NCBI GenBank assembly: GCA_002707495.1
Contig: PAMZ01000021.1
Span: 124,001-188,000 of the forward strand
Direction: 5' to 3'
Source of the DNA: Halobacteriovoraceae bacterium
GTDB lineage: Bacteria > Bdellovibrionota > Bacteriovoracia > Bacteriovoracales > Bacteriovoracaceae
DNA length: 64,000 bases
Position 1 is the first letter of the stretch. Every line of letters begins with the position of its first letter. Of the stretch, positions 1 through 64,000 are shown piece by piece. Both the position numbers and the translations under genes were made by a program. The notes below the pieces were generated by a model that was given only the letters and a program-made list of their open reading frames with translations, was not told the DNA's origin and did no database searches.

Positions 1-219
1 CCTTTAGCTGAGCGAGTGGCCCAAAATACAGAATGTGGAATGTTTGGTGTGAATATTGGAGTTCCCGTGCCTCGAGAGCCCTTTAGTTTCGCAGGGGTGA
101 AAGAGTCAAAATTTGGGCACGGTGAGATTACCGGGGAAGGAAGCCTGGATTTTTGGTCTGATAAACGAAAAATAACGACAAAATGGGAAATGCAAAACGA
201 CAGTAATTGGATGTCTTAA
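1..219 (+). CDS. mmsA: (Methyl)malonate-semialdehyde dehydrogenase, C-terminal end (partial)
   Basis: Only the last 72 codons are present; the reading frame is open to the window edge, so the true start lies upstream. The segment GVNIGVPVPREPFSFAGVKE followed by KFGHGEITGEG and KRKITTKW matches the C-terminal end of CoA-acylating (methyl)malonate-semialdehyde dehydrogenases, which convert malonate or methylmalonate semialdehyde to acetyl- or propionyl-CoA with NAD+ and CoA. It lies 10 bp upstream of a URC-type uracil degradation cluster. Malonate semialdehyde is a plausible end product there, so the position supports a role in pyrimidine rather than valine catabolism; that part is inference. 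Other aldehyde dehydrogenases share this end, so the exact substrate is not certain. Confidence 0.75.
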   Translation, partial: PLAERVAQNTECGMFGVNIGVPVPREPFSFAGVKESKFGHGEITGEGSLDFWSDKRKITTKWEMQNDSNWMS

Positions 220-229
220 GGAAAATAAA

Positions 230-1492
230 GTGGAAAAACAGAAGAAAGCAAGAACAGCTCACGTAGTCTTAACCTCACACTCGAATCAGGTTTTTAAAGA
301 TACTCCTCCCATAAATTGGGGTGAAAAGGATCCTAAAAAACGAGGCCCCGTTATTGCTACAATCTCAGAAAAGCAAAATAGAAATGCCATCGGAACGCAT
401 TCAGGCTCCTATACAGTATATAGAGCACTTTCAATTGCTAGCGGAGCTTTCCCAAAGTTGCACAAACCAGAACTTGCCAATACAGAGGGGACGTTTCGTT
501 TTAAACCAAATCCTTCTTGGTTTGACTCCACAAAAATCGTAACAATTGATCCATTAGGAGCTGATATTAATATCCATTTTAAGGATTATTTGGATGCTGG
601 ATACAATATAAAACCTACGATTGCAGTGACCCAGGCGCATTTACATATTCCCGAAGTGAGAGATGCAGTTAATGAGGGAAGATTAAAAATAGACGGAAAA
701 ATCGTTAAAGAAGATTTCAGTATAAAGTGTACCAAAGTTGCATTAGAGCCAGTTTGGTATCTACCAGGCATGGCCGAAAGGCTTAATGTTTCAGAGGGAG
801 AACTGAGAAAGGTTCTCTTTCAAGAAACGGGAGGAATGTTTCCTGAACTTGTCACTAGACCTGATTTAAAATTAATGCTTCCGCCTATTGGAAGCTCTAC
901 CGCTTATATTTTTGGAGATCCTGATGACATTCATAATACCGACAAAGAGCTGACTTGTAGAGTTCATGATGAATGCAACGGCTCCGATGTATTTGGTTCA
1001 GATATTTGTACTTGTAGACCCTATTTAACATGGGGAATTGAAGATGCTGCTAGAACCGCGCAAAGAGGTGGAGTTGGATTAATAGTTTATTTTCGCAAAG
1101 AGGGAAGGGCCTTAGGCGAGGTCACCAAATTTTTAGTCTACAATGCAAGAAAAAGACAAGAAGGTGGAGATTCGGCTAAAAATTATTTTTACAGAACTGA
1201 GTGTGTTGCAGGTGTACAGGACGCTAGATTTCAGGAGTTCATGCCAGATGTTCTTCACTACCTAGGAGTCAAAAAAATTCATAACCTGCATTCTATGAGT
1301 AATATGAAGTATGACGCTATTGTTGGGTCTGGAATCGAGGTTGTTAACAGACTATCAATTCCAGAAGAGTTGATTCCAGCTGATGCTATGGTTGAAATAG
1401 AAGCTAAAAAAGCTGCGGGCTATTTTACTGAAGGTGAGATTAAAGACTCAAAAGATCTTGAAAGTGTTCAAGGACGAAAATTAGATGAATAA
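230..1492 (+). CDS. GTP cyclohydrolase II-like protein, URC1 type (uracil catabolism)
   Basis: 420 residues, about twice the length of a RibA GTP cyclohydrolase II. The C-terminal half carries the RibA zinc cysteine pattern (ECNGSDVFGSDICTC, around residues 247-262) and the following FRKEGRALGE stretch (about 288). The N-terminal half of some 190 residues is not found in RibA. This architecture is that of URC1, a RibA paralogue of the uracil-degrading URC pathway, and not of riboflavin synthesis. The next two genes, DUF1688/URC4 and upp, are the usual partners and settle the assignment. Starts at GTG with AAGGA 7 bases upstream and overlaps the next gene by 8 bp, so the two are probably translationally coupled. 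The chemical step of URC1 is still loosely defined in the family. Confidence 0.85.
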   Translation: MEKQKKARTAHVVLTSHSNQVFKDTPPINWGEKDPKKRGPVIATISEKQNRNAIGTHSGSYTVYRALSIASGAFPKLHKPELANTEGTFRFKPNPSWFDSTKIVTIDPLGADINIHFKDYLDAGYNIKPTIAVTQAHLHIPEVRDAVNEGRLKIDGKIVKEDFSIKCTKVALEPVWYLPGMAERLNVSEGELRKVLFQETGGMFPELVTRPDLKLMLPPIGSSTAYIFGDPDDIHNTDKELTCRVHDECNGSDVFGSDICTCRPYLTWGIEDAARTAQRGGVGLIVYFRKEGRALGEVTKFLVYNARKRQEGGDSAKNYFYRTECVAGVQDARFQEFMPDVLHYLGVKKIHNLHSMSNMKYDAIVGSGIEVVNRLSIPEELIPADAMVEIEAKKAAGYFTEGEIKDSKDLESVQGRKLDE

Positions 1493-2690
1493 TTTTAGCC
1501 TAGATGAAGTCGACTATATTTTGACTCCAAAAGCGGTGAGAAGCTCGACCCAAAAAGTATATGAGTTAGTAAAAGATGGCTCTGGGCATTTTAGTCTTCA
1601 TGAAGATTTACTTGATTCCTGTGCAGATTATGTTCTTACCGTCATAAAAGAGAACTATCCAGATCTTAAGATACCCTTTCATAGCCGTTGGGGACACTTT
1701 AGGGTTGGAGGTATCCAAAGAGATGAACTTTTAGAAGAATCATTGATTGGATCTGATGAATTAGAAATTGCACGAACAAAACTCGATTTGGTTATTACTT
1801 CAGTCCTTTTAGATGCAGGGGCAGGGAGTAAGTGGAAATATGATGAGTCTGGTAAAACATTTTCTCGTTCCGAAGGGCTAGCGGTAGCAAGTTTTCATCT
1901 CTTTATGGATGGTGCCTTTTCAGAAGAAGGGATCACGGTCGCGGATGCAGTTGGTCTTAAAAATTTCACAGAGGATCAATTAAAACAAGGTTTCCAAGTT
2001 TCAGATAAGAATCCTTTACTCGGTTTATCGGGAAGAGTTGAATTGATGAAAAAACTCGGAGAAACTGTTTCAAGCCAACCAAAAGCTTTTCCAGGTGGAA
2101 GACCAGGAGCCATTGTAGATAGCTTGATCGAAAAACATGGTAAACAATTTGAGGTTTCAGATATTCTTGACTTTGTCTTGAGATATTTTGGGCCAATCTG
2201 GCCTTCTCGTATTTCGGCTCATGGAATAAACTTGGGCGATACTTGGCATTACCCACCTTTGGGTCCTCTTGGAGGGGAAAGTGTAGTTAGTTTTCATAAG
2301 CTTTCCCAATGGCTGACTTATTCGTTAGTGGATCCCATGCTGGAGGCAGGACTTAAAATTGAGGGAGCAGAGAAGTTGACGGGTTTAGCTGAATATAGAA
2401 ATGGTGGGCTTTTTCTAGATTTTGGTGTGATTAAACTCAAAGATGAAAAACTATTAGAGAAAGCTCATAGGCCAGATTCTGAGTTGATTATTGAATGGCG
2501 AGCATTGACGGTCCAATTATTAGATAGAATAGGAAATTTAGTACAGAGTAAATTAGGATTTTCTGAAAAAGAATTTCCCTTAGCCAAAGTTCTAGAAGGT
2601 GGAACCTGGTGGGCAGGAAGAAAAATTGCCTCTGAAAAAAGAGATGGAACAACACCAATTAAGATTGATTCAGATGGGACAGTTTTTTAG
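1485..2690 (+). CDS. DUF1688 protein, URC4-like (uracil catabolism)
   Basis: 401 residues with the features of the DUF1688 family: an N-terminal LTPKAVRSS segment, the PFHSRWGHFRVGG block around residue 64, an LGLSGRVELMKKLG block near 178 and PPLGPLGG near 255. URC4 of yeasts belongs to this family and is required for uracil degradation by the URC route; its reaction is not firmly known. The start overlaps the end of URC1 by 8 bp, and uracil phosphoribosyltransferase follows after 20 bp, giving the same three-gene set seen in other bacteria with this pathway. No signal peptide or membrane segment is visible, so it should be cytoplasmic. Assignment to the family is secure; the biochemical step is inference. 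Confidence 0.85.
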   Translation: MNNFSLDEVDYILTPKAVRSSTQKVYELVKDGSGHFSLHEDLLDSCADYVLTVIKENYPDLKIPFHSRWGHFRVGGIQRDELLEESLIGSDELEIARTKLDLVITSVLLDAGAGSKWKYDESGKTFSRSEGLAVASFHLFMDGAFSEEGITVADAVGLKNFTEDQLKQGFQVSDKNPLLGLSGRVELMKKLGETVSSQPKAFPGGRPGAIVDSLIEKHGKQFEVSDILDFVLRYFGPIWPSRISAHGINLGDTWHYPPLGPLGGESVVSFHKLSQWLTYSLVDPMLEAGLKIEGAEKLTGLAEYRNGGLFLDFGVIKLKDEKLLEKAHRPDSELIIEWRALTVQLLDRIGNLVQSKLGFSEKEFPLAKVLEGGTWWAGRKIASEKRDGTTPIKIDSDGTVF

Positions 2691-2710
2691 TAAATTTAAA
2701 AGGAGACGTT

Positions 2711-3337
2711 GTGAAGAACGTATTTAATATTACACATCCATTAATTTCGCATAAATTAGCCTTTTTGAGGGACAAACAAACTGACAGTGCAGAGTTTAGA
2801 AGAATTGTGGTGGAGCTTTCTAAGTTCTTAGCATTTGAGGCGACGAGAGATCTAAAACTTAAAGAATTTGAAATAGAAACTCCCATTTCAAAAACTAAAG
2901 CTCATAAGATTGACGACGCGCCGGTTGTCGTTTCAATTTTAAGAGCAGGTAGTGGCATGTTGGATTCAGTTTTAACGACTCTTCCCTTTTGTTCGGCAGG
3001 ACATATAGGTATCTATCGAGATAAATTTATAAACAATACGGTAGAGTATTACTTTAAGCTTCCTGAAAATGTAGAAGGAAAAGAAATTTTGCTACTTGAT
3101 CCTATGCTTGCCACCGGAGATACCGCTGTGGCTTCCATTGATAGACTTAAACAATATGATGTGGGACGGATTAAACTTTTAACTATTCTTTGTTTGGATA
3201 CGGGTCACCAAATGGTTCACGAGTTTCATCCTGAGGTTGATATTTACACGCTAAGCTCTGATGAAAAATTAAATGAGAAAGGTTATCTCATTCCTGGGCT
3301 TGGGGATGCAGGTGATAGACTTTTTGGCACACGTTAA
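2711..3337 (+). CDS. upp: Uracil phosphoribosyltransferase
   Basis: 208 residues, the usual length. Makes UMP from uracil and PRPP. The PRPP-binding loop LLDPMLATGDTA lies at about residues 126-137, preceded by the SILRAGSGM segment and followed by the C-terminal uracil-binding PGLGDAGDRLFGT motif. It uses a GTG start with AGGAGA about 5 bases upstream. Elsewhere upp is a salvage enzyme. As the third gene of a URC1-URC4-upp set it probably also acts as the entry step of uracil catabolism (the role of URC6 in yeast), because the URC route first forms a uracil nucleotide. The 3' end overlaps the convergent MipA-like gene by 4 bp. Confidence 0.93.
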   Translation: MKNVFNITHPLISHKLAFLRDKQTDSAEFRRIVVELSKFLAFEATRDLKLKEFEIETPISKTKAHKIDDAPVVVSILRAGSGMLDSVLTTLPFCSAGHIGIYRDKFINNTVEYYFKLPENVEGKEILLLDPMLATGDTAVASIDRLKQYDVGRIKLLTILCLDTGHQMVHEFHPEVDIYTLSSDEKLNEKGYLIPGLGDAGDRLFGTR

Positions 3338-4140
3338 TATTCGCCACTTTTATCGATTTTACCTTGCTCCTTAGATTGGTAGAAAAAATAATTAAATGCC
3401 ATAAATACACCTGTATTCTCATTGACTCTCAATAGAGGTGAGTCTTGGTTTATCGATCCATGAAATTGGCGATAACTTATTCCAAATATACCTATAAAGT
3501 TTTTTGACCGATAAAATAAACTAGTTGAATAGTCTTGAGAAATAAATCCCGCCTCTGCCTGATAAGCTTCTCTTTGAGAAGTTGCTGAACGCTCAGGGAC
3601 TCCGTAAATATAATCATTTATCGTTAAATTTCCGTAATTCAATTTATAGCTTAAACCAAATCGCCAATGCTCATCAAGATTTTCTCTAAAGTCTAGCTGA
3701 GGGACAAATCGCTGTCCGCGTTCTCGGGTAAATTCTCCATCAGTTGAAGTGATAAATCTTAAAGGAAACTCTAGGGAGAGTATGCGCTTATTACTTCGGT
3801 AGAAAAAATAGGTTATTCGAGGACCAATCTCAAATAACCAATCTAGATCATCCATTCCGTTTCTAGCTCGGTTGTCTTCAGCATCAATAGGAAATGAGGC
3901 GCCAAAGCTAAAATCAAAATCCCAATATTTTGAAGAAAAAAACAAGGCTCGACTTCCTCTTCGATCATTTTTAAAAATTTCTCCGCGGTAAATAAAAGAG
4001 GGGATAATGAGTGTTCTTTGTCGTCCTTGATCTGAGCCGGGATAGTCAGGCACATAACCGCCCCCAATCGCAGTTCCGACTTCATAAAGAGGTTCGGCAA
4101 ATGTCGATACGGAAAAAAGCAGTAGGATAACAATTTTCAT
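3334..4140 (-). CDS. MipA/OmpV-family outer membrane protein
   Basis: 268 residues. An N-terminal signal peptide (MKIVILLLFSVSTFA) is followed by the family signature GGGYVPDYPGSDQGRQR near residue 27 and by alternating aromatic/polar strands typical of an outer-membrane beta-barrel. MipA/OmpV proteins are scaffolds or porins of the outer membrane; the substrate cannot be told from the sequence. The gene stands alone on the minus strand, its 3' end overlapping upp by 4 bp, and it diverges from endonuclease I across about 180 bp that hold no further gene. Confidence 0.8.
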   Translation of the reverse strand: MKIVILLLFSVSTFAEPLYEVGTAIGGGYVPDYPGSDQGRQRTLIIPSFIYRGEIFKNDRRGSRALFFSSKYWDFDFSFGASFPIDAEDNRARNGMDDLDWLFEIGPRITYFFYRSNKRILSLEFPLRFITSTDGEFTRERGQRFVPQLDFRENLDEHWRFGLSYKLNYGNLTINDYIYGVPERSATSQREAYQAEAGFISQDYSTSLFYRSKNFIGIFGISYRQFHGSINQDSPLLRVNENTGVFMAFNYFFYQSKEQGKIDKSGEY

Positions 4141-4321
4141 CGTTTTAGTTTACACTATGACTATATCAAAAACTACGGCAATGCAGCGCGACGCGATTTT
4201 TAAAGACTCTTTTGGGTGTGTGATGCGTTATATAAGCTTAACTTAATTTTAATATTATTTTTCTTTATATTTTATTTCGTAGTATGTAGAGTTATAAAAA
4301 AAGATTCACGGAGATAGATTT

Positions 4322-5038
4322 ATGTTTAAGTTGCTACTTGCTTTTATCATTCCCTTTAGCAGTGCTTGGAGTCAGGAAAGATTTCAAGACAGCTACCGCC
4401 AAGAGCTCTATGAGATGGCGAGCCAAAATCACCGACCAGTTTCTGGTTATTCCCGAGCTCGAGAAATCGTCATGCAGAAATTGCATTTAGAACAAGATAA
4501 TAGAGGATATTATATCGAAGATGTTTATTGCCAAAAAGATTTTCGAAGTAACGTAGGCCCAAACAGAATGCCGAATCATCAGAATATTAATATTGAGCAT
4601 ACATGGCCTCAAAGTAGATTTAGTTCAGCTTTTAGAAAGTCTATTCAAAAAAATGATTTGCATCATTTGTATCCCACAGACTCAAGGTCAAATAGTACGA
4701 GAGGGAATCATCATTTTTCTCAATTCAAAGGAAATGCGAGACCTGTAAACGGGGACTGTGAGTTGTCTCAACTCGGAACGATTTCTCAAACTGGTTCAAG
4801 TGGGTTTGAGCCTCCATTTGAGCACAAAGGTAATGTGGCAAGAGCGCTTTTTTATTTCTCGATTCGCTATAAGATTAGAATCCCTCAACATGAAGAATTT
4901 TTCTTAAGACAATGGCATCTTATTGATCCTGTTGACGAAGTAGAAAGAGAGCGTAACGAGCTGATTGAAAGACATCAAGGGAATAGAAATCCTTTTATCG
5001 ATGATCCACAATTGACGGACTTGATTACCGACTTCTAG
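4322..5038 (+). CDS. Secreted endonuclease I family nuclease
   Basis: 238 residues with a signal peptide (MFKLLLAFIIPFSSAWS, cut before QE). The endonuclease I catalytic region is intact: NIEHTWPQS around residue 90 and DLHHLYPTDSRSNS with RGNHHF around 112-132, which supply the conserved His and Asn of the beta-beta-alpha-metal fold. Members of this family (EndA, Vvn) cut DNA, some also RNA, in the periplasm or outside the cell. A secreted nuclease would suit an organism that digests the nucleic acids of other cells. A good SD-like GGAG lies about 8 bases before the ATG. The next gene starts 4 bp after the stop. Confidence 0.9.
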   Translation: MFKLLLAFIIPFSSAWSQERFQDSYRQELYEMASQNHRPVSGYSRAREIVMQKLHLEQDNRGYYIEDVYCQKDFRSNVGPNRMPNHQNINIEHTWPQSRFSSAFRKSIQKNDLHHLYPTDSRSNSTRGNHHFSQFKGNARPVNGDCELSQLGTISQTGSSGFEPPFEHKGNVARALFYFSIRYKIRIPQHEEFFLRQWHLIDPVDEVERERNELIERHQGNRNPFIDDPQLTDLITDF

Positions 5039-5042
5039 GTCG

Positions 5043-6461
5043 ATGCAACAGACCCTACAAACGCTATTACTCGTACTGGCTGCAGTTCAGGTTGGTGATA
5101 TAGTAATAGCTTCTATACTCTACTTTATCTATGGGCGAAGAGTAGAGTACCTCTTAGTGATTTTAATGTGGCTTGGTATGCTACTAATGTTCATTATGGA
5201 TGGAATCCTAGGTAGCGATTCTTCTATCTATCATATTTATTTTTCGTATATTTTTTCTGGTATGACAGGGATTACATTTGGAGAAATTTTAAAGCGTCTC
5301 TATGGAATCAAGTATTCCTGGCTATTATATTTTCTTGTAGCATTGATCTGCTATGCGCTTTCGTTGGGGTTAGCTTTAATTGGGAACGGAGCTTTTGTAT
5401 TTTTAGCGGCTTTAGTTAGTGCTGGAATTACATTGCCTGTTTTTGTCTCGGTTTATCGAGTTATTAAAACTCAAAAGAACCTACAATTCTTGGATAAATT
5501 CTTTCTCTCTGTCATCTTCCTATGGGGAGTTCACTTTCTAGATTATCCTTATTTAAGACCAGATACTAATATTTCTCTATCGATTTTTGGCTTTGCCCTT
5601 GCGCTTTTTTTAACTTATCTAAGCTCGGTTCTCATCCCAGTTATTTTAAATCGTCATATTTATAACCAATTTACTTTAGATCTAGAAAAACAATTAAAAG
5701 ACCAAAAATTAAAGCTAAAATTTGCCCAAGAGCAAATTATTGCTAGAGAAAACTTAGCAAATCTCGGAGCCCTTTCTGCAGGGATTGCTCACGAAATTAA
5801 AAATCCAATTAATATTATTTTGAATTCTTCGCAAGTTTTGTCGAACTTTATTGAAAAGAAAGAACTACAAGATGGACAAATTAAAGACGTGGTAGAAATG
5901 ATTCAAAGAAACGCGGATCGAGCTGACAATACGATAAAAGGGATTCTTTCTCAGTCTTCAGCGGGCTCAGGAAAATTACAGGAACTTAATTTATCAGATG
6001 TTCTAAAGTCTTCTTATGATCTTGTGTGTAGTACTTATAAAGAAGTATCTATTAAGGCCATATTTAATTTCTCACACACCCCTAAATTTTTTGGTTTTGA
6101 GGGGGAACTCTTGAGATGCTTTATTAATATATATGAAAACTCTTTTCAGGCCCTTATGGAAAAAAAAGATAAAGTGGGTGAGTTTTCTATGATGATTGAG
6201 ACTTCGACATACTATCGAGATGATTTTTTAGAAGTGGTCATTAAAGATAATGGTGTTGGAATTAATGAATCCCTAAAAGATGAAGTTTTTAAACCATTTT
6301 TTACAACAAAACCTAGTGGAGAGGGTACTGGGCTTGGGCTTTCTATGGTAATAGATATCGTAAAATATCATAATGGAAATATTGTTGTTGATTCCCAAGA
6401 CGGAGAATTTACCTCTATACATATTAAACTTTATGGGAAGCTAGAAGAGGATGAAAGATGA
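5043..6461 (+). CDS. Membrane-bound sensor histidine kinase with seven-helix input domain
   Basis: 472 residues. The first 205 or so hold about seven hydrophobic helices and no recognisable periplasmic loop domain. A coiled linker (about 210-240) leads to the HisKA region with the phospho-accepting His in SAGIAHEIKNP (about residue 250), the N box (ENSFQAL, about 363), G1 (DNGVGI, about 402), F box (FKPFFTTKPSGEG) and G2 (GTGLGLS, about 425). All catalytic boxes are intact. No response regulator is adjacent, so the partner is unknown. Spacing of 4 bp to the nuclease gene and a 4-bp ATGA overlap with the next gene suggest cotranscription. The input domain resembles seven-transmembrane sensing modules in general; the ligand is unknown. 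Confidence 0.88.
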   Translation: MQQTLQTLLLVLAAVQVGDIVIASILYFIYGRRVEYLLVILMWLGMLLMFIMDGILGSDSSIYHIYFSYIFSGMTGITFGEILKRLYGIKYSWLLYFLVALICYALSLGLALIGNGAFVFLAALVSAGITLPVFVSVYRVIKTQKNLQFLDKFFLSVIFLWGVHFLDYPYLRPDTNISLSIFGFALALFLTYLSSVLIPVILNRHIYNQFTLDLEKQLKDQKLKLKFAQEQIIARENLANLGALSAGIAHEIKNPINIILNSSQVLSNFIEKKELQDGQIKDVVEMIQRNADRADNTIKGILSQSSAGSGKLQELNLSDVLKSSYDLVCSTYKEVSIKAIFNFSHTPKFFGFEGELLRCFINIYENSFQALMEKKDKVGEFSMMIETSTYYRDDFLEVVIKDNGVGINESLKDEVFKPFFTTKPSGEGTGLGLSMVIDIVKYHNGNIVVDSQDGEFTSIHIKLYGKLEEDER

Positions 6462-6811
6462 AATTGGCCCTTATATTTTTAATAATGAGCTCGAACGCCC
6501 TCGCTCATGAAAAGTTTATCTGTTCTCTATTGAGGGCGAAGAAAACTGTCGACTTTGTTAATTCCCGAGTCAGTTTCGATAAGGCAAAGCACTGTAGCGT
6601 TTCATGTATTTTGAATTTGGATTGCTCAAAAACAGAAGTCTATCTCTTTGGACTTGGTAAAGAGTTAGCTGATCTCTTAGGTAACGGAGAGCCTGATGTT
6701 GATGATATTAAGGCCAATAGAATCGGTATTATTGCCAGTGAGGTTCAAATCGCCAATGACTCTAAAGAATGTGTGGATTATTGCTTAAATTTTGATTGGA
6801 GAACTCTCTAA
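6458..6811 (+). CDS. Small exported cysteine-containing protein of unknown function
   Basis: 117 residues. The signal peptide MKLALIFLIMSSNALA is followed by a mature domain of about 100 residues with six cysteines, in the pattern C, then CSVSCILNLDC, then CVDYC near the end. A central segment reads LGKELADLLGNGEPDVDD. I do not recognise the family. The even number of cysteines in an exported protein suggests disulfides. The ATGA start overlaps the end of the histidine kinase gene, so the two are probably translated together; a periplasmic ligand or modulator of the kinase is possible but only a guess from position. Confidence 0.7.
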   Translation: MKLALIFLIMSSNALAHEKFICSLLRAKKTVDFVNSRVSFDKAKHCSVSCILNLDCSKTEVYLFGLGKELADLLGNGEPDVDDIKANRIGIIASEVQIANDSKECVDYCLNFDWRTL

Positions 6812-6917
6812 GTATTTAAATTTACATCGAGCATTTGAAATTTTTCTCTTTTGTATAATATTTGAAAAGTAAGATTTCATGACTCAATTGCACCTATAAA
6901 GTATTATGGGAGGCAAG

Positions 6918-7946
6918 ATGAAGTTTTTATTTGCTATTGTTTTTTGTTTTTTTGGCTTAAATGTTAAGGCTGACGTAGCAACTTTTGCAGGAGGCTGTTT
7001 TTGGTGCATGGAGCCTCCTTTTGAAAAATTAGTGGGCGTAAGTAAGGTCATCTCTGGATATTCGGGTGGGTCTGAAAAGAATCCTAAGTATGAAGAGGTC
7101 GCAAGGGGGAAAACTGGGCATAGGGAATCAGTCCAAGTCCATTATAATCCAGATTTAGTTTCTTACAGGCGACTAGTGGAAATATTTTGGATGAATATCG
7201 ACCCAACAGATGGGAATGGGCAATTTGTCGATAAAGGGTTTCAATATAGCTCTGCTATTTTTACTCATAATAAAACACAGCGAAAAATAGCTTTAAAGTC
7301 GTTAGACCTTTTAAAATTGTCTGGAAAATTTAAAAAGATAGAAACCAAAATTATCGATTTTAAAAGTTTTTATCCTGCTGAAGATTACCATCAAGATTAT
7401 TATAAAAAAAACCTCGTAACCAAAACAAAGTATAAGTATTACCGTGCTGCTTCAGGACGAGATGATTTTATAGAAAAACATTGGAAGAAAGACGAAACAT
7501 TGAATTGGCAAAGTGATTATCAAAAGCCAAATAACTTCAAAAATAAATTAAGTGAAATACAGCTTGAAGTGACTCAGAATGAAGGAACTGAACCTCCTTT
7601 TAAAAATGAATATTGGGATAATAAACAAGCAGGAATCTATGTGGATGTGGTTAGCGGTGAACCATTATTTAGCTCTAAAGATAAATATAAATCAGGCACT
7701 GGGTGGCCCTCTTTTACTAAGCCTCTTGTCTCAAACAATATAATTGAACTGAATGATACTAAACTTTTTAGTGAGAGAATTGAAGTCCGCTCTAGATTTG
7801 GTGATAGTCACTTGGGGCATGTATTTAAAGATGGACCTGAACCCACAGGTTTAAGATATTGTATCAATTCAGCCTCTCTAAGATTTATTCCGGTAGAAAA
7901 GCTAGAAAAAGAGGGTTATGAAAATTTTAAAGATCTTTTTAATTAG
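6918..7946 (+). CDS. msrAB: Periplasmic methionine sulfoxide reductase, MsrA-MsrB fusion
   Basis: 342 residues from the ATG at 6918, chosen over an in-frame ATG at 6906 because GGGAGGC sits between the two as the ribosome binding site. A signal peptide ([18 protein letters not shown]) sends the enzyme to the periplasm. The MsrA domain (about 20-170) has the catalytic GCFWC motif at Cys27; the MsrB domain (about 205-340) has [15 protein letters not shown] and the catalytic Cys in RYCINSASL (about 314). The zinc CxxC pairs of many MsrB proteins are absent ([10 protein letters not shown] where a cysteine pair is usual), so this MsrB is a zinc-free form. The two domains reduce S- and R-methionine sulfoxide. 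The gene overlaps the lipocalin by 29 bp. A TATAAT lies at 6854-6859. Confidence 0.93.
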
Positions 7947-8427
7947 TTCTATAGTAGGTTGTTCTTCGATGAAATTTGATAGTTCCGTAAATTATGTAGA
8001 CTTAGAAAAATACAAAGGTGATTGGTATGTGGTAGCCGCTAGACCAACGATTTTTGAATCAGAAGTTCATAATGGTATCGAAAACTACTCCATAAAAGAA
8101 GATCAAATAGTGATCACTTTCACCTATCGTAAAGGAGATTTTCAAGGACCTAAAAAAGAAGTAAAGCAAAAAGGCTCAGTATATAACCATGATACTAATG
8201 CTCACTGGAAAGTTTCTCCGTTTTGGCCTTTAAGTTTTGATTTTTTGGTGTTAGCTCTTGCGGACGACTATTCATGGACTGCAGTGGGGGTACCCAGTGG
8301 GAAATACTTATGGGTGATGAGTAGAGAGTATGATATCTCTCGGGAAAAAGTAGACTTAATGCTCGATAAAATTAAAGCATCAGGCTATCCAATACATGAT
8401 ATTCAATACATTCCACATAAGTATTAA
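7918..8427 (+). CDS. Lipocalin-family outer membrane lipoprotein (Blc-like)
   Basis: 169 residues. A short signal ends in the lipobox IVGC (Cys15), so the protein should be lipid-anchored. The lipocalin signature GxW appears as [16 protein letters not shown] around residues 29-45, with a later [16 protein letters not shown] stretch matching the Blc family (WILSR-like motif). Bacterial lipocalins bind lysophospholipids or other small hydrophobic molecules at the outer membrane, often under envelope stress. Its start lies inside the end of msrAB (29-bp overlap), which links it to envelope oxidative damage repair. The 3' end overlaps the convergent alkC by 4 bp. Confidence 0.87.
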
Positions 8428-9536
8428 ATTAAAAGTTCAAATTTCTTTTTAGGAAATCTTACTCCATTAAGTTGGAGTTGGATGTAGTGGATCCCTGGAT
8501 AGTGTTTTCTTGTAGAGACTTTCTTAAAAGAAATATTTTTTTCAAATTCTAAGATATTTTGATCCTTGACGTCTCTTAGTCTAAAGACCTTTTCAGAATA
8601 ATCGTTATTAGCTTTTTTATAATAAATAATATATTCAAGAAGGAGGTTTTGTTTTTTTTCAACCTGGACTTTAACTTTTATCGGGAGGGAATCGCCCTCT
8701 TTTATTTTGGATTCGGATAATTTAAATGATATCTTTGGCCGACTCACAGGGAAGTAGCCGTGAAGCTTAAGGGCTCGAGGATGAGCTTTTTTTAACATCG
8801 TTCTACTAGAATGCCTTTTTATATAATTTTCTTCAGGAGTTGTACCGAAAGATTCGATAGTTTCAAAGAAGAGCTCAGGGTCCATATGTGATATATCATT
8901 TAAATGATTTGCTACACTTCTTCTCACGTACAAACTTGGGTCTTTTCTTAAGCTTTTTATTAATTGAATATTTCTAGAGAGATTTTCTTTTAGGTAGGGA
9001 ACAGAGATACCCCAAGGGAGTCTAGGTCTAGTCCCCTCGCTTACGAGTCTTCTTACGTGGTGATTAGGGTGTTTTTTCCAAGTTTTTAGGTGGTCAAACA
9101 TTTTAGACTCATACTTGTTGATGAAATGCCTGATAACAAATTCTGCAGAGAATCTTTGTGTGAATTCAAGCATGGCTTCAAGGGATGTTTCAAACTCTTC
9201 TAGTCCATACTTTTCCACATAAGTGCAATAAGGCCAAATTAAAAAGCCGCTCATACTTTTTAGTTCACCCTGCCACTCATGGTCGAGGTGCTCTTGTGGG
9301 GAGGGGAGAGTTTTTATGAGTTTCTCGATATTCTTTTTATAATCGTAAGGCATAGTCTCATGAAGGGCCTCAGCGATGAGGTTCACTCTTTGTTTAAGTT
9401 CAAGCTTCTCCAAATCCTTTAAAACATATTTTTTAAATTTTTTGTCTTGAAAAGAGGGACATTGCCTTTTTATAGAATCTGCAATGAAAGCAATAGATTT
9501 TTTGTTATAAATATTTTTAAAGGGTTCCATTTCCAA
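8424..9536 (-). CDS. alkC: AlkC-type DNA glycosylase (HEAT-like repeats plus Ig-like domain)
   Basis: 370 residues. The N-terminus EPFKNIYNKK, the LELKQRVNLIAEAL segment near residue 47 and the HEAT-like block VRRLVSEGTRPRLPWG and DPSLYVRRSVANHLND are those of the AlkC branch of the AlkD/AlkC superfamily, which removes alkylated bases from DNA without base flipping. The last 100 or so residues (from about 270) look like a beta-rich, Ig-like domain ending in PGIHYIQLQLNGVRFPKK; a C-terminal Ig-like domain that contacts DNA is known in AlkC proteins. AlkD would be shorter and lack it. The gene stands alone, divergent from a DUF2288 gene. Confidence 0.82.
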   Translation of the reverse strand: MEMEPFKNIYNKKSIAFIADSIKRQCPSFQDKKFKKYVLKDLEKLELKQRVNLIAEALHETMPYDYKKNIEKLIKTLPSPQEHLDHEWQGELKSMSGFLIWPYCTYVEKYGLEEFETSLEAMLEFTQRFSAEFVIRHFINKYESKMFDHLKTWKKHPNHHVRRLVSEGTRPRLPWGISVPYLKENLSRNIQLIKSLRKDPSLYVRRSVANHLNDISHMDPELFFETIESFGTTPEENYIKRHSSRTMLKKAHPRALKLHGYFPVSRPKISFKLSESKIKEGDSLPIKVKVQVEKKQNLLLEYIIYYKKANNDYSEKVFRLRDVKDQNILEFEKNISFKKVSTRKHYPGIHYIQLQLNGVRFPKKKFELLI

Positions 9537-9564
9537 ATAATAAAACTTTTGTTAAAAATTAGCT

Positions 9565-9849
9565 ATGAGTTTAAAAGAGAAATTTGAGTCAGAGATTGAA
9601 AAATGTGATTGGGATATGCTTAAGCCTCATCATGAAAGAGGTGCAGTTTTCATAGTGGGAGAGAGTCTTGAACTGGTTACTGTGGCTATGGCTTTAGCAG
9701 AGGATAATGTTTCTCAGGTTAAAATCTGGCTTGATAACAAAGATTTTTATAAACTCGAAGAAACAAGTGAGTTTGAAAAAGAGCCATTTAGAAAGTTTGC
9801 CCATTTTCTTATCGTCCAGCCATATGTTCTCGTAAAAATTATTGATTGA
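9565..9849 (+). CDS. DUF2288-family small protein
   Basis: 94 residues, all cytoplasmic in character. The pattern W-(D/E)-L near residue 17, GAVFIVGESLELVTVAMALAED in the middle and the ending FLIVQPYVLVKI matches DUF2288, a family of about 90-100 residues found in proteobacteria and cyanobacteria with no known function. The gene sits between alkC (divergent, 28 bp) and add (convergent, 11-bp overlap), so the context does not suggest a role. No strong ribosome binding site is seen before the ATG. Confidence 0.72.
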   Translation: MSLKEKFESEIEKCDWDMLKPHHERGAVFIVGESLELVTVAMALAEDNVSQVKIWLDNKDFYKLEETSEFEKEPFRKFAHFLIVQPYVLVKIID

Positions 9850-11074
9850 GATTTTCTTCTACAATCTTATCAAAATACTGCATGTTTAATTTAGCATAGG
9901 CTCGTTTTTCAACATAACTTCCGGGAAAGAAACTCTTCTTAAAGCCGTAGGCTACTATATCCTTGAGACGTTTTAGGGGAATATCAAAATTATCTAAGGC
10001 AAGTTGATACTCTTTGGTGACAGTGGTATTAGATACAAGTCTATTATCCGTACATATAGTAGTTGCCATTCTATTATCAAGCATATTCTTAAATTTGTGT
10101 TCGGTTATTTTTGATAGCTCAGGATTAGTTTGCATATTAGAGGTTAAACAAACCTCAATGACTGTTCTTTTGTCAGCTATAAAAGAGGCGAGATTTTTAA
10201 TATAGTCCTCTTTATCTTGAATATTTGGATCTTTAATACGCTCGGGCATAAATAAGGAATAGCCATGTCCAATTCGGTCGGCATAGCACTCAGTAATTGC
10301 TTCAAAAATACTTTCAGCACCATAGGCTTCTCCAGCGTGTACTGTTTTGTGCATAAAGTTTTTATGGGCATAAGCATAGGCTTCAGAAAATTTACCTGCC
10401 GGATACCCTTCCTCTTGTCCTGCAAGATCAATCCCAACAATGGGAAGACCTTTTTCATCACGAAGTTTTACGCAGGCCCTCACCATTTCCATAGCGGCAA
10501 ATCGAATAATTTGACCTGGCCTAGAAAAGCTCATCATCTGATAGAGATTGGAATAATATGGTGAGAAGCCTTTTGGGCCAAACATTCTCATGGCACAAGA
10601 GATAATTCCATAATGAAATTCAGGCTTTCCCTTGTCTTTCACTTCAGTCCCGTTGTTATATTCTTTTTTCGCTCGTTCTAATCCCTTGTAGGCGGCAGTT
10701 AGGATGGATTCAAAATCAAGATTTTTATCTAAATCCACTAAAAGCTGAGGCGCAAATCGGACTTCTATATAATTGACACCTTCTTTTTGGTTGTCAATTG
10801 CAAGCTCATAACTGGCACGTTCAATATTTTCTAAATTTCTTAATACATTACAGGTATATTGAAAACCACGAAGATACTCGCCAAGATTATTATAAGTCGG
10901 TTTAAACACTTCTTTTTGTAAACCCTCAGGCGTATAGCTTGGTAATTCAACACCATCTTTTTTGGCCATCTCAATGAGAGTTTTAAGTCGCAAACTACCA
11001 TCCAAATGTAAATGAAGATCAGACTTTGGCATCTCTCTTATGAATTTTTCGTTATATTGAATTTTTTGAGTCAT
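9839..11074 (-). CDS. add: Adenosine deaminase
   Basis: 411 residues, longer than the usual 330-350. Zinc and catalytic motifs are all present: SDLHLHLDGSLR near residue 18 (HxH), VHAGEA (third His and catalytic Glu region), DRIGHGYSL and TICTDNRLVSNT (metal Asp). It hydrolyses adenosine or deoxyadenosine to inosine, a salvage step useful for taking up nucleosides released from other cells. The start overlaps the preceding aminotransferase gene by 4 bp (ATGA), so it is translated as the last gene of the lysine/DAP operon although it has no metabolic link to it. The extra length comes mainly from insertions in the first 200 residues. Adenine deaminase or AMP deaminase is less likely. Confidence 0.9.
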   Translation of the reverse strand: MTQKIQYNEKFIREMPKSDLHLHLDGSLRLKTLIEMAKKDGVELPSYTPEGLQKEVFKPTYNNLGEYLRGFQYTCNVLRNLENIERASYELAIDNQKEGVNYIEVRFAPQLLVDLDKNLDFESILTAAYKGLERAKKEYNNGTEVKDKGKPEFHYGIISCAMRMFGPKGFSPYYSNLYQMMSFSRPGQIIRFAAMEMVRACVKLRDEKGLPIVGIDLAGQEEGYPAGKFSEAYAYAHKNFMHKTVHAGEAYGAESIFEAITECYADRIGHGYSLFMPERIKDPNIQDKEDYIKNLASFIADKRTVIEVCLTSNMQTNPELSKITEHKFKNMLDNRMATTICTDNRLVSNTTVTKEYQLALDNFDIPLKRLKDIVAYGFKKSFFPGSYVEKRAYAKLNMQYFDKIVEENLNQ

Positions 11075-12279
11075 AAGTCGCCTTGCTCTTTAGCCTTTTT
11101 CATTCTTAGTATAAATTCATCTCGCTGTGATTTATCTCGAGCATAGCAAACACGAAAATATCCTGGTGTGTTGAGTCCTTGTTCAAGTCCCGGTGTTATA
11201 TTAACTCCGTACTTCTGCATAAGCATATTGAAAAGTTTGGGCTCATCTTCTAAGTCTTGGCATTTATAGTTTAAATCTAAAAGCATGAACATGGCAGCTT
11301 CGTCAAAAATAAAACTAAACTCGCTAAGCTCAGTTAAAAGGTGATTTCTTGCTGATGTTAAGCGTTCACTATTAGACCTTAAATAACTATTAAGAAAATT
11401 TTTATCAGAAATAAGATTTTCTAAGTGCAGTTGTGTAATACTTGCTACTGGGTAGAAATAGCTTGAAGCACTGACAGCTTGTGATACTTCTTCAAAGTCA
11501 CTATAGAAAAATCCTAGCTTAAATCCAGCAAGACAAAAGTCTTTCGCCATCCCATAGAGAAAATGGGCATTTGCTCCCGCTTTTCTCGCCCTTTGATAAA
11601 GCGATTGATGTTTCACCTTGTTGTGTTGTGAGAGAGCATAAATTTCATCACAAATAAGGTGGAGATCATATTCTTTTGAAAAGGCTATAATCTCATCTTG
11701 AAATGTTTCATCCAATATTTCACCGGTAGGGTTGTGAGGGTGTGTGAGGAGTATTCCTTTAATATTTCGATAGGCTTTGAATGCTTCTTTAAAGGGAGTG
11801 ATTTCATGTCGAAAGTTTTTTTGAGGATCTAATTGGACGGGGATAAATTCGCATTTAAATCTTTTCGTGAAATCATGTTCGAAGCCCGTATAGTATGGTG
11901 CGGGAATGAGAATTTGGTCTCCTTCATCAAAAAGACTAAAACTTAGACTTTCACAAAGAGAAGAGACTCCACTGTTAATGATTAGCTTTTCGGGGTCCAT
12001 ATGAGGAATTCCCAAGTACTCTTTGAAAAAATTGGTCATTAAATTACGTGTAGACTCTAGTCCCCTTAGGTCGCAGTATTGAATATGCTCTTCATTTGGC
12101 AAAACTGATTTAGAGAGTGCTGGAAGAAGGAGATCATTCATCATGTGATTTTCAGCGATTCCAAAATTAACAAAACCTTTAGGGTTCTCTAAAGAATAAG
12201 GATTTTCAAGACAGGCAAGGTGTCCTCTGACAATTGCTGAGGGGTTTCCCGCTAGTTGCCTGGCCCTTTGAGAAATCAA
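11071..12279 (-). CDS. PLP aminotransferase class I/II, candidate N-succinyl-DAP aminotransferase
   Basis: 402 residues of fold type I. The PLP-binding Lys is in FLYGMAKDFCLAGFKLGF (about 255); the cofactor ring Asp is in LICDEIYAL, preceded by LTHPHNPTGE. Overall it looks most like the ACC-synthase/aminotransferase subgroup. It lies in an operon holding lysC, dapB, dapA, dapD and lysA, where the only missing transamination is that of N-succinyl-2-amino-6-ketopimelate (the DapC step). That role is therefore the best inference, though sequence alone cannot give the substrate. It overlaps the upstream deacylase and the downstream add by 4 bp each. Confidence 0.75.
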   Translation of the reverse strand: MISQRARQLAGNPSAIVRGHLACLENPYSLENPKGFVNFGIAENHMMNDLLLPALSKSVLPNEEHIQYCDLRGLESTRNLMTNFFKEYLGIPHMDPEKLIINSGVSSLCESLSFSLFDEGDQILIPAPYYTGFEHDFTKRFKCEFIPVQLDPQKNFRHEITPFKEAFKAYRNIKGILLTHPHNPTGEILDETFQDEIIAFSKEYDLHLICDEIYALSQHNKVKHQSLYQRARKAGANAHFLYGMAKDFCLAGFKLGFFYSDFEEVSQAVSASSYFYPVASITQLHLENLISDKNFLNSYLRSNSERLTSARNHLLTELSEFSFIFDEAAMFMLLDLNYKCQDLEDEPKLFNMLMQKYGVNITPGLEQGLNTPGYFRVCYARDKSQRDEFILRMKKAKEQGDL

Positions 12280-13409
12280 ACTTTATGCTCCGATAGTTTA
12301 GTCATGACTTGGTAAAGCTCCATTCCTTGGTGCACAGAACTTGAAGGACATCGATTAATGATAATTCCGTCTTGTTCTGCTTTAACAGCAGACCTAGAGC
12401 TCTCTATGGGATCATTTGGATCGATATTTTTTAAATTATAAAAGCTAGCGAGTGTATCGCCTTTGTTAAATTTTTGTCCTGGTTCAAAGTGATAATCTAC
12501 CAGTCCGCCCTTAGGAGAGAAAATAGTTTTATAATTTTCTAAAAGACAGCTATGAGAATCAATTTTATCGGGCATACCCTCAAGTACACCTTTATAGCGA
12601 AGATAATTAACGATACTTTCAACGTCCTTCGCTGCTTCGTCCATACGAAAAGTTTCTTCAGAACCAAACTCCAAAGTAAAAGACTCAATATCTGGAATAA
12701 TCTCTCTTCCTTGAGCTTTTAATTTGTTCATTAAATGTACCCAAGGCATAAAGGCTGACTCATCCATTGATCCTGCGTATTCATTGGGGATAATGAGATT
12801 GTATTTGAATTTTAGATAATGTGACACTTCTGCTTCATATTCTGCGGCATAGAGGTATCGAGTCGCGGTCGGACCGGTATGGAGATCTAGAATGCCGTCG
12901 GCCTTTGATGCCAGATGCTGAAGCATAAGGTTAAGTTTGTTATTTTCTGAAAGCGCTCGTGTTTCAATAAGCTTATCAAAATAATTTCTAAAAATTTGAT
13001 CAAGCTCAGATTTGTAGACTATTTTCAGCTCATGCCAAGGCAAATGTATATTATTTTCTACGAATCCTATTAAATCAAACTTGGAGACATTAATAATATC
13101 GACAAAATTTCTATTCCAATTATGACCTGTTACGGGATTATACCTCCCATAAGTATAGGTTCCGTGTTTATTATTGGTCGCATAGGGATTGGCTAGAGGG
13201 ATAAAGGTAATGCTTCCCCTTATTTGAGTCTGGTTTATCAGATCCATCAATTGTAAAATAACGGCATTACCTTGTAACTCTGCTCCATGCACAGATGCCT
13301 GTATATGAATATGGGGACCCTCACTGCCTTTTACAGTATATGTCTTTAATTTTAAGGTCTCACCAGTGGCAAGCTCTTTTATCGGAAATTCTTCAATAGT
13401 CCAATTCAT
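12276..13409 (-). CDS. AstE/AspA-type zinc deacylase (M14-like), candidate replacement for DapE
   Basis: 377 residues. The zinc-binding HxxE is in ASVHGAELQGNA (about residue 40), the third zinc His in GILDLHTGPT, and the catalytic Glu probably in FTLEFGSEE. This is the succinylglutamate desuccinylase/aspartoacylase family of M14-like enzymes, which hydrolyse N-acyl groups from amino acids. A C-terminal beta domain follows (about 300-370). It lies between lysA and the aminotransferase in the DAP operon, exactly where a desuccinylase is needed: dapD is present and no dapE is seen in the window. I infer that it removes succinate from N-succinyl-LL-DAP. It begins immediately after the lysA stop and overlaps the aminotransferase by 4 bp. 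Confidence 0.8.
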   Translation of the reverse strand: MNWTIEEFPIKELATGETLKLKTYTVKGSEGPHIHIQASVHGAELQGNAVILQLMDLINQTQIRGSITFIPLANPYATNNKHGTYTYGRYNPVTGHNWNRNFVDIINVSKFDLIGFVENNIHLPWHELKIVYKSELDQIFRNYFDKLIETRALSENNKLNLMLQHLASKADGILDLHTGPTATRYLYAAEYEAEVSHYLKFKYNLIIPNEYAGSMDESAFMPWVHLMNKLKAQGREIIPDIESFTLEFGSEETFRMDEAAKDVESIVNYLRYKGVLEGMPDKIDSHSCLLENYKTIFSPKGGLVDYHFEPGQKFNKGDTLASFYNLKNIDPNDPIESSRSAVKAEQDGIIINRCPSSSVHQGMELYQVMTKLSEHKV

Positions 13410-14621
13410 CTAAATCATCCAGTCGTAGGAAGTCTTGGGAGGACGCGGGATCATGAGATCTCCATTATAAGAGATCACCTCTCCAGGAAGTTTGTGGCAA
13501 AGAAAATAGGGCATACTCTCAGTAAAACCGTAGGCTCCCACTTTGTGATGAACGATCCAATCTCCAATTTGGACATTTGAGGGAAGGTTAAATTCTCCCA
13601 GGTAATCCAGCGCTGTGCAAAGAGGTCCATGAATATGAAAAGTTTTTTCGGAGTTGGTCGTTTTATTTAAAGCAGAAACCGGAAAATGTTCTCCAACTAG
13701 TGCCGGTCTAGCGATATGATTTATTCCACCTTCGCAAACCAGAATATTTCTTCCTCGAACTTCTTTTATATCGATGATTTTATTTAAATAATAACCACTT
13801 TCTCCAACCGAGTAGCGACCTAGCTCCATCCAGATTTTTTTAAGTCTGTATTTCTTTTTAATTTTTGTAAGAGCTAGCTGAACCTCTTTAAAATCAATTC
13901 TCTTATCAGAGAGATCATAATGAATTCCCAGTCCTCCACCAAGATCAAGTATTTCACAATCAATATTAAGCTTATTAGAAAGTTCTAAGCAGCGCTCAGT
14001 AGTAGCTGACCATATATTCTCAAGCTTGGAGACTTCATGGATATTTCCCCATTGAAAGGCGTGAAAGCCTTTAATATTAATATTTTTAGTACGACTTTGA
14101 TCTAGCCTTATCCATTGCTCAGAATCAATTCCAAAAGGAGTGATGGCATCACCACCGAGAACACTTTTACCCTTGTCCCAACTTAGTTGAACGCGAAGAA
14201 GTGCATCGACACTTTTTCCAAGCTCTGAGCAGACTTCATCTAACCAATAAGCTTGGTTTAAACTTTCAAGAACTATGGTGCCAACACCACTTTTTACTAA
14301 ATGCTTGAGATAGTCTTTGGATTTTCCAGGTCCCGTGGCAATAATATGATTGCCTTTGATTCCTGTATTTAAAACTTGATGAAGTTCTCCTTCAGAGGCC
14401 ACATCAATTCCAAAGCCTAAATTTCTTAGAACCTTTAAGATAGCACTCATAGGGTTTGCTTTGCACGCATACCAAAGAGTGATGTCGGGTTCGAGTCCTT
14501 CTGCCATATATTGTAGATGCGCTTTCAATGCATCCAGATCATAAAAAAAGAATGGGGCATCAAAGCGTTCAATTACACTTAAAAGGCGTTGATAAGCTTC
14601 GTCTCCGAGTCTCTGTTTCAT
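13410..14621 (-). CDS. lysA: Diaminopimelate decarboxylase
   Basis: 403 residues of the fold III, alanine-racemase-type PLP decarboxylases. The PLP Lys is in LWYACKANP (Lys54). A glycine-rich phosphate-binding loop LDLGGGLGIHYD lies near 225, the EGGINHIARP segment near 300 and the catalytic GPLCTALDYLGE near 330. It makes L-lysine from meso-DAP, the last step of the pathway encoded by its operon. Ornithine or carboxynorspermidine decarboxylases share the fold, and the sequence is not a textbook LysA, but the context among lysC, dapA, dapB and dapD makes DAP the likely substrate. It starts 13 bp after dapD. Confidence 0.83.
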   Translation of the reverse strand: MKQRLGDEAYQRLLSVIERFDAPFFFYDLDALKAHLQYMAEGLEPDITLWYACKANPMSAILKVLRNLGFGIDVASEGELHQVLNTGIKGNHIIATGPGKSKDYLKHLVKSGVGTIVLESLNQAYWLDEVCSELGKSVDALLRVQLSWDKGKSVLGGDAITPFGIDSEQWIRLDQSRTKNINIKGFHAFQWGNIHEVSKLENIWSATTERCLELSNKLNIDCEILDLGGGLGIHYDLSDKRIDFKEVQLALTKIKKKYRLKKIWMELGRYSVGESGYYLNKIIDIKEVRGRNILVCEGGINHIARPALVGEHFPVSALNKTTNSEKTFHIHGPLCTALDYLGEFNLPSNVQIGDWIVHHKVGAYGFTESMPYFLCHKLPGEVISYNGDLMIPRPPKTSYDWMI

Positions 14622-14634
14622 GGATTCCTTTTAA

Positions 14635-15387
14635 TTATCTTAAAAAGTCTTCAAGTTTCAATGAATCATCTGTTTTTGAGTCTCTATACTTCACTATAAT
14701 GGCACAATTAAGACTTAAACCTTGTTCCTTGGCCCAGGGAAGTTTCGAACTTACTGGACGGCTACCGGGCACGACCACGGCATTTTCTGGAATAATGCCA
14801 TCTGTGATAAGTGTTTCATTAACAGCATCGTATATAGGAGTCCCTTTTGAAAGAATAACTCCGGGTGCTACTACGGCACCTGATAAAACTTGAATACCTT
14901 CAACAATCGAAGCACCAGCTCCAATAAAGCAATTGTCTTCAATGACAACAGGGGCAAGACCAATAGGCTCAAGCACTCCACCAATTTGAACAGCAGCAGA
15001 GAGATGAACATTTCTTCCAATTTGCGCACAAGAACCAACTAAGGCATGTGAATCGACCATTGATCCTTCATCTACAAAGGCACCAACATTGACATAAGCA
15101 GGAGGCATAATAATAACTCCAGGCTTAACACAGCTTCCTCTTCTAACTGACGATCCACCTGGAACCATTCGAACCTTATCTTGTGGGGTAAACATTCTTG
15201 CTGCAAGATTATGCTTATCAACAAAACCTTGATGGCCTGTTTCAGAAAACTCTTTTAGTTCTCCAGCTTTAAAAGCCGCAAGGATGGCTTCTTTAACTTC
15301 AGTATTGGCGACCCATTTACCATTAACTTTATTGGCTGATCTTAGTTCACCAGTTTCTAATTTGTTTAAAACATCTTCCCAGTTCAT
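14635..15387 (-). CDS. dapD: Tetrahydrodipicolinate N-succinyltransferase
   Basis: 250 residues. An N-terminal helical part (to about 85) is followed by a left-handed beta-helix made of hexapeptide repeats (PGVIIMPPAYVNVGAFVDEG, then SCAQIGRNVHLSAAVQIGGV and VVIEDNCFIGAGASIVEG). The conserved acceptor-site segments MVDSHALVGS and GGVLEPIGLAPV are those of DapD, which transfers succinate from succinyl-CoA to the amino group of tetrahydrodipicolinate. Its presence shows that the organism uses the succinylase branch. It lies 12 bp after dapA in the same operon; succinyl-CoA would come from the sucAB complex also encoded in this window. Confidence 0.92.
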   Translation of the reverse strand: MNWEDVLNKLETGELRSANKVNGKWVANTEVKEAILAAFKAGELKEFSETGHQGFVDKHNLAARMFTPQDKVRMVPGGSSVRRGSCVKPGVIIMPPAYVNVGAFVDEGSMVDSHALVGSCAQIGRNVHLSAAVQIGGVLEPIGLAPVVIEDNCFIGAGASIVEGIQVLSGAVVAPGVILSKGTPIYDAVNETLITDGIIPENAVVVPGSRPVSSKLPWAKEQGLSLNCAIIVKYRDSKTDDSLKLEDFLR

Positions 15388-15399
15388 GTTAGCTTCCTC

Positions 15400-16281
15400 T
15401 TATTTTTGAGATTTGAACCACTCTCGGACTCTCGTTGTACTATTCACAACGACACCTAAATCACGCAGATCAAGACTGCTCAATGGTGGCATCATAGTAT
15501 TGTGATTGATCCGTCCTTCGCTGGCAAGAAGCGCTTTGGCGGGAACTGGGTTGCTGGCCACAAATAAGGAATTAGCCGCACTGGTCCATAGCTCTTTTGC
15601 ATCAAAACTTCCACTCAAGCACTGCTTTACGTAAAGATTCGTCTCAGAGGGCCATGTATTCCCTGCTACAGAGACAAGTCCCACAGCACCTGCTTGGACA
15701 AACTCTGGAAGAAGTCCGTCATCTCCACAATAAACTCGTCCACCATTTGCGGCACATAAATATTCCGCCATTATTTTGGAACTGCCACTGGCCTCTTTTA
15801 TCGCCCAAAAATTTGGATGGGTATTAAGCTTTCTAACGGCTTCATAGCTGAGATCTTTTCCAGCTCTTCCTGGAACATTATAAAGCATGACAGGTCTACT
15901 CACTCCGTCCATTAGTGTTTTAAACCATTCATATTGTCCTTGATCACCAGGCTTAGCATAAATAGGAGTGACCATTAAGTAAGCATCGATATTTCTCGTC
16001 TCCAGCCATGCAGTCCAAGCTTTTTGAGCGGCAAGATTATGTCCACCAACACCCACCATAATAGGTGTTTTTGGTTTAAGCTCAATGGTGAAGTCTACGA
16101 TAGCTTTTCTTGTTTCAAGGTCTAGGTTAAGTGCTTCTCCGGTTGAGCCTAAAACAAGAAGTCCATTTCCAGCAGACTCTTGCTCACGAATAATTTTCTC
16201 TAGTGAATTATAGTCAACTTGATGACCTGGTGTTAGGGGAGTGATTAAAGCTGTCCATAGTGAATAATCATTCAATTTCAT
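15400..16281 (-). CDS. dapA: 4-Hydroxy-tetrahydrodipicolinate synthase
   Basis: 293 residues, the normal length. It has the GSTGEALNL motif near residue 45, the catalytic Tyr in VMLYNVPGRAG (about 133) and the Schiff-base Lys in FWAIKEASG (about 161). It condenses pyruvate with aspartate semialdehyde, the first committed step towards DAP and lysine. Third gene of the riboswitch-led operon, 8 bp after dapB. Other class I aldolases of the DHDPS family look similar, but the operon leaves little doubt. Confidence 0.94.
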   Translation of the reverse strand: MKLNDYSLWTALITPLTPGHQVDYNSLEKIIREQESAGNGLLVLGSTGEALNLDLETRKAIVDFTIELKPKTPIMVGVGGHNLAAQKAWTAWLETRNIDAYLMVTPIYAKPGDQGQYEWFKTLMDGVSRPVMLYNVPGRAGKDLSYEAVRKLNTHPNFWAIKEASGSSKIMAEYLCAANGGRVYCGDDGLLPEFVQAGAVGLVSVAGNTWPSETNLYVKQCLSGSFDAKELWTSAANSLFVASNPVPAKALLASEGRINHNTMMPPLSSLDLRDLGVVVNSTTRVREWFKSQK

Positions 16282-16289
16282 AAATACCT

Positions 16290-16955
16290 CTATATATTTA
16301 AATGTTTTTTGACCACATCACTAAAATGGGTCAGGCCCATTTCAATTGAGTTGTCGGTTAATATTTTATTTGCGGCCCACAAGGCGCCTTGGGCAAAAAT
16401 GCCTCGATCAAGGGCTTCATGGGTAAGTTTTATTTTTTCAACGGGTGTGATCATTTCCACATGGTGATAACCGACCACTTCTCCTGTTCGTTCAGCAGTA
16501 ATTTCTGCTTTTTGTCCTAGCCAATCCTGCCATGAAAGAGCGGTTCCTGAAGGAGCATCTTTTTTATGCACATGATGGATATCGTGAATCTTAAATTCAA
16601 TATCATCAAAGAGCTCTTGTGCTTTTCCTAGGTATTCGATCATCGATTTTGCGATATTCATACCTAGTGAAAAATTATGCGCGTTTATCCACTTTACGTT
16701 TGCGGTTTTAAGCCTTTTTTGAATATCAATTGGCCAATCAAAACCAGTAGAACCCGTCACAACAGGAAGTTTTGACTCTATTAAAAGATCAATATAATTA
16801 AGAAAAGCAGGGCCTGGTAGAAAGCTGATCACGACATCACAAGATTTTAAGGCTTCAAGTGTGGGAGGATTCTTTTCATCAAAGGCGATAGTGTCAGAGT
16901 GAAGTTCGGCGACCTTTCCTCCTGTCTTTCCTGCACCTATGAGAGCTACTTTCAT
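16290..16955 (-). CDS. dapB: 4-Hydroxy-tetrahydrodipicolinate reductase, short form
   Basis: 221 residues, against 240-275 in most DapB proteins. The N-terminus MKVALIGAGKTGGKVAE is the NAD(P)-binding GxGxxG loop, and the catalytic segment IHHVHKKDAPSGTALS lies near residue 125. The part between the first Rossmann strand and the TGFDW segment is shortened. It reduces hydroxy-tetrahydrodipicolinate with NAD(P)H. The start overlaps lysC by 4 bp (ATGA), so the two are translationally coupled. Confidence 0.92.
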   Translation of the reverse strand: MKVALIGAGKTGGKVAELHSDTIAFDEKNPPTLEALKSCDVVISFLPGPAFLNYIDLLIESKLPVVTGSTGFDWPIDIQKRLKTANVKWINAHNFSLGMNIAKSMIEYLGKAQELFDDIEFKIHDIHHVHKKDAPSGTALSWQDWLGQKAEITAERTGEVVGYHHVEMITPVEKIKLTHEALDRGIFAQGALWAANKILTDNSIEMGLTHFSDVVKKHLNI

Positions 16956-18289
16956 GAGATAAACTCCCCATGGAGTTTTTTTATCGTCTCGTCTGCCTGG
17001 TCATTTGAGACTAGTAAATTGAAATTAAATGCCGAAGCTCCAAGACATACGAGCCGTACGTTTACATCTTCAATGGCAGAAAAAATTCTTTTCCCTAGTC
17101 CTGGTTGGTGAAGCATTTCATTTCCAATAATTGAAACTAGTGAGAAACCAGCTTCTGAATTGACTTCACCAAGTTTGGAGAGCTGCTCAATAAGACGAGT
17201 GTTTTTTAAATTGATTTCATCAGTGGAGATAGCAACAGAAATCTCAGAGGTTGATACACAATCTACTGAGATTTCATTTTCAGTGAAAATATCAAAGATA
17301 CGTCCCATAAAACCAAAAGAGTTCATCATTTTAGGCGTTCTAATTGTGAGAAGGGCCTGATTCGATCTTTTTGCAATGGCGCGAATTAATGGTTTCTCAG
17401 TTACTGATTCGCGAATCCATGTTCCTCTCTCTTCAGCAGCATAACTTGAGCCAACAAAAACGGGAATTTTTTCTCGCATTGCTGGAACAAGGGTTGAGGA
17501 GTGAAGAATCTTTGCTCCATATTGTGCCATCTCGCCAGCTTCATCATAAGAAATTTCATTAATAGGTCTAGCTTGGTTTACAATTCTGGGGTCAGTGGTT
17601 GCAATACCTGCGACATCAGTCCAAATCTCTAAAACATCTGCCTTTACACCTTCAGCAAATAGGGCTGCTGAGTAGTCTGATCCACCACGACCTAATGTTG
17701 TCGTAAAGTCATCATCGTCTGATCCAATATAGCCTTGCCCTACATAAGCGATGGAGCCGTCTAATTTGAAAAAAGCCTCACATTGAGTTCTTATTTTACT
17801 AAGCTGTGGCTTAGCTTTTCCATATTGAGAATTGGTTTTTAAAATTCTTCGACTATCAAAATGTTCAACGCTTTTTTCAGGCCAGGTCATCTTTAAGGCT
17901 TCTGCATATAAAAGAGAAGAAAGTCTTTCACCAAATGAAACCATTCTATCCTTAGCTTTTTCAGAGCACTCACCCAGGAGAAAAATTCCTCTGGTGAGAG
18001 TTTCAAGGTTATTGAAAAGCTCTCTTAATCTTTCGCCTACAAGTTGATCACCTGTTAGGTTTTGAAGAATATCAAAATGTCTCTCTCTTATAGTGAAAAG
18101 CTTTTTTTCGCACTCATTCCATTTGCCACCAACTGATAACTCAACCAATTCATGTAATTGATCTGTGGTTCCATAGGTCGCTGAAACTAGTGTGATAGTA
18201 GAGTTTTGTTTTTTTGAAATCTGAGCAGATCTAAGCATGGCCTCATGATCTTTCATAGAACTGCCACCAAATTTTGATACAACAATCAT
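16952..18289 (-). CDS. lysC: Aspartate kinase with ACT domains
   Basis: 445 residues from the ATG at 18289, preferred to an upstream in-frame ATG at 18355 because GAGG lies 5 bases before it and the protein then begins MIVVSKFGGSSM, the normal start of the family. The kinase domain includes the VSKFGGSSM loop, SFGERLSSLL and TTLGRGGSDYSA; two ACT repeats fill the last 140 residues (from IRAIAKRSNQAL) and would bind lysine or threonine for feedback control. It phosphorylates aspartate, the first step for lysine, DAP, methionine and threonine. First gene of the operon, 90 nt behind a lysine riboswitch, so expression should fall when lysine is abundant. Confidence 0.94.
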   Translation of the reverse strand: MIVVSKFGGSSMKDHEAMLRSAQISKKQNSTITLVSATYGTTDQLHELVELSVGGKWNECEKKLFTIRERHFDILQNLTGDQLVGERLRELFNNLETLTRGIFLLGECSEKAKDRMVSFGERLSSLLYAEALKMTWPEKSVEHFDSRRILKTNSQYGKAKPQLSKIRTQCEAFFKLDGSIAYVGQGYIGSDDDDFTTTLGRGGSDYSAALFAEGVKADVLEIWTDVAGIATTDPRIVNQARPINEISYDEAGEMAQYGAKILHSSTLVPAMREKIPVFVGSSYAAEERGTWIRESVTEKPLIRAIAKRSNQALLTIRTPKMMNSFGFMGRIFDIFTENEISVDCVSTSEISVAISTDEINLKNTRLIEQLSKLGEVNSEAGFSLVSIIGNEMLHQPGLGKRIFSAIEDVNVRLVCLGASAFNFNLLVSNDQADETIKKLHGEFIS

Positions 18290-18378
18290 TTTTTCCTCGC
18301 TATTGGGCATAGATTTTCTGGCCAAATTATACCTTTTGGAGGAGCGATAAGACAAAGTTTTGGGAGGAAAAACAAGGT

Positions 18379-18543
18379 CCTAAAGCTCTCCATGAGGTAT
18401 TATTAGCTCATGACAGCAAGGAGGGTTCAACCTCTCTCACCAACCGCGACTTTCCCACCATCACGATTTCGGCATCCACCCCCTAGGTAAGTTTCATCGA
18501 TTTGGGATCTCCACTTACTTACTGGGCAATGCACCTCTTTAAG
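18379..18543 (-). ncRNA. Lysine riboswitch (L box) in the lysC leader
   Basis: On the minus strand the leader carries the L-box core in order: AGAGGTGC near 18540-18531, AGTA followed by a GGAGAT turn (P2), GCCGAA (18473-18468), GGTTGAACC capping a stem (18432-18422) and CTGTCAT (18416-18410). The ends pair as P1: CTTAAAG (18543-18537) with CTTTAGG (18385-18379), seven pairs with one G-U. This five-helix aptamer binds L-lysine. Downstream, TTTTTCCTC at 18372-18364 is the exact complement of GAGGAAAAA (18298-18290), the lysC ribosome binding site, which points to control of translation. The whole 342-base gap between lysC and asd is taken up by this leader and the two promoter regions. Confidence 0.93.
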
Positions 18544-18552
18544 TTCTTTCAG

Positions 18553-18580
18553 TCTATAGCATGCAACGATTGAAAATCAA
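18553..18580 (-). promoter_or_regulatory. Candidate sigma-70 promoter of the lysC operon
   Basis: On the minus strand TTGATT (18580-18575) and TATAGA (18558-18553) are separated by 16 bases. A start site about 7 bases further would fall near 18546, three bases before the first paired base of the lysine riboswitch, which is the position expected for an aptamer at the very 5' end of the transcript. Confidence 0.5.
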
Positions 18581-18631
18581 GTTTACAATTAAGAATTTTG
18601 CGAGAAAATGCTGGCAACAGGAGTTTTTTAT

Positions 18632-19729
18632 ATGAAAAAAGTAGGAATTGTTGGCTGGAGAGGAATGGTTGGTTCAGTATTAATGGACCGTTTCAAAATT
18701 GAAGGGGATCATAAAAAATTTAAATCTTATCTTTTTTCTACTTCACTTAAGGGCGAAAAAGCACCTGATATCGAAAATACTCACGAGACAGTACTTGATT
18801 CAGAGAGTCTTGAAGAATTAAGTGAGATGGATTTTATCATCACTTGCCAAGGTGGAGATTATACTAAGGCCATTCATCCCAAGCTTAGAAATGCAGGCTG
18901 GAAGGGAATCTGGATAGACGCTGCTTCGGCAAAGAGAATGGATGAAGAGGCGATAATTGTTTTAGATCCTCTCAACAGAGATCAAATTGAAAAAGGACTA
19001 AACTCCGGTATCAAAGATTTTATCGGAGGTAATTGTACTGTTAGTCTTATGCTGATGGGTCTTAGCGGACTTTTTAAGGAAGGACTTATTGAGTGGATGA
19101 GCAGTATGACTTATCAGGCAGCTAGTGGGGCTGGGGCCAAGAATATGTTAGAGCTCCTTGATCAAATGCAGTTTATTTCAAATGAATATGACAATAATAA
19201 AAATGCGGCTGCCCTTTTAGTGGAAAAAGAAATTCAAGCTAAAATCAATTCTTCTGCATTTCCACAAAATAATTTTGGCTATCCACTGGCCTTATCGCTT
19301 CTTCCTTGGATTGATACAAAGGTGGAGAGTGGACAATCTCGTGAAGAATGGAAAGCACAAGTCGAAGCGAACAAGATTCTGGGGACCGATAAAACGATTC
19401 CCATTGATGGAACTTGTGTAAGAGTAGGTGCACTTCGTTGTCACTCACAAGCTTTTACGATCAAATTAAAAAAATCAGTAGATATTGAAACTATTGAATC
19501 TTTGATTCGAGAAGGTAATGAGTGGGTAGAGTTTGTTGAAAATGAAAAAGAGACGACTCTCTCAAAGCTCACTCCGGCCCATGTAAGTGGTACGTTGAAA
19601 ATCCCCGTAGGCAGAGTTCGAAAAATGACTTTAGGCGATCAATTTTTAAATGCTTTTAGTATTGGAGACCAGCTTCTTTGGGGGGCGGCGGAACCCTTGC
19701 GACGAACATTATTAATGGCGATTGAATAA
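18632..19729 (+). CDS. asd: Aspartate-semialdehyde dehydrogenase
   Basis: 365 residues from the ATG at 18632, which has AGGAG 8 bases upstream and gives the family start MKKVGIVGWRGMVGSVLM; an in-frame ATG at 18608 lacks a ribosome binding site. The NADP-binding loop GWRGMVG, the catalytic Cys in GGNCTVSLML (about residue 134) and TYQAASGAGAKNMLELL mark the Gram-negative type of Asd. It reduces aspartyl phosphate to aspartate semialdehyde. The gene is divergent from lysC and shares the 18290-18631 region with the lysine riboswitch, but it is on the other strand and so not under its control. Confidence 0.94.
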   Translation: MKKVGIVGWRGMVGSVLMDRFKIEGDHKKFKSYLFSTSLKGEKAPDIENTHETVLDSESLEELSEMDFIITCQGGDYTKAIHPKLRNAGWKGIWIDAASAKRMDEEAIIVLDPLNRDQIEKGLNSGIKDFIGGNCTVSLMLMGLSGLFKEGLIEWMSSMTYQAASGAGAKNMLELLDQMQFISNEYDNNKNAAALLVEKEIQAKINSSAFPQNNFGYPLALSLLPWIDTKVESGQSREEWKAQVEANKILGTDKTIPIDGTCVRVGALRCHSQAFTIKLKKSVDIETIESLIREGNEWVEFVENEKETTLSKLTPAHVSGTLKIPVGRVRKMTLGDQFLNAFSIGDQLLWGAAEPLRRTLLMAIE

Positions 19730-19825
19730 CTCCAAAAAATATCAATATTATTAGCGACTTAGCGTTACAGTGTAAAAAAGACGCGATGCATTGTTGTGCG
19801 GATCGAACTAGAGTAAATTCCCTGG

Positions 19826-20992
19826 ATGAAAATAAAGCCTCTCATACTCTTTTTTGGTATCACCCTTAATATATCAGCTGCTGAAGGTAAATCTCTTGTT
19901 GAGATTAACCAGGAACTTTTCAGAGCCACTCATCAAAAAGCTGCAAAATTAGCAGTGATTCATTGTGAATATAAATACTGGCTAGACACTCCAGAGGTTG
20001 AAGTTATAGGCCAACAATTTGTTCCCGGTCTGTTTGCTGGCAGTCAGTTTCGTATCGGGGAAGGTTTAGTCTCTATTGTTGCAAGCGAAGGGGGAACTAA
20101 AGGAAGACTCGAATTCCAAGTAAATGGAGTCGAGATTCCGGCTTATCTTGGAGGATTAGATAATATTAATATCGATCTATCTCATATGGATCCGACTCAA
20201 GCAGAAATTGCTAGAGACTACAAATTAGATCAACTTTCATGCTTTTTAGAATTAGGACGTGAAAAACAATACTTAATTAGCCAACCAGAAATTCACATCA
20301 ATATGCATCCCCATCCAGGATATGATGTTGATGGAGAGAGCTTAGCTGGTATGCAAAGAGAACTGAATATTCCCGGAAGACAAAATCTAGTCTTAATTGA
20401 CGATGATATAAGTAATCTAACTGCCGCAAGAAATGCTAATTTTAATACACTTCTTCAAACGGAAAATCCCGTTATGAGTTATGATGCAAGTTTTGGTGCT
20501 CCAGATTTAGAATTCCCGCTTGGAGTTGATATTCGCCTCTCTCAAGCAGGACATAATAAATTCTTAGTACCTAACCCTGATCAGACAATCGTTTATACTG
20601 GTGGAAATCATAATTTTTGTATTCTAAATAATACACGAAGAGTCCTCCATGGGTTCATGGAAAATCCTCTGAGGCGATCCATTAGGTTTGAATATGTATT
20701 AGATTCAGTTGTCGTTCAGCGAGGTTCTTGGCTTAGAAGAGCAAGGGTTAGTAGGAGAGTCTTTAATCGCTCTAATCTCTTGAGTAATGTGCTCAGAAAT
20801 ATGAGTGATAGAGATCGCGAAAAATATCTAAGAGCTTATTTTGATTATTTTAAAAATAGCTATCTTTCAGAAAAACAATATTATTACTCCAAAGCTCATA
20901 TAAGTCTTAGCGGTATTGAAGGTCATGAGTATAGCGAAATAGTAGATGGACTTGGAGAGCAAGAAATATCCATTGAGTTGGTTTTTAGATAA
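19826..20992 (+). CDS. Exported protein of unknown function
   Basis: 388 residues with a signal peptide (MKIKPLILFFGITLNISA). The mature part contains a segment with three histidines, IHINMHPHPGYDVDGESLAG (about 153-172), and a basic region rich in arginine (RGSWLRRARVSRRVFNRS, about 300). I do not recognise the family. An 11-bp perfect palindrome TTACAGTGTAA lies upstream at 19765-19775. No strong SD precedes the ATG. It is followed after 15 bp by a putative porin and then a giant lipoprotein, so the three may form an envelope group. Confidence 0.72.
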   Translation: MKIKPLILFFGITLNISAAEGKSLVEINQELFRATHQKAAKLAVIHCEYKYWLDTPEVEVIGQQFVPGLFAGSQFRIGEGLVSIVASEGGTKGRLEFQVNGVEIPAYLGGLDNINIDLSHMDPTQAEIARDYKLDQLSCFLELGREKQYLISQPEIHINMHPHPGYDVDGESLAGMQRELNIPGRQNLVLIDDDISNLTAARNANFNTLLQTENPVMSYDASFGAPDLEFPLGVDIRLSQAGHNKFLVPNPDQTIVYTGGNHNFCILNNTRRVLHGFMENPLRRSIRFEYVLDSVVVQRGSWLRRARVSRRVFNRSNLLSNVLRNMSDRDREKYLRAYFDYFKNSYLSEKQYYYSKAHISLSGIEGHEYSEIVDGLGEQEISIELVFR

Positions 20993-21007
20993 GACTATAA
21001 TTGTCTT

Positions 21008-22054
21008 ATGATAAAAATCCTATTTGCGCTCTTAGTATGCTCGTCCGTTTTTGCGACTCCACTTGATCTAGAAGTTTTAAATATTAGATCTGGTATTCAT
21101 TTTGATTATGTAGAAGGTCAGGATATTGACTCTAGACTATTCGGTTACCGTTTTAGAATCGATGCGGAAGATGAAGTTACTAACGATATTTCAATGTTTT
21201 TTTCAGCCTCTGCTATTTTAGAGACAGGATCAAATGAGGTCGTCGCTAGCCAAACTGAATTTGCTCCCTTAGAAACAGTTGTCTTAAACTCTGGTGGGAT
21301 TAAATATGAGCCTTTTGATTTTATTATTCTAAAAATTGGCGCTCTCTCTCCGAGAGAATATAATTCACCACTACTTATGACGAGTGCACCTGTCGTTGGT
21401 GCTCAGCAAATCCTTGATTTAGGAATAATTTATGTAAAATCTTTGCAGGCCATACCTAATAATAATAGATTAGCTAGGCGAGTAGGGACATTAGAAAATG
21501 GTACTCCCGCCTTATTTGTTCATACTCTTGGTCTTAAATATAAGGATTATTTAAAATTAGAAGCCTCTAGATTTTCGTATCAAGACTTAGCTCCTAATAT
21601 CGCTGTAGACTCTAGACAATTTGGTAACTCTACAAATCAAGCAGGGGGTGAGGCTGAAAGATTTCTGTATGCATTTAATGGCGTTAACGTCATGGTAGAT
21701 TCAAAACTACCTTTAGGTGCTTTTGCTCTCGGAGTTTATGGACAGTATATATTTAATGAAGATGCACCGGAAGAGCGTAATGAGGGCTACCGTGCAGGGG
21801 GAAGATTTTTTTATAAATCCCTAGGTATTGAAGGTGAAGCTTTTAAAAATGAGTCTGATACCAGTCCTGGCTTTTATAATAGTAAGTATTATGGGCATAA
21901 TAATATTGAAGGGCAGGCGATTGGTATTTTTAGAGAGACTAAGGTCGATCAATTCAATTTAAAATACTATCATTTTGAACCAATTGAGGATAATGCTATC
22001 CAATTCGAAACCGACATAGTGACTTTTAACTGGTCCTTAAAGTACGATCTTTAA
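21008..22054 (+). CDS. Putative outer membrane porin-like protein
   Basis: 348 residues with a short signal peptide (MIKILFALLVCSSVFA). The mature protein has no long hydrophobic helix but many alternating strands with aromatic residues and ends in WSLKYDL, which fits an outer-membrane beta-barrel of about 14-16 strands. The opening DLEVLNIRSGIHFDYVEGQD and the passage GGIKYEPFDFIILKIGALSP resemble porin-like proteins that bear a short periplasmic start. The family is not recognised. It starts 15 bp after the preceding exported protein. Substrate unknown. Confidence 0.68.
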   Translation: MIKILFALLVCSSVFATPLDLEVLNIRSGIHFDYVEGQDIDSRLFGYRFRIDAEDEVTNDISMFFSASAILETGSNEVVASQTEFAPLETVVLNSGGIKYEPFDFIILKIGALSPREYNSPLLMTSAPVVGAQQILDLGIIYVKSLQAIPNNNRLARRVGTLENGTPALFVHTLGLKYKDYLKLEASRFSYQDLAPNIAVDSRQFGNSTNQAGGEAERFLYAFNGVNVMVDSKLPLGAFALGVYGQYIFNEDAPEERNEGYRAGGRFFYKSLGIEGEAFKNESDTSPGFYNSKYYGHNNIEGQAIGIFRETKVDQFNLKYYHFEPIEDNAIQFETDIVTFNWSLKYDL

Positions 22055-22093
22055 AAGCTTGTCTGTCTAAAATTTAAACAACTGTCTAAAACA

Positions 22094-22122
22094 TTGACAG
22101 TCATCATGACACTTCTTAATTT
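22094..22122 (+). promoter_or_regulatory. Candidate sigma-70 promoter with palindromic spacer
   Basis: TTGACA at 22094-22099 and TAATTT at 22117-22122 are 17 bases apart. The spacer begins with the perfect 11-bp palindrome GTCATCATGAC (22100-22110), a plausible operator. The same stretch is rich in TGTC and GACA half-sites (22060, 22064, 22083, 22096, 22108), so it may instead be an activator site for the sigma-54 promoter about 60 bp downstream. Confidence 0.35.
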
Positions 22123-22161
22123 TTTCTTCATGCAGTTTCAATAAGCTATGTTCGAAGATTA

Positions 22162-22178
22162 TTGGAATCGTTTTTGCA
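22162..22178 (+). promoter_or_regulatory. Candidate sigma-54 promoter for the giant lipoprotein
   Basis: TTGGAATCGTTTTTGCA has the invariant GG at -24 and GC at -12 with exactly 10 bases between, and a perfect TTGCA at -12. The start site would be near 22189, 31 bases before the ATG. The -24 element deviates from TGGCACG after TGG. The TGTC/GACA cluster 80-130 bp upstream is where an enhancer-binding protein would sit. Confidence 0.5.
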
Positions 22179-22219
22179 GCTTATAGCACCGTGTACTTTA
22201 ATTTTTATAACGGTGGAAA

Positions 22220-25200
22220 ATGAAATCATTAACTTATCTATTATTAGTGTTAGTTTTATTGGCCTGTGGTGAGTCAGATGTCAAAGATATCAACAGGAGC
22301 AATGATAATGCTGCTTTTGCCTTTGACCAAGTTCAAGTAGTGGCCTTCGATACTAGACCGAGTGATCCGAATTGGCCTGATCTAAAGGACAAGGCTTTAG
22401 TAAGTTTAAGAACTTGTGTACAAGATTCGCAATATCAGCAACCTATTGTGGGAGAGAATTTTGAGATCATCTCACAAAATGCTACTTCAACTTCAAGGTC
22501 AAACACAAACGGATGTATTAGTTGGTCAGAAGAATTTAATTATAATTATCTTGCTAATGAAGCTTATATTGAAATTAGTGGAGTCATGGAAGGAAAAGAC
22601 AATTTCAAGGGACGAAGAACATATTCTGTTGCTTTAAACCCATGGCTTAGACAAGCATCGGATTTAAATTTTAGCCGCTACCAAAGAGTGGTTAGCCTTG
22701 CGGATGCTGCGATCGTTTCAGACCTTGATAATCATATTGAAACTCGAAACTATAATATTGTGGTCAAAGAGAAAATATTTAGTGCGACTCAAACATCCCT
22801 AACTTTAGAAATTACCACAAATCCTGAACTTTTAAGACATGGTCTTGATGGTGGGCTTTTAAAAGAGCCTCTTACAGGTGGAACATTCAATATGCAGTTC
22901 TTAATGGTGGCAAGAAGTGGTTCTGGAGAGCGCACTGTGCTCGCAGATAGCTCGAGAACAGTTAGAGTAGGAAGAGATGGTCAAATTAGAACAGAAGTAG
23001 ATTTTAATCTTACAGCTGGGGTTAATCCGCAAGATGAAATTGAGCTTGGAGTTAAGATCACTTCAGCAGATCCAAGTAGAGATCTCGGGTACGATGAAGG
23101 TTTGATTGAATTGGGTGTTCTCGATGGAACTATTTCTAGAGAGCTCAGCAACGATACCGGAGTTCCTTTATCGCTACTTCTTGCGTTGAAAAACAATGAT
23201 AATGCCGTAGATGAAAATCCAGATAATTTTGGGTTTATTATAGAGACAGTGAGAATTGATAGAAAGAGTGAAACTGGAAATAATTTATCTTCAACAAGCT
23301 CTCACTCTACAGTAGAAGCCGAGTTTACGGTTCCCATGGTTTCCCCAGTAGTTCATGAGCCTATTAGAAATCATAATTTTCAATTGACGCTTATTGATCA
23401 AGAAACGAATCAGACAGTTTTTGATGATAGAATTTCGACTCAAACAGGTACTGGTAATCTCGTGTTTCGAACTAGTTTTGATTTTAGAAGATACAATCAA
23501 AGAAGATGGAAACCTTATCTTTTACGGATCTCTTCAGAAGATGCACCTTACGTTGATGTAACTAAAGAAAGAGTTGTCTATGTTAACCCATGGATATCCA
23601 CTTCAGATTTTGGAATTGATTCAAACGTGGCCACACCTCCAGAATCAAGTAGTGAGAATAATACAGAGATTTATATTTCTGGTTTTAATTATAGAATCGA
23701 TGGAGATATTCCTAGTAGCTTTAGTGTTAATAAAAGTCTTGATTTAAAATTCAATAAACAAATCAACCTTAGATTTAGACCGAAACTTAAAATGGACCAT
23801 GATTTTACCGGAGGAGATACAGCAAGTTATCCTCCTATAGTAAATGGAACTTATAATATTCGGTTTTTACTTTTAAGCCCAAATAGCAGTACTGATTTTG
23901 ATGGAACTCAGGATGTGGACTTAAGTCAGTTTCACACTTTAACAGCTGGTGAAAGCGAAGCAAGAGTTCAAAACGGCATGGTGGATGTTGATATAGATTT
24001 TCCTCTGCTATTTACTGATTACCCACTTTATAGTGGAAAAAATGTAGTTCTTATAGAAATGCGCTCAACTGAAAGGGATTCAGAGCTTAGACCGGGTTAT
24101 TTTGTGGGTCACTTTACTGGATATCAGGGTTCAGGAAGAGTAGAAACCTCGGAAGCCAATTTTATGAGGCTTACTACTGGAAATTTATATATTGCGCAAG
24201 ACCTTATAAGCCGCATCTCAAATGTACGAAGAAAACTTGAAAATATTGATACCACGACTAATTTTTTAAATATTTTTGTTGGCGAGCTAAGAAAAATTAC
24301 TCCTATGGTTCCAGCATTTGATCATCGAAATTTTAGACTTGGAGAAGTAAGGTCACAGGTACAATACTGGAGCACTCAAAATTCTTTTAAACGATTAACT
24401 AATGCGAGGTCATCTGCTGCGTCTTTAGATCAAATGATTTTGGAGGCGAGTATTCCTGTTAACTCTACATTATCAAGCGATATTTGTAAGGTGATGTTTA
24501 ATAAAAACGAAAGAACTGTTGAAACAGTTACTTACGCAGGTGCCTCAATGGGATACAATCCTCCGGTAGAATTCGTGACCGTAGGTATGCATTATGAGGA
24601 GTGTAAAAAGAATCCAGGAGCTTACTTATCTCTAGATAGACTTGAGCATGTTGTACGAGTCCTTGGCAATGTTCGCAATGACAGAGTTGATAATACAAAC
24701 TCAATTTCTAGGTCTCAAGCTTACTTCATCTCAAGAGGGCAAACATTTTTTGCTCAAACAGGAATTCGTGAATCAGAGTATTTTCAACATGGTTGGCATG
24801 TTGGGGCAGGAGTGGAAGCTGGAAAATTTGGAATGTTTTTAGCGGGAGATTATGGCGCTCAAGGTGGTTACCGAAGAGATCTCTATACGATGAATGCAGA
24901 TTCTGAGCAATTAGGAAATCTGAGACGTATTATCAATCAAGACGGTTTAAGACTTCCCTATACTAGATATGACATGAGCTTTGATCTCAGAACGAAAACA
25001 TGTCTATTCATTACAGGAAAACCTGTGGAAATTGAATTGCCAATAAGACATAGAACTTCACATATGTTGAGTTGGCTCACAGACAGAGAGCCACCAAGAG
25101 GGGTCATTCAATCTCCAAAGAGACTTTATATCTGCAGTGATACTATCAGGAATAGAAGGAAAAGCGAGAGCTATTATTTCGTAAGATCAGAGATCAAACC

Positions 25201-25438
25201 TAACGGAAATGGTGATGGTGCCTTAACTAGAAATTCAATGGTCAATGTGATCAGAGGCCGGAGAAATTTTGAAAAGTTCAGAGAGCTACAAATTGAGAGT
25301 GATCGCGCATTAGTCATTCACGAAAATGACGATAGTTCAGTTGTTCAAAGCTATCAAAACTATGTCAGAAATCGTGCGACGGATACCCTTAGATATAAAG
25401 ACCGTATGGGAGTAGGATTCCCAGGATTAATTGAATAA
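22220..25438 (+). CDS. Giant exported lipoprotein with A-B-A-B repeat architecture
   Basis: 1072 residues. The signal ends in the lipobox LLAC (Cys16), so it should be lipid-anchored. I see two types of beta-rich module repeated in order: A at about 74-145 (PIVGENFEI to NPWLRQASDLNFSRY), B at about 215-297 (GGTFNMQFLM to DLGYDEGLIELG), A again at about 380-460 (PIRNHNFQLTL to NPWISTSDFGID) and B at about 541-625 (NGTYNIRFLLL to RPGYFVGHFTG). The C-terminal 420 residues form a separate region with few cysteines and no known signature. The modules look Ig-like or transthyretin-like. Function unknown; adhesion or a surface scaffold is possible. A sigma-54 promoter candidate precedes it. Confidence 0.8.
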   Translation: MKSLTYLLLVLVLLACGESDVKDINRSNDNAAFAFDQVQVVAFDTRPSDPNWPDLKDKALVSLRTCVQDSQYQQPIVGENFEIISQNATSTSRSNTNGCISWSEEFNYNYLANEAYIEISGVMEGKDNFKGRRTYSVALNPWLRQASDLNFSRYQRVVSLADAAIVSDLDNHIETRNYNIVVKEKIFSATQTSLTLEITTNPELLRHGLDGGLLKEPLTGGTFNMQFLMVARSGSGERTVLADSSRTVRVGRDGQIRTEVDFNLTAGVNPQDEIELGVKITSADPSRDLGYDEGLIELGVLDGTISRELSNDTGVPLSLLLALKNNDNAVDENPDNFGFIIETVRIDRKSETGNNLSSTSSHSTVEAEFTVPMVSPVVHEPIRNHNFQLTLIDQETNQTVFDDRISTQTGTGNLVFRTSFDFRRYNQRRWKPYLLRISSEDAPYVDVTKERVVYVNPWISTSDFGIDSNVATPPESSSENNTEIYISGFNYRIDGDIPSSFSVNKSLDLKFNKQINLRFRPKLKMDHDFTGGDTASYPPIVNGTYNIRFLLLSPNSSTDFDGTQDVDLSQFHTLTAGESEARVQNGMVDVDIDFPLLFTDYPLYSGKNVVLIEMRSTERDSELRPGYFVGHFTGYQGSGRVETSEANFMRLTTGNLYIAQDLISRISNVRRKLENIDTTTNFLNIFVGELRKITPMVPAFDHRNFRLGEVRSQVQYWSTQNSFKRLTNARSSAASLDQMILEASIPVNSTLSSDICKVMFNKNERTVETVTYAGASMGYNPPVEFVTVGMHYEECKKNPGAYLSLDRLEHVVRVLGNVRNDRVDNTNSISRSQAYFISRGQTFFAQTGIRESEYFQHGWHVGAGVEAGKFGMFLAGDYGAQGGYRRDLYTMNADSEQLGNLRRIINQDGLRLPYTRYDMSFDLRTKTCLFITGKPVEIELPIRHRTSHMLSWLTDREPPRGVIQSPKRLYICSDTIRNRRKSESYYFVRSEIKPNGNGDGALTRNSMVNVIRGRRNFEKFRELQIESDRALVIHENDDSSVVQSYQNYVRNRATDTLRYKDRMGVGFPGLIE

Positions 25439-25439
25439 T

Positions 25440-26366
25440 TTAGAACACACGATCTGTAATGAGATCGAGTAAGGTACACAATTCATTGAAAGGAGCTGAA
25501 TTTTCCCCTAGATTTAGCTCCTTTTTAATTTCAAAAGCTAATTCTTTACACCTATTGAGATAGACCTTCATTTCCGCTTTTGCAGAAACGATAGACTCCT
25601 CTAAATAATCCCTTTCCGTATTATTGAGCTCTTCAATATCATCCATTTGAAGAAACTTTTTGGAAAGATCAGGATGTTTTTTTCCCAGAAAAAGTAAGAC
25701 GAAATTTATATTATTATTTTTAAAATCTAGCCCATAAGTCTTTTGGCTGGCAGGATTAAAATCGATGATATCGTCTGACATTTGGAAGATAACTCCTAGT
25801 TTCTCTCCAAATTCTTCAAAATCTTTATAAAGCTTAAGATTTTCACTGTTTATATGTAGAGGAGCTACAAAGGCCCATCTAAAAAGTGAGCCCGTCTTCT
25901 TCTTGGCCAGGGTTTCATAGAGCTTTAAGCTGATTTTATAGGGATTAGTATTCTCGTATTGGATCCATTCCCCTTCAACCAATTCTTTTAAAGTGAAAGT
26001 CAGTTCTTGAGTAAGTTTTGGTTTATGATAGTCACTGAGCTCATGCAAGGCTCGAGCTAACATATAATCACCCAGTAAAACTGATTTTTTATTATTTATT
26101 AAATTCGGAATAGAGGGATGTCCTCTTCTCGTGTGTGAGTTATCTATCACGTCATCGTGGGTGAGAGTTGCATTATGAACCATTTCGACAATACGACCCA
26201 GTGGGATAAGGTCTTTGTGGGCAGCTTTAATCATATCCCCAGTTAAAAGAAGGAGGCGAGAGCGAATATGTTTACCTTCAGTAAGTCCTTTTAAACTAAG
26301 ACCTTTTAAATCCTCTTTTAAAATAGATTCATCAAAGAAAAAATCATCAAGTTCTAAGTCGCTCAT
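25440..26366 (-). CDS. Long-chain polyprenyl diphosphate synthase
   Basis: 308 residues. Both Asp-rich motifs for Mg-prenyl diphosphate binding are present: LTHDDVIDNSHTRRG (about residue 72) and MSDDIIDFN (about 200), with GKHIRSRLLLL before the first. It adds isoprene units to farnesyl or geranylgeranyl diphosphate. Its place directly after menG (0-bp gap), opposite the men operon, indicates that it makes the menaquinone side chain, the substrate of MenA in this window. Chain length cannot be told from the motifs alone. Confidence 0.88.
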   Translation of the reverse strand: MSDLELDDFFFDESILKEDLKGLSLKGLTEGKHIRSRLLLLTGDMIKAAHKDLIPLGRIVEMVHNATLTHDDVIDNSHTRRGHPSIPNLINNKKSVLLGDYMLARALHELSDYHKPKLTQELTFTLKELVEGEWIQYENTNPYKISLKLYETLAKKKTGSLFRWAFVAPLHINSENLKLYKDFEEFGEKLGVIFQMSDDIIDFNPASQKTYGLDFKNNNINFVLLFLGKKHPDLSKKFLQMDDIEELNNTERDYLEESIVSAKAEMKVYLNRCKELAFEIKKELNLGENSAPFNELCTLLDLITDRVF

Positions 26367-27047
26367 CTATTTTTCTTTTCTTGAGGCGATATAGAGATAA
26401 GTAATACCGCCCATGATTGGTTTATATTCTACAAAATTAAATTTTGTATTTTGTTTGATCTCTGCCACCATTTTTTCTCCTGAGGGAAATTTCATACTAC
26501 TATCAATCAAGTATTGATAAGCACCTTCTTTATTGAATACTTTACCCATGAGTGGGATAAAGTATTTCATAAGAGTGAAATAGATGGCTTTGAGGATAGG
26601 ATTTTCTGGTTGTCCGAACTCTAAGATGCATATTTTATCACGAGTCACCCGCGACATTTCGCTCAACCCTTGGGCCCTATTCTCTACATTTCTTATGCCA
26701 TAAGAGATTGCACAAACGTCGAATTCATTTTCCTGGAAGGGAAGTTTAGTCACATCTTCAACTCGCCATTGAATCTTAGGGGATTTTTCTTTTGCCAGCT
26801 CTAGCATATTTGCTGAGAAATCAATTCCCGTGACTTTGGCGTGAGGATTTACCTTGAGAAAGGACAGAGCGATATCTCCCGTACCAGTAGCACAATCAAG
26901 CATAGATTGGGGGTTAGTTTGACTCAACTCATTGATCAGTCTTTTTTTCCATAAGCGATGAATGCCAAGAGATAGTAAGTCATTTAGCAGGTCGTAAGAC
27001 CCGGCTATATTATTAAACATATTTCGAATTGGTTCAGCTTGAGGCAT
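26367..27047 (-). CDS. menG: Demethylmenaquinone methyltransferase (UbiE/MenG)
   Basis: 226 residues. The start RNMFNNIAGSYDLLNDLLSL, the SAM-binding MLDCATGTGDIALSFL (about 50-65) and ISYGIRNVENRAQGLSEMSR are UbiE/MenG signatures. It performs the last methylation of menaquinone. No ubiquinone genes are seen here and the neighbours are men genes, so the menaquinone role is favoured. It overlaps the DAHP synthase stop by one base and abuts the polyprenyl synthase gene. Confidence 0.92.
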   Translation of the reverse strand: MPQAEPIRNMFNNIAGSYDLLNDLLSLGIHRLWKKRLINELSQTNPQSMLDCATGTGDIALSFLKVNPHAKVTGIDFSANMLELAKEKSPKIQWRVEDVTKLPFQENEFDVCAISYGIRNVENRAQGLSEMSRVTRDKICILEFGQPENPILKAIYFTLMKYFIPLMGKVFNKEGAYQYLIDSSMKFPSGEKMVAEIKQNTKFNFVEYKPIMGGITYLYIASRKEK

Positions 27048-27820
27048 TAGATAACCTTCTTATCGAATAAAGGTGCCATTTCTTGCAACTCTTTTCGAAT
27101 TTGATTGAGCTCCTTTGGAGTAATTTGCTGATCTTTGTCAGAGAGAGCTTGAACCGGGTTAGGGTGACATTCAATGAGAAGTCCATCTGCTCCTGATGCC
27201 ATCGCGACGTGAGAGAGCTTTCTTACCATAGATGCAATTCCACTAGCATGAGAAGGATCTACTATAACTTTAAAATTTGTATTTTGTTTAATATAAACCA
27301 CAGAATTAATATCTAAGGTATTTCTGGTAGATGTTTCAAATGTTCGTATTCCTCTCTCACAGAGAAGAATTTTTTCTTCCCCTAAGTCAGACATATAGTC
27401 ACAAGCATTTAGCCACTCCTTAACCGTAGCTGAAAAGGCTCTTTTGAAAAGAACTGGTTTACCCATTAGGTTGAGTTCCTTCAATAAATCATAATTATAC
27501 ATATTACGAGATCCTACTTGGTAGATATCAACCACTTCATTAAGTACGCCTACTTGTCTTGGATCTGTTATTTCTGTAATAAATTTAAAATCGAATTTGT
27601 CTTTTAGCTCCTTAATGAGCGCAATCCCTTGATCGCCGAGTCCCTGGAAGGTGTCCGGATTCGTTCGCATTTTAAAAATCCCCGAACGAAGAACTTTTAA
27701 GTCATCACATTCACTAAGTACAGATTCTACTTGTTCTTTGGACTCTAATGCACAAGGTCCTGCGATCATCAAGAATTGTGATTTCGAAGCCATATATTCA
27801 TTTAAATCAAACATTTGCAT
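27047..27820 (-). CDS. DAHP synthase, type I beta (3-deoxy-7-phosphoheptulonate synthase)
   Basis: 257 residues, a core-only enzyme with no regulatory ACT or chorismate mutase domain. MIAGPCALES near residue 18, RSGIFKMRTNPDTFQGLG, QVGSRNMYN, LFKRAFSATVKEW, CERGIRTFE and IVDPSHASGI are the active-site and metal motifs of the type I beta group. It makes DAHP from PEP and erythrose 4-phosphate, feeding chorismate, the precursor used by MenF across the divergent promoter. KDO8P synthase shares the fold but the ERGIRTFE and DPSHASG motifs point to DAHP. Start at 27820 or, two codons later, 27814. Confidence 0.9.
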   Translation of the reverse strand: MQMFDLNEYMASKSQFLMIAGPCALESKEQVESVLSECDDLKVLRSGIFKMRTNPDTFQGLGDQGIALIKELKDKFDFKFITEITDPRQVGVLNEVVDIYQVGSRNMYNYDLLKELNLMGKPVLFKRAFSATVKEWLNACDYMSDLGEEKILLCERGIRTFETSTRNTLDINSVVYIKQNTNFKVIVDPSHASGIASMVRKLSHVAMASGADGLLIECHPNPVQALSDKDQQITPKELNQIRKELQEMAPLFDKKVI

Positions 27821-27880
27821 CCCATGTATACTAGCAGCATTTATTGTATATTTGAACCCTTTAAGCTATTGTGGCACGCG

Positions 27881-28921
27881 ATGTCTAAACCATATAACAC
27901 CCTCCATGAACTGGATTGGGAACAGTTTTTTGAATCAGGTTACCTGCTTGAGGACTTGGCAACTAATACCATTTGGGTTGGCTATGGGCAATCTGATTCT
28001 AGTGCCTTATCGTTTTTTCATACCAAGTTTTTCCAAAAAAAGATGATATTGAACCATCCTAAGACAGTGTTTATAGTAGATAGAGAGCTGTTTTGGATAG
28101 ATTTTGATAGATTCTGCCTAAAAAATTTTAAACTTAGTCAAAGTGTATCAATAGATAAGGAGTTTCTGACAGAGGCTAAAGAGCTTGTGGAAGTTATCAA
28201 ATCAGGTGATTTTGAAAAAATAGTCCCTGTCACTTTTAAAGGTTATGAATATGAGGGGCATCCCCTTATCACTCTTTTAAAGTTAAGGAGTTTACAGGGA
28301 AATACTTATGGGTTTTGGGGAGAGAATGGGGGAGTTTTAGGCTGCTCTCCTGAAATACTCTATCGTAGAGATAATGGTGTAGACGAATTTCTTGCCTTGG
28401 CGGGGACAGCAGAAATAAAGAATAAATTCTCGGCGAGAAATCTAATAGAAAGTGAAAAAGATCAAAAAGAACACGCTCTGGTGGTTAAGGATATAAAATC
28501 CAAACTTCAAAGTGTCGGATATAGAGAAATAGAATTGTCGAAAACAGAGACGGTAGAATTTGGTCCCTTGGTACACCTTAGAACAAAGATCAAGGCATTA
28601 TCCGGTGATGTTAGAATTTCAAATTTAATTGCAAAACTTCATCCTACAGCTGCACTTTGTGGTTATCCAGAAGAAAAAGCCATGGCCTATCTAAAAAACC
28701 TTGAACATTACCAATTGCATGGTGAGGATAGATTATTTGGAGGTATTTTTGGTATAGAGTACGAGGACTTTTCTTTGGCCGTTGTCATGATTAGAAATTT
28801 GCAGTGGCAAGGTAAAAAACTTTGGATTCAATCAGGGTGCGGCATCGTCGAGGCGAGTGATCCTGAACTGGAGCTAAACGAAGTACGCTCTAAGAGAAAG
28901 ACAATAGAGGATCTTATCTGA
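27881..28921 (+). CDS. menF: Isochorismate synthase
   Basis: 346 residues from the ATG at 27881; an in-frame start at 27815 would overlap the divergent DAHP synthase. The C-terminal chorismate-binding domain is clear: GDFEKIVPVTF, LGCSPEILYR, ALAGTAEIKN, SEKDQKEHALVVKDI, LHPTAALCGYP and GEDRLFGGIFGIE. The first 100 residues are a reduced N-terminal domain. It converts chorismate to isochorismate for menaquinone; salicylate or anthranilate synthases share the domain, but menD follows with a one-base TGATG overlap. First gene of the plus-strand men operon, about 60 bp from the divergent DAHP synthase start. Confidence 0.9.
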   Translation: MSKPYNTLHELDWEQFFESGYLLEDLATNTIWVGYGQSDSSALSFFHTKFFQKKMILNHPKTVFIVDRELFWIDFDRFCLKNFKLSQSVSIDKEFLTEAKELVEVIKSGDFEKIVPVTFKGYEYEGHPLITLLKLRSLQGNTYGFWGENGGVLGCSPEILYRRDNGVDEFLALAGTAEIKNKFSARNLIESEKDQKEHALVVKDIKSKLQSVGYREIELSKTETVEFGPLVHLRTKIKALSGDVRISNLIAKLHPTAALCGYPEEKAMAYLKNLEHYQLHGEDRLFGGIFGIEYEDFSLAVVMIRNLQWQGKKLWIQSGCGIVEASDPELELNEVRSKRKTIEDLI

Positions 28922-30243
28922 TGAAAGAGTTTTTAAAAAGTCTTGGAGTTAAAAAGATTTTTTTTGGAGCCGGCAATCGAAATGCACCTTTACTCAAAGA
29001 TTTAGAAGAATTCGAACTTGTATTTGGACTTGATGAAAGATCACTGGCTTTTGAAGCATTAGGTTTAGCCAAAATATCTCAGGTCCCCGTTGTTGTTTGC
29101 ACCACCTCTGGAACGGCTGTTGCCGAATGTTTTCCTGCCATAATAGAAGCCTATTATAGCAATATTCCACTCATAATTCTTTCTGCCGATAGACCTTTAG
29201 CGTTAAGAGGAACTCGATCACCTCAGACAATTGAGCAAGATAAAATTTTTGGAAAATTTGTAAGAACTTTTTGGGAGGGAGAACCTCATGAACTAGATGC
29301 AAAACTCCAAGTTTCTTACCCTCTACACCTTAATTTGTTTGTCGATCAGGAGGGGGTAGGTCAAAAAAAACAATCAAGGCCAGACCAACAGATATTATCT
29401 GATGCCAGTAAACATGGTGTTGCCATTTTTACTGAGGGATCTGGTGGTTATTCTGAAGAATTTGAGAAAATCACAAGACTTGGCTTATCTAGCTATAATG
29501 AAATACATAGCGGATTAAATAAACAAGGTAGTATTTTATTTGAAAAAGATCTTTTAAAGGCATTCTCGAAGGGACAAGTAGATTATCTCATAAAATTTGG
29601 AAAAACTCCCGTAACTAAATTATGGAGACTTCTCAATTCAAAATATCAAAATATTGCCGTTTTTAGTTATCAATCAGATTATACAGGCTGTTTCGGAGGG
29701 GAGAGGTTAGATAATTTAGATCGATTTTCTCAACAAACGAGACCTCATATAATCAATTCTGATTTAAGTCCTTTTTTAGAAGAATTCCCAAATTCAGAGA
29801 TGAGTCTTATATATAATTTTATTAATAAGACAGAAAATGATGCCATTATTTTTCTAGGCAATAGTATGCCTATTAGATATGCAGATTTTTGTAAAAACTT
29901 AGACAGAAAATATATTGCTTCACGAGGTGCTAACGGAATCGATGGTCAGGTATCGACTGCTGCTGGAATTGCACGGGGATCAGAAAATAAGGTATATGCA
30001 ATCTTAGGTGATCTTACTTATATATATGACTTCACTCGGCAGTTTTGGGGCCTTCCCTCAAATCTAGAAATAGTGGTTATTAATAATTTTGGGGGTAGAA
30101 TATTTGAAAGAGTTGAATCAGACGAAAGGATAATTTTAGAACATGCTCATAAGTTTGATGAGCTTTGGGATTTAAGACTTCATACTCTTAAGCCGGACAG
30201 AGATGAAACTAATCTATTCTGGAAGAGATGGATCAATGAGTAA
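28921..30243 (+). CDS. menD: SEPHCHC synthase MenD, short form
   Basis: 440 residues, about 110 shorter than typical MenD. The N-terminal pyrimidine-binding domain has LDERSLAFEALGLAK with the conserved Glu, CTTSGTAVAECFPAIIEA and LSADRPLALRGTRSPQTIEQ; the C-terminal ThDP/Mg site appears as ILGDLTYIYD and VVINNFGGRIFE. The shortening falls in the middle domain and linkers. It joins 2-oxoglutarate to isochorismate with thiamine diphosphate. It starts on the last base of the menF stop and its own end overlaps menH by 8 bp. Confidence 0.9.
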   Translation: MKEFLKSLGVKKIFFGAGNRNAPLLKDLEEFELVFGLDERSLAFEALGLAKISQVPVVVCTTSGTAVAECFPAIIEAYYSNIPLIILSADRPLALRGTRSPQTIEQDKIFGKFVRTFWEGEPHELDAKLQVSYPLHLNLFVDQEGVGQKKQSRPDQQILSDASKHGVAIFTEGSGGYSEEFEKITRLGLSSYNEIHSGLNKQGSILFEKDLLKAFSKGQVDYLIKFGKTPVTKLWRLLNSKYQNIAVFSYQSDYTGCFGGERLDNLDRFSQQTRPHIINSDLSPFLEEFPNSEMSLIYNFINKTENDAIIFLGNSMPIRYADFCKNLDRKYIASRGANGIDGQVSTAAGIARGSENKVYAILGDLTYIYDFTRQFWGLPSNLEIVVINNFGGRIFERVESDERIILEHAHKFDELWDLRLHTLKPDRDETNLFWKRWINE

Positions 30244-30892
30244 AAAGAGATTATTGGCCCTACACGGTTTTTTGGGTTCCCCTCATGATTTCAACTATCT
30301 TCGCCAGGATTTTGAATTGATGGCACCTGATCTTAGAGCTCTCGTCTCAGAGAGCATAGAGGAGGTGGGCATTAGACTATTAGGAGAGGAAAAGATTCCT
30401 ATCATCGGGTATTCATTTGGTGCAAGGCTTGCAGCTAGGCTTAAACTTCTTTTTCCAGATAGGGTAGGGCCGTGTTTTTTGTTTTCAGGTCATATGGGAC
30501 TTCAATACCCTCAAGAGAGGTTGGATCGTGAAAGTTTTGAAAGAAAAATAATAGAAAAGCTTCAGACTTTATCAAAACAAGAATTTGAGGAGTTTTGGAA
30601 CCGTCTAGAGCTTTTTAAAGCAGATGAGCCGATCAAGATCAACTCCAACCCTATAGAGTGGGTAGATTTTTTTAAAAACTACGGATTATCTCAGCAACCA
30701 TATTTAATCGATGATTTGAAAGAATATTGTGAAGAAATAATTTTTGGATATGGAACATATGATAGTAAATATAAAGATTATGCAAATAAAGAGCTTTCGG
30801 ACTTTAAAGTTCATTGGTTTTCATGTGGACATAGAGTGCTCTTTCAGGAGTTTGAGATAAAAAAACTTCTCTCTGATCAGTTAAAAGGATAA
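30236..30892 (+). CDS. menH: Alpha/beta hydrolase, probable SHCHC synthase MenH
   Basis: 218 residues from the ATG at 30236, inside the last codons of menD; this start gives MSKKRLLALHGFLGSPHDF with the oxyanion-hole HGF. The nucleophile Ser is in IGYSFGARLA, an acid in GYGTYDSKYKDY and the His in FSCGHRVLFQE, so the triad is complete. MenH removes pyruvate from SEPHCHC; the place between menD and menA supports this. A general carboxylesterase would have similar motifs. Confidence 0.83.
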   Translation: MSKKRLLALHGFLGSPHDFNYLRQDFELMAPDLRALVSESIEEVGIRLLGEEKIPIIGYSFGARLAARLKLLFPDRVGPCFLFSGHMGLQYPQERLDRESFERKIIEKLQTLSKQEFEEFWNRLELFKADEPIKINSNPIEWVDFFKNYGLSQQPYLIDDLKEYCEEIIFGYGTYDSKYKDYANKELSDFKVHWFSCGHRVLFQEFEIKKLLSDQLKG

Positions 30893-30895
30893 TTT

Positions 30896-31774
30896 GTGAA
30901 CTTAAAAATATTATTTTTAGGAGTTAGGCCTAAGACTCTTGGAGCAGCGATTGTACCACCTGTTGTTGCTTTAAGTTATGCGAGAAGTCAGGGTATCCAG
31001 TTTAATTGGATTATTATAAATTGTTTGATGCTTGCCCTATTTCTTCAAGTTGCGACTAATTTTTATAATGATGCCATAGATAAATTAAAAGGCGCTGACG
31101 AGAAAAGAGTTGGACCACAGAGGCTAGGAGCTCAGTTCAATATAGACCCAAAAAAAATTATGCTAATAGGTCATATCTTTATGGCCCTAGCTTTTATATT
31201 TGCAGTTCCAATCTTTATTAAAGGGGGACCTATTTTTATCATCCTCGGGCTTATAAGCGCTTTTCTGGCATACGGTTATACAGGAGGGCCATTTCCACTG
31301 GCCTACCTAGGTCTGGGTGAGGTTTTTGTTTTTATTTTCTTTGGTTGGGTTGCAACGCTGGGTAGCTTTTATTTAATGGCTGGTAATTTGGATATCTATA
31401 TTTGGTTCATAGCTTCGATGGTTGGCTTTTTAAGTATGACTTTAATTGGGATAAACAATTTTAGAGATAGGGAAGGTGATGCAGATGTAGGTAAACGCAC
31501 TCTTGCCACAAGACTATCTTCTAAGTCTTATTTAGCTCTCTTAGATTGTTTTTTATTTCTGCCTTTTATTTTGACTTTATATTTAGTTATTAGTCTCAAA
31601 GAAAGTTATTTAATCCTTCTTTTGATTGCAGGGCTAACTCATAGAATAAGATTTATTCTTAGGAATTATCAAAAGCCCATGGAGCTCAATGATGCGTTGG
31701 CACTGGCAGGTAAACAGCTTGTCTTATTTGCTTTTTTATTTTGGCTTGGGAGTTTATGGCAGTCCAATATCTAA
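30896..31774 (+). CDS. menA: 1,4-Dihydroxy-2-naphthoate polyprenyltransferase
   Basis: 292 residues, mostly eight or nine membrane helices. The first Asp-rich motif is in NFYNDAIDKLKGADEKR (about 60) and the second in INNFRDREGDADVGKRTLA (about 182), the signature of UbiA-family MenA. It attaches the polyprenyl chain made by the synthase at 25440 to dihydroxynaphthoate at the inner membrane. GTG start with AAAAGGAT about 6 bases upstream. It overlaps menC by 19 bp. Confidence 0.92.
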   Translation: MNLKILFLGVRPKTLGAAIVPPVVALSYARSQGIQFNWIIINCLMLALFLQVATNFYNDAIDKLKGADEKRVGPQRLGAQFNIDPKKIMLIGHIFMALAFIFAVPIFIKGGPIFIILGLISAFLAYGYTGGPFPLAYLGLGEVFVFIFFGWVATLGSFYLMAGNLDIYIWFIASMVGFLSMTLIGINNFRDREGDADVGKRTLATRLSSKSYLALLDCFLFLPFILTLYLVISLKESYLILLLIAGLTHRIRFILRNYQKPMELNDALALAGKQLVLFAFLFWLGSLWQSNI

Positions 31775-32571
31775 AATACAAACTTAAATATAGGCCTTCT
31801 GCAAATAGACTTTCACTAAAAGAGAAGTATGGTGTGCTCGTTAAAAACCACCTAGGTCGAATTACCGACTATATGCCTTGGGAAGAATTTGGAGACATGT
31901 CTGTAGATTCTTTACTAAATGAAATAAGCGAAGATCGGATACCTGAATTCATTTTGAATGGTTGGAATACAGTTTGGGAAGAAAATAATAATCGAGGATT
32001 TCTTAATCATGGGTTTAATGAAAATTCAATGCAACCCTATGTTAAATTAAAATACTTAGGAGATCTAGATAGGCTTAAAGTTCAAATCGAAAGACAAGAA
32101 GGGAAGGTAAGATTAGATTTTAATTCTGGATTAAGCCAAAAGGTTTTTGAACACTGGATTGATGGTTTAACTTTGAACATAAAGAAGAAGATTGATTTTA
32201 TTGAAGATCCCTACCCAGATTGTAAGGACAATTACTATCAAAATGTAGCAATAGCCTTTGATTTTTTGCCTGCACCAGAGGGTTGTCAGATAAAGATTTT
32301 CAAACCTTTGAGAGAAGTTTTTGTCCCAGCTAAACGTGTTATTGTAACTCATACTATGGGACATCCTATAGGTTTGCTTATTACCCATTCTATTTGGTCT
32401 AGTCTTTTTAATATTAACGAAAAAGAAATTCATGGCATGTTAATGCCTCAGATAGTAGAGAATTATGATTTTCCCTTTAAGCCTCAAGGTAATTTTTTTA
32501 TTAGAGATCAAGAGGTGGTAGATAGGTTGATTAAGGAAATGGAGAAATCTGAGTGGAAAGATTTGAGATAG
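31756..32571 (+). CDS. menC: o-Succinylbenzoate synthase, short divergent form
   Basis: 271 residues from the ATG at 31756 (GGGAG upstream), shorter than the usual 320. Active-site residues of the enolase-superfamily MenC can be placed: the KxK pair in YVKLKYLGD, the metal Asp in RLDFNSGLS, Glu in DFIEDPYPD, a further Asp in AIAFDFLP and the catalytic Lys in IKIFKPLRE. It dehydrates SHCHC to o-succinylbenzoate. Similarity to standard MenC is low and the identification rests on these residues plus position between menA and menE. Confidence 0.82.
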   Translation: MAVQYLKYKLKYRPSANRLSLKEKYGVLVKNHLGRITDYMPWEEFGDMSVDSLLNEISEDRIPEFILNGWNTVWEENNNRGFLNHGFNENSMQPYVKLKYLGDLDRLKVQIERQEGKVRLDFNSGLSQKVFEHWIDGLTLNIKKKIDFIEDPYPDCKDNYYQNVAIAFDFLPAPEGCQIKIFKPLREVFVPAKRVIVTHTMGHPIGLLITHSIWSSLFNINEKEIHGMLMPQIVENYDFPFKPQGNFFIRDQEVVDRLIKEMEKSEWKDLR

Positions 32572-33614
32572 ATTCTTTTGGATCAAACGATAATATTTAT
32601 TTGATTCCCCCCTACATAGAGAATAAAGAAAACATTTTAAAAGGATGGAAGGAACAAGATCTCTCAGGACATGTTTTTATATGTTCTTCAGGAACAACTT
32701 CACAAGGTGAAATAAAAACTTATGCTTTGTCTAAAAGGGCATTGCTTGCCAACGCTAGCAGTGTAAATCAATTCTTAAATATTGGTTCTAAAAAGAGGTG
32801 GCTGGCTTCACTTCCTTTTTACCATGTAGGCGGACTTTCTATCTTTGCAAGGTCATACCTTTTGAATAGCGAGCCCGTCGTTTTGAAAGAAAAATGGAAA
32901 GATGAAGACTGTCAAATTGATGTAAACTATCTTTCCGTTGTCCCGACTCAGCTTTATCGGATCGTAAAAAAGTCGTTACGTCCTCCAAGCTCTCACGAAG
33001 GCATTTTTGTTGGGGGGGATTTTTTAGCAACCGAACTAAGAAATCAAGCGATTGATCTTGGCTGGAAAGTGATAGCGACATACGGGATGACAGAAGTATG
33101 CTCTCAGCTAGCTTCTAGCTTTGTTGATAAAAGTTTCGATGGATTTCTGGATATACTACCTATTCATACTGTGTCAGGGGGGCAAGTCCAAAGTAAAAGT
33201 ATGTTTACTAGTTGCATGATATTTAATTCAGAAGGAGTTAGAATTGAAAAGGCCTCAAGACGATTTATTCTTCCGGATAAAATCGAGTTAAGTGAGGATG
33301 GGTTAAGGCTTAAACCTCTCGGGCGCAATGATGGTTTTTTTAAATACAAAGGAAGGCTCTTTAGTAAGTTTCAAATACTAGATCAGATTCAATCTTTTTT
33401 GATTCAGGAAAATGCCTTAGAAGACGCTCAAGTTCTCTTAGAGCGAGACCCAGAGTTGGGTGAGAGACCAATTTTATATGTCTCTAAAGATAATCTTAAG
33501 AAGACGATGGAGGACCATGTTGCAGGGTCTAAGGTATTGAAATTACTAGACCTGGAGGTAAGGAAAGTGGACAACGTCACATCTCACTCTATAGGTAAAA
33601 TAAAGAACTTCTGA
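32553..33614 (+). CDS. menE: o-Succinylbenzoate-CoA ligase, short form
   Basis: 353 residues, about 100 fewer than standard MenE. The AMP-binding loop ICSSGTTSQGEIK (about residues 44-56), SLPFYHVGGLSIF, and ATYGMTEVCSQLA mark an adenylate-forming ligase; the catalytic A10 lysine is in SHSIGKIKNF at the very end. It activates o-succinylbenzoate with CoA. GTG start with GGAG 8 bases upstream, 19-bp overlap with menC. The next step, MenB, and the thioesterase are not in this window. Confidence 0.87.
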   Translation: MERFEIDSFGSNDNIYLIPPYIENKENILKGWKEQDLSGHVFICSSGTTSQGEIKTYALSKRALLANASSVNQFLNIGSKKRWLASLPFYHVGGLSIFARSYLLNSEPVVLKEKWKDEDCQIDVNYLSVVPTQLYRIVKKSLRPPSSHEGIFVGGDFLATELRNQAIDLGWKVIATYGMTEVCSQLASSFVDKSFDGFLDILPIHTVSGGQVQSKSMFTSCMIFNSEGVRIEKASRRFILPDKIELSEDGLRLKPLGRNDGFFKYKGRLFSKFQILDQIQSFLIQENALEDAQVLLERDPELGERPILYVSKDNLKKTMEDHVAGSKVLKLLDLEVRKVDNVTSHSIGKIKNF

Positions 33615-33626
33615 TACACTTTTGGC

Positions 33627-33992
33627 ATGAAATTAATTTTAGTTGTAGATGATGAAGTTGATATCCTTGAAACTATCATTGATACTTTAGACTTTGAATT
33701 CGAGAAAAAGATAATGGTTGATAAAGCCATGAATGGTGTAGAAGCTTTAGCGATGTTTCGACAAAAAAAATATGATCTCGTCATTACAGATTTAAATATG
33801 CCTGAGATGAACGGAATTGATTTCTCAATAAATGTAAAAGAACTTAACGATAAGATGCCTATTATAGTGTTCACAGGGCACGGTGATGTTGAAGAGCTGA
33901 CTCGATTAAATCATGTGGGAGTTCAAGCGATGATAAAAAAGCCTGATGTTGAAAAATTAGTAGAAACTGTAAACGGCTATATTCACACATAA
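33627..33992 (+). CDS. Single-domain response regulator (CheY-like)
   Basis: 121 residues, a receiver domain and nothing else. Acidic pocket VVDDEVD, phospho-acceptor Asp in LVITDLNMPEMNG (about 52), switch Thr in VFTGHGD and Lys in IKKPD are all present. It begins 12 bp after menE, with no clear ribosome binding site, and ends in a 10-bp convergent overlap with a PilZ gene. No kinase is adjacent. It may relay signals to motility or a phosphorelay; partner unknown. Confidence 0.88.
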   Translation: MKLILVVDDEVDILETIIDTLDFEFEKKIMVDKAMNGVEALAMFRQKKYDLVITDLNMPEMNGIDFSINVKELNDKMPIIVFTGHGDVEELTRLNHVGVQAMIKKPDVEKLVETVNGYIHT

Positions 33993-35077
33993 GTTATAAA
34001 TGCTGTTGGATCTAGTACAATTTCTCCTCGAGATTCTTTTTCTCTTATCACTTTTAATAAATCATCTTGAGCCTTGCAAACAGCACTGGCAGGTCTTTCA
34101 GCTTGTAGTTTATCCAGAAATTCATCTTGCATACGCTCAGTAACTTCAGAAAAGAGTTCATAAATGAGCTCCTTACTTGAAAGTCTTAGTGCCACGGCTA
34201 GAAGCTCATGCTCAATAGACTTAAGAAAATCTACTTTCATTTGCACTGTCATATATCTCAATTTATCGAGATATTCGATATTGTCTCTAAGATTATTTGC
34301 AAGGACTCTATTTTTTTGTTCGATATTATTAAGTATTTTTGTTTGTTGTTCAAAGTCTAGCCCACAATACAATTCTGGATTTAAACCTTGAGACTTAGCT
34401 TGCTTTATTTTAATGATAGAAGAAATACTTTGATAAGAAATAGAGTCTAGTTCGTCATCAAATTTGAGTCCTACCTTATAAAGGCCTGTCTCTTTATCAT
34501 TGTATTCTTCGATATAGATGATCTCCATTTTAAAAGGCTCGGGAAGTTTTTGATCCGTCAGATTGATGAGAAAAAGGTGCTGGCCAGTTTTTAGGTCCTT
34601 GATCGAGTTTTTTGCAACAACCATTCCAGCTCCGGACGTTGAAATGTCTACTAATACACTTGAATGCATCCATAAAGGTTCACCGTTGGGCATTTCTAGA
34701 GAATGATAGGTAATGTTTTTGTGGTCTTGATAAAGATAATAATAACGCCTAGTCCTTCTCTTCTCATAAATTTGCACCTCTGAGGGATGGGGGAAGTCAA
34801 CATATTGGCCTATTCGTGTGAAAGAATCCTTTTTAAAAATAATATCAAGACCTGGGATATGACAGAAGATAGATTTTTTATCATCGAAGAGATCATTATT
34901 TGGGAGGCGTAAAATTTTAAGCTTCGTATGAGTCTTGGTCATCTCAATGATCTTAACTGGGTAAGTCCGACGTTCCTGTCCGATTTGTTGCCAAAGCGTA
35001 AATTCAGTTTCATTTTCGTATATAAGTCCAAGGTATGTTTGGATGAGGTCTTTTTGATATGTTTTCCAATACTCCAT
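33983..35077 (-). CDS. PilZ-domain protein, putative c-di-GMP receptor
   Basis: 364 residues. The PilZ c-di-GMP signature is present: RxxxR as EKRRTRRYYYL (about residue 106) and DxSxxG as VDISTSGAGMV (about 143), followed by the beta-barrel to about 210. The N-terminal 100 residues resemble the YcgR-type N domain that precedes PilZ. The C-terminal 140 residues are helical with likely coiled coil. It probably binds c-di-GMP and passes the signal on by protein contact, for example to flagella or gliding. Convergent with the receiver gene. Confidence 0.78.
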   Translation of the reverse strand: MEYWKTYQKDLIQTYLGLIYENETEFTLWQQIGQERRTYPVKIIEMTKTHTKLKILRLPNNDLFDDKKSIFCHIPGLDIIFKKDSFTRIGQYVDFPHPSEVQIYEKRRTRRYYYLYQDHKNITYHSLEMPNGEPLWMHSSVLVDISTSGAGMVVAKNSIKDLKTGQHLFLINLTDQKLPEPFKMEIIYIEEYNDKETGLYKVGLKFDDELDSISYQSISSIIKIKQAKSQGLNPELYCGLDFEQQTKILNNIEQKNRVLANNLRDNIEYLDKLRYMTVQMKVDFLKSIEHELLAVALRLSSKELIYELFSEVTERMQDEFLDKLQAERPASAVCKAQDDLLKVIREKESRGEIVLDPTAFITYV

Positions 35078-35142
35078 GAGCCTATTATAAAGGGAAAGAG
35101 GCCAGCGACAAAATAACTTTCTTTTCCGAGTAGTATGAGCGG

Positions 35143-35796
35143 TTATTGGGATAAGACTTTATATTCTTTGAGAAATGACATGATAAATTCGTGCCCAAAA
35201 TTAATGACTTGCTCAGGTACATGTCCCTTAATATTATCTCTTATAAATGAAGCACTGGCCTCAGGATGTGCCTGGGTGGATATTAGGGGAAGGCTTCTAT
35301 GACGAATGCATTCAAAGCTCGAGCGCTCAGATTTTGCCATAATTTCAAAGTGATGACTTAGCTTTGTCACGCCTTGCTCGTGAGCATAGGCAAGTTTGAT
35401 TTTTTGATTTTTTTTGAACTGAGTAAAATCTTTTTGAAAGACTATTTCACGGATCTCTTTAAAATACTCTTTTTCTGGAGTTATATAGCCAACTTCACAG
35501 CCATAAAAACTGGCCATAAGCTGGTGGCCAAAACAAATACCTAAGGTTGGCTTGTTTAAATTTAGTTGATGGTCTACAAACTCAGCAAGCGGTCGGTGCC
35601 AAGGCAGATTTTGATCGAGATTTGAGGCTGAACCAAGGATGATATAACCGGTGGTTGCCTCACTTATATTTGTAAGGCTTTCAAGTCCAAATTGAGATGC
35701 CATATGATAGGTGGCAGGTATTTTGGACTTGAGTATGAATTGATTAAAACAATTATGAACCGGCTCCTCAATGAAACAATCAATGAAGGCTAACAA
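35143..35796 (-). CDS. Class I glutamine amidotransferase-like protein
   Basis: 217 residues. The catalytic Cys is in LGICFGHQLMASF (about 97) and the His-Glu pair in STQAHPEAS (about 185), so the triad is intact. No synthetase domain is attached. This stand-alone GMP-synthase-like GATase group includes proteins acting on gamma-glutamyl amides and proteins of unknown role; the substrate cannot be told. The 35-residue basic protein gene lies 3 bp upstream. Confidence 0.78.
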   Translation of the reverse strand: MLAFIDCFIEEPVHNCFNQFILKSKIPATYHMASQFGLESLTNISEATTGYIILGSASNLDQNLPWHRPLAEFVDHQLNLNKPTLGICFGHQLMASFYGCEVGYITPEKEYFKEIREIVFQKDFTQFKKNQKIKLAYAHEQGVTKLSHHFEIMAKSERSSFECIRHRSLPLISTQAHPEASASFIRDNIKGHVPEQVINFGHEFIMSFLKEYKVLSQ

Positions 35797-35799
35797 GTT

Positions 35800-35907
35800 C
35801 TAGTCTTTTTTGCCGGCCTCAATTTTAGCTTTGATTCTTGCTTTCTTTTTAGCCTGGCCTTTTCTTCTTTTCATTTTTAAAACGGATTTTTTTCTACCCA
35901 TGCCCAT
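35800..35907 (-). CDS. 35-residue highly basic small protein
   Basis: A short reading frame from ATG 35907 (MGMGRKKSVLKMKRRKGQ...) to a TAG at 35800. It has AAGGAG 6 bases before the ATG, the best ribosome binding site in this stretch. About 18 of 35 residues are Lys or Arg, with the rest Ala, Gly and a few hydrophobic residues, predicting one long positively charged helix. Such proteins often bind RNA, DNA or the ribosome. It ends 3 bp before the amidotransferase gene. I do not recognise a named family. The predicted start two codons later (35901) is also possible. Confidence 0.65.
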   Translation of the reverse strand: MGMGRKKSVLKMKRRKGQAKKKARIKAKIEAGKKD

Positions 35908-35977
35908 TTTGAACTCCTTAAATTTTGATGGGATAGAAAATAAAAGAATTCAGCTAACTTGGCAATAACTTTTTGCG

Positions 35978-36575
35978 TTAAAATGGGAATTCAATAGATA
36001 AGCCTTTTTCGTTGGCTTCTAATTTCGCCATTAATCGATCAAAGGATGATTTAAAAACGGATTGATTTAAATCTTGAAGAGAATTAATGTTGCCTTGTGT
36101 TGTGATTTGTAACTTAGAGTTCAGCACTTCTGCTGAAATAATTGTTTTAGTGTCAGCTGATTGATGTTTTTTTAAGGCATAATACATGAGAATGAATAGG
36201 TCTTGAAGAAACTTACTCTCAAAATCTCCAGCGGGAAAATTTAGTTCTAAGTCGTTTTCTTCAAAGGCCATATTGATATATCTCACAGCTTTTTCTAGAG
36301 ACTCCCAATTGGAATAGTTTGATTCACCCATAGCGACTTTATAATAAACTCTCAGTCCATCAATTCTTTCCTGCATTTTTTCAGTTCCAGACTTCATTTT
36401 TTGCAGAGAGCTTTTAACTTTCTCTAGATTAAGCTCTTCTCTACTCAGAAGAATTTCGGCAATACTAAGCTGACCAATGATAACACTGAATGGGTTATTT
36501 ATGTCATGAATAGATCTTGAAAGCATTTTAGAAATATCAAAAAAAAATATCCTGAGTGCTTGGTGAATTAGACAT
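35978..36575 (-). CDS. Histidine-kinase-like protein, frame broken at a T9 run
   Basis: The open part encodes a HisKA-like helix pair with SRSIHDINNPFSVIIGQL (His at the phospho-acceptor position) and about 150 further residues lacking the usual N, G1 and G2 ATP-binding boxes. The natural start appears to be ATG 36575 (MSNSPSTQDIFF), with the extended -10 TGCTATAAT just upstream. That frame stops after 12 codons at a run of nine T (36547-36539). One T fewer would join it to DISKMLSRSIHDINNPF. In-frame alternatives are ATG 36526 or a TTG inside tatD (36655). A degenerate kinase or phosphotransfer protein is likely. Confidence 0.55.
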
Positions 36576-36581
36576 ATATAG

Positions 36582-36590
36582 ATTATAGCA
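36582..36590 (-). promoter_or_regulatory. Extended -10 promoter giving a probable leaderless transcript
   Basis: On the minus strand TGCTATAAT is a perfect extended -10 element. Six bases (CTATAT) separate it from ATG 36575, so transcription would start at or next to the A of the start codon. It lies between the tatD stop and the histidine-kinase-like gene. Only a weak -35 (TGCAGA) is seen 17 bases upstream. Confidence 0.55.
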
Positions 36591-36599
36591 AATATTCCA

Positions 36600-37253
36600 T
36601 TAATTCTGCACGATTTCTTTGAGCCTTTTGCAAAGTTCTTTATCAATTTCTCCAACGGATAAAGTCAATTTCTCGCTCGCAATCTTATAGATATTCTTAA
36701 TACTTTCGTTCGAATCATCTGTCTCCAAAAGACAAGACTCTAGGGGGTAGCTTAAAAGATGGCGTGAATTTAATCCCCTCATTCCAAGGGAGATGTAGGC
36801 TTTACAATGCTTATTAAATTGCTCGTAGACATTTGGATGAGCATAAAAATCGTGAAGTATAAGTTTTCCTCTGAATCCAGATGTTTTAAGAATCTCAAGG
36901 GAGCAATCAAAGGTTTTTACATTATGAAGCACAATAGTTTTCACGTTTAGTGAAATTGCAAACTCTAATTGCTTTTGGAAAATATCCGCTTGGATTTTAA
37001 GACTTGGTGGTTTGATCTTATCTAGACCCACTTCTCCTAATCCTAAAAATTGTGAGTGCTTTTGTGCCTTTTTGTAAACATTCTTAAATTCCGTTAATTG
37101 GTTATTAGCATCAAATGAATCGGTAATTTTCCAAGGATGGATTCCAATAAAAAAATATTGATTTGATGTGAGGTTTTGGGGAATTTTCAAATCTGCCATG
37201 AAAAACTGTGAGATTCCAGGAGATAGATTGTGAGTATGAAAATCAATCATCAT
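36600..37253 (-). CDS. TatD-family metal-dependent hydrolase
   Basis: 217 residues from ATG 37253, which gives MMIDFHTHN, the first metal-binding HxH. Further ligands are in GLGEVGLDK (Glu), TIVLHNVKTF and LILHDFYAH (His) and LLETDDSNE (Asp). Somewhat shorter than the 250-265 residues of TatD. Family members are 3'-exonucleases acting on DNA or other phosphoesters. It overlaps the tcdA gene by 11 bp and was probably translated by coupling, as no ribosome binding site is seen. Confidence 0.78.
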   Translation of the reverse strand: MMIDFHTHNLSPGISQFFMADLKIPQNLTSNQYFFIGIHPWKITDSFDANNQLTEFKNVYKKAQKHSQFLGLGEVGLDKIKPPSLKIQADIFQKQLEFAISLNVKTIVLHNVKTFDCSLEILKTSGFRGKLILHDFYAHPNVYEQFNKHCKAYISLGMRGLNSRHLLSYPLESCLLETDDSNESIKNIYKIASEKLTLSVGEIDKELCKRLKEIVQN

Positions 37254-38004
37254 TAATTTTACATATTTTTTTAAAGGCAAAACTTACGGCAACACTTGCA
37301 AAGGCAGAGGTTACAAAACCCACACTTCCTAGACCTGATTCGCAATTACTTATTCTTCCAGTTCTGTATTCGCAGTCATCTTTGTTTGTGAGCAGTGGCA
37401 GGGGAAGTTCAGTCGAATATACCGCTGGGGCTCGATATGACCTTTTTGAATTTTTACTGTAACCATAGTCTTTTTTAAGCTTCTTTTTAACTTGAAACAA
37501 TAATCGGTCATTTATCGATTTGTTTAGGTCTCTCAGTATTATTTTCGTGGGGTCAACTCTTTGCGCCGCTGCACCTATGATAACAAAAGGAATATTAAGT
37601 CTTTTACATTTTTGAATGATCAGACATTTGTTTTTAACTGAATCGATGGCATCAAAAACAAAAGAAACCTCTGGGTGGATAATATCGTCAATCGTAGAAG
37701 CAGTGAGAAAGTCTTCAATTGTATGAATTTTGGCCTTAGGGTTGATTTCGAGAAGACGCTCTTTCATGGTGAGGACTTTTGATTTCCCGATTGTTTTATG
37801 ATTGCTATGAATTTGACGGTTAATATTAGTGACACAAATTTCATCCAGATCGACTAGGGTTATATGATAGGCTCCAGATCGAATTAAAAATTCCGCTATC
37901 CAGCTACCTACGCCACCTATGCCTATTACGAGAAAATTCTTATTGGCTAAGACCTTTAATTTATTTTCTCCGACTAAATTTTTTACTCCTTGAAATGCAG
38001 ACAT
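37243..38004 (-). CDS. tcdA: tRNA threonylcarbamoyladenosine dehydratase (TcdA/CsdL)
   Basis: 253 residues of the ThiF/MoeB E1-like family. The ATP loop is VIGIGGVGSWIAEFLIRSG, then LVDLDEICVTNINRQIHS, in which the CVTNINRQ form is typical for TcdA. FDAIDSVKNK and the C-terminal LGSVGFVTSAFASVAVSFA hydrophobic anchor also fit. TcdA cyclises t6A in tRNA using ATP. MoeB or ThiF are less likely because the zinc CxxC pairs are absent. Confidence 0.87.
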   Translation of the reverse strand: MSAFQGVKNLVGENKLKVLANKNFLVIGIGGVGSWIAEFLIRSGAYHITLVDLDEICVTNINRQIHSNHKTIGKSKVLTMKERLLEINPKAKIHTIEDFLTASTIDDIIHPEVSFVFDAIDSVKNKCLIIQKCKRLNIPFVIIGAAAQRVDPTKIILRDLNKSINDRLLFQVKKKLKKDYGYSKNSKRSYRAPAVYSTELPLPLLTNKDDCEYRTGRISNCESGLGSVGFVTSAFASVAVSFAFKKICKINDD

Positions 38005-38015
38005 CCTCTATATCC

Positions 38016-38978
38016 CTAAATATGTCCAAAGACGGCATCAAATCCTAGGATAAAACCAGGAGTTCTCGCGAAATTTTCAGTTCTCGGAAAGTTAATAAAA
38101 GGAGTTAAGTCCATAAAAAGCCATTTCGAATATACTCTCTTACGATATGTAACTTGCAGTACATAATTTGTAACTAAGAAATCTGGAATATTAACACTGA
38201 TGACGTGAGCATGGTAGGAGAGTGCTGTGTGTTTGCCTATTTGATGAAATAACGAAGGACCATTTTCAAAGCGAATGGAATAATCTTGATCATTCCAAAA
38301 AAAATTATTAACCATTCTTAAGATATGATTTCGAGTTAAACTCTTGTCAAAGTCGACATCGATATCGTTTGTAAAGCCACGAGAGTTTTGCCAACGGAGT
38401 CTTTCGTGAATTTTAAGAATCCACTCAGTAAACTCAATTGTCTTTTTGGCACCGATTCTAAGAAAGACATCAGGAGGGACACTGGCGATGACTCCTGTAT
38501 CTTGATAGAAATTAATTCCAGATCGCTCCACCAGATATCTCACCCCGAGGGCCGAATTATTATCATTAGGTCTTTTTTGATTGGGTTGAGCATCTCTTGC
38601 TTTTGAAGTCTCTGATCTTTCATCTTGATTTTCGTTTTCAATAAAAAGTCTGAGTCTTTTTTGAGTACGAGGTAAAATCAAACGATAATTAATTTCAGGT
38701 ACCACGACAGGACCTCGTGCTTCACGAACAAAAGTGTCTAATTGAAGAATGAGTTTTGATTCGTTGACTAATTCCGAATGTTGAGAGTCCGCAAAGAATC
38801 CATCAATAGAATTTGAAAACTGAAGAACTCTTTTGGACAGTTTCCGATGATACTGATCAACTAAATTGCGTTTGGTTCTGGTTTTTTGATTTTGTCTTTT
38901 AGACTCTTGTGCACGAGTTTCAAAGCTTAAAAAGCATATATTGAACAAACTCATGATGAGAAAAGACTTAAAAAACAT
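38016..38978 (-). CDS. Conserved exported protein, probable outer membrane
   Basis: 320 residues with a signal peptide ending at about TRAQ. The mature protein shows the block IDGFFADSQ, then RLILPRTQKRLRLFIEN, ALGVRYLVERSG, DVFLRIGAKK, a middle of WxW-like strands and the ending WLFMDLTPFINFPRTEN...TPGFILGFDAVFG. I recognise this layout from proteins of unknown function in many proteobacteria. The repeated aromatic strands and terminal Phe-rich end fit a beta-barrel or large beta-sheet in the outer envelope. It follows tcdA by 11 bp on the same strand. Confidence 0.72.
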   Translation of the reverse strand: MFFKSFLIMSLFNICFLSFETRAQESKRQNQKTRTKRNLVDQYHRKLSKRVLQFSNSIDGFFADSQHSELVNESKLILQLDTFVREARGPVVVPEINYRLILPRTQKRLRLFIENENQDERSETSKARDAQPNQKRPNDNNSALGVRYLVERSGINFYQDTGVIASVPPDVFLRIGAKKTIEFTEWILKIHERLRWQNSRGFTNDIDVDFDKSLTRNHILRMVNNFFWNDQDYSIRFENGPSLFHQIGKHTALSYHAHVISVNIPDFLVTNYVLQVTYRKRVYSKWLFMDLTPFINFPRTENFARTPGFILGFDAVFGHI

Positions 38979-39068
38979 AGTCGAAATTATAAAAATTTAT
39001 AACCGCTAAGTCTAAAGGCTTTTATTTCTGTGGCCGGCCAGATACTATTGGAAGCTAAGGAGATTGTT

Positions 39069-39623
39069 ATGAAAGAAATTATTATGCTTTGCGTCTTGGG
39101 GAGTTTAAGTTTAGGTGCGTCTGCATTTGATATTGGATTTGAGCGAGGTAGCACAATAAAGACTGACGAAATCGATGGATATGTTTCTGTTAATTGTGAA
39201 GAGCGTGGACAGTCTCGCTGGTATAGTTATAGCTGCTACGATATTGCACTTGTTGGGGGTGCTTACGGTAAGATTAAGGTTACTAACGGATCTGTGGATG
39301 CTGATTGGGTAAAGCTAAGAAGAGAAGGATCTAACCATATAAAAGGTGCTGCTTTTAATGCGACAGAACAACAAACTGGAAGAAATTTTAATCTATGGAT
39401 TTCAACTTTGTTTCAAAAGCCTCTTTTAGAGAAAGGCAAAAATCTGGTTAATTTTACTTTTGAAAAACAAGGACAACTCGTTTCTCAAGGTCAATTTGAA
39501 GTTGAAATTATTGAAGGTGAGTATAGATCGTGTCCACGAGGAACACTGTATTACTACTCAGCTTGTCCAACTATCAATACAGCTTGCTCAGACTATTTTA
39601 GAAGATATAATTACTGTCGATAA
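39069..39623 (+). CDS. Small exported cysteine-containing protein
   Basis: 184 residues from ATG 39069, preceded by AAGGAG; an earlier in-frame start at 39030 has no binding site. The signal peptide is MKEIIMLCVLGSLSLGASA. The mature part is beta-rich (VSVNCEERGQSRWYSYSCYD near 35-55) with later cysteines in YRSCPRGTLYYYSACPT and ACSDYFRRYNYC, so three disulfides are possible. No known family. It is divergent from the exported protein at 38016 and convergent with lpdA. Confidence 0.72.
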   Translation: MKEIIMLCVLGSLSLGASAFDIGFERGSTIKTDEIDGYVSVNCEERGQSRWYSYSCYDIALVGGAYGKIKVTNGSVDADWVKLRREGSNHIKGAAFNATEQQTGRNFNLWISTLFQKPLLEKGKNLVNFTFEKQGQLVSQGQFEVEIIEGEYRSCPRGTLYYYSACPTINTACSDYFRRYNYCR

Positions 39624-39626
39624 CAC

Positions 39627-41030
39627 TTACATATGCAGCGATCTATTTTCGGTCGCTGCAAGACAAGCTTCTTTAAAAGCCTCAGTATATGTTGGGTGAG
39701 CATGACAGGTTCGTGCTATGTCTTCAGCGCTCGCTTTATACTCCATCGATAAAACAGCTTCAGATATTAAGTCCGCACAACGTGGCCCAATCATATGGAC
39801 GCCTAAAATTTCGTCAGTTTGGTCGTCGGCTAGAACTTTGATAAATCCATCAGACTCTTCCGAGGCCCTTGCTCGACCAAGAGCTTTAAAGGGAAAGGAA
39901 CCTTTTTTATAAGATTTACCTTGTTCTTTTAATTGCTCTTCTGAAAGACCAACTGAAGCAACTTCAGGCCAAGTATAAACAACACCTGGGACCAGATTGT
40001 AATCAATATGAGGTTTTTGCCCTGCCATATATTCTGCTACGAAAACACCTTCTTCTTCAGCTTTATGAGCCAACATAGAGCCTTTAATGACATCTCCTAT
40101 GGCAAAAATATGTCCTTGATTAGTTTGAAGATGCTCATCAGTCGGTATTCTTCCTCTTTCATCAAGTTCAATACCGATATTTTTAAGGCCTAAATTATCC
40201 GTATAAGGTTTGCGTCCTACTGAAACTAAGCAGTAATCACCATCAAGTTCGATCGCTTTATCTTTTTTCATGTCTGTAGCCTTGACCTTTACAGACTTTC
40301 CTTCATTAGTAACGTTTTCAACTTTATGACCAAGATAGAAATTAATTCCTTCTTTTTTCATGACTTTTTGAAGGTTTTTTCCTAGCTCTTTATCCATCAT
40401 ACCAATGATACCGTCCATATACTCAATCACTGAAACCTCGGCACCAAGTCTTCTATAGACTGAACCTAGTTCTAGTCCTATGACTCCGCCGCCTATGACA
40501 ATAAGATGTTTGGGAACTTCTTGAAGCTTAAGCGCTTCGGTAGAAGAGATAACTCTTTTTTTATCAATTTCCATTCCAGGAAAACTAGCAGGCTTTGAGC
40601 CGGTAGCTATGACTGCTTTTTTAAATGACACTTCCTCTGATGAACCATCTTCTTTTTTAACGGAGAGTGTATTTTTGTCTTTGAAACTTCCATGTCCTTG
40701 GATGACATCAATCTTATTTTTTTTCATAAGAAAGTCGATTCCCTTGCAAGTGGAATCAACGACATTTTGAACTCGCGACATCATTTTGGGGAGGTCAAGT
40801 TTAACGTCTTTAACCATGATCCCATGAACATCATGGGAATGAACCGTGCTGTGATAGCGCTCAGAGGAGTCGAGTAGGGCCTTACTTGGAATACAGCCAA
40901 CATTTAAACAGGTTCCTCCAAGGGTTGAATAGCGTTCAACTATAGCTGTTTTCATTCCCAACTGTGCACACCTAATGGCACAAACATATCCACCAGGACC
41001 AGAACCAATAACGACAACATCATAACTCAT
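39627..41030 (-). CDS. lpdA: Dihydrolipoyl dehydrogenase (E3)
   Basis: 467 residues, full length. FAD loop VVIGSGPGGYVCAIRCAQLG, redox-active disulfide GGTCLNVGCIPSKALL, NAD loop VIGGGVIGLELGSVYRRLG and the catalytic His-Glu in CHAHPTYTEAFKEA are all intact. It reoxidises the lipoyl arms of the 2-oxoglutarate dehydrogenase encoded just upstream. Last gene of the sucA-sucB-lpdA operon, 11 bp after sucB. A 10-bp hairpin lies in its last codons (39634-39660). Confidence 0.95.
   Translation of the reverse strand: MSYDVVVIGSGPGGYVCAIRCAQLGMKTAIVERYSTLGGTCLNVGCIPSKALLDSSERYHSTVHSHDVHGIMVKDVKLDLPKMMSRVQNVVDSTCKGIDFLMKKNKIDVIQGHGSFKDKNTLSVKKEDGSSEEVSFKKAVIATGSKPASFPGMEIDKKRVISSTEALKLQEVPKHLIVIGGGVIGLELGSVYRRLGAEVSVIEYMDGIIGMMDKELGKNLQKVMKKEGINFYLGHKVENVTNEGKSVKVKATDMKKDKAIELDGDYCLVSVGRKPYTDNLGLKNIGIELDERGRIPTDEHLQTNQGHIFAIGDVIKGSMLAHKAEEEGVFVAEYMAGQKPHIDYNLVPGVVYTWPEVASVGLSEEQLKEQGKSYKKGSFPFKALGRARASEESDGFIKVLADDQTDEILGVHMIGPRCADLISEAVLSMEYKASAEDIARTCHAHPTYTEAFKEACLAATENRSLHM
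39634..39660. other. Inverted repeat at the convergent ends of lpdA and the exported protein gene
   Basis: TGCAGCGATC (39634-39643) and GGTCGCTGCA (39651-39660) pair over 10 bases with one T-G wobble around a 7-base loop. It follows the plus-strand stop by 10 bases and lies in the last codons of lpdA. No clear T tract follows on either strand, so it is a weak terminator candidate. Confidence 0.4.
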
Positions 41031-41041
41031 ATCATTTTCCT

Positions 41042-42295
41042 TTATAAATCTAATATCATTCTGGCAGGATCTTCGAGAAGATCTTTAACTGTCTTTAAAA
41101 AGCCAACTGAATCTTTTCCATCAATGACTCTGTGGTCATAGGATAGTGCAATATACATAATGGGTCTTATCTCAACTTTACCATCCACAACCCAAGGTCT
41201 CTCCACAATATTATGCATTCCTAAAATCGCACTTTGAGGAATATTTAAAATAGGTGTGGATAGCATTGATCCAAAAATCCCGCCGTTAGTAATGGTGAAA
41301 GTTCCTCCACTCATTTCATCAAGGGTGATTTTCCCCTCTCTTGCTTTAGTAGCAAGTCTTGAAATTTCTTTTTCAATATCAGCTAGGCCTTGAGATTCAG
41401 CATTTCTTACCACAGGAACCACAAGTCCCTTATCCGAAGAGACAGCAATCCCCATATCGACATAGTCTGGGATCAATAGTTCTTCTCCTTCAATTTGGGC
41501 ATTGACTAGAGGATGATTTTTCATCGCTACACAACAAGCTTTGGTAAAAAGTGACATAAAACCAAGTTTGATGCCATGCTTTTTAACGAATTGATCTTGA
41601 TATTTTTTACGGAGGTCCATGACTGGTTTCATATCTACTTCGTTAAATGTGGTAAGCATGGCGGTAGAGTTCTTAGCCTCGGTGAGTCTCTTAGCAATTG
41701 TTTTACGAAGGCGTGTCATCTTTTCGCGATTAATCTCTCTTGATCCACCTTGCATAATAGCTGCTGGTGAGGACGTGGCAGGTTGAGCGGATTTAGCAGC
41801 TTGAGAAGAGGACTCTTTTTTCTCTGAGGCATTAGCAGCCATGGCATCAGATTTGGTTATCCTTCCATCTTTTCCGGTGCCTGTCATCGTGTCCGGTGAA
41901 AGGCTTTTTTCGGCAAGAATTTTTCTTGCTGCAGGAGAGGCTACTCCTGATTTTTCATTGGATGATGGTGTTTCAGAGTTTTGAGCTTGTGCTGCTGACT
42001 TGTTTGACTCTGTTTTCTCTTCTTTAGGAGCTTCTTTTTTAGGAGTCGTGTCACCCGCTGCACTTTCATCGATTTCTGCAATGACGGAGCCGATTTTTAG
42101 ATCGTCCCCTTCGCTTGCTTTAAGTGTGATTTTTCCACTGACTTCAGCAGGGAGTTCTAATGAGGCTTTATCAGATTCGATTTCGCATAAAATATCACCT
42201 TCTTCTACAATGTCTCCATCTGATACACTCCATGTGGATAGAGTCGCTTCTTCTACAGATTCTCCAATGACGGGTATCTTTACTTCAGTTGCCAT
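41042..42295 (-). CDS. sucB: Dihydrolipoyl succinyltransferase (E2 of 2-oxoglutarate dehydrogenase)
   Basis: 417 residues. One lipoyl domain with the lipoylated Lys in [17 protein letters not shown] (about 43), an Ala/Ser/Glu-rich linker, the E3-binding domain [16 protein letters not shown] near 122, a second linker, and the catalytic acyltransferase core ending in [13 protein letters not shown] (about 390, catalytic His). Transfers succinyl groups from the E1 to CoA. The order with sucA upstream and lpdA downstream gives the 2-oxoglutarate rather than pyruvate complex. Confidence 0.95.
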
Positions 42296-42304
42296 TTCGT
42301 TTCC

Positions 42305-45037
42305 TTATTTTTTAAATGCTTCTGTTATAATATTTTCTTGTTCTCGTGAGTGCACATATCCGTAACCGGTGGCAGGTGTTGCACTCATTGGTCTTGCAAT
42401 CACCTTAAAGTTCATAAATGTTTTAAACTCACGAGTCATCAGGTGTGCCCAATAACCCATATTAATTGGTTCTTCTTGTACCCAAATGAATTCAGCACCC
42501 TCATATTTCTTTAATTGAGCGTCAACTTGTTTCGTAGGGAAAGGGTAGAGTTGCTCTAGACGAATGATAGCAATATCATCAATCTTATTTTCTTCCTTAT
42601 GCGAGAGTAGATCATAAAAAATCTTTCCCGTGCAAAAGAGAACTCTACGAGCTTTCGTGGTCTTTTCATCTGCAATAACTTCTTTAAAAGATCCTTTGGT
42701 TAGCTCTGATACAGGGGAAGTGCAGACTGAAGATCGCAAAAGAGATTTAGGTGTAAAAACCACAAGTGGTTTTCTAAACTCAAAAGCCTGTTGACGTCTA
42801 AGCAAGTGAAACATATTTGCAGGAGTGGTAGGGTTACACACAATCATATTGTCTTGGGCACATAACTGTAGATATCTCTCTGGGCGACAGCTTGAGTGCT
42901 CGGGACCCTGACCTTCATATCCATGAGGAAGTAGCATGGTAATTCCACTCATTCGCTCCCATTTGACCTCTGAAGATGAGATAAATTGATCAACAATGAC
43001 TTGGGCTGTATTAGAAAAATCTCCAAATTGAGCCTCCCAGATATTTAATGAACTTGGACTAGCAAGACTGTATCCAAACTCAAAACCCAAAACTGCGTAT
43101 TCAGAAAGGTGAGAATTATAAATTCTAAATTCTCCTTGGCCTTCTTTGAGATGGCCTAACCCACAAAACTCCTCAGCAGTTTTCTCATCAAACAACATAC
43201 TCATTCTATGCGAGAAGGTCCCACGCACGACATCTTGTCCTGAAAAACGTACACTAAACCCTTCGGTGAGAAGCGAGCCATAAGCGAGCAATTCACCTAA
43301 CGCCCAATCTAGACGATCTTCTTCGTAGGCTTTTTTACGCTCACTCATTATTTTTCCGGCTTTTTTTAGCACATTAAAATCAGCTGGTGCTGAAGTGATT
43401 TTTTCAACTATATTATCGAGTATTTCTTTAGAAACTGCTGTGCTTGGAGAGGAGTCAAAATCTTCATGTTTAGACCAACGCAGGTCAAGCCACTCAGTAT
43501 GGGGGCCTTTTTTCTTTTCCATGGATTCTTTTTTATCTTTGATAGAATTGAATCGCTCAGAGAGCATAGCCTTGAATTCTTTCTCCATAGCCTTAGCTTC
43601 TTCTTTCGTAATTTGGTCCCATTTAATCATGCTCTCAAGATAGAGTTCCCTGGGGTTTTTTTGCTTAGAGATAAGACCGTATAAATCAGGTTGAGTGTAT
43701 TTGGGCTCATCCCCCTCATTATGCCCATGCTTTCTATAGCAAACCATATCGATAAAAATATCAGTTTTAAATTTTTGTCTAAACTCAATGGCAAATTCCA
43801 TTGCATAGACCACACTCTCCGGATCATCTCCATTAACATGGATAATAGGAGCCTCAAGAGACCTAGCTATTGAAGTACAATAATGCGAGGAACGGCCATC
43901 ATGCCAGTCGGTCGTAAAGCCGATTTGATTATTAATAACAAAATGAATAGCACCACCACATTGGTAGGCGGGTAACTCAGCCATCTGAAGTGTTTCGTAT
44001 ACTATACCTTGACCTGCCACAGCTGCATCACCATGAATCATAACTGGCACGACACTATCGGTGTTTTTATCATATCTAATATCTGATTGAGCTCGGGCAT
44101 AACCCAAAGCAACTGGTGCAACGGCTTCTAGGTGAGAAGGGTTATGCATTATTTTCAAGTAAGCATCTTTCCCGTTAGCCGTTTTCATAATCGACGAATA
44201 ACCTTGGTGGTATTTTACATCTCCACCTCCAGTATGCAGAGCTTGATCATCACCAGGTGTAAATTCTTTGAAAATAAACTCATAAGACTTACCAATAATA
44301 TTGGCCAATACGTTCAATCTTCCTCTATGGGCCATTCCAAAAACAAACTCCTTTGCTCCAAGTTCAACACCCTTATTGATCATGGCATCGAGAGCTGGAA
44401 TAGTGGATTCTCCACCTTCAAGGGAAAATCTCTTTTGACCTATGTATTTAGTTTGCAAGAAGTTTTCGAAAACTGTCGCTTGATTTAGTTTGTGAAGGAT
44501 TCGTTTTTTTTGATCCATGGGAAGATCAATGGTGTGGTATTCCTTTTCAAATTTGTTTCGGACCCAACGTCTAATATCGGTATTGTTTGAGTGATAGTAT
44601 TCAAGACCTATTTTGTAACAATAGATTCTTCGCATATGTTCTATGATATTTTTAAGTTTAGTTTTACCTAGTCCTAAAAACTCACCTACGATAAATTCAC
44701 GCTCAAGATCAGCCTCTGTTAGTCCATATTCAGAAGCATCTAGTTTAGCTGCTCTATCTTTTCTTTTACGAATGGGGTTGGTATCAGAAAGAAAATGTCC
44801 TCTGGCCCGATATGCTTGGACTATCCTAAAGGCATTTATTTCTTTACTTAAATCTTCTGAAGAGATTCCAGGACCTTGTCCGCTTGCAGCTTCATCGAGT
44901 TTATATTCAAACCCTTTAAAAAAAACCTGCCAAGACTCATCAAGTTCGCTAGGGTTTTGCTTATAAGTCTCATACAGATTGTCTACATAAGCATTGTCTG
45001 AACTGAGAAGGTGTGAGTAATCATTTTTAGTCGTCAT
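42305..45037 (-). CDS. sucA: 2-Oxoglutarate dehydrogenase E1
   Basis: 910 residues, full length. It starts with the family N-terminal peptide HLLSSDNAYVDNLYETYKQN, continues with the GMAHRGRLNVLANI block, the ThDP-binding GDAAVAGQGIVYETLQMAEL and NNQIGFTT, and ends with LLPHGYEGQGPEHSSCRPER and FIWVQEEPINMGYW. It decarboxylates 2-oxoglutarate in the TCA cycle; the succinyl-CoA made by the complex is also the donor for DapD. First gene of the operon, divergent from a small exported protein across 146 bp holding two TATAAT-like elements. Confidence 0.96.
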   Translation of the reverse strand: MTTKNDYSHLLSSDNAYVDNLYETYKQNPSELDESWQVFFKGFEYKLDEAASGQGPGISSEDLSKEINAFRIVQAYRARGHFLSDTNPIRKRKDRAAKLDASEYGLTEADLEREFIVGEFLGLGKTKLKNIIEHMRRIYCYKIGLEYYHSNNTDIRRWVRNKFEKEYHTIDLPMDQKKRILHKLNQATVFENFLQTKYIGQKRFSLEGGESTIPALDAMINKGVELGAKEFVFGMAHRGRLNVLANIIGKSYEFIFKEFTPGDDQALHTGGGDVKYHQGYSSIMKTANGKDAYLKIMHNPSHLEAVAPVALGYARAQSDIRYDKNTDSVVPVMIHGDAAVAGQGIVYETLQMAELPAYQCGGAIHFVINNQIGFTTDWHDGRSSHYCTSIARSLEAPIIHVNGDDPESVVYAMEFAIEFRQKFKTDIFIDMVCYRKHGHNEGDEPKYTQPDLYGLISKQKNPRELYLESMIKWDQITKEEAKAMEKEFKAMLSERFNSIKDKKESMEKKKGPHTEWLDLRWSKHEDFDSSPSTAVSKEILDNIVEKITSAPADFNVLKKAGKIMSERKKAYEEDRLDWALGELLAYGSLLTEGFSVRFSGQDVVRGTFSHRMSMLFDEKTAEEFCGLGHLKEGQGEFRIYNSHLSEYAVLGFEFGYSLASPSSLNIWEAQFGDFSNTAQVIVDQFISSSEVKWERMSGITMLLPHGYEGQGPEHSSCRPERYLQLCAQDNMIVCNPTTPANMFHLLRRQQAFEFRKPLVVFTPKSLLRSSVCTSPVSELTKGSFKEVIADEKTTKARRVLFCTGKIFYDLLSHKEENKIDDIAIIRLEQLYPFPTKQVDAQLKKYEGAEFIWVQEEPINMGYWAHLMTREFKTFMNFKVIARPMSATPATGYGYVHSREQENIITEAFKK

Positions 45038-45183
45038 CCGTTACCTTTTTTGACGTCAGCTGATGGAATTAGGCATCACTGAATTTCCGCTATAATCCTT
45101 TATTTTGTGCCTAAATTATAATAATTATGTGTAAAATTAGCAATTTGTAATAGCTGCCGATCAGCTTTGAAAAGGAATGCCTA

Positions 45184-45630
45184 ATGAAAAAACTCTTGTT
45201 TCTTTATTTCTTGTTTTGTTGCGCTTTGGCTTCAGCCAATAAACCTGAGCAAAAGGCAAATGACTCAAGATGTCAGTATTCTTTTGAAGATATTTGTTTA
45301 AAAGTAAATTTTATATCTGAAATATCGCGTAAAAAATCAGCTGATTTTAGGGTGCGTGTCACAAAGGGCGAAAAAAACCTAGAACTTGAAGAAACACCAA
45401 AGATGAAATTATGGATGAAGATGAAAAATGGTCATGAACATGGCTCTGAGCCTTTGAAAATAACAAAAAAGACCAAAGGGATTTTTCTCGTTAGTAATGT
45501 GTGGCTATTGATGCAAGGCCAATGGGAAATCCAGGGAAGTTTTGTCTATAAAGGTGAGAACAAAAAATTTGAAGTCCCAGTTTGTGTGGGGAGACTTCCA
45601 AAGGATAGTTATTTAGGCGCATGCAAATGA
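45184..45630 (+). CDS. Exported YtkA/FixH-like domain protein
   Basis: 148 residues with a signal peptide (MKKLLFLYFLFCCALASA). The passage MKLWMKMKNGHEHGSEPLKI followed by GIFLVSNVWLLMQGQWEIQG is the pattern of YtkA/FixH-like beta-sandwich domains, which are found near copper and cytochrome oxidase functions. Two pairs of cysteines frame the domain. It may handle copper or aid oxidase assembly, but no oxidase gene is adjacent. It overlaps the following receiver gene by 10 bp. Confidence 0.7.
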   Translation: MKKLLFLYFLFCCALASANKPEQKANDSRCQYSFEDICLKVNFISEISRKKSADFRVRVTKGEKNLELEETPKMKLWMKMKNGHEHGSEPLKITKKTKGIFLVSNVWLLMQGQWEIQGSFVYKGENKKFEVPVCVGRLPKDSYLGACK

Positions 45631-45992
45631 ATGTGATTGCTTTGGACGACGAAAAGGACGTCAAAGTATTGTACGAATACTTTTTCTCTTCTGAAGTGGA
45701 GTCAGGCAAGATAAAGCTAGAGTTCTTTCACAGTCCAATACAACTTTTAGAGGAGGTTCAAGCTTCTAAGGCAGAAACTTTACTTCTAACTGATATGAAA
45801 ATGCCAAGTTTAAGTGGTATCGATGTGGTGGATAGACTGCTTTTAAAACTACCAAATCTTAGAGTATTTGTTATTTCTGCACTTGAATTAAAATTGCCTC
45901 AAAGTGAAATGAGTCGATTGAAAATCGAACGAGTTTATTCCAAACCATTAAATTTTCAAAAACTTAAAGAGGATGTCTTAGCAATATTATGA
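45621..45992 (+). CDS. Single-domain response regulator
   Basis: 123 residues. Receiver motifs: ALDDEKDVK, phospho-acceptor Asp in LLLTDMKMPSLSGID, Ser in VISALEL, Lys in YSKPL. There is no output domain. It starts inside the end of the YtkA-like gene (10-bp overlap) and ends in an ATGA-type overlap with the DUF2489 gene, so it should be made together with both. The alternative start at 45627 would remove two residues. Confidence 0.85.
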   Translation: MQMNVIALDDEKDVKVLYEYFFSSEVESGKIKLEFFHSPIQLLEEVQASKAETLLLTDMKMPSLSGIDVVDRLLLKLPNLRVFVISALELKLPQSEMSRLKIERVYSKPLNFQKLKEDVLAIL

Positions 45993-46468
45993 AATTTATT
46001 AACGAGTATGCATGGGTGATATTTATTGGTCTTGGAACTGTCGTTCTCTTTTTGGGAATTTATTTAGGCTATCTTTGGCGACAGCTTGATTTGCAAAAAA
46101 AAGAGACCGAAAAAAGAAAAGCTGAATCTTTTCAGAATAAAAAAGAGAAGGATAAGTATGTTGTCGATAGTTTAGATATTATTGCCTTAGCAACGATTCA
46201 AAATCAATGCGATGCCAGTGAGTGCTGTATAAGAGTTAAGAATTTAATCGATTATTTTCCAGAGCTGTCAGCGAAAACGGAGCTTCAAGTGTTTCATCAA
46301 ATGTATGAGGAGATAAAAGATTTTCCTACTCATGAAAAACGCAAAGAGCAGTCAAAGCAAAAAACCTTCGAGCAAGACAAAAGACGCTTTCGAATAGAAG
46401 ATAAATATAGAGATAGACTGCTTAAGTCCCTAGAAACACTACGCGAAGAGCTTAAATCCTATCAATAA
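45989..46468 (+). CDS. DUF2489-family membrane-anchored protein
   Basis: 159 residues: one N-terminal transmembrane helix (about 8-30), a charged coiled-coil stretch (to about 60), then the DUF2489 segment SLDIIALATIQNQCDASECCIRVKN (split here at the SECCIR core) and a charged C-terminal helix. DUF2489 proteins have no known function. The 4-bp overlap with the receiver suggests that the two act in one process. Confidence 0.72.
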   Translation: MKFINEYAWVIFIGLGTVVLFLGIYLGYLWRQLDLQKKETEKRKAESFQNKKEKDKYVVDSLDIIALATIQNQCDASECCIRVKNLIDYFPELSAKTELQVFHQMYEEIKDFPTHEKRKEQSKQKTFEQDKRRFRIEDKYRDRLLKSLETLREELKSYQ

Positions 46469-46506
46469 TTATCTTATTCATTTTGTGTCCTATGATAAAA
46501 TGAAGC

Positions 46507-47031
46507 ATGGCACAAAGAAAATTAATAGAACTTAATAATACAAGTTTTAATAAGGGAGAGTTCTCCCAAATTTGGCGTGAGTATTTTTCAGATTTGAGTT
46601 TAGAGTTAAGCCGAGTATTAGAACCTTATTTTAACGAAGACGTTACTGTGAGGTATTTACATAGAAATGTCTTGTTTCTTGAGGAATACTTGCATACAAC
46701 CTCAAAGGGTTCTATTTTTCACCCTTTCAAAATAATCCCGTCTCAAGATATTGGATTTTTGTTCCTTAGTGGAGATGAGTTAAATCTAGTGCGCGCACTG
46801 GATGATATGACTCGTTTAGTTGAAAGACATCTTTCTAAAAAAGAGACAAGGCAAGCTGATAAGTTAAGATTAGAGTCCCTGCCAATAGGTCAGTTAAAAG
46901 TAATGGAGATAGGTTTTCAGGCTCAAGCAATGCTTAGTATCCAGCAGTTTTTAGTGGTTATAGGCAAAGAGACACATATCTTGGATCTCGCTTTTTCCCA
47001 TAGATTTCTTGAAGGCAGGGCCTTGATTTAA
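46507..47031 (+). CDS. Cytoplasmic protein of unknown function
   Basis: 174 residues with no signal peptide or membrane helix. It shows alternating helices and hydrophobic strands (LSRVLEPYFNEDVTVRYLHR, then IGFLFLSGDELNLVRALDD). I do not recognise the family. It lies 38 bp after DUF2489 and 61 bp before hutU, possibly as the last gene of the group that starts at 45184; a TATGAT-like -10 precedes it, so it may have its own promoter. The start lacks a good ribosome binding site. Confidence 0.6.
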   Translation: MAQRKLIELNNTSFNKGEFSQIWREYFSDLSLELSRVLEPYFNEDVTVRYLHRNVLFLEEYLHTTSKGSIFHPFKIIPSQDIGFLFLSGDELNLVRALDDMTRLVERHLSKKETRQADKLRLESLPIGQLKVMEIGFQAQAMLSIQQFLVVIGKETHILDLAFSHRFLEGRALI

Positions 47032-47092
47032 TTGGCAAATTGTCTTTCCAATCGTTAGAATGCACTCACAAAAGCCGATTAAGGAGAGTTCT

Positions 47093-49078
47093 ATGAGTGC
47101 CTTTAAAGAGGAAATACTTACTGGTATTCCAGTTTCATTACCCGAAAAAAAAGCTTATGACACAAATGTAAATCATGCTCCCAAAAGAAAAGATATTCTC
47201 TCTGCTTCAGAAAAAAAATTAGCTCTTAAAAATGCTTTAAGATATTTTGCAAAAGATCTCCACGAAAAACTTCTTCCTGAGTTTCGAGAAGAGTTAGAAA
47301 AATTTGGTCGAATCTATATGTATCGCTATAGACCAAACTATGAAATCAAAGCTCGCAATATTGAAGACTATCCTCATAGGTCTAAGCAAGCGGCAGCAAT
47401 CATGTTAATGTTGACAAATAATCTTGATCACGCGGTAGCACAACACCCTCATGAACTCATTACCTATGGAGGTAACGGAGGGGTCTTTCAAAACTGGGCC
47501 CAATACAGATTAACCATGCAATACTTGGCCACCATGACAGATGAGCAAACCTTGGTGCTTTATTCCGGTCATCCCTTGGGACTTTTTCCTTCTCACAGAA
47601 ATGCACCAAGAGTCGTTGTGACAAATGGAATGATGATTCCAAATTATAGCAAGCCAGACGATTGGGAAAAATTTAATGCCCTAGGAGTGACTCAATACGG
47701 ACAAATGACCGCGGGATCTTTTATGTATATTGGGCCTCAGGGAATAGTCCATGGAACGACGATTACTGTTTTAAACGCCCTAAGAAAAGTTTCTGGAGAA
47801 GATACAGCAGGGAAAATTTTTGTCACAGCTGGCCTAGGTGGAATGAGTGGAGCTCAACCTAAAGCAGCTGTTATTGCCGGATGTATTGGTGTTGTAGCTG
47901 AAGTTAATCCTAAAGCAGTAAAGACTCGCCACGAACAAGGTTGGGTGGATGAAGTTTTTACTGATTTAGAAGCTATTGTTAAACGAATGAAAGAAGCCCG
48001 AGAAAAAAAAGAAGCCGTTTCGCTAGCTTATCAAGGAAATATTGTAGAGCTGTGGGAAGCGATTGATAGGGCAGACATAAAAGTTGAAATCGGATCTGAT
48101 CAAACTTCTTTGCATAACCCATGGGCGGGTGGATATTACCCCATTGGTTTAAGCTTTGAGCAAGCAAATGAAATGATGGCAAATCAACCAGAGGAGTTTA
48201 AAAAGAGAGTCCAGACGACTCTCGTTCGCCATGTGGATGTCGTCAATAGAATGACTCAAAAGGGAATGTATTTCTTTGATTATGGAAATGCTTTTTTACT
48301 TGAATCATCACGTGCCGGTGCTGAAGTCATGACAGATGAGGGAAGATTTAAATATCCAAGTTATGTACAAGATATAATGGGTCCTATGTGTTTTGATTAT
48401 GGTTTTGGTCCCTTTAGGTGGGTTTGTACCTCTAATGATCCAAAAGATTTAGCACTCACAGATGAGTTGGCAAAAGATGTCCTTACGAAACTAAGAGCAG
48501 AGGCTCCCAAAGAAATCCAAGGACAGATGAGTGATAATATACGCTGGATTGAAAGTGCACTGGAGAATAAATTAGTTGTTGGGTCCCAGGCACGAATTCT
48601 CTACGCTGATGCCCAAGGAAGAATTGAAATTGCAAGAGCTTTCAATGAGGCGATTAAGGCTGGGAAAATTTCAGCTCCTATTGTTCTAGGCCGTGATCAT
48701 CATGATGTCAGCGGAACTGATTCACCATACAGAGAAACTTCCAATATATATGATGGCTCTCAATTCACGGCTGATATGGCGGTTCAAAATTTTGTGGGAG
48801 ATGCTTTTCGTGGTGCCACTTGGGTTTCACTTCATAACGGTGGTGGTGTCGGTTGGGGTGAGGTTATCAATGGGGGTTTTGGGATGATGATAGATGGATC
48901 AGATGAGTCTGAGTCTAAAATCAGATCCATGCTTCATTGGGATGTTAATAATGGAATTGCGAGAAGATCTTGGGCGAGAAATGAGGAAGCCATTTTCGCT
49001 ATAAAGCGAGCCATGGAGCAAGAGCCGATGCTTAAAGTGACGATCCCAAATTTGGTGGATGAGAGTCTTCTTGGGTAA
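47093..49078 (+). CDS. hutU: Urocanate hydratase, long form
   Basis: 661 residues from ATG 47093, chosen for AAGGAG upstream; an earlier in-frame ATG at 47060 has none. NAD-binding and catalytic blocks are clear: TYGGNGGVFQNWAQYRLTMQ, TAGLGGMSGAQPKAAVIAG and FDYGFGPFRWVCTSNDP with the catalytic Cys. It hydrates urocanate in histidine breakdown. It is about 100 residues longer than the common bacterial HutU (about 555), resembling the longer forms of Bacteroidetes and eukaryotes. No hutH, hutI or hutG is adjacent, which is unusual. Confidence 0.93.
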   Translation: MSAFKEEILTGIPVSLPEKKAYDTNVNHAPKRKDILSASEKKLALKNALRYFAKDLHEKLLPEFREELEKFGRIYMYRYRPNYEIKARNIEDYPHRSKQAAAIMLMLTNNLDHAVAQHPHELITYGGNGGVFQNWAQYRLTMQYLATMTDEQTLVLYSGHPLGLFPSHRNAPRVVVTNGMMIPNYSKPDDWEKFNALGVTQYGQMTAGSFMYIGPQGIVHGTTITVLNALRKVSGEDTAGKIFVTAGLGGMSGAQPKAAVIAGCIGVVAEVNPKAVKTRHEQGWVDEVFTDLEAIVKRMKEAREKKEAVSLAYQGNIVELWEAIDRADIKVEIGSDQTSLHNPWAGGYYPIGLSFEQANEMMANQPEEFKKRVQTTLVRHVDVVNRMTQKGMYFFDYGNAFLLESSRAGAEVMTDEGRFKYPSYVQDIMGPMCFDYGFGPFRWVCTSNDPKDLALTDELAKDVLTKLRAEAPKEIQGQMSDNIRWIESALENKLVVGSQARILYADAQGRIEIARAFNEAIKAGKISAPIVLGRDHHDVSGTDSPYRETSNIYDGSQFTADMAVQNFVGDAFRGATWVSLHNGGGVGWGEVINGGFGMMIDGSDESESKIRSMLHWDVNNGIARRSWARNEEAIFAIKRAMEQEPMLKVTIPNLVDESLLG

Positions 49079-49148
49079 AAACTGGCGTACAATTGTAGAC
49101 CGGTGCGTTATCATTTGTTAAATATTAATATAATTTCAAGTGCTTATA

Positions 49149-49165
49149 TTGGCACGTAACTAGCA
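49149..49165 (+). promoter_or_regulatory. Near-consensus sigma-54 promoter
   Basis: TTGGCACGTAACTAGCA matches the sigma-54 consensus TTGGCACG-N4-TTGCA in all but one base (A for T in the -12 element) with the GG and GC exactly spaced. The predicted start is near 49176, giving a leader of 24 bases with AAGGAG at 49188-49193 and ATG at 49200. Confidence 0.75.
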
Positions 49166-49199
49166 TATATAGATTGTGACGATAAACAAGGAGATGTTT

Positions 49200-49328
49200 A
49201 TGAGAAATTTATTGTTAGTTTTGACTCTAGTGACTGTAGCAACGATGGCAAAAGCACATGAAGTGGCCAGCGTAGAAACCCCAGCAGATGATACGGTTAA
49301 GTATTGGATCCTGGATGAGGTGAATTAA
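49200..49328 (+). CDS. 42-residue exported peptide under sigma-54 control
   Basis: A short gene with AAGGAG 6 bases before the ATG. The first 19 residues (MRNLLLVLTLVTVATMAKA) are a clear signal peptide with an AKA cleavage site; only about 23 residues remain (HEVASVETPADD...KYWILDEVN), acidic, with no cysteine. A near-perfect sigma-54 promoter lies just upstream. It may be a secreted signal, a structural peptide or a leader. No homologue is known to me. It is followed by an inverted repeat at 49355-49374. Confidence 0.65.
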   Translation: MRNLLLVLTLVTVATMAKAHEVASVETPADDTVKYWILDEVN

Positions 49329-49385
49329 GCTTAGCTCAAAGCAAGGATGCAAATTTGGAACACGGATGTTCCAAGCAAAGCTTAA
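49325..49385. terminator. Hairpin between convergent genes
   Basis: An inner hairpin TTGGAACA-CGGA-TGTTCCAA (49355-49374) has eight perfect pairs and a 4-base loop. It is framed by an outer inverted repeat TTAAGCTT (49325-49332) and AAGCTTAA (49378-49385). It separates the small peptide gene from the convergent ampG. There is no long T run, so a bidirectional or factor-dependent terminator is the likeliest reading. Together with the sigma-54 promoter and the 42-residue gene it accounts for the 303-base gap between hutU and ampG. Confidence 0.5.
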
Positions 49386-50629
49386 GTCTTTTGAACGTTT
49401 CTCATTTTAGTGAGAAGCAAAAGCCCCGGTATCGCAAGCAGCGAACAAAAAATAAAAAAGTAAAAATAATCTAAGGCCTTAATTATATCACCGGAAAAGC
49501 CTGAAAAAAATGTTCTTCCAAATGAGGCTAGTGACGCAAAGAGTGCGTATTGAGTGGCAGTAAATCTTTTGTTTGCTATGCCTGCCATGAAAGCTACCAT
49601 TGCCGTTGTTCCCATGCCAGAACTAAAGTCTTCAAAGGCCACAACGATAGTGAGCATCCACTTGGTTTTAAAAAGAGCTAACAGAGATATCACTCCCGTT
49701 GAGAAAGCTTGTAAAATCCCAAACAGCCACATGGATTTATAGATTCCAATTTTAAAAATAACAGAGCCACCGACAAAAAGTCCCGCCATGGTTGAGAAAA
49801 ACCCAATTCCCTTAGTGATCTCAGCGATAGTTTTATTTGAAAAACCCATATCAACATAATAAGGTCCAAGCATGGACCCCGCGATCGCATCACCCATTTT
49901 AAACATTAAAATAAAAGCTAACGTCCAAAACGCATAATCTCTGGATAAAAAATCTTTAAAGGGAATGACGACAGAATCTACTAAACTTCCTGGAGGGGTG
50001 GTATCCACTTTCGGTTCGTGGGCAATAAAAGTACCAATGAGTCCGACTGACATAAAACAGGCCATGAGTAAGAACATCTGGTTAAAAGTAAAATTTAAAG
50101 TATCTGGATCAACGACCCAAAGTCCAAAACCAGAAGCAGCAAGCATTCCAACTCGATATCCATAAACTCCGATACTGGAACCCACTCCGAGTTCAGACTC
50201 AGGGAGGATTTCAGCTCGATAGGCATCTATTGAAATATCCTGAGTGGCGGAAAAAAAACATAATAAAAAACCTGCAGCTACTATATACATGATGTTTGCT
50301 TGCGGGTTCCCAAGGGAGAGGAGGATGAACGAAAAAATAAGTCCTATTTGTAAAAGAAGAATCCAAGATTTTCTTCTTCCAAAAGAATGAGGGGTATAAC
50401 GGTCTAAAAGAAAGGCCCAGATAAAATTAAAAGAGTAGGGAATTGTGAGCCAAGACATATAACCTATCGTGGATAAATCTATACCCTCACGTCTAAGCCA
50501 AATTTTGATCGAACTATATAGTATCATGATGGGAAGGCCACTACTAAAGCCAAAGAGCAGAACGACGAGCATTCGTCTTGATCTTAGAGCAGTAAGAAGG
50601 TCGAGAAAACTTAGCTTTGTATGACTCAA
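49382..50629 (-). CDS. ampG: AmpG-like muropeptide permease (MFS)
   Basis: 415 residues, about 12 membrane helices. The N-terminal GFSSGLPIMILYSSIKIWLR and GYMSWLTIPYSFNFIWAFLLDRY with GRRKSW are AmpG signatures. AmpG imports anhydro-muropeptides from the periplasm for wall recycling. It starts 7 bp after the fumarase beta subunit gene, so it is probably cotranscribed with an enzyme of the TCA cycle. In an organism that breaks down the peptidoglycan of other cells, such a transporter could bring in prey muropeptides; that is inference. Confidence 0.87.
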   Translation of the reverse strand: MSHTKLSFLDLLTALRSRRMLVVLLFGFSSGLPIMILYSSIKIWLRREGIDLSTIGYMSWLTIPYSFNFIWAFLLDRYTPHSFGRRKSWILLLQIGLIFSFILLSLGNPQANIMYIVAAGFLLCFFSATQDISIDAYRAEILPESELGVGSSIGVYGYRVGMLAASGFGLWVVDPDTLNFTFNQMFLLMACFMSVGLIGTFIAHEPKVDTTPPGSLVDSVVIPFKDFLSRDYAFWTLAFILMFKMGDAIAGSMLGPYYVDMGFSNKTIAEITKGIGFFSTMAGLFVGGSVIFKIGIYKSMWLFGILQAFSTGVISLLALFKTKWMLTIVVAFEDFSSGMGTTAMVAFMAGIANKRFTATQYALFASLASFGRTFFSGFSGDIIKALDYFYFFIFCSLLAIPGLLLLTKMRNVQKT

Positions 50630-50636
50630 AACAAAC

Positions 50637-51203
50637 CTACAAAAGGGATTTTAAGGTGTCGGAAGACTTTGAATCAACATCAGCATGTAGGGAATTTCCA
50701 TGTGAATCCATCGTTATAACAACAGGAAAGTCTTCCACAGTTAATTCCCAAATGGCTTCGGGAGAACCAAGGTCTTTCCAATAGACATTATCGACTGATT
50801 TGATTTTTTCTGCGAGAACTTGAGCTGCACCACCAATGGCATGCATATAAACACAGCCATATTCTTTACAGGCCTTAAGTGTTTTAGCTCCCATTCCACC
50901 TTTGCCGATAACTCCCAGGATTCCATAATCACGAATGACTTCCCATTGGTAGGGTTCTTCTCGGATGGAAGTAGTAGGTCCTGCTGCCTTAACTTCAAAG
51001 CTTCCGTCTTTTCCTTCTAAAACAACTGGCCCACAGTGATAAATAATTTGGTTTTTTAAATCCACGGGCGGTTTTTTCCCTTTGTGAATTCTATGGTGAA
51101 CAGCATCTCTTCCCGTGAAAAGTTTTCCACTGATGAGAACCATATCTCCCACTTTTAATTTTTTGATAGCATCTTTAGAGAAGGGATAGTCTAGTTTTAC
51201 CAT
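50637..51203 (-). CDS. Fumarase class I, beta subunit
   Basis: 188 residues. The C-terminal domain of iron-sulfur hydrolyases: GDMVLISGKLFTGRDAVHHR, YHCGPVV, AAGPTTSIRE, VIGKGGMG and MHAIGGAAQVLAEKI. It pairs with the alpha subunit encoded immediately upstream (10-bp gap) to hydrate fumarate to malate. L-tartrate dehydratase shares this fold, but the place in a genome with a full TCA cycle and these motifs favour fumarase. Confidence 0.87.
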   Translation of the reverse strand: MVKLDYPFSKDAIKKLKVGDMVLISGKLFTGRDAVHHRIHKGKKPPVDLKNQIIYHCGPVVLEGKDGSFEVKAAGPTTSIREEPYQWEVIRDYGILGVIGKGGMGAKTLKACKEYGCVYMHAIGGAAQVLAEKIKSVDNVYWKDLGSPEAIWELTVEDFPVVITMDSHGNSLHADVDSKSSDTLKSLL

Positions 51204-51213
51204 TGCATAGTCC

Positions 51214-52116
51214 TTAATATAACCATTTGGAAATTTTATTATTTTTATCGAGTTTTATACCCTGCCTTCTAAACGCCCAACACATATAAGAGATAGAAAC
51301 ATAATAGGAAGCAGGTAGACGATTGAGGTGTCCAATTTTACAGGCTAGGAGAGTGGTTTTTCCCCCGAATCCCATAGGCCCAATCCCAAGTTTATTAGCC
51401 GTCTTCACGATATCTTTTTCTAGTTTCGCAAGTTCTGGAATGGGATTCGTATCATCAAGCTTTCTAAGTAATTGTTCTTTGGCGTGCATTTGTCCAGAGC
51501 CACGATCACCACCGATACAAATACCTAGCGCTCCAGGACCACAACCTTTTCCTTGTGCCTTTTGAATAGCATCTAAAATAACTTTTCGTACTCCTGCAAG
51601 ATCTCGACCTGCATCGAGTTCTACAAAAGGCATGGCGTATTGAGCTCCCACGTTTTCACAACCCCCACCTTTAAGCATACATTTCAACTCAAGAGACTTC
51701 TTGTTGTGCTCTATAAAATGAAATTGTGGATGACCTGGACCAATATTCATGGAATCATTTTTACCCGTAAGAGAATCAACAGAGTTTTGCCTTAGATATC
51801 CAAGTTTCGTAGCCTTAACGACAGCTTTTTCACAAATCTTTTTGAACTTTTGCTGCATAAATCCTGGAGGGTGATAAACTTTTATGATGATTGTTCCAGT
51901 ATCTTGGCAAAGCGGTTGGCTTTTCATTTTTGCCAATTTTATATTGGCCTGAATGATATCCATCGCATATTTCGCTGAAGTGTTTTTTGCTTCACGCTTA
52001 AGTGCCTCAAGTACAACTTTTTGAACATCATCTGGAATTACTGTTGAGGTTATTCGTAAAAGTTCTAAAATCGAGTCACCTAGGTTTTTATCTAAATTTT
52101 CTTTTTTCTTTGCCAT
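51214..52116 (-). CDS. Fumarase class I, alpha subunit
   Basis: 300 residues. Three cysteine sites for the [4Fe-4S] cluster are visible: PLCQDTGT (about 74), GGGCENVG (about 155) and GPGALGICIGGDRGSG (about 200). Oxygen-sensitive, two-subunit fumarase or tartrate dehydratase type; TCA use is the better guess. First gene of a minus-strand operon with the beta subunit and ampG. AGGTG lies 5 bases before the ATG. Confidence 0.87.
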   Translation of the reverse strand: MAKKKENLDKNLGDSILELLRITSTVIPDDVQKVVLEALKREAKNTSAKYAMDIIQANIKLAKMKSQPLCQDTGTIIIKVYHPPGFMQQKFKKICEKAVVKATKLGYLRQNSVDSLTGKNDSMNIGPGHPQFHFIEHNKKSLELKCMLKGGGCENVGAQYAMPFVELDAGRDLAGVRKVILDAIQKAQGKGCGPGALGICIGGDRGSGQMHAKEQLLRKLDDTNPIPELAKLEKDIVKTANKLGIGPMGFGGKTTLLACKIGHLNRLPASYYVSISYMCWAFRRQGIKLDKNNKISKWLY

Positions 52117-52195
52117 ATTTGCACCTATTTTTTGCCTTCATCATATCAATATCGACTAAAAAACACAGTCTTTTATTTGAAACCAAGCGTTAGCT

Positions 52196-52224
52196 TTGAC
52201 GTGGTCATTTTATCCTGATTAAAT
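52196..52224 (+). promoter_or_regulatory. Candidate sigma-70 promoter of the small exported protein
   Basis: TTGACG (52196-52201) and TTAAAT (52219-52224) are 17 bases apart. A start near 52231 would leave a 13-base leader that includes AGGAG before the ATG at 52244. Confidence 0.5.
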
Positions 52225-52243
52225 ATTTTTCATAGGAGAGTTT

Positions 52244-52594
52244 ATGAAAATATTAATGACATTTTTATTGTTAGCTACTTTTGGGTTTACTTTTGCAAAC
52301 GAACAAAAAAGCGAGCAATTAAATGAGCAACAGAATGAGCAAAAAACAGAGAAACTTAGACCCTGGCCACGTGTTACTAATTGGGGCAATAGCGTAGAGG
52401 TTTCTATCCAGAATTATGATGATAAAAATTACCGTTGCACGGGAAGTGTTTGGCTTCGACTTGAAAGTGGTCGGTCAAGATCAGAATTTGTTTCAATGGT
52501 TGTTTACGCTAGGTCAAGTGCTTATAGAAGAATCTATAATTATAGCCCAAGAGATAGAATTCGATCAGCTTCTCACTCCATAAGCTGTTTCTAG
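52244..52594 (+). CDS. Small exported protein with Glu-Gln repeat
   Basis: 116 residues. The signal peptide MKILMTFLLLATFGFTFA is followed by a degenerate repeat of NEQ units (NEQKSEQLNEQQNEQKTEK, residues 19-37), then a basic Arg/Ser/Tyr-rich domain with two cysteines (CTGSVW and the terminal ISCF). No known family. It has its own promoter and ribosome binding site, and lies convergent to the cupin gene. Confidence 0.68.
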   Translation: MKILMTFLLLATFGFTFANEQKSEQLNEQQNEQKTEKLRPWPRVTNWGNSVEVSIQNYDDKNYRCTGSVWLRLESGRSRSEFVSMVVYARSSAYRRIYNYSPRDRIRSASHSISCF

Positions 52595-52607
52595 TTTTTG
52601 TTAACAG

Positions 52608-53768
52608 CTAATCAATAGAAAAAAAGAAAATGTCTTCGAGGTAGTAGCGATAAAAGATCTCTAATGCCTCGGAGTCCTCAGGCATTCTAATTTCGAACTC
52701 CAGGTTTTGATTAAAAATATGTTCTAGGACTTCGAAAGTTTTTCTTTCGATAGTATAGATTTCACTACCTATGGCCGTTTTAATTCCTTGATCAAGTTCC
52801 AAAGCAAAAAAACGAGATAATTCAGTTCTATAAAGTGGGTAAGTTGAAAACATTTCTACAAACTCTTCATGATTCATTTTATCCAAATCAATGGAGTCTT
52901 CTTGCTCTTTGTTTGGATCTTGGAATTGATTTAAATAAGTCAGAAGCGCATCGTCAAAATGATATTTGTTTAAAACTTGGTTTATCACAGCATTCCTAAT
53001 CTCTACTACGTCTTTTTGGGACATCAAAGAATCACTTCCTGAGTGAGCTTGGCTTATTTTAGCTTTAGGTAAATAAAATTCCTTAATATCTGCGCTTAAG
53101 GTGGATATTAATAGCTGACTTAAGTCTAGGGCTTGAATTCCAATCGAAAGGGAAAGACCAGTTTCCAATGTGGTAGCTTCGTGGGCAACACCATGGGGCA
53201 CATAAAGCATATCTCCAGGTTCGAGATGAAAAGTTTCATCAGGTTTAAACTCTTTAAGGATTCTTAGAGGCTGATTTTCTTGGTAATCATCTTTTGGTGA
53301 GTATTGAACGCTCCAACTTCTTTTCCCGGAGAGTTGTAGTAAAAAGACATCATAGGAGTCGATATGTGACGGGGTAACTGAATTTGTAGTTGAATAACTT
53401 CCCATCACGTCATCAAGCGACCATTTGGGGAAAATATTAAAATGTTTAATAATGTCACTCATAGAGGGAATATATTTGTCTAGATGATGTACCAGTAGAG
53501 TCCAGGGATATTCTTGATCTAATTCGGGAAGAGACTCAAGTTCAGTTAAAATTTCCCATTCACTCTTTTTTTGGAAAAGCTTACTTTGGAAATAATTATC
53601 TAAGGCCATCGTTTTCATATCTTGGATGACTTCCACTGCCAGAGGCGCTGCTTGTTCCTTTGGTAAAATATTTTCAAAGAGGAAACAACTTTTTTTTGAT
53701 TGCGTTTGGGTAAAATTAGACTCAATAATTTTTTGTTTAAAACTTCTCATGCCCCCTTGGTATTTCAT
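52608..53768 (-). CDS. Cupin-type 2-oxoglutarate oxygenase, ribosomal oxygenase-like
   Basis: 386 residues. The JmjC/cupin core has the metal HxD in SHIDSYDVFLLQLSGKRSW (about 137) and the distal His in YVPHGVAHEATT (about 194). The order and the C-terminal dimer and winged-helix-like regions fit the YcfD/RoxA group, which hydroxylates an arginine of ribosomal protein L16 using Fe(II), oxygen and 2-oxoglutarate. The start at 53768 lacks a clear binding site; ATG 53750 is another option. Divergent from the alternative complex III operon. Confidence 0.78.
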   Translation of the reverse strand: MKYQGGMRSFKQKIIESNFTQTQSKKSCFLFENILPKEQAAPLAVEVIQDMKTMALDNYFQSKLFQKKSEWEILTELESLPELDQEYPWTLLVHHLDKYIPSMSDIIKHFNIFPKWSLDDVMGSYSTTNSVTPSHIDSYDVFLLQLSGKRSWSVQYSPKDDYQENQPLRILKEFKPDETFHLEPGDMLYVPHGVAHEATTLETGLSLSIGIQALDLSQLLISTLSADIKEFYLPKAKISQAHSGSDSLMSQKDVVEIRNAVINQVLNKYHFDDALLTYLNQFQDPNKEQEDSIDLDKMNHEEFVEMFSTYPLYRTELSRFFALELDQGIKTAIGSEIYTIERKTFEVLEHIFNQNLEFEIRMPEDSEALEIFYRYYLEDIFFFSID

Positions 53769-53834
53769 TTTAAGTTATTGGTAAATTTTTTTTATAAAAA
53801 ATAACACAGCACATTCAAAAGGATGTCTGAAATA

Positions 53835-53853
53835 TATCTTGATTCTCATTGTC
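53835..53853. promoter_or_regulatory. Weak Fur-box-like element upstream of act
   Basis: Read on the minus strand, GACAATGAGAATCAAGATA matches 14 of 19 positions of the Fur consensus GATAATGATAATCATTATC. It lies about 85 bp before actA, which encodes a heme- and iron-rich complex. The match is modest. Confidence 0.2.
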
Positions 53854-53936
53854 GATTTATGTTGAGGTATGATATTTAAGTGCTTAAAATAATGCTAAAT
53901 TTTTATAAAATCTAATCCAGTTGAAGGAAACGGCTT

Positions 53937-54551
53937 ATGAAAAAACTTTTAGGCGCGATGGTGGCTTTTATCGCTTTCGGCGCATTTAGTACCTTTATTG
54001 TGGTGCAGGCTCGTCAAATTGGTTACAACCAGGGATATGCTCCCGATCAACCAGTTGCATTTTCCCACGCTAAACATGCAGGCGAGTTAGAAATTGATTG
54101 TCAATATTGTCACTATGGTGCTGACAAAGGAAGACACGCAAACATACCACCGACTGAAACCTGTTTAAATTGTCACTCTCAAGTGAAAACGAATTCTCCA
54201 GAGATAAGAAAACTTCAAGCCTCTGTAGATTCTGGAGAAAATATTCAATGGGTGAAAGTGAATTTTCTTCCTGACTTTGCTTATTTTAATCACGCTCAAC
54301 ACGTAAATGTGGGGGGGATTTCTTGTCAAAAATGTCATGGTCCTGTTCAAGAGATGGAGATTTATTATCAACACGAAACTCTAGGTATGGGCTGGTGTAT
54401 AAACTGTCACCGTGAAAATGGAATAGCTCCTCCAGAGGACCATCCGGAAATTAATGATGTGTATCCAGATACTCAAGAAGGTTATCCGGCAGGCGCGCAC
54501 CTCTATCAAGGTAGTGGCAATGGTGGTGACTGTAGTAAGTGTCATTATTAA
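53937..54551 (+). CDS. actA: Alternative complex III subunit A, pentaheme cytochrome c
   Basis: 204 residues. An N-terminal transmembrane anchor (about 5-25) is followed by five CxxCH heme sites: CQYCH (about 54), CLNCH (75), CQKCH (129), CINCH (153) and CSKCH (198). ActA is the pentaheme c-type subunit of alternative complex III and passes electrons towards ActE and downstream acceptors in the periplasm. AAGGAA lies 7 bases before the ATG. First gene of the actABCDEF operon. Confidence 0.93.
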   Translation: MKKLLGAMVAFIAFGAFSTFIVVQARQIGYNQGYAPDQPVAFSHAKHAGELEIDCQYCHYGADKGRHANIPPTETCLNCHSQVKTNSPEIRKLQASVDSGENIQWVKVNFLPDFAYFNHAQHVNVGGISCQKCHGPVQEMEIYYQHETLGMGWCINCHRENGIAPPEDHPEINDVYPDTQEGYPAGAHLYQGSGNGGDCSKCHY

Positions 54552-54581
54552 TTTAAATTAAAAACGTAAGGTAGAATATAA

Positions 54582-57464
54582 ATGAGTAATCTAGAAAAAG
54601 AATCATGTGGATCAGGGTGTGGGTGCAAACCTTCAACACCAGATTATTGGCAAGATGTAGAAAACAAGGTTGTAAGTAAAGCTGAACTCATGGAGTTTCC
54701 TGAGGGTGAATTTGACAATTTTTCAGTCAGAAAAACTCGACGGAACTTCTTAAAGATTATGGGTTATTCGGTGTCAGCTCTTCCACTTACTGGTTGTATT
54801 AAAATACCAGTTCGTAAAGCTCTTCCTTATACCTATAAGCAAAATACAATTATACCGGGTGTGGCTAATTGGTATGCCTCTGCTTTTAATGGTCTTCCTG
54901 TTTTATTAAAAACAAGAGAGGGTAGACCGATTAAAGTGGAAGGTAATGAAAAATCAAGTTTTGGTCAGGGTGGAGCAAATGCTCAAGCTCAGGCTTCAGT
55001 ACTTTCACTTTATGATACTAATCGACTAAGAGAGCCATCGATTGAGGGTAGCGAAGTTAGTTGGGAGCAATTTGATGATTCTCTTAGAAAGCTTTTAAGT
55101 GAAGCAAAAGGAAGAAAAGTCCTTGTCACAAAAAGCTTACGCTCTCCAAGTGAAATAAGTTTAGTTAAAGAACTTAGTAACAAGATGGGACTTGAACATA
55201 TTGCCTTTGATGCAGTTTCTAGTACAGGTGAAGCCAGTGCAAATAGTGAAACTCATGGAGTCTACACTCTTTCAGAGTTTGATTTTGAACAAGCAGATGT
55301 CGTTGTTTCTTTTGGAAACGACTTCTTAGGCGCTCATCGTTCTGATGTTGCCAATGCTAAGCAATTTTCCAAAAGAAGAAATCCTAAACATTCAAGAGGA
55401 ATGAATAAGCACATCCAAGTTGAGTCCAATATGAGCTTAACGGGATCAAATGCGGATCATAGATTTACGAGGTCTGAACAAGACCAAAGAGATATCCTCC
55501 TTTCTCTCGCTGCGGAGTTTGGTGACTACAGTCATATGCCAAAAGCCAATAATAAAGAGGTCGTTGCTAAGATTATTAAGGAACTTAAATTAAGCCGAGG
55601 TAATGCTCTTGTGCTTTCAGGTTCAAACGATAAAAATGTTCAGATCCTTATCAATCAAATTAATCATTCTCTCGGTAATTATGGGAAAACGATTTTTGTT
55701 TCTGAAAAATCATATGAAAAGCTTTCGAACGATCAAGAAGTTGAGCAATTGATTGCTGATATGAATGGTTCTAGAGTAGGAGCTGTATTCTTTGCAGGAG
55801 TTGATCCTGTTTATGCTCTTGGTGAGTCTGAGCGACTAAAGTCTGCCCTAAGTAAGGTTAGAGTGAGAGTTGCCATGGTTGAGAGTGCAAGCTCTACTTC
55901 AAATACAGCAAACTTTATTGCTCCAGCTAACCATACCTATGAGTCTTGGTCTGATGAAATGGTGTCGTCAACTGAGCTTGCTATGGTTCAACCAGCTATT
56001 CAGCCTCTGTTTGGAACGAGGATGTGGACTGAAACTCTGATGAGCCTAGGAGGAATCGAAGGTAGTTTTTATGATTATATGAAAAATTACTGGGGTAATA
56101 GAATTGATTGGAATCAAACTCTACATGATGGAGTCACTCAGATTAAGTCTGAAAAAGATAGTGTTTCATATAAACTAGGGTCTATTAATTCCGTTGCTAA
56201 AAAAGTGAAAAACTATCAAGAAGGCTCTGGGCTACAAATTATTGGTTTTAAAAACTATGCAATCGGCGATGGTGCCATGGCAAATAACCCTTGGTTACAA
56301 GAGCTTCCAGATCCCATAACAAAAGCAACTTGGGATAATCATGCTTTGATTTCTCCGGCTTACGCAAAGTCTGAAGGTTTATCAACTGGTGATATCGTAG
56401 AAGTAACAAGTGGAAAGACAAAACTTAAATTACCTGTAATTGTTCAACCTGGGGTAGCGCAGAATGCTGTTGCGATTGCTCTTGGGTATGGACATTCCGT
56501 TGGTGGAAAAGTTTCTAGAAAGCTAGGGGCCAATGCTTTTTCTCTGGTTAAGTTTGTAAATGGTTCTTATCAATATACAGCTTCTTTTGGCTCGCTGAAG
56601 AAAGTAGGGACTGGGGCGAAGATAGCAAGAACTCAAACTCATCAATATATGGAAGGAAGAGATATTGTTCGTGAAACCACTTTTGATGCTTATAAGAAGA
56701 ATCCAAAAGCTGGAAATGATAAAGTCTTTAAACTCGCAAATGTTGATATTTATCCGGCTCATAAGAAAGATGGACATCAATGGGCGATGGCAATTAATAT
56801 GTCTTCATGTACTGGCTGTTCAGCTTGTATCGTTTCTTGTAACGCTGAAAATAACGTCCCCGTTGTAGGTAAAACTGAGATCGCAAGAAAAAGAGATATG
56901 CACTGGTTAAGACTAGATCGTTACTATAAGGGTGATGATAATGAGCCTGAAGTTGTTCATCAACCAATGCTTTGTCAGCATTGTGAAAACGCTCCATGTG
57001 AAAACGTTTGCCCTGTACTTGCAACCGTTCATTCTTCTGATGGTATAAATCAACAAATTTATAATAGGTGTGTGGGGACACGATACTGTGCCAACAACTG
57101 TCCATACAAAGTTCGACGTTTCAACTGGTTTAATTACGACCGAGGTGAAGAAGTTGAGCGTATGGTTCTCAATCCTGATATCTCTCAAAGAACGAGGGGG
57201 ATTATGGAGAAATGTTCTTTCTGTATTCAAAGAATCCAAGATGGGAAGCTTAAAGCGAAAAGAGAAAGAAGAGAACTTCAAGACGGTGATATCAAGGTTG
57301 CTTGTCAACAGTCTTGTCCATCAAACGCTATCGTTTTTGGTGATATGATGAATCCAGAAACTGAAATCTCAAAGCAATTAGCAGATGAGAGAAAATATGT
57401 AGTGCTTGAAGAGCTTAATGTTCAGCCTAGAGTAAATTACTTAACAAAAATTAGGAATAAATAA
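54582..57464 (+). CDS. actB: Alternative complex III subunit B (Tat-exported iron-sulfur protein)
   Basis: 960 residues. An N-terminal extension of about 50 residues (with GSGCGCKPS) precedes a twin-arginine signal, TRRNFLKIMGYSVSALPLTG, that ends in a lipobox Cys (about 72). A molybdopterin-oxidoreductase-like domain without cofactor motifs follows, and from about residue 743 a ferredoxin-like part with SSCTGCSACIVSCNAEN, QHCENAPCENVCPV, CANNCPY and KCSFCIQR carries the iron-sulfur clusters. It is the large periplasmic subunit linking quinol oxidation to the cytochromes. It starts 30 bp after actA. Confidence 0.93.
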   Translation: MSNLEKESCGSGCGCKPSTPDYWQDVENKVVSKAELMEFPEGEFDNFSVRKTRRNFLKIMGYSVSALPLTGCIKIPVRKALPYTYKQNTIIPGVANWYASAFNGLPVLLKTREGRPIKVEGNEKSSFGQGGANAQAQASVLSLYDTNRLREPSIEGSEVSWEQFDDSLRKLLSEAKGRKVLVTKSLRSPSEISLVKELSNKMGLEHIAFDAVSSTGEASANSETHGVYTLSEFDFEQADVVVSFGNDFLGAHRSDVANAKQFSKRRNPKHSRGMNKHIQVESNMSLTGSNADHRFTRSEQDQRDILLSLAAEFGDYSHMPKANNKEVVAKIIKELKLSRGNALVLSGSNDKNVQILINQINHSLGNYGKTIFVSEKSYEKLSNDQEVEQLIADMNGSRVGAVFFAGVDPVYALGESERLKSALSKVRVRVAMVESASSTSNTANFIAPANHTYESWSDEMVSSTELAMVQPAIQPLFGTRMWTETLMSLGGIEGSFYDYMKNYWGNRIDWNQTLHDGVTQIKSEKDSVSYKLGSINSVAKKVKNYQEGSGLQIIGFKNYAIGDGAMANNPWLQELPDPITKATWDNHALISPAYAKSEGLSTGDIVEVTSGKTKLKLPVIVQPGVAQNAVAIALGYGHSVGGKVSRKLGANAFSLVKFVNGSYQYTASFGSLKKVGTGAKIARTQTHQYMEGRDIVRETTFDAYKKNPKAGNDKVFKLANVDIYPAHKKDGHQWAMAINMSSCTGCSACIVSCNAENNVPVVGKTEIARKRDMHWLRLDRYYKGDDNEPEVVHQPMLCQHCENAPCENVCPVLATVHSSDGINQQIYNRCVGTRYCANNCPYKVRRFNWFNYDRGEEVERMVLNPDISQRTRGIMEKCSFCIQRIQDGKLKAKRERRELQDGDIKVACQQSCPSNAIVFGDMMNPETEISKQLADERKYVVLEELNVQPRVNYLTKIRNK

Positions 57465-57473
57465 GGAAATTGT

Positions 57474-58835
57474 ATGTCGGATGTAGTTTCAGATCTAAGA
57501 CACAAATTGGTTCCAGAAGATCGTACCTACAAGCAGATCTCAGAAGATATTCTAGATACGCTTGAAGAGGCGCCTTCTAAAGGATGGTTAATTGGATTTT
57601 CAATTTCAGCTCTCTTACTGACTATCGGTTTTCTTACCGTAGCCTATCAAGTAGGAACTGGAATCGGGACTTGGGGGCTTAATAAAACAATCGGTTGGTC
57701 TTGGGATATTACGAACTTTGTTTTTTGGGTTGGTATTGGTCACGCGGGAACTTTGATTTCGGCGGTTCTTTTGATTTTTAGACAGAAGTGGAGAACAGCG
57801 ATTAACAGAGCTGCTGAAGCGATGACAATTTTCGCTGTTGCTTGTGCCGGAATTTTTCCTTTGATCCACGCCGGTAGGCCTTGGCTTTTATACTGGGTTT
57901 TTCCTTATCCAAATACACACGGATCTCTTTGGACTAACTTTAGATCTCCACTTCTTTGGGATGTTTTTGCGATTTCTACTTATTTAACTGTTTCACTTGT
58001 TTTTTGGTATATGGGTCTTTTGCCGGATCTTGCATCTGTAAGAGATAGAACGAAATCAAGTATCAGAAAGGTCATTTACGGACTTCTTTCTTTTGGATGG
58101 AATGGTTCTAATAGAACTTGGCACCATTGGGAAGTTATGTCGCTGGTACTTGCAGGTTTAGCTACACCTCTAGTTCTTTCTGTTCACACGATCGTTTCTA
58201 TGGACTTTGCGACTTCTATCGTTCCTGGATGGCACACAACAATTTTTCCTCCTTACTTCGTTGCGGGAGCAATCTTTTCTGGTTTCGCGATGGTTTTAAC
58301 TTTAATGATTGTGACGAGAAAAGTTCTTAATTGGGAGAACTATGTAACGATGGCGCATATCGATGCTATGTGTAAGGTTATTCTAGTCACGGGTATGATC
58401 GTTGGTCTTGCTTATGGGACTGAGTTTTTTATTGCTTGGTACTCAGGAAATGAATACGAAAGATACTGCTTTATTAACAGAGCAACAGGACCTTATTGGT
58501 GGGCTTATTGGTCAATGATTAGCTGTAACGTTATCTCTCCACAATTTTTCTGGTCTAAGAAAATGAGAAATAATCTTGTGGTGGTATTTGCACTCTCTAT
58601 CGTTGTTAATATCGGAATGTGGTTTGAGAGGTTTGTTATTATCACAACCTCGCTACATAGAGATTTTCTACCTTCTAGTTGGTCGATGTATTCTCCAACT
58701 TGGGTTGAGATCTGGACTTTCATCGGGACATTTGGGTTGTTTTTTACCTTGTTCTTTATTTTTATCCGTGTTCTTCCGGGAATTGCGGTTGCGGAAGTGA
58801 AGTCTGTTTATAAATTTGCAAGGAATGATCACTAG
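57474..58835 (+). CDS. actC: Alternative complex III subunit C (NrfD/PsrC-like)
   Basis: 453 residues with about ten membrane helices. The segments [40 protein letters not shown] and [20 protein letters not shown] are those of ActC, which binds quinol on the periplasmic side and may help to move protons. It begins 9 bp after actB. Confidence 0.93.
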
Positions 58836-58843
58836 GAACATAT

Positions 58844-59368
58844 ATGAAAAAAGATTTTGTAGTTGCAATTTTTGATGATGAAGAAAAGCTATTAAGCGGA
58901 GCTTTTAAGGCACGTGATAAGAATATGGAGATCTATGATGTTTATACTCCATTTCCTGTTCACGGCTTAGATGATGCTATGGGAATTAAAAGATCTTTTC
59001 TTCCCTATGTTACCTTTCTTGCGGGTGCTGCAGGCTTAACTCTGGCTGTTTCTTATCAAGTTTGGACCATGGCGATTGATTGGCCTATTAATGTTGGGGG
59101 GAAGCCATTTATCTCCTGGCCAGCATTTGTGCCTATCTCCTTTGAACTAACAGTATTATTTGCTGCTCATACGACGGTTGCTGCGTTCTTGGTCTATAAC
59201 AAGCTTTTTCCAGGAAAGAACCCTGTCATCATGCATCCAGAACAAACTTGTAATAAATTTGTTGTAGCGATGGAAAAAGATAAGGTTTCTTTGGAGGACG
59301 CGAAAGCTCTTTTCAGTGAGCATGGTGCCTTAGAAGTAAAAATTCAAAACGTGGATATGAATCCATAG
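58844..59368 (+). CDS. actD: Alternative complex III subunit D (DUF3341)
   Basis: 174 residues. The DUF3341 domain begins at KKDFVVAIFDDEEKLLSGAF; two membrane helices follow (about 50-70 and 95-118) with IDWPINVGGKPFISWPAFVP between them. ActD is an integral membrane subunit of unknown exact role, possibly in proton transfer. It starts 8 bp after actC. Confidence 0.92.
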   Translation: MKKDFVVAIFDDEEKLLSGAFKARDKNMEIYDVYTPFPVHGLDDAMGIKRSFLPYVTFLAGAAGLTLAVSYQVWTMAIDWPINVGGKPFISWPAFVPISFELTVLFAAHTTVAAFLVYNKLFPGKNPVIMHPEQTCNKFVVAMEKDKVSLEDAKALFSEHGALEVKIQNVDMNP

Positions 59369-59370
59369 GA

Positions 59371-59973
59371 GTGATGATGAAGATTTTAATTTTAAGTCTT
59401 TTATTAGTGAGTTGTTCGGGTGGAAGAAATAGTACCGGTTACTCAATTATAAACGATATGATGCATTCACAGGGTCTTGAAGCCTTTGCACCTAGTAAGC
59501 ATTTCGCCAACGGACAAGCAATGCAAGCTGCACCCGCTGGAACGATAGCAAGAGGATGGATGCCTGGTGAATTAAGCTCGGATGGATCCCTTGCCGTTAT
59601 GAAAAGCCCAGTCTCAGGAAATATGGACTCTTATCAATGGCAACGAGGGAAAATACTATATGAAAAAAACTGTTCTCATTGCCATGGAGTTAAAGGTGGG
59701 GCTGATGGTCTTGTGGTAACAAAAGGTGGATTCCCAGCACCTCCTAAATTCTCCGCTAGAAGATGGAGAAAAAAAGATAAAGAGACAGGCGAGTATAGGA
59801 ATCCAAGTGGACATGTTTATAAGATCATTACCGAAGGCTATGGAAATATGAAGTCGCATGCTCAGCAATTGTATCCTGCTGACAGATGGTTAGTGGCTGA
59901 ATATGTACGTGAATTCCTTATGCGAGGTGGTTCAAATTATAAAAAAGATCTAAGTGCGGTAGTAGGAGAATAA
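59371..59973 (+). CDS. actE: Alternative complex III subunit E (monoheme cytochrome c lipoprotein)
   Basis: 200 residues. The signal ends in a lipobox (LLVSC, Cys near 15). A single heme site CSHCHG lies at about residue 101, with a distal Met likely in GYGNMKSH. ActE is a membrane-anchored monoheme cytochrome, the probable exit of electrons. Starts 2 bp after actD. Confidence 0.92.
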   Translation: MMMKILILSLLLVSCSGGRNSTGYSIINDMMHSQGLEAFAPSKHFANGQAMQAAPAGTIARGWMPGELSSDGSLAVMKSPVSGNMDSYQWQRGKILYEKNCSHCHGVKGGADGLVVTKGGFPAPPKFSARRWRKKDKETGEYRNPSGHVYKIITEGYGNMKSHAQQLYPADRWLVAEYVREFLMRGGSNYKKDLSAVVGE

Positions 59974-59974
59974 G

Positions 59975-61150
59975 ATGGAAGGCAATTTTGTATTTGAAGG
60001 AAAATTAAAACAAATATCAATCGTTCTCTCTCTCTTAGCAGTGATCGCTCTAGGTGTTTCGTTTGGTATGAATCATTATGTGGGCTGGGTAGACTACCTA
60101 GTCTTTGCTCTCTATTTCACTACCGTTTCTGTTTCGAGTATCTTCTTTCTTAGTCTCGCGGGAGTCCTACAGGCTAGTTGGCTTACGCCTTATAAGAGAA
60201 TCCCAGAAGCTATGTCAGGTTTTCTTCCTTATGCTGCAGGATTGATGCTTATTAGTATTGCCGGTATGGGAGCTAATTACGAATGGACACATGCAGATAT
60301 CGTTCAAAATGATCCTATCTTAAGTGCAAAAGTTGCTTGGTTAAATACTCCAAGGTTTGTGGGCACGATGGCATTCATTTTAATAGTGTGGAACCTAATT
60401 GCACTCAGACATAAGAAAGTCTCAGAGATGATGGATGGGTCTAATGGGGCAGAAGTAGCAAGAAAGAATATGGGCTTTTTTGCCGTTTCGATTTTGGTCT
60501 TTGCTCTTACCATTTCTTGTGCTGCTTTTGACTGGATCATGTCAGTTGAGCCTCATTGGTTTTCAACTATTTTTGGTGTTTATATTTTTGCTGGAACTTT
60601 TGTTAGTGGGATGGCCTTCATCACATTGACAGTTATCACACTAAAAGAGCAAGGTTATCTTAAGAATGTTAACGAGAACCATTTGCATGATCTCGGTAAA
60701 TGGATGTTTGGAATGAGTGTTTTCTGGGCCTATATCTGGATATCTCAGTATCTTCTGATTTGGTATGCAAATGTCCCTGAAGAAACTGAATATTATGTGC
60801 TTAGACATCATCACTGGAACGGACTTTTCTTTTTCAATGTTGTGATTAACTTTGTTTTTCCGTTCTTTGTTCTTATGACTAGAAAAGCAAAGCGAAATGC
60901 TACAGTCTTGAAAACGGTTGCGGCCGTGCTTTTGGTAGGGCATTTTCTTGATATGTATATTATGGTTGCTCCTAAAATTTTTCATCACCACGATGTTCAT
61001 CATGTTTCGGGCTTTGGGGTAGTACAAATTCTCCAATTATTGGGAGGTTTTGGATTTTTTATATTCATAGTTGGACGGGCACTTTCTAAGAGAAAGCTTG
61101 AAGTGACCAGTGACCCTACATATGCCGAAGGGGCACATTTACATCAATAA
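59975..61150 (+). CDS. actF: Alternative complex III subunit F (quinone-binding membrane subunit)
   Basis: 391 residues with about ten helices, homologous to ActC-type proteins. The segments SSIFFLSLAGVLQASWLTPYK, HHHWNGLFFFNVV and VAPKIFHHHDVHHVSGFGVV (split at the first 20 residues here) match ActF. It is the last gene of the operon; no cytochrome oxidase follows, unlike many act clusters, so the terminal oxidase must be encoded elsewhere. Confidence 0.9.
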   Translation: MEGNFVFEGKLKQISIVLSLLAVIALGVSFGMNHYVGWVDYLVFALYFTTVSVSSIFFLSLAGVLQASWLTPYKRIPEAMSGFLPYAAGLMLISIAGMGANYEWTHADIVQNDPILSAKVAWLNTPRFVGTMAFILIVWNLIALRHKKVSEMMDGSNGAEVARKNMGFFAVSILVFALTISCAAFDWIMSVEPHWFSTIFGVYIFAGTFVSGMAFITLTVITLKEQGYLKNVNENHLHDLGKWMFGMSVFWAYIWISQYLLIWYANVPEETEYYVLRHHHWNGLFFFNVVINFVFPFFVLMTRKAKRNATVLKTVAAVLLVGHFLDMYIMVAPKIFHHHDVHHVSGFGVVQILQLLGGFGFFIFIVGRALSKRKLEVTSDPTYAEGAHLHQ

Positions 61151-61166
61151 TAGAATAGAAATATTA

Positions 61167-61205
61167 ATGAGAGAGGGAGACCTTAGGGTCTCCTTTTTTT
61201 TATGA
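61167..61205 (+). other. Possible 12-codon leader frame through the act terminator
   Basis: ATG 61167 opens MREGDLRVSFFL and ends in a TGA at 61203-61205 that overlaps the ATG (61202) of the next gene as ATGA. The frame runs across the whole terminator hairpin. No clear ribosome binding site precedes it, so it may be chance, but the downstream gene otherwise has no binding site at all. Confidence 0.3.
61176..61201 (+). terminator. Rho-independent terminator of the act operon
   Basis: GGAGACC (61176-61182), loop TTAG, GGTCTCC (61187-61193), then eight T (61194-61201). A perfect 7-bp GC-rich stem directly followed by the T run, 25 bases after the actF stop. The start codon of the next gene is the base after the T run. 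Confidence 0.92.
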
Positions 61206-61846
61206 AGTTTTCAAACAAAATTTTAGAAAGAAAATTAGTCTATCCACAAATTCAATATAATTTGAAGCACGCCCTAACATATGAGCATCAATTCGATATC
61301 CTTAAAACAAAGCTAGATATTATATATCAGGTAGATTTTGAGAATCTCAAGATACACGGAATTAGAGGTGAAATCGAACCACCTTATCATAAAATTTTGG
61401 ACGGTCTATTAGAACTTGTGGATGGTCAAAAAATTGGAAGTCTAAATAGAATCAGCTCAAAGGAATTAGATTATTTTTTTAGGGATGAGAAGTCTGTGCC
61501 AGCTGTTACTTTTTATAGTTCAGAATATTTGGATCTATTTGGGCTTATGTCTGGTCTCTACAAAAATATAACTGGTATACAAAGCAAAGCTCTTACACCT
61601 GACCTTGATTATTTTGACAGGTCTTTTTCTGAGCAAGTTGAGTTTTTCGAAGAGATTTTGGCCCAAGAGATTTATCCTTATCGAGAGTGGACAGAGTTTA
61701 ATTTTGATTTAGATGATATCAAAGACTTAAAAATGTTTATCTTAGTAGATAGGGTCTTGAGTGAAAGTAAAAAAGATGAATTTCAGAAAATTCTAAAAAG
61801 ATTTATACCAAAACTTTATGACATAGAACTTTTAATCGATCTTTAG
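61202..61846 (+). CDS. Protein of unknown function downstream of act
   Basis: 214 residues, cytoplasmic, acidic and rich in Asp, Glu, Leu and Phe, with no motif that I recognise (opening KFSNKILERKLVYPQIQYNL, later RSFSEQVEFFEEILAQEIYP). The ATG follows the T run of the act terminator with no room for a ribosome binding site, so it is translated leaderless, by coupling to a leader frame, or from a later start. It is convergent with the SNF2-type gene, overlapping it by 15 bp. Confidence 0.6.
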   Translation: MKFSNKILERKLVYPQIQYNLKHALTYEHQFDILKTKLDIIYQVDFENLKIHGIRGEIEPPYHKILDGLLELVDGQKIGSLNRISSKELDYFFRDEKSVPAVTFYSSEYLDLFGLMSGLYKNITGIQSKALTPDLDYFDRSFSEQVEFFEEILAQEIYPYREWTEFNFDLDDIKDLKMFILVDRVLSESKKDEFQKILKRFIPKLYDIELLIDL

Positions 61847-64000
61847 AATAAGTCTGATGGAATCGTGTTGAGTTTTAGCACTTCCTATCGACTTTAAAAG
61901 CTTCTCTCGCTCCTGGTTTAGAAGTTCCCTGTGGTGGTTGGCAACACTTTCTGGAAGTCCTAAAGAGTCAATCCTAGCTATCTCTTGCCTAAATTTCTCA
62001 TCGGCTTTCTCTAGCGCTGCTTCTTTATAGCGATTGACTCTAGGGTTAATTTTAGCTTTGGAAGTTTCCACTAGCTTTTTAAGTAGGTCTTGTGGAATTT
62101 GCTCAAGATTTATTTGGGAACCTATAGAAGTGCCAATTTGATCGAGAAACTTTTTGGGAAAATCTTTCGTTTTATCAGCTCCATTGAGGTCAATTAAAAC
62201 TCTTATAGGAGTTAAGGGTAAGTATATTGCACTTTTATGTTTCATCTCGTCGACACACTCAAGGGTAAAAATAGATTCAAGCATAAGGGGAGATTTTATT
62301 TGATCAGTTTTCATGATTGTACAATTTCCAAGGGGGGTCTTTAGCATTAAATCTAAGGCTCCCTGAGCAATTGGGCTTTCCCAATTGAGAAGAGTTAAGT
62401 CATCTCTTGCCATGGCCTTATCTCGGCTTGTGGCAAAACTTATTCCTTCATTTGGAAGACCCGGGAAAGAGGGAATGTACATATTGTCTTGTGGGACGAA
62501 ATAGACTGATTCAGAGTCGAGCTCTTCACAGTGGATTCCCACGTTTTCACCGATTTCTTGCATATAGGGTAGGACTGGATTTTGTTGTTCAAAGTCTTGG
62601 ATACCCTTGAGAATATTTTGAGAAACCTCATGGTGGTAGGAGTTTTTCTCCACTAAATAATTTCGTCCTGCTCTAAGTTCATGCTCAAGCTCAGAGAAGC
62701 TGTTTTTTAAACTCTGCATAGCTGTTTGGTTCTTTTCTCTATTATAGGAATTTGAGATGAGGTCATTGATAGTATCTTTATGAGTCTGATGAAAAAGAGA
62801 AAGAGCGTCTGAGGTTCTATCAAATATCTTTAAAACTTCGCCATAATAGTCTTTTAAAGTTTCTTCAAAACTAGATTGAACAAAAGGGATAATTAATTGG
62901 ATATCCTTTTTTTGACCAATACGATCGAGTCTTCCTATTCTTTGCTCTAATTGTTCAGGTACTTTTGGAAGATCAAAGAGAAAAAGATTATGGCAAAACT
63001 CAAAATTTCTCCCCTCAGACCCTATTTCTGTGCATAAGAGAAGCTGTGCTCCTTTCTCATCTGCAAAAAAAGCAGCCTGGCGATCGCGCTCTAATAAAGA
63101 CTGATCTGAGTGAAAAACGGCGAGTTTTATATTACTTAATTCTTGAAGAGATCTTTGAATTTTAAGAATTAATGCTTTGGAGTGAGCTATGATGAGAATT
63201 TTTTCATCAGGATTTTCATTAAGAAAGACTAAAAGTTTTTCAAGTTTTGCATTGAACACTTTTGAGTCTGTGAGAGGAGCCTCAATATCTAAGGGAATAT
63301 AATTCTTTTTTCGAGATTTAAAAAGGTCTTGATGAAGGGCTTTTCTCGTATTGCGAAAATAGGCCCTTCCAGAACCAAAATAGTCAATAAGTACTTGGGT
63401 CGCATCATCGATACTTTCTAGCGGCTCAGGTAGGCTTAATTTGTCGTTAATAGCTGCCAAGTTTTCATCTTTTATAAGCTGAGAAATTTCTTTTGCTTCT
63501 TTTTGCTGGCTTAAATATTTTTCATAATCATTATATTTATCAGAATCGAGAAATTTTAGCTGTTCAAACATTCTTTCTGGTCCTAATACTTCAGGAGTTG
63601 CTGATAAAAGAATTTTTGCCAAACAGTCTTTGGAAAGATCTGTGAGAAAGTCTAAATCCTCGGAGTAATTATTCTGGTGAGATTCATCAAAAATAAAGGC
63701 ATCCCATTTATGTTCCTCTAACTGGGAAGCGATGAGATCTTTTTGCTCTTTAAGCTCTCTTAGTCCAATTATTACAAATCTTTGCATCTCCAAATCAATT
63801 TCTGGCTCCCAAATAGAAAAACTCAAAGAGAATTTTTTATAAAGCTCAACAAACCATTGATTCACTAAGCTTGAAGGAACGATAATAATTGCTCTTTCAA
63901 TCAATTCTGATTTTATGAGCGAATTGAGGATTAGCCCAGACTCAATGGTCTTCCCAAGACCTACTTCATCACACAGCATGGCACGAACAGGGAGTGTTTT
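61832..64000 (-). CDS. SNF2/helicase-family ATPase, C-terminal part (partial)
   Basis: The gene continues past the right edge; 722 codons are visible here. Helicase motifs in order: DEVGLGKTIESGL (motif I, at the edge), FIFDESHQ (II), LLSATPEVL (III), and in the second lobe CTEIGSEGRNFEFCH and QRIGRLDRIGQKKDIQLIIP (V and VI). A C-terminal region of about 320 residues with coiled coils follows. The layout resembles RapA/HepA, the RNA polymerase-recycling SNF2 ATPase, including a long tail; other SNF2 enzymes are possible. Confidence 0.83.
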   Translation of the reverse strand, partial: KTLPVRAMLCDEVGLGKTIESGLILNSLIKSELIERAIIIVPSSLVNQWFVELYKKFSLSFSIWEPEIDLEMQRFVIIGLRELKEQKDLIASQLEEHKWDAFIFDESHQNNYSEDLDFLTDLSKDCLAKILLSATPEVLGPERMFEQLKFLDSDKYNDYEKYLSQQKEAKEISQLIKDENLAAINDKLSLPEPLESIDDATQVLIDYFGSGRAYFRNTRKALHQDLFKSRKKNYIPLDIEAPLTDSKVFNAKLEKLLVFLNENPDEKILIIAHSKALILKIQRSLQELSNIKLAVFHSDQSLLERDRQAAFFADEKGAQLLLCTEIGSEGRNFEFCHNLFLFDLPKVPEQLEQRIGRLDRIGQKKDIQLIIPFVQSSFEETLKDYYGEVLKIFDRTSDALSLFHQTHKDTINDLISNSYNREKNQTAMQSLKNSFSELEHELRAGRNYLVEKNSYHHEVSQNILKGIQDFEQQNPVLPYMQEIGENVGIHCEELDSESVYFVPQDNMYIPSFPGLPNEGISFATSRDKAMARDDLTLLNWESPIAQGALDLMLKTPLGNCTIMKTDQIKSPLMLESIFTLECVDEMKHKSAIYLPLTPIRVLIDLNGADKTKDFPKKFLDQIGTSIGSQINLEQIPQDLLKKLVETSKAKINPRVNRYKEAALEKADEKFRQEIARIDSLGLPESVANHHRELLNQEREKLLKSIGSAKTQHDSIRLILKID

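Follow-up and report, generated by a model that had tools for sequence, protein, structure and literature searches.

A candidate AstE/AspA-type zinc deacylase for the DapE step in the riboswitch-controlled lysine operon of a Halobacteriovoraceae bacterium

The lysine operon of a Halobacteriovoraceae bacterium encodes an AstE/AspA-like deacylase (here AstE) that may well hydrolyze N-succinyl-LL-diaminopimelate (N-succinyl-LL-DAP) in place of an absent DapE, a reading to which we give a probability of roughly 0.55 and in which the reaction, its substrate and its essential role are inferred. The gene was found in a 64,000 nucleotide stretch of DNA (the window). The reading is based on the active-site residues, the absence of DapE, the presence of DapD and DapF, the lack of an above-cut-off match to the plant-type DapL model TIGR03542, the linkage to lysine operons and riboswitches across phyla and a distribution complementary to that of a second enzyme. 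The predicted protein would be a cytosolic zinc-dependent AstE/AspA (M14-like) deacylase converting N-succinyl-LL-DAP to succinate and LL-DAP by the zinc-water mechanism of this family, and would replace the M20 enzyme DapE within a riboswitch-controlled lysC-dapB-dapA-dapD-lysA2-AstE operon. DapE (TIGR01246) has the proposed reaction and pathway position in common with AstE but belongs to a different superfamily with no sequence relation seen. An earlier note, made from the sequence alone, had proposed a non-orthologous replacement of DapE. This proposal is plausible and partly supported: the lack of DapE, the linkage to dapD and the distribution argue for it, while 15 relatives lacking AstE, the presence of DapE in Alteromonadales, a paralog of the second enzyme and an alternative role with the neighboring decarboxylase argue against it.

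The operon runs on the minus strand of the window in the order lysC-dapB-dapA-dapD-lysA2-AstE-aminotransferase-add (Table 1). A lysine riboswitch lies ahead of lysC and the whole unit is therefore lysine-controlled. The AstE reading frame is tightly packed, with lysA2 abutting upstream and the aminotransferase overlapping by 4 nt downstream. Model searches confirmed the dapD and aminotransferase genes described in the earlier note, the absence of any M20 protein from the operon and the position of the AstE/AspA-like gene between the lysA-like gene and the aminotransferase. The gene called lysA in that note is a LysA-related decarboxylase but not a standard LysA, as it scored below the TIGR01048 cut-off of 297.9 bits. 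The dapB product is only 221 aa long and falls under its curated cut-off. A homologue of dapA occupies the equivalent operon position in relatives. The aminotransferase matched no NCBIfam equivalog above cut-off, and its position downstream of AstE, like that of the adenosine deaminase homolog that closes the operon, is conserved only in the closest relatives.

Table 1. Lysine riboswitch and operon genes, in transcription order, with positions in the window.
Feature	Positions	Strand	Basis
Lysine riboswitch aptamer (RF00168), ahead of lysC	18375..18547	-	Rfam 76.6 bits (gathering 30)
lysC, aspartokinase of the lysine-sensitive type	16952..18355	-	NF006570 493.5 bits (cut-off 455)
dapB, dihydrodipicolinate reductase, short	16290..16955	-	TIGR00036 99.6 bits (below cut-off 122)
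dapA, dihydrodipicolinate synthase	15400..16281	-	Sequence reading and gene order
dapD, tetrahydrodipicolinate N-succinyltransferase, short subtype	14635..15387	-	NF008808 298 bits (cut-off 204)
lysA2, LysA-related PLP decarboxylase	13410..14621	-	TIGR03099 232.8 bits, TIGR01048 214.8 bits (both under cut-off)
AstE/AspA-like zinc deacylase, proposed N-succinyl-LL-DAP desuccinylase	12276..13409	-	PF24827 72.7 bits
Class I aminotransferase, possible DapC (inferred)	11071..12279	-	PF00155 164 bits
add, adenosine deaminase homolog, operon end	9839..11074	-	PF00962 218.6 bits

The AstE reading frame is intact, beginning with ATG and encoding 377 aa. PF24827 (AstE_AspA_cat) covers residues 31-272, far above its gathering cut-off of 25 bits; the only other Pfam match was a sub-threshold M14, and M20 was not among the matches. 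No NCBIfam equivalog was assigned, the best being DoeB (TIGR02994) at 42.6 bits against a cut-off of 402.7, and the AstE equivalog model gave no match at E up to 0.01. The zinc and catalytic residues H41, E44, H177 and E247 and the carboxylate-binding pair N99-R100 were invariant across 22 relatives, confirming the intact zinc residues reported earlier. The protein shares with the AstE/AspA/DoeB family the HxxE...H zinc ligands, the NR pair, the catalytic Glu and hydrolysis of N-acyl amino acid amides. However, its gene lies in lysine biosynthesis, not in the breakdown of arginine (as true AstE does in the ast operon), ectoine or N-acetylaspartate. The best PDB matches were 3FMC (265 bits) and 3LWU (254 bits), which are deposited as putative desuccinylase/aspartoacylase and which we take to be Shewanella structural-genomics proteins. 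These matched over the full length and belong to the same subfamily, and their Shewanella relatives follow lysC and a lysine riboswitch, resembling the lysine context in the window; Shewanella genomes, unlike the window genome, keep DapE. A literature search on the two solved proteins returned nothing relevant.

To assess the absence of DapE we searched the whole assembly from which the window was taken (3.36 Mb, 88.9% complete), as the earlier note had suggested. TIGR01246 gave no match at 1e-10, and the M20 matches comprised only two proteins, a dipeptidase resembling PepD and a secreted protein of the M28 type, both named by sequence reading. A normal dapE could lie in the missing 11% with AstE merely auxiliary, as in Shewanella, and the coexistence of AstE and DapE in Alteromonadales is in line with this. 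However, DapE was also not found in relatives that are 99-100% complete (e.g. G032, G055, G063 and G106), among them G032 (99% complete), whose AstE is 70% identical to the window copy, making a missed dapE very improbable. The window genome, like near-complete relatives, encodes both DapD and DapF. DapL, searched with the plant-type model TIGR03542, gave no match above cut-off in the window genome and relatives. The combination of DapF with neither DapE nor an above-cut-off TIGR03542 match was seen in the window genome, G032, G055, G106, G144, G158, G070 and G105. As the operon encodes DapD, a desuccinylation step is expected.

We then compared operon order across 192 Bdellovibrionota genomes, 111 with dapD and 29 with AstE. 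AstE was within 6 kb of dapD in all 29 carriers, families f7 and f17 included, with the linkage in G156 based on two contig-end fragments. The closest named records, among the best 80 of 321 matches, were from Halobacteriovoraceae/Bacteriovoracaceae. lysA2 accompanied AstE in 28 of the 29 carriers. Fifteen genomes of the window's own family keep the dapD subtype and operon but have no AstE, and 14 of these also have no lysA2. Six of the 15 gave weak DapE-like M20 matches and nine gave none, therefore some other enzyme can carry out the step. The riboswitch was detected at the dap operon in 19 of 21 loci with AstE versus 4 of 15 without; it is mostly absent in the relatives that have neither lysA2 nor AstE but is kept in genus g13.

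A second candidate for the DapE step was a short MpaA-like M14 enzyme whose gene lies no more than 1.2 kb from dapD in 63 listed genomes and, as seen from their loci, in G079 and G090. This arrangement was present in 65 of the 82 dapD-positive genomes lacking AstE versus 0 of 29 with AstE (Fisher p about 4e-15, relatedness ignored). As the two never overlap they look like alternative DapE replacements, a pattern consistent with DapE having been replaced twice independently. The dapD-adjacent gene (for example L112:7155-7802(-)) occurs across Bdellovibrio and related families, and most such genomes have no DapE-like M20 match. The dapD-linked proteins formed one clade (clade D), which includes a copy in G163 located 3.3 kb from dapD. 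Like AstE, the clade D enzyme is an M14-like zinc hydrolase of amides encoded beside dapD, and is likely an alternative replacement, but it is about 220 aa long, forms a separate lineage and was never beside dapD in AstE genomes.

The window genome's own short M14 (G000, contig C19; L164:5090-5776(+)) fell in a different clade (F) together with paralogs not linked to dapD. Its gene neighbors are 6-pyruvoyl-tetrahydropterin-synthase-like and acyltransferase-like genes, named by sequence reading. Clade F is present in nearly all relatives of the window genome, and AstE-less relatives perhaps use it for the desuccinylation; AstE need not be the sole enzyme for the step in the window genome. An initial candidate role for the C19 protein as the DapE of the whole phylum, suggested by co-occurrence with dapD in 107 of 111 genomes, was downgraded to a rival explanation because the tree put the window copy outside the dapD-linked clade. 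In this rival, the clade F enzyme performs the DapE step, with AstE serving the lysine regulon as an accessory deacylase of N-acyl amino acids. MpaA cleaves the gamma-D-Glu-DAP amide, which is chemically similar to succinyl-DAP, the related clade D adjoins dapD elsewhere in the phylum, and strong short M14 matches were found in 43 of 44 dapD-positive family genomes, including the 15 without AstE. However, the clade F gene is unlinked to dapD, is also present in the dapD-less G016 and G103 and clusters with a second Bdellovibrio paralog that is itself not dapD-linked (weak support, 89/48). Three genomes (G158, G070 and G105) encode AstE and DapD with neither a DapE-like M20 nor a strong short M14 match, leaving AstE as the only operon-linked DapE candidate. 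We consider a primary role for clade F rather unlikely.

To look beyond the phylum we scanned the genome collection for the AstE family and evaluated the best 80 of 321 matches. Among these, AstE was found in Alteromonadales and in single other MAGs. Shewanella has the order riboswitch-lysC-AstE, Pseudoalteromonas and some Colwelliaceae have riboswitch-dapA-dapD2-lysA2-AstE, and other Colwelliaceae have riboswitch-dapA-AstE. A genuine DapE scored above cut-off in all 16 Alteromonadales carriers tested, and AstE is therefore an addition in these organisms and not a replacement. AstE was linked to lysine genes in almost all lineages whose gene neighbors were read, in most cases behind a lysine riboswitch. 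The exceptions were an Acidobacteriota AstE (L240, G209) on a contig without recognizable lysine genes, with a lysA2 operon on another contig, and a Colwellia copy in L265 with no recognized lysine neighbor.

One MAG from a reduced gammaproteobacterium (G210, 1.5 Mb) carries a fused lysine-arginine operon, dapB-dapA-dapD-lysA2-argF'-argG-argBA-argC-argH-AstE (L314:8608-19267(+)). The acetylornithine carbamoyltransferase route is present in this operon and ArgE' is absent, and AstE closes the operon in the place expected for ArgE', an N-acetylcitrulline deacetylase of the M20 type from an unrelated protein family. The sole M20 protein of G210 has a signal-peptide-like N-terminus. The G210 AstE was nested with two copies from the window's family (G008 and G181), and this nesting together with the operon place speaks for a biosynthetic role in deacylating N-acyl amino acids. 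The possibility that G210 is a DAP-free organism, as it has no DapF and no murE in the mra cluster, was given no weight; Mpl and MurF are present, and the genome is a MAG of which about a quarter lay outside the search.

The neighboring decarboxylase offered another role for AstE. All 21 lysA2 proteins carried the motifs GPLCTxxD and ELGR, whereas CExxD and EPGR were found in nearly all standard LysA proteins of the family. In standard LysA the Glu of CExxD makes contact with the distal amino group of the substrate. The best PDB match of lysA2 was BtrK, an L-glutamyl-ACP decarboxylase. Judged from these features, lysA2 may act on something other than meso-DAP, e.g. LL-DAP or N-succinyl-LL-DAP. 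A standard LysA is encoded elsewhere in the window genome (L163:4219-5451(+), contig C7) and scored 409.5 bits against TIGR01048. Because lysA2 is a distinct CTxxD subfamily, AstE may act on N-succinyl-lysine: lysA2 would decarboxylate N-succinyl-LL-DAP to N-succinyl-L-lysine and AstE would free lysine, bypassing DapE and DapF, with wall DAP supplied through another deacylase. The tracking of AstE with lysA2 within the phylum, their joint absence from 14 of 15 relatives and the loss of most riboswitches along with both are consistent with this, as is the Pseudoalteromonas module, which exists besides standard LysA and DapE. However, Shewanella, several Colwelliaceae, G153 and the GWA2_49_15 group have AstE but no lysA2, and at G153, L219, L222 and L226 AstE directly follows dapD with lysA2 absent. 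This persistence led us to reject strict AstE-lysA2 coupling as the sole explanation and speaks against a role confined to N-succinyl-lysine. The bypass would also leave G158, G070 and G105 without an obvious enzyme for the DapE step, and we regard it as quite unlikely. A related and still unlikely suggestion is that dapD2-lysA2-AstE is a transferable riboswitch-controlled module in which an L-specific lysA2 and AstE would make lysine from N-succinyl-LL-DAP without DapE, DapF or meso-DAP. If true, this module would uncouple lysine from cell-wall DAP synthesis.

Lysine riboswitches have been described for dapA-dapD-lysA-hypothetical1-hypothetical2 of Pseudoalteromonas and for lysC-dapB-dapA-dapD-lysA of Bacteriovorax marinus (PMC5584792). 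GapMind reported bacteria that have DapD yet lack a convincing DapE, with open gaps for DapE in Pedobacter and for DapC/DapE or DapL in Echinicola (PMC7311316). By titles and abstracts, no proposal of an AstE/AspA-type protein for the DapE step was found in the open-access literature. DapE is both an antibiotic target and a recognized gap, and two unrelated candidate replacements can now be named in Bdellovibrionota, one of them with solved structures of unassigned function (3FMC and 3LWU). lysA2 is a distinct LysA subfamily that merits characterization, and the missing DapE step now has testable candidates. Together the genomic data suggest that a marine predatory-type bacterium lives without DapE and that an unrelated zinc deacylase carried in its lysine operon probably does the job, and that a second unrelated enzyme in the same genome could also perform this step.
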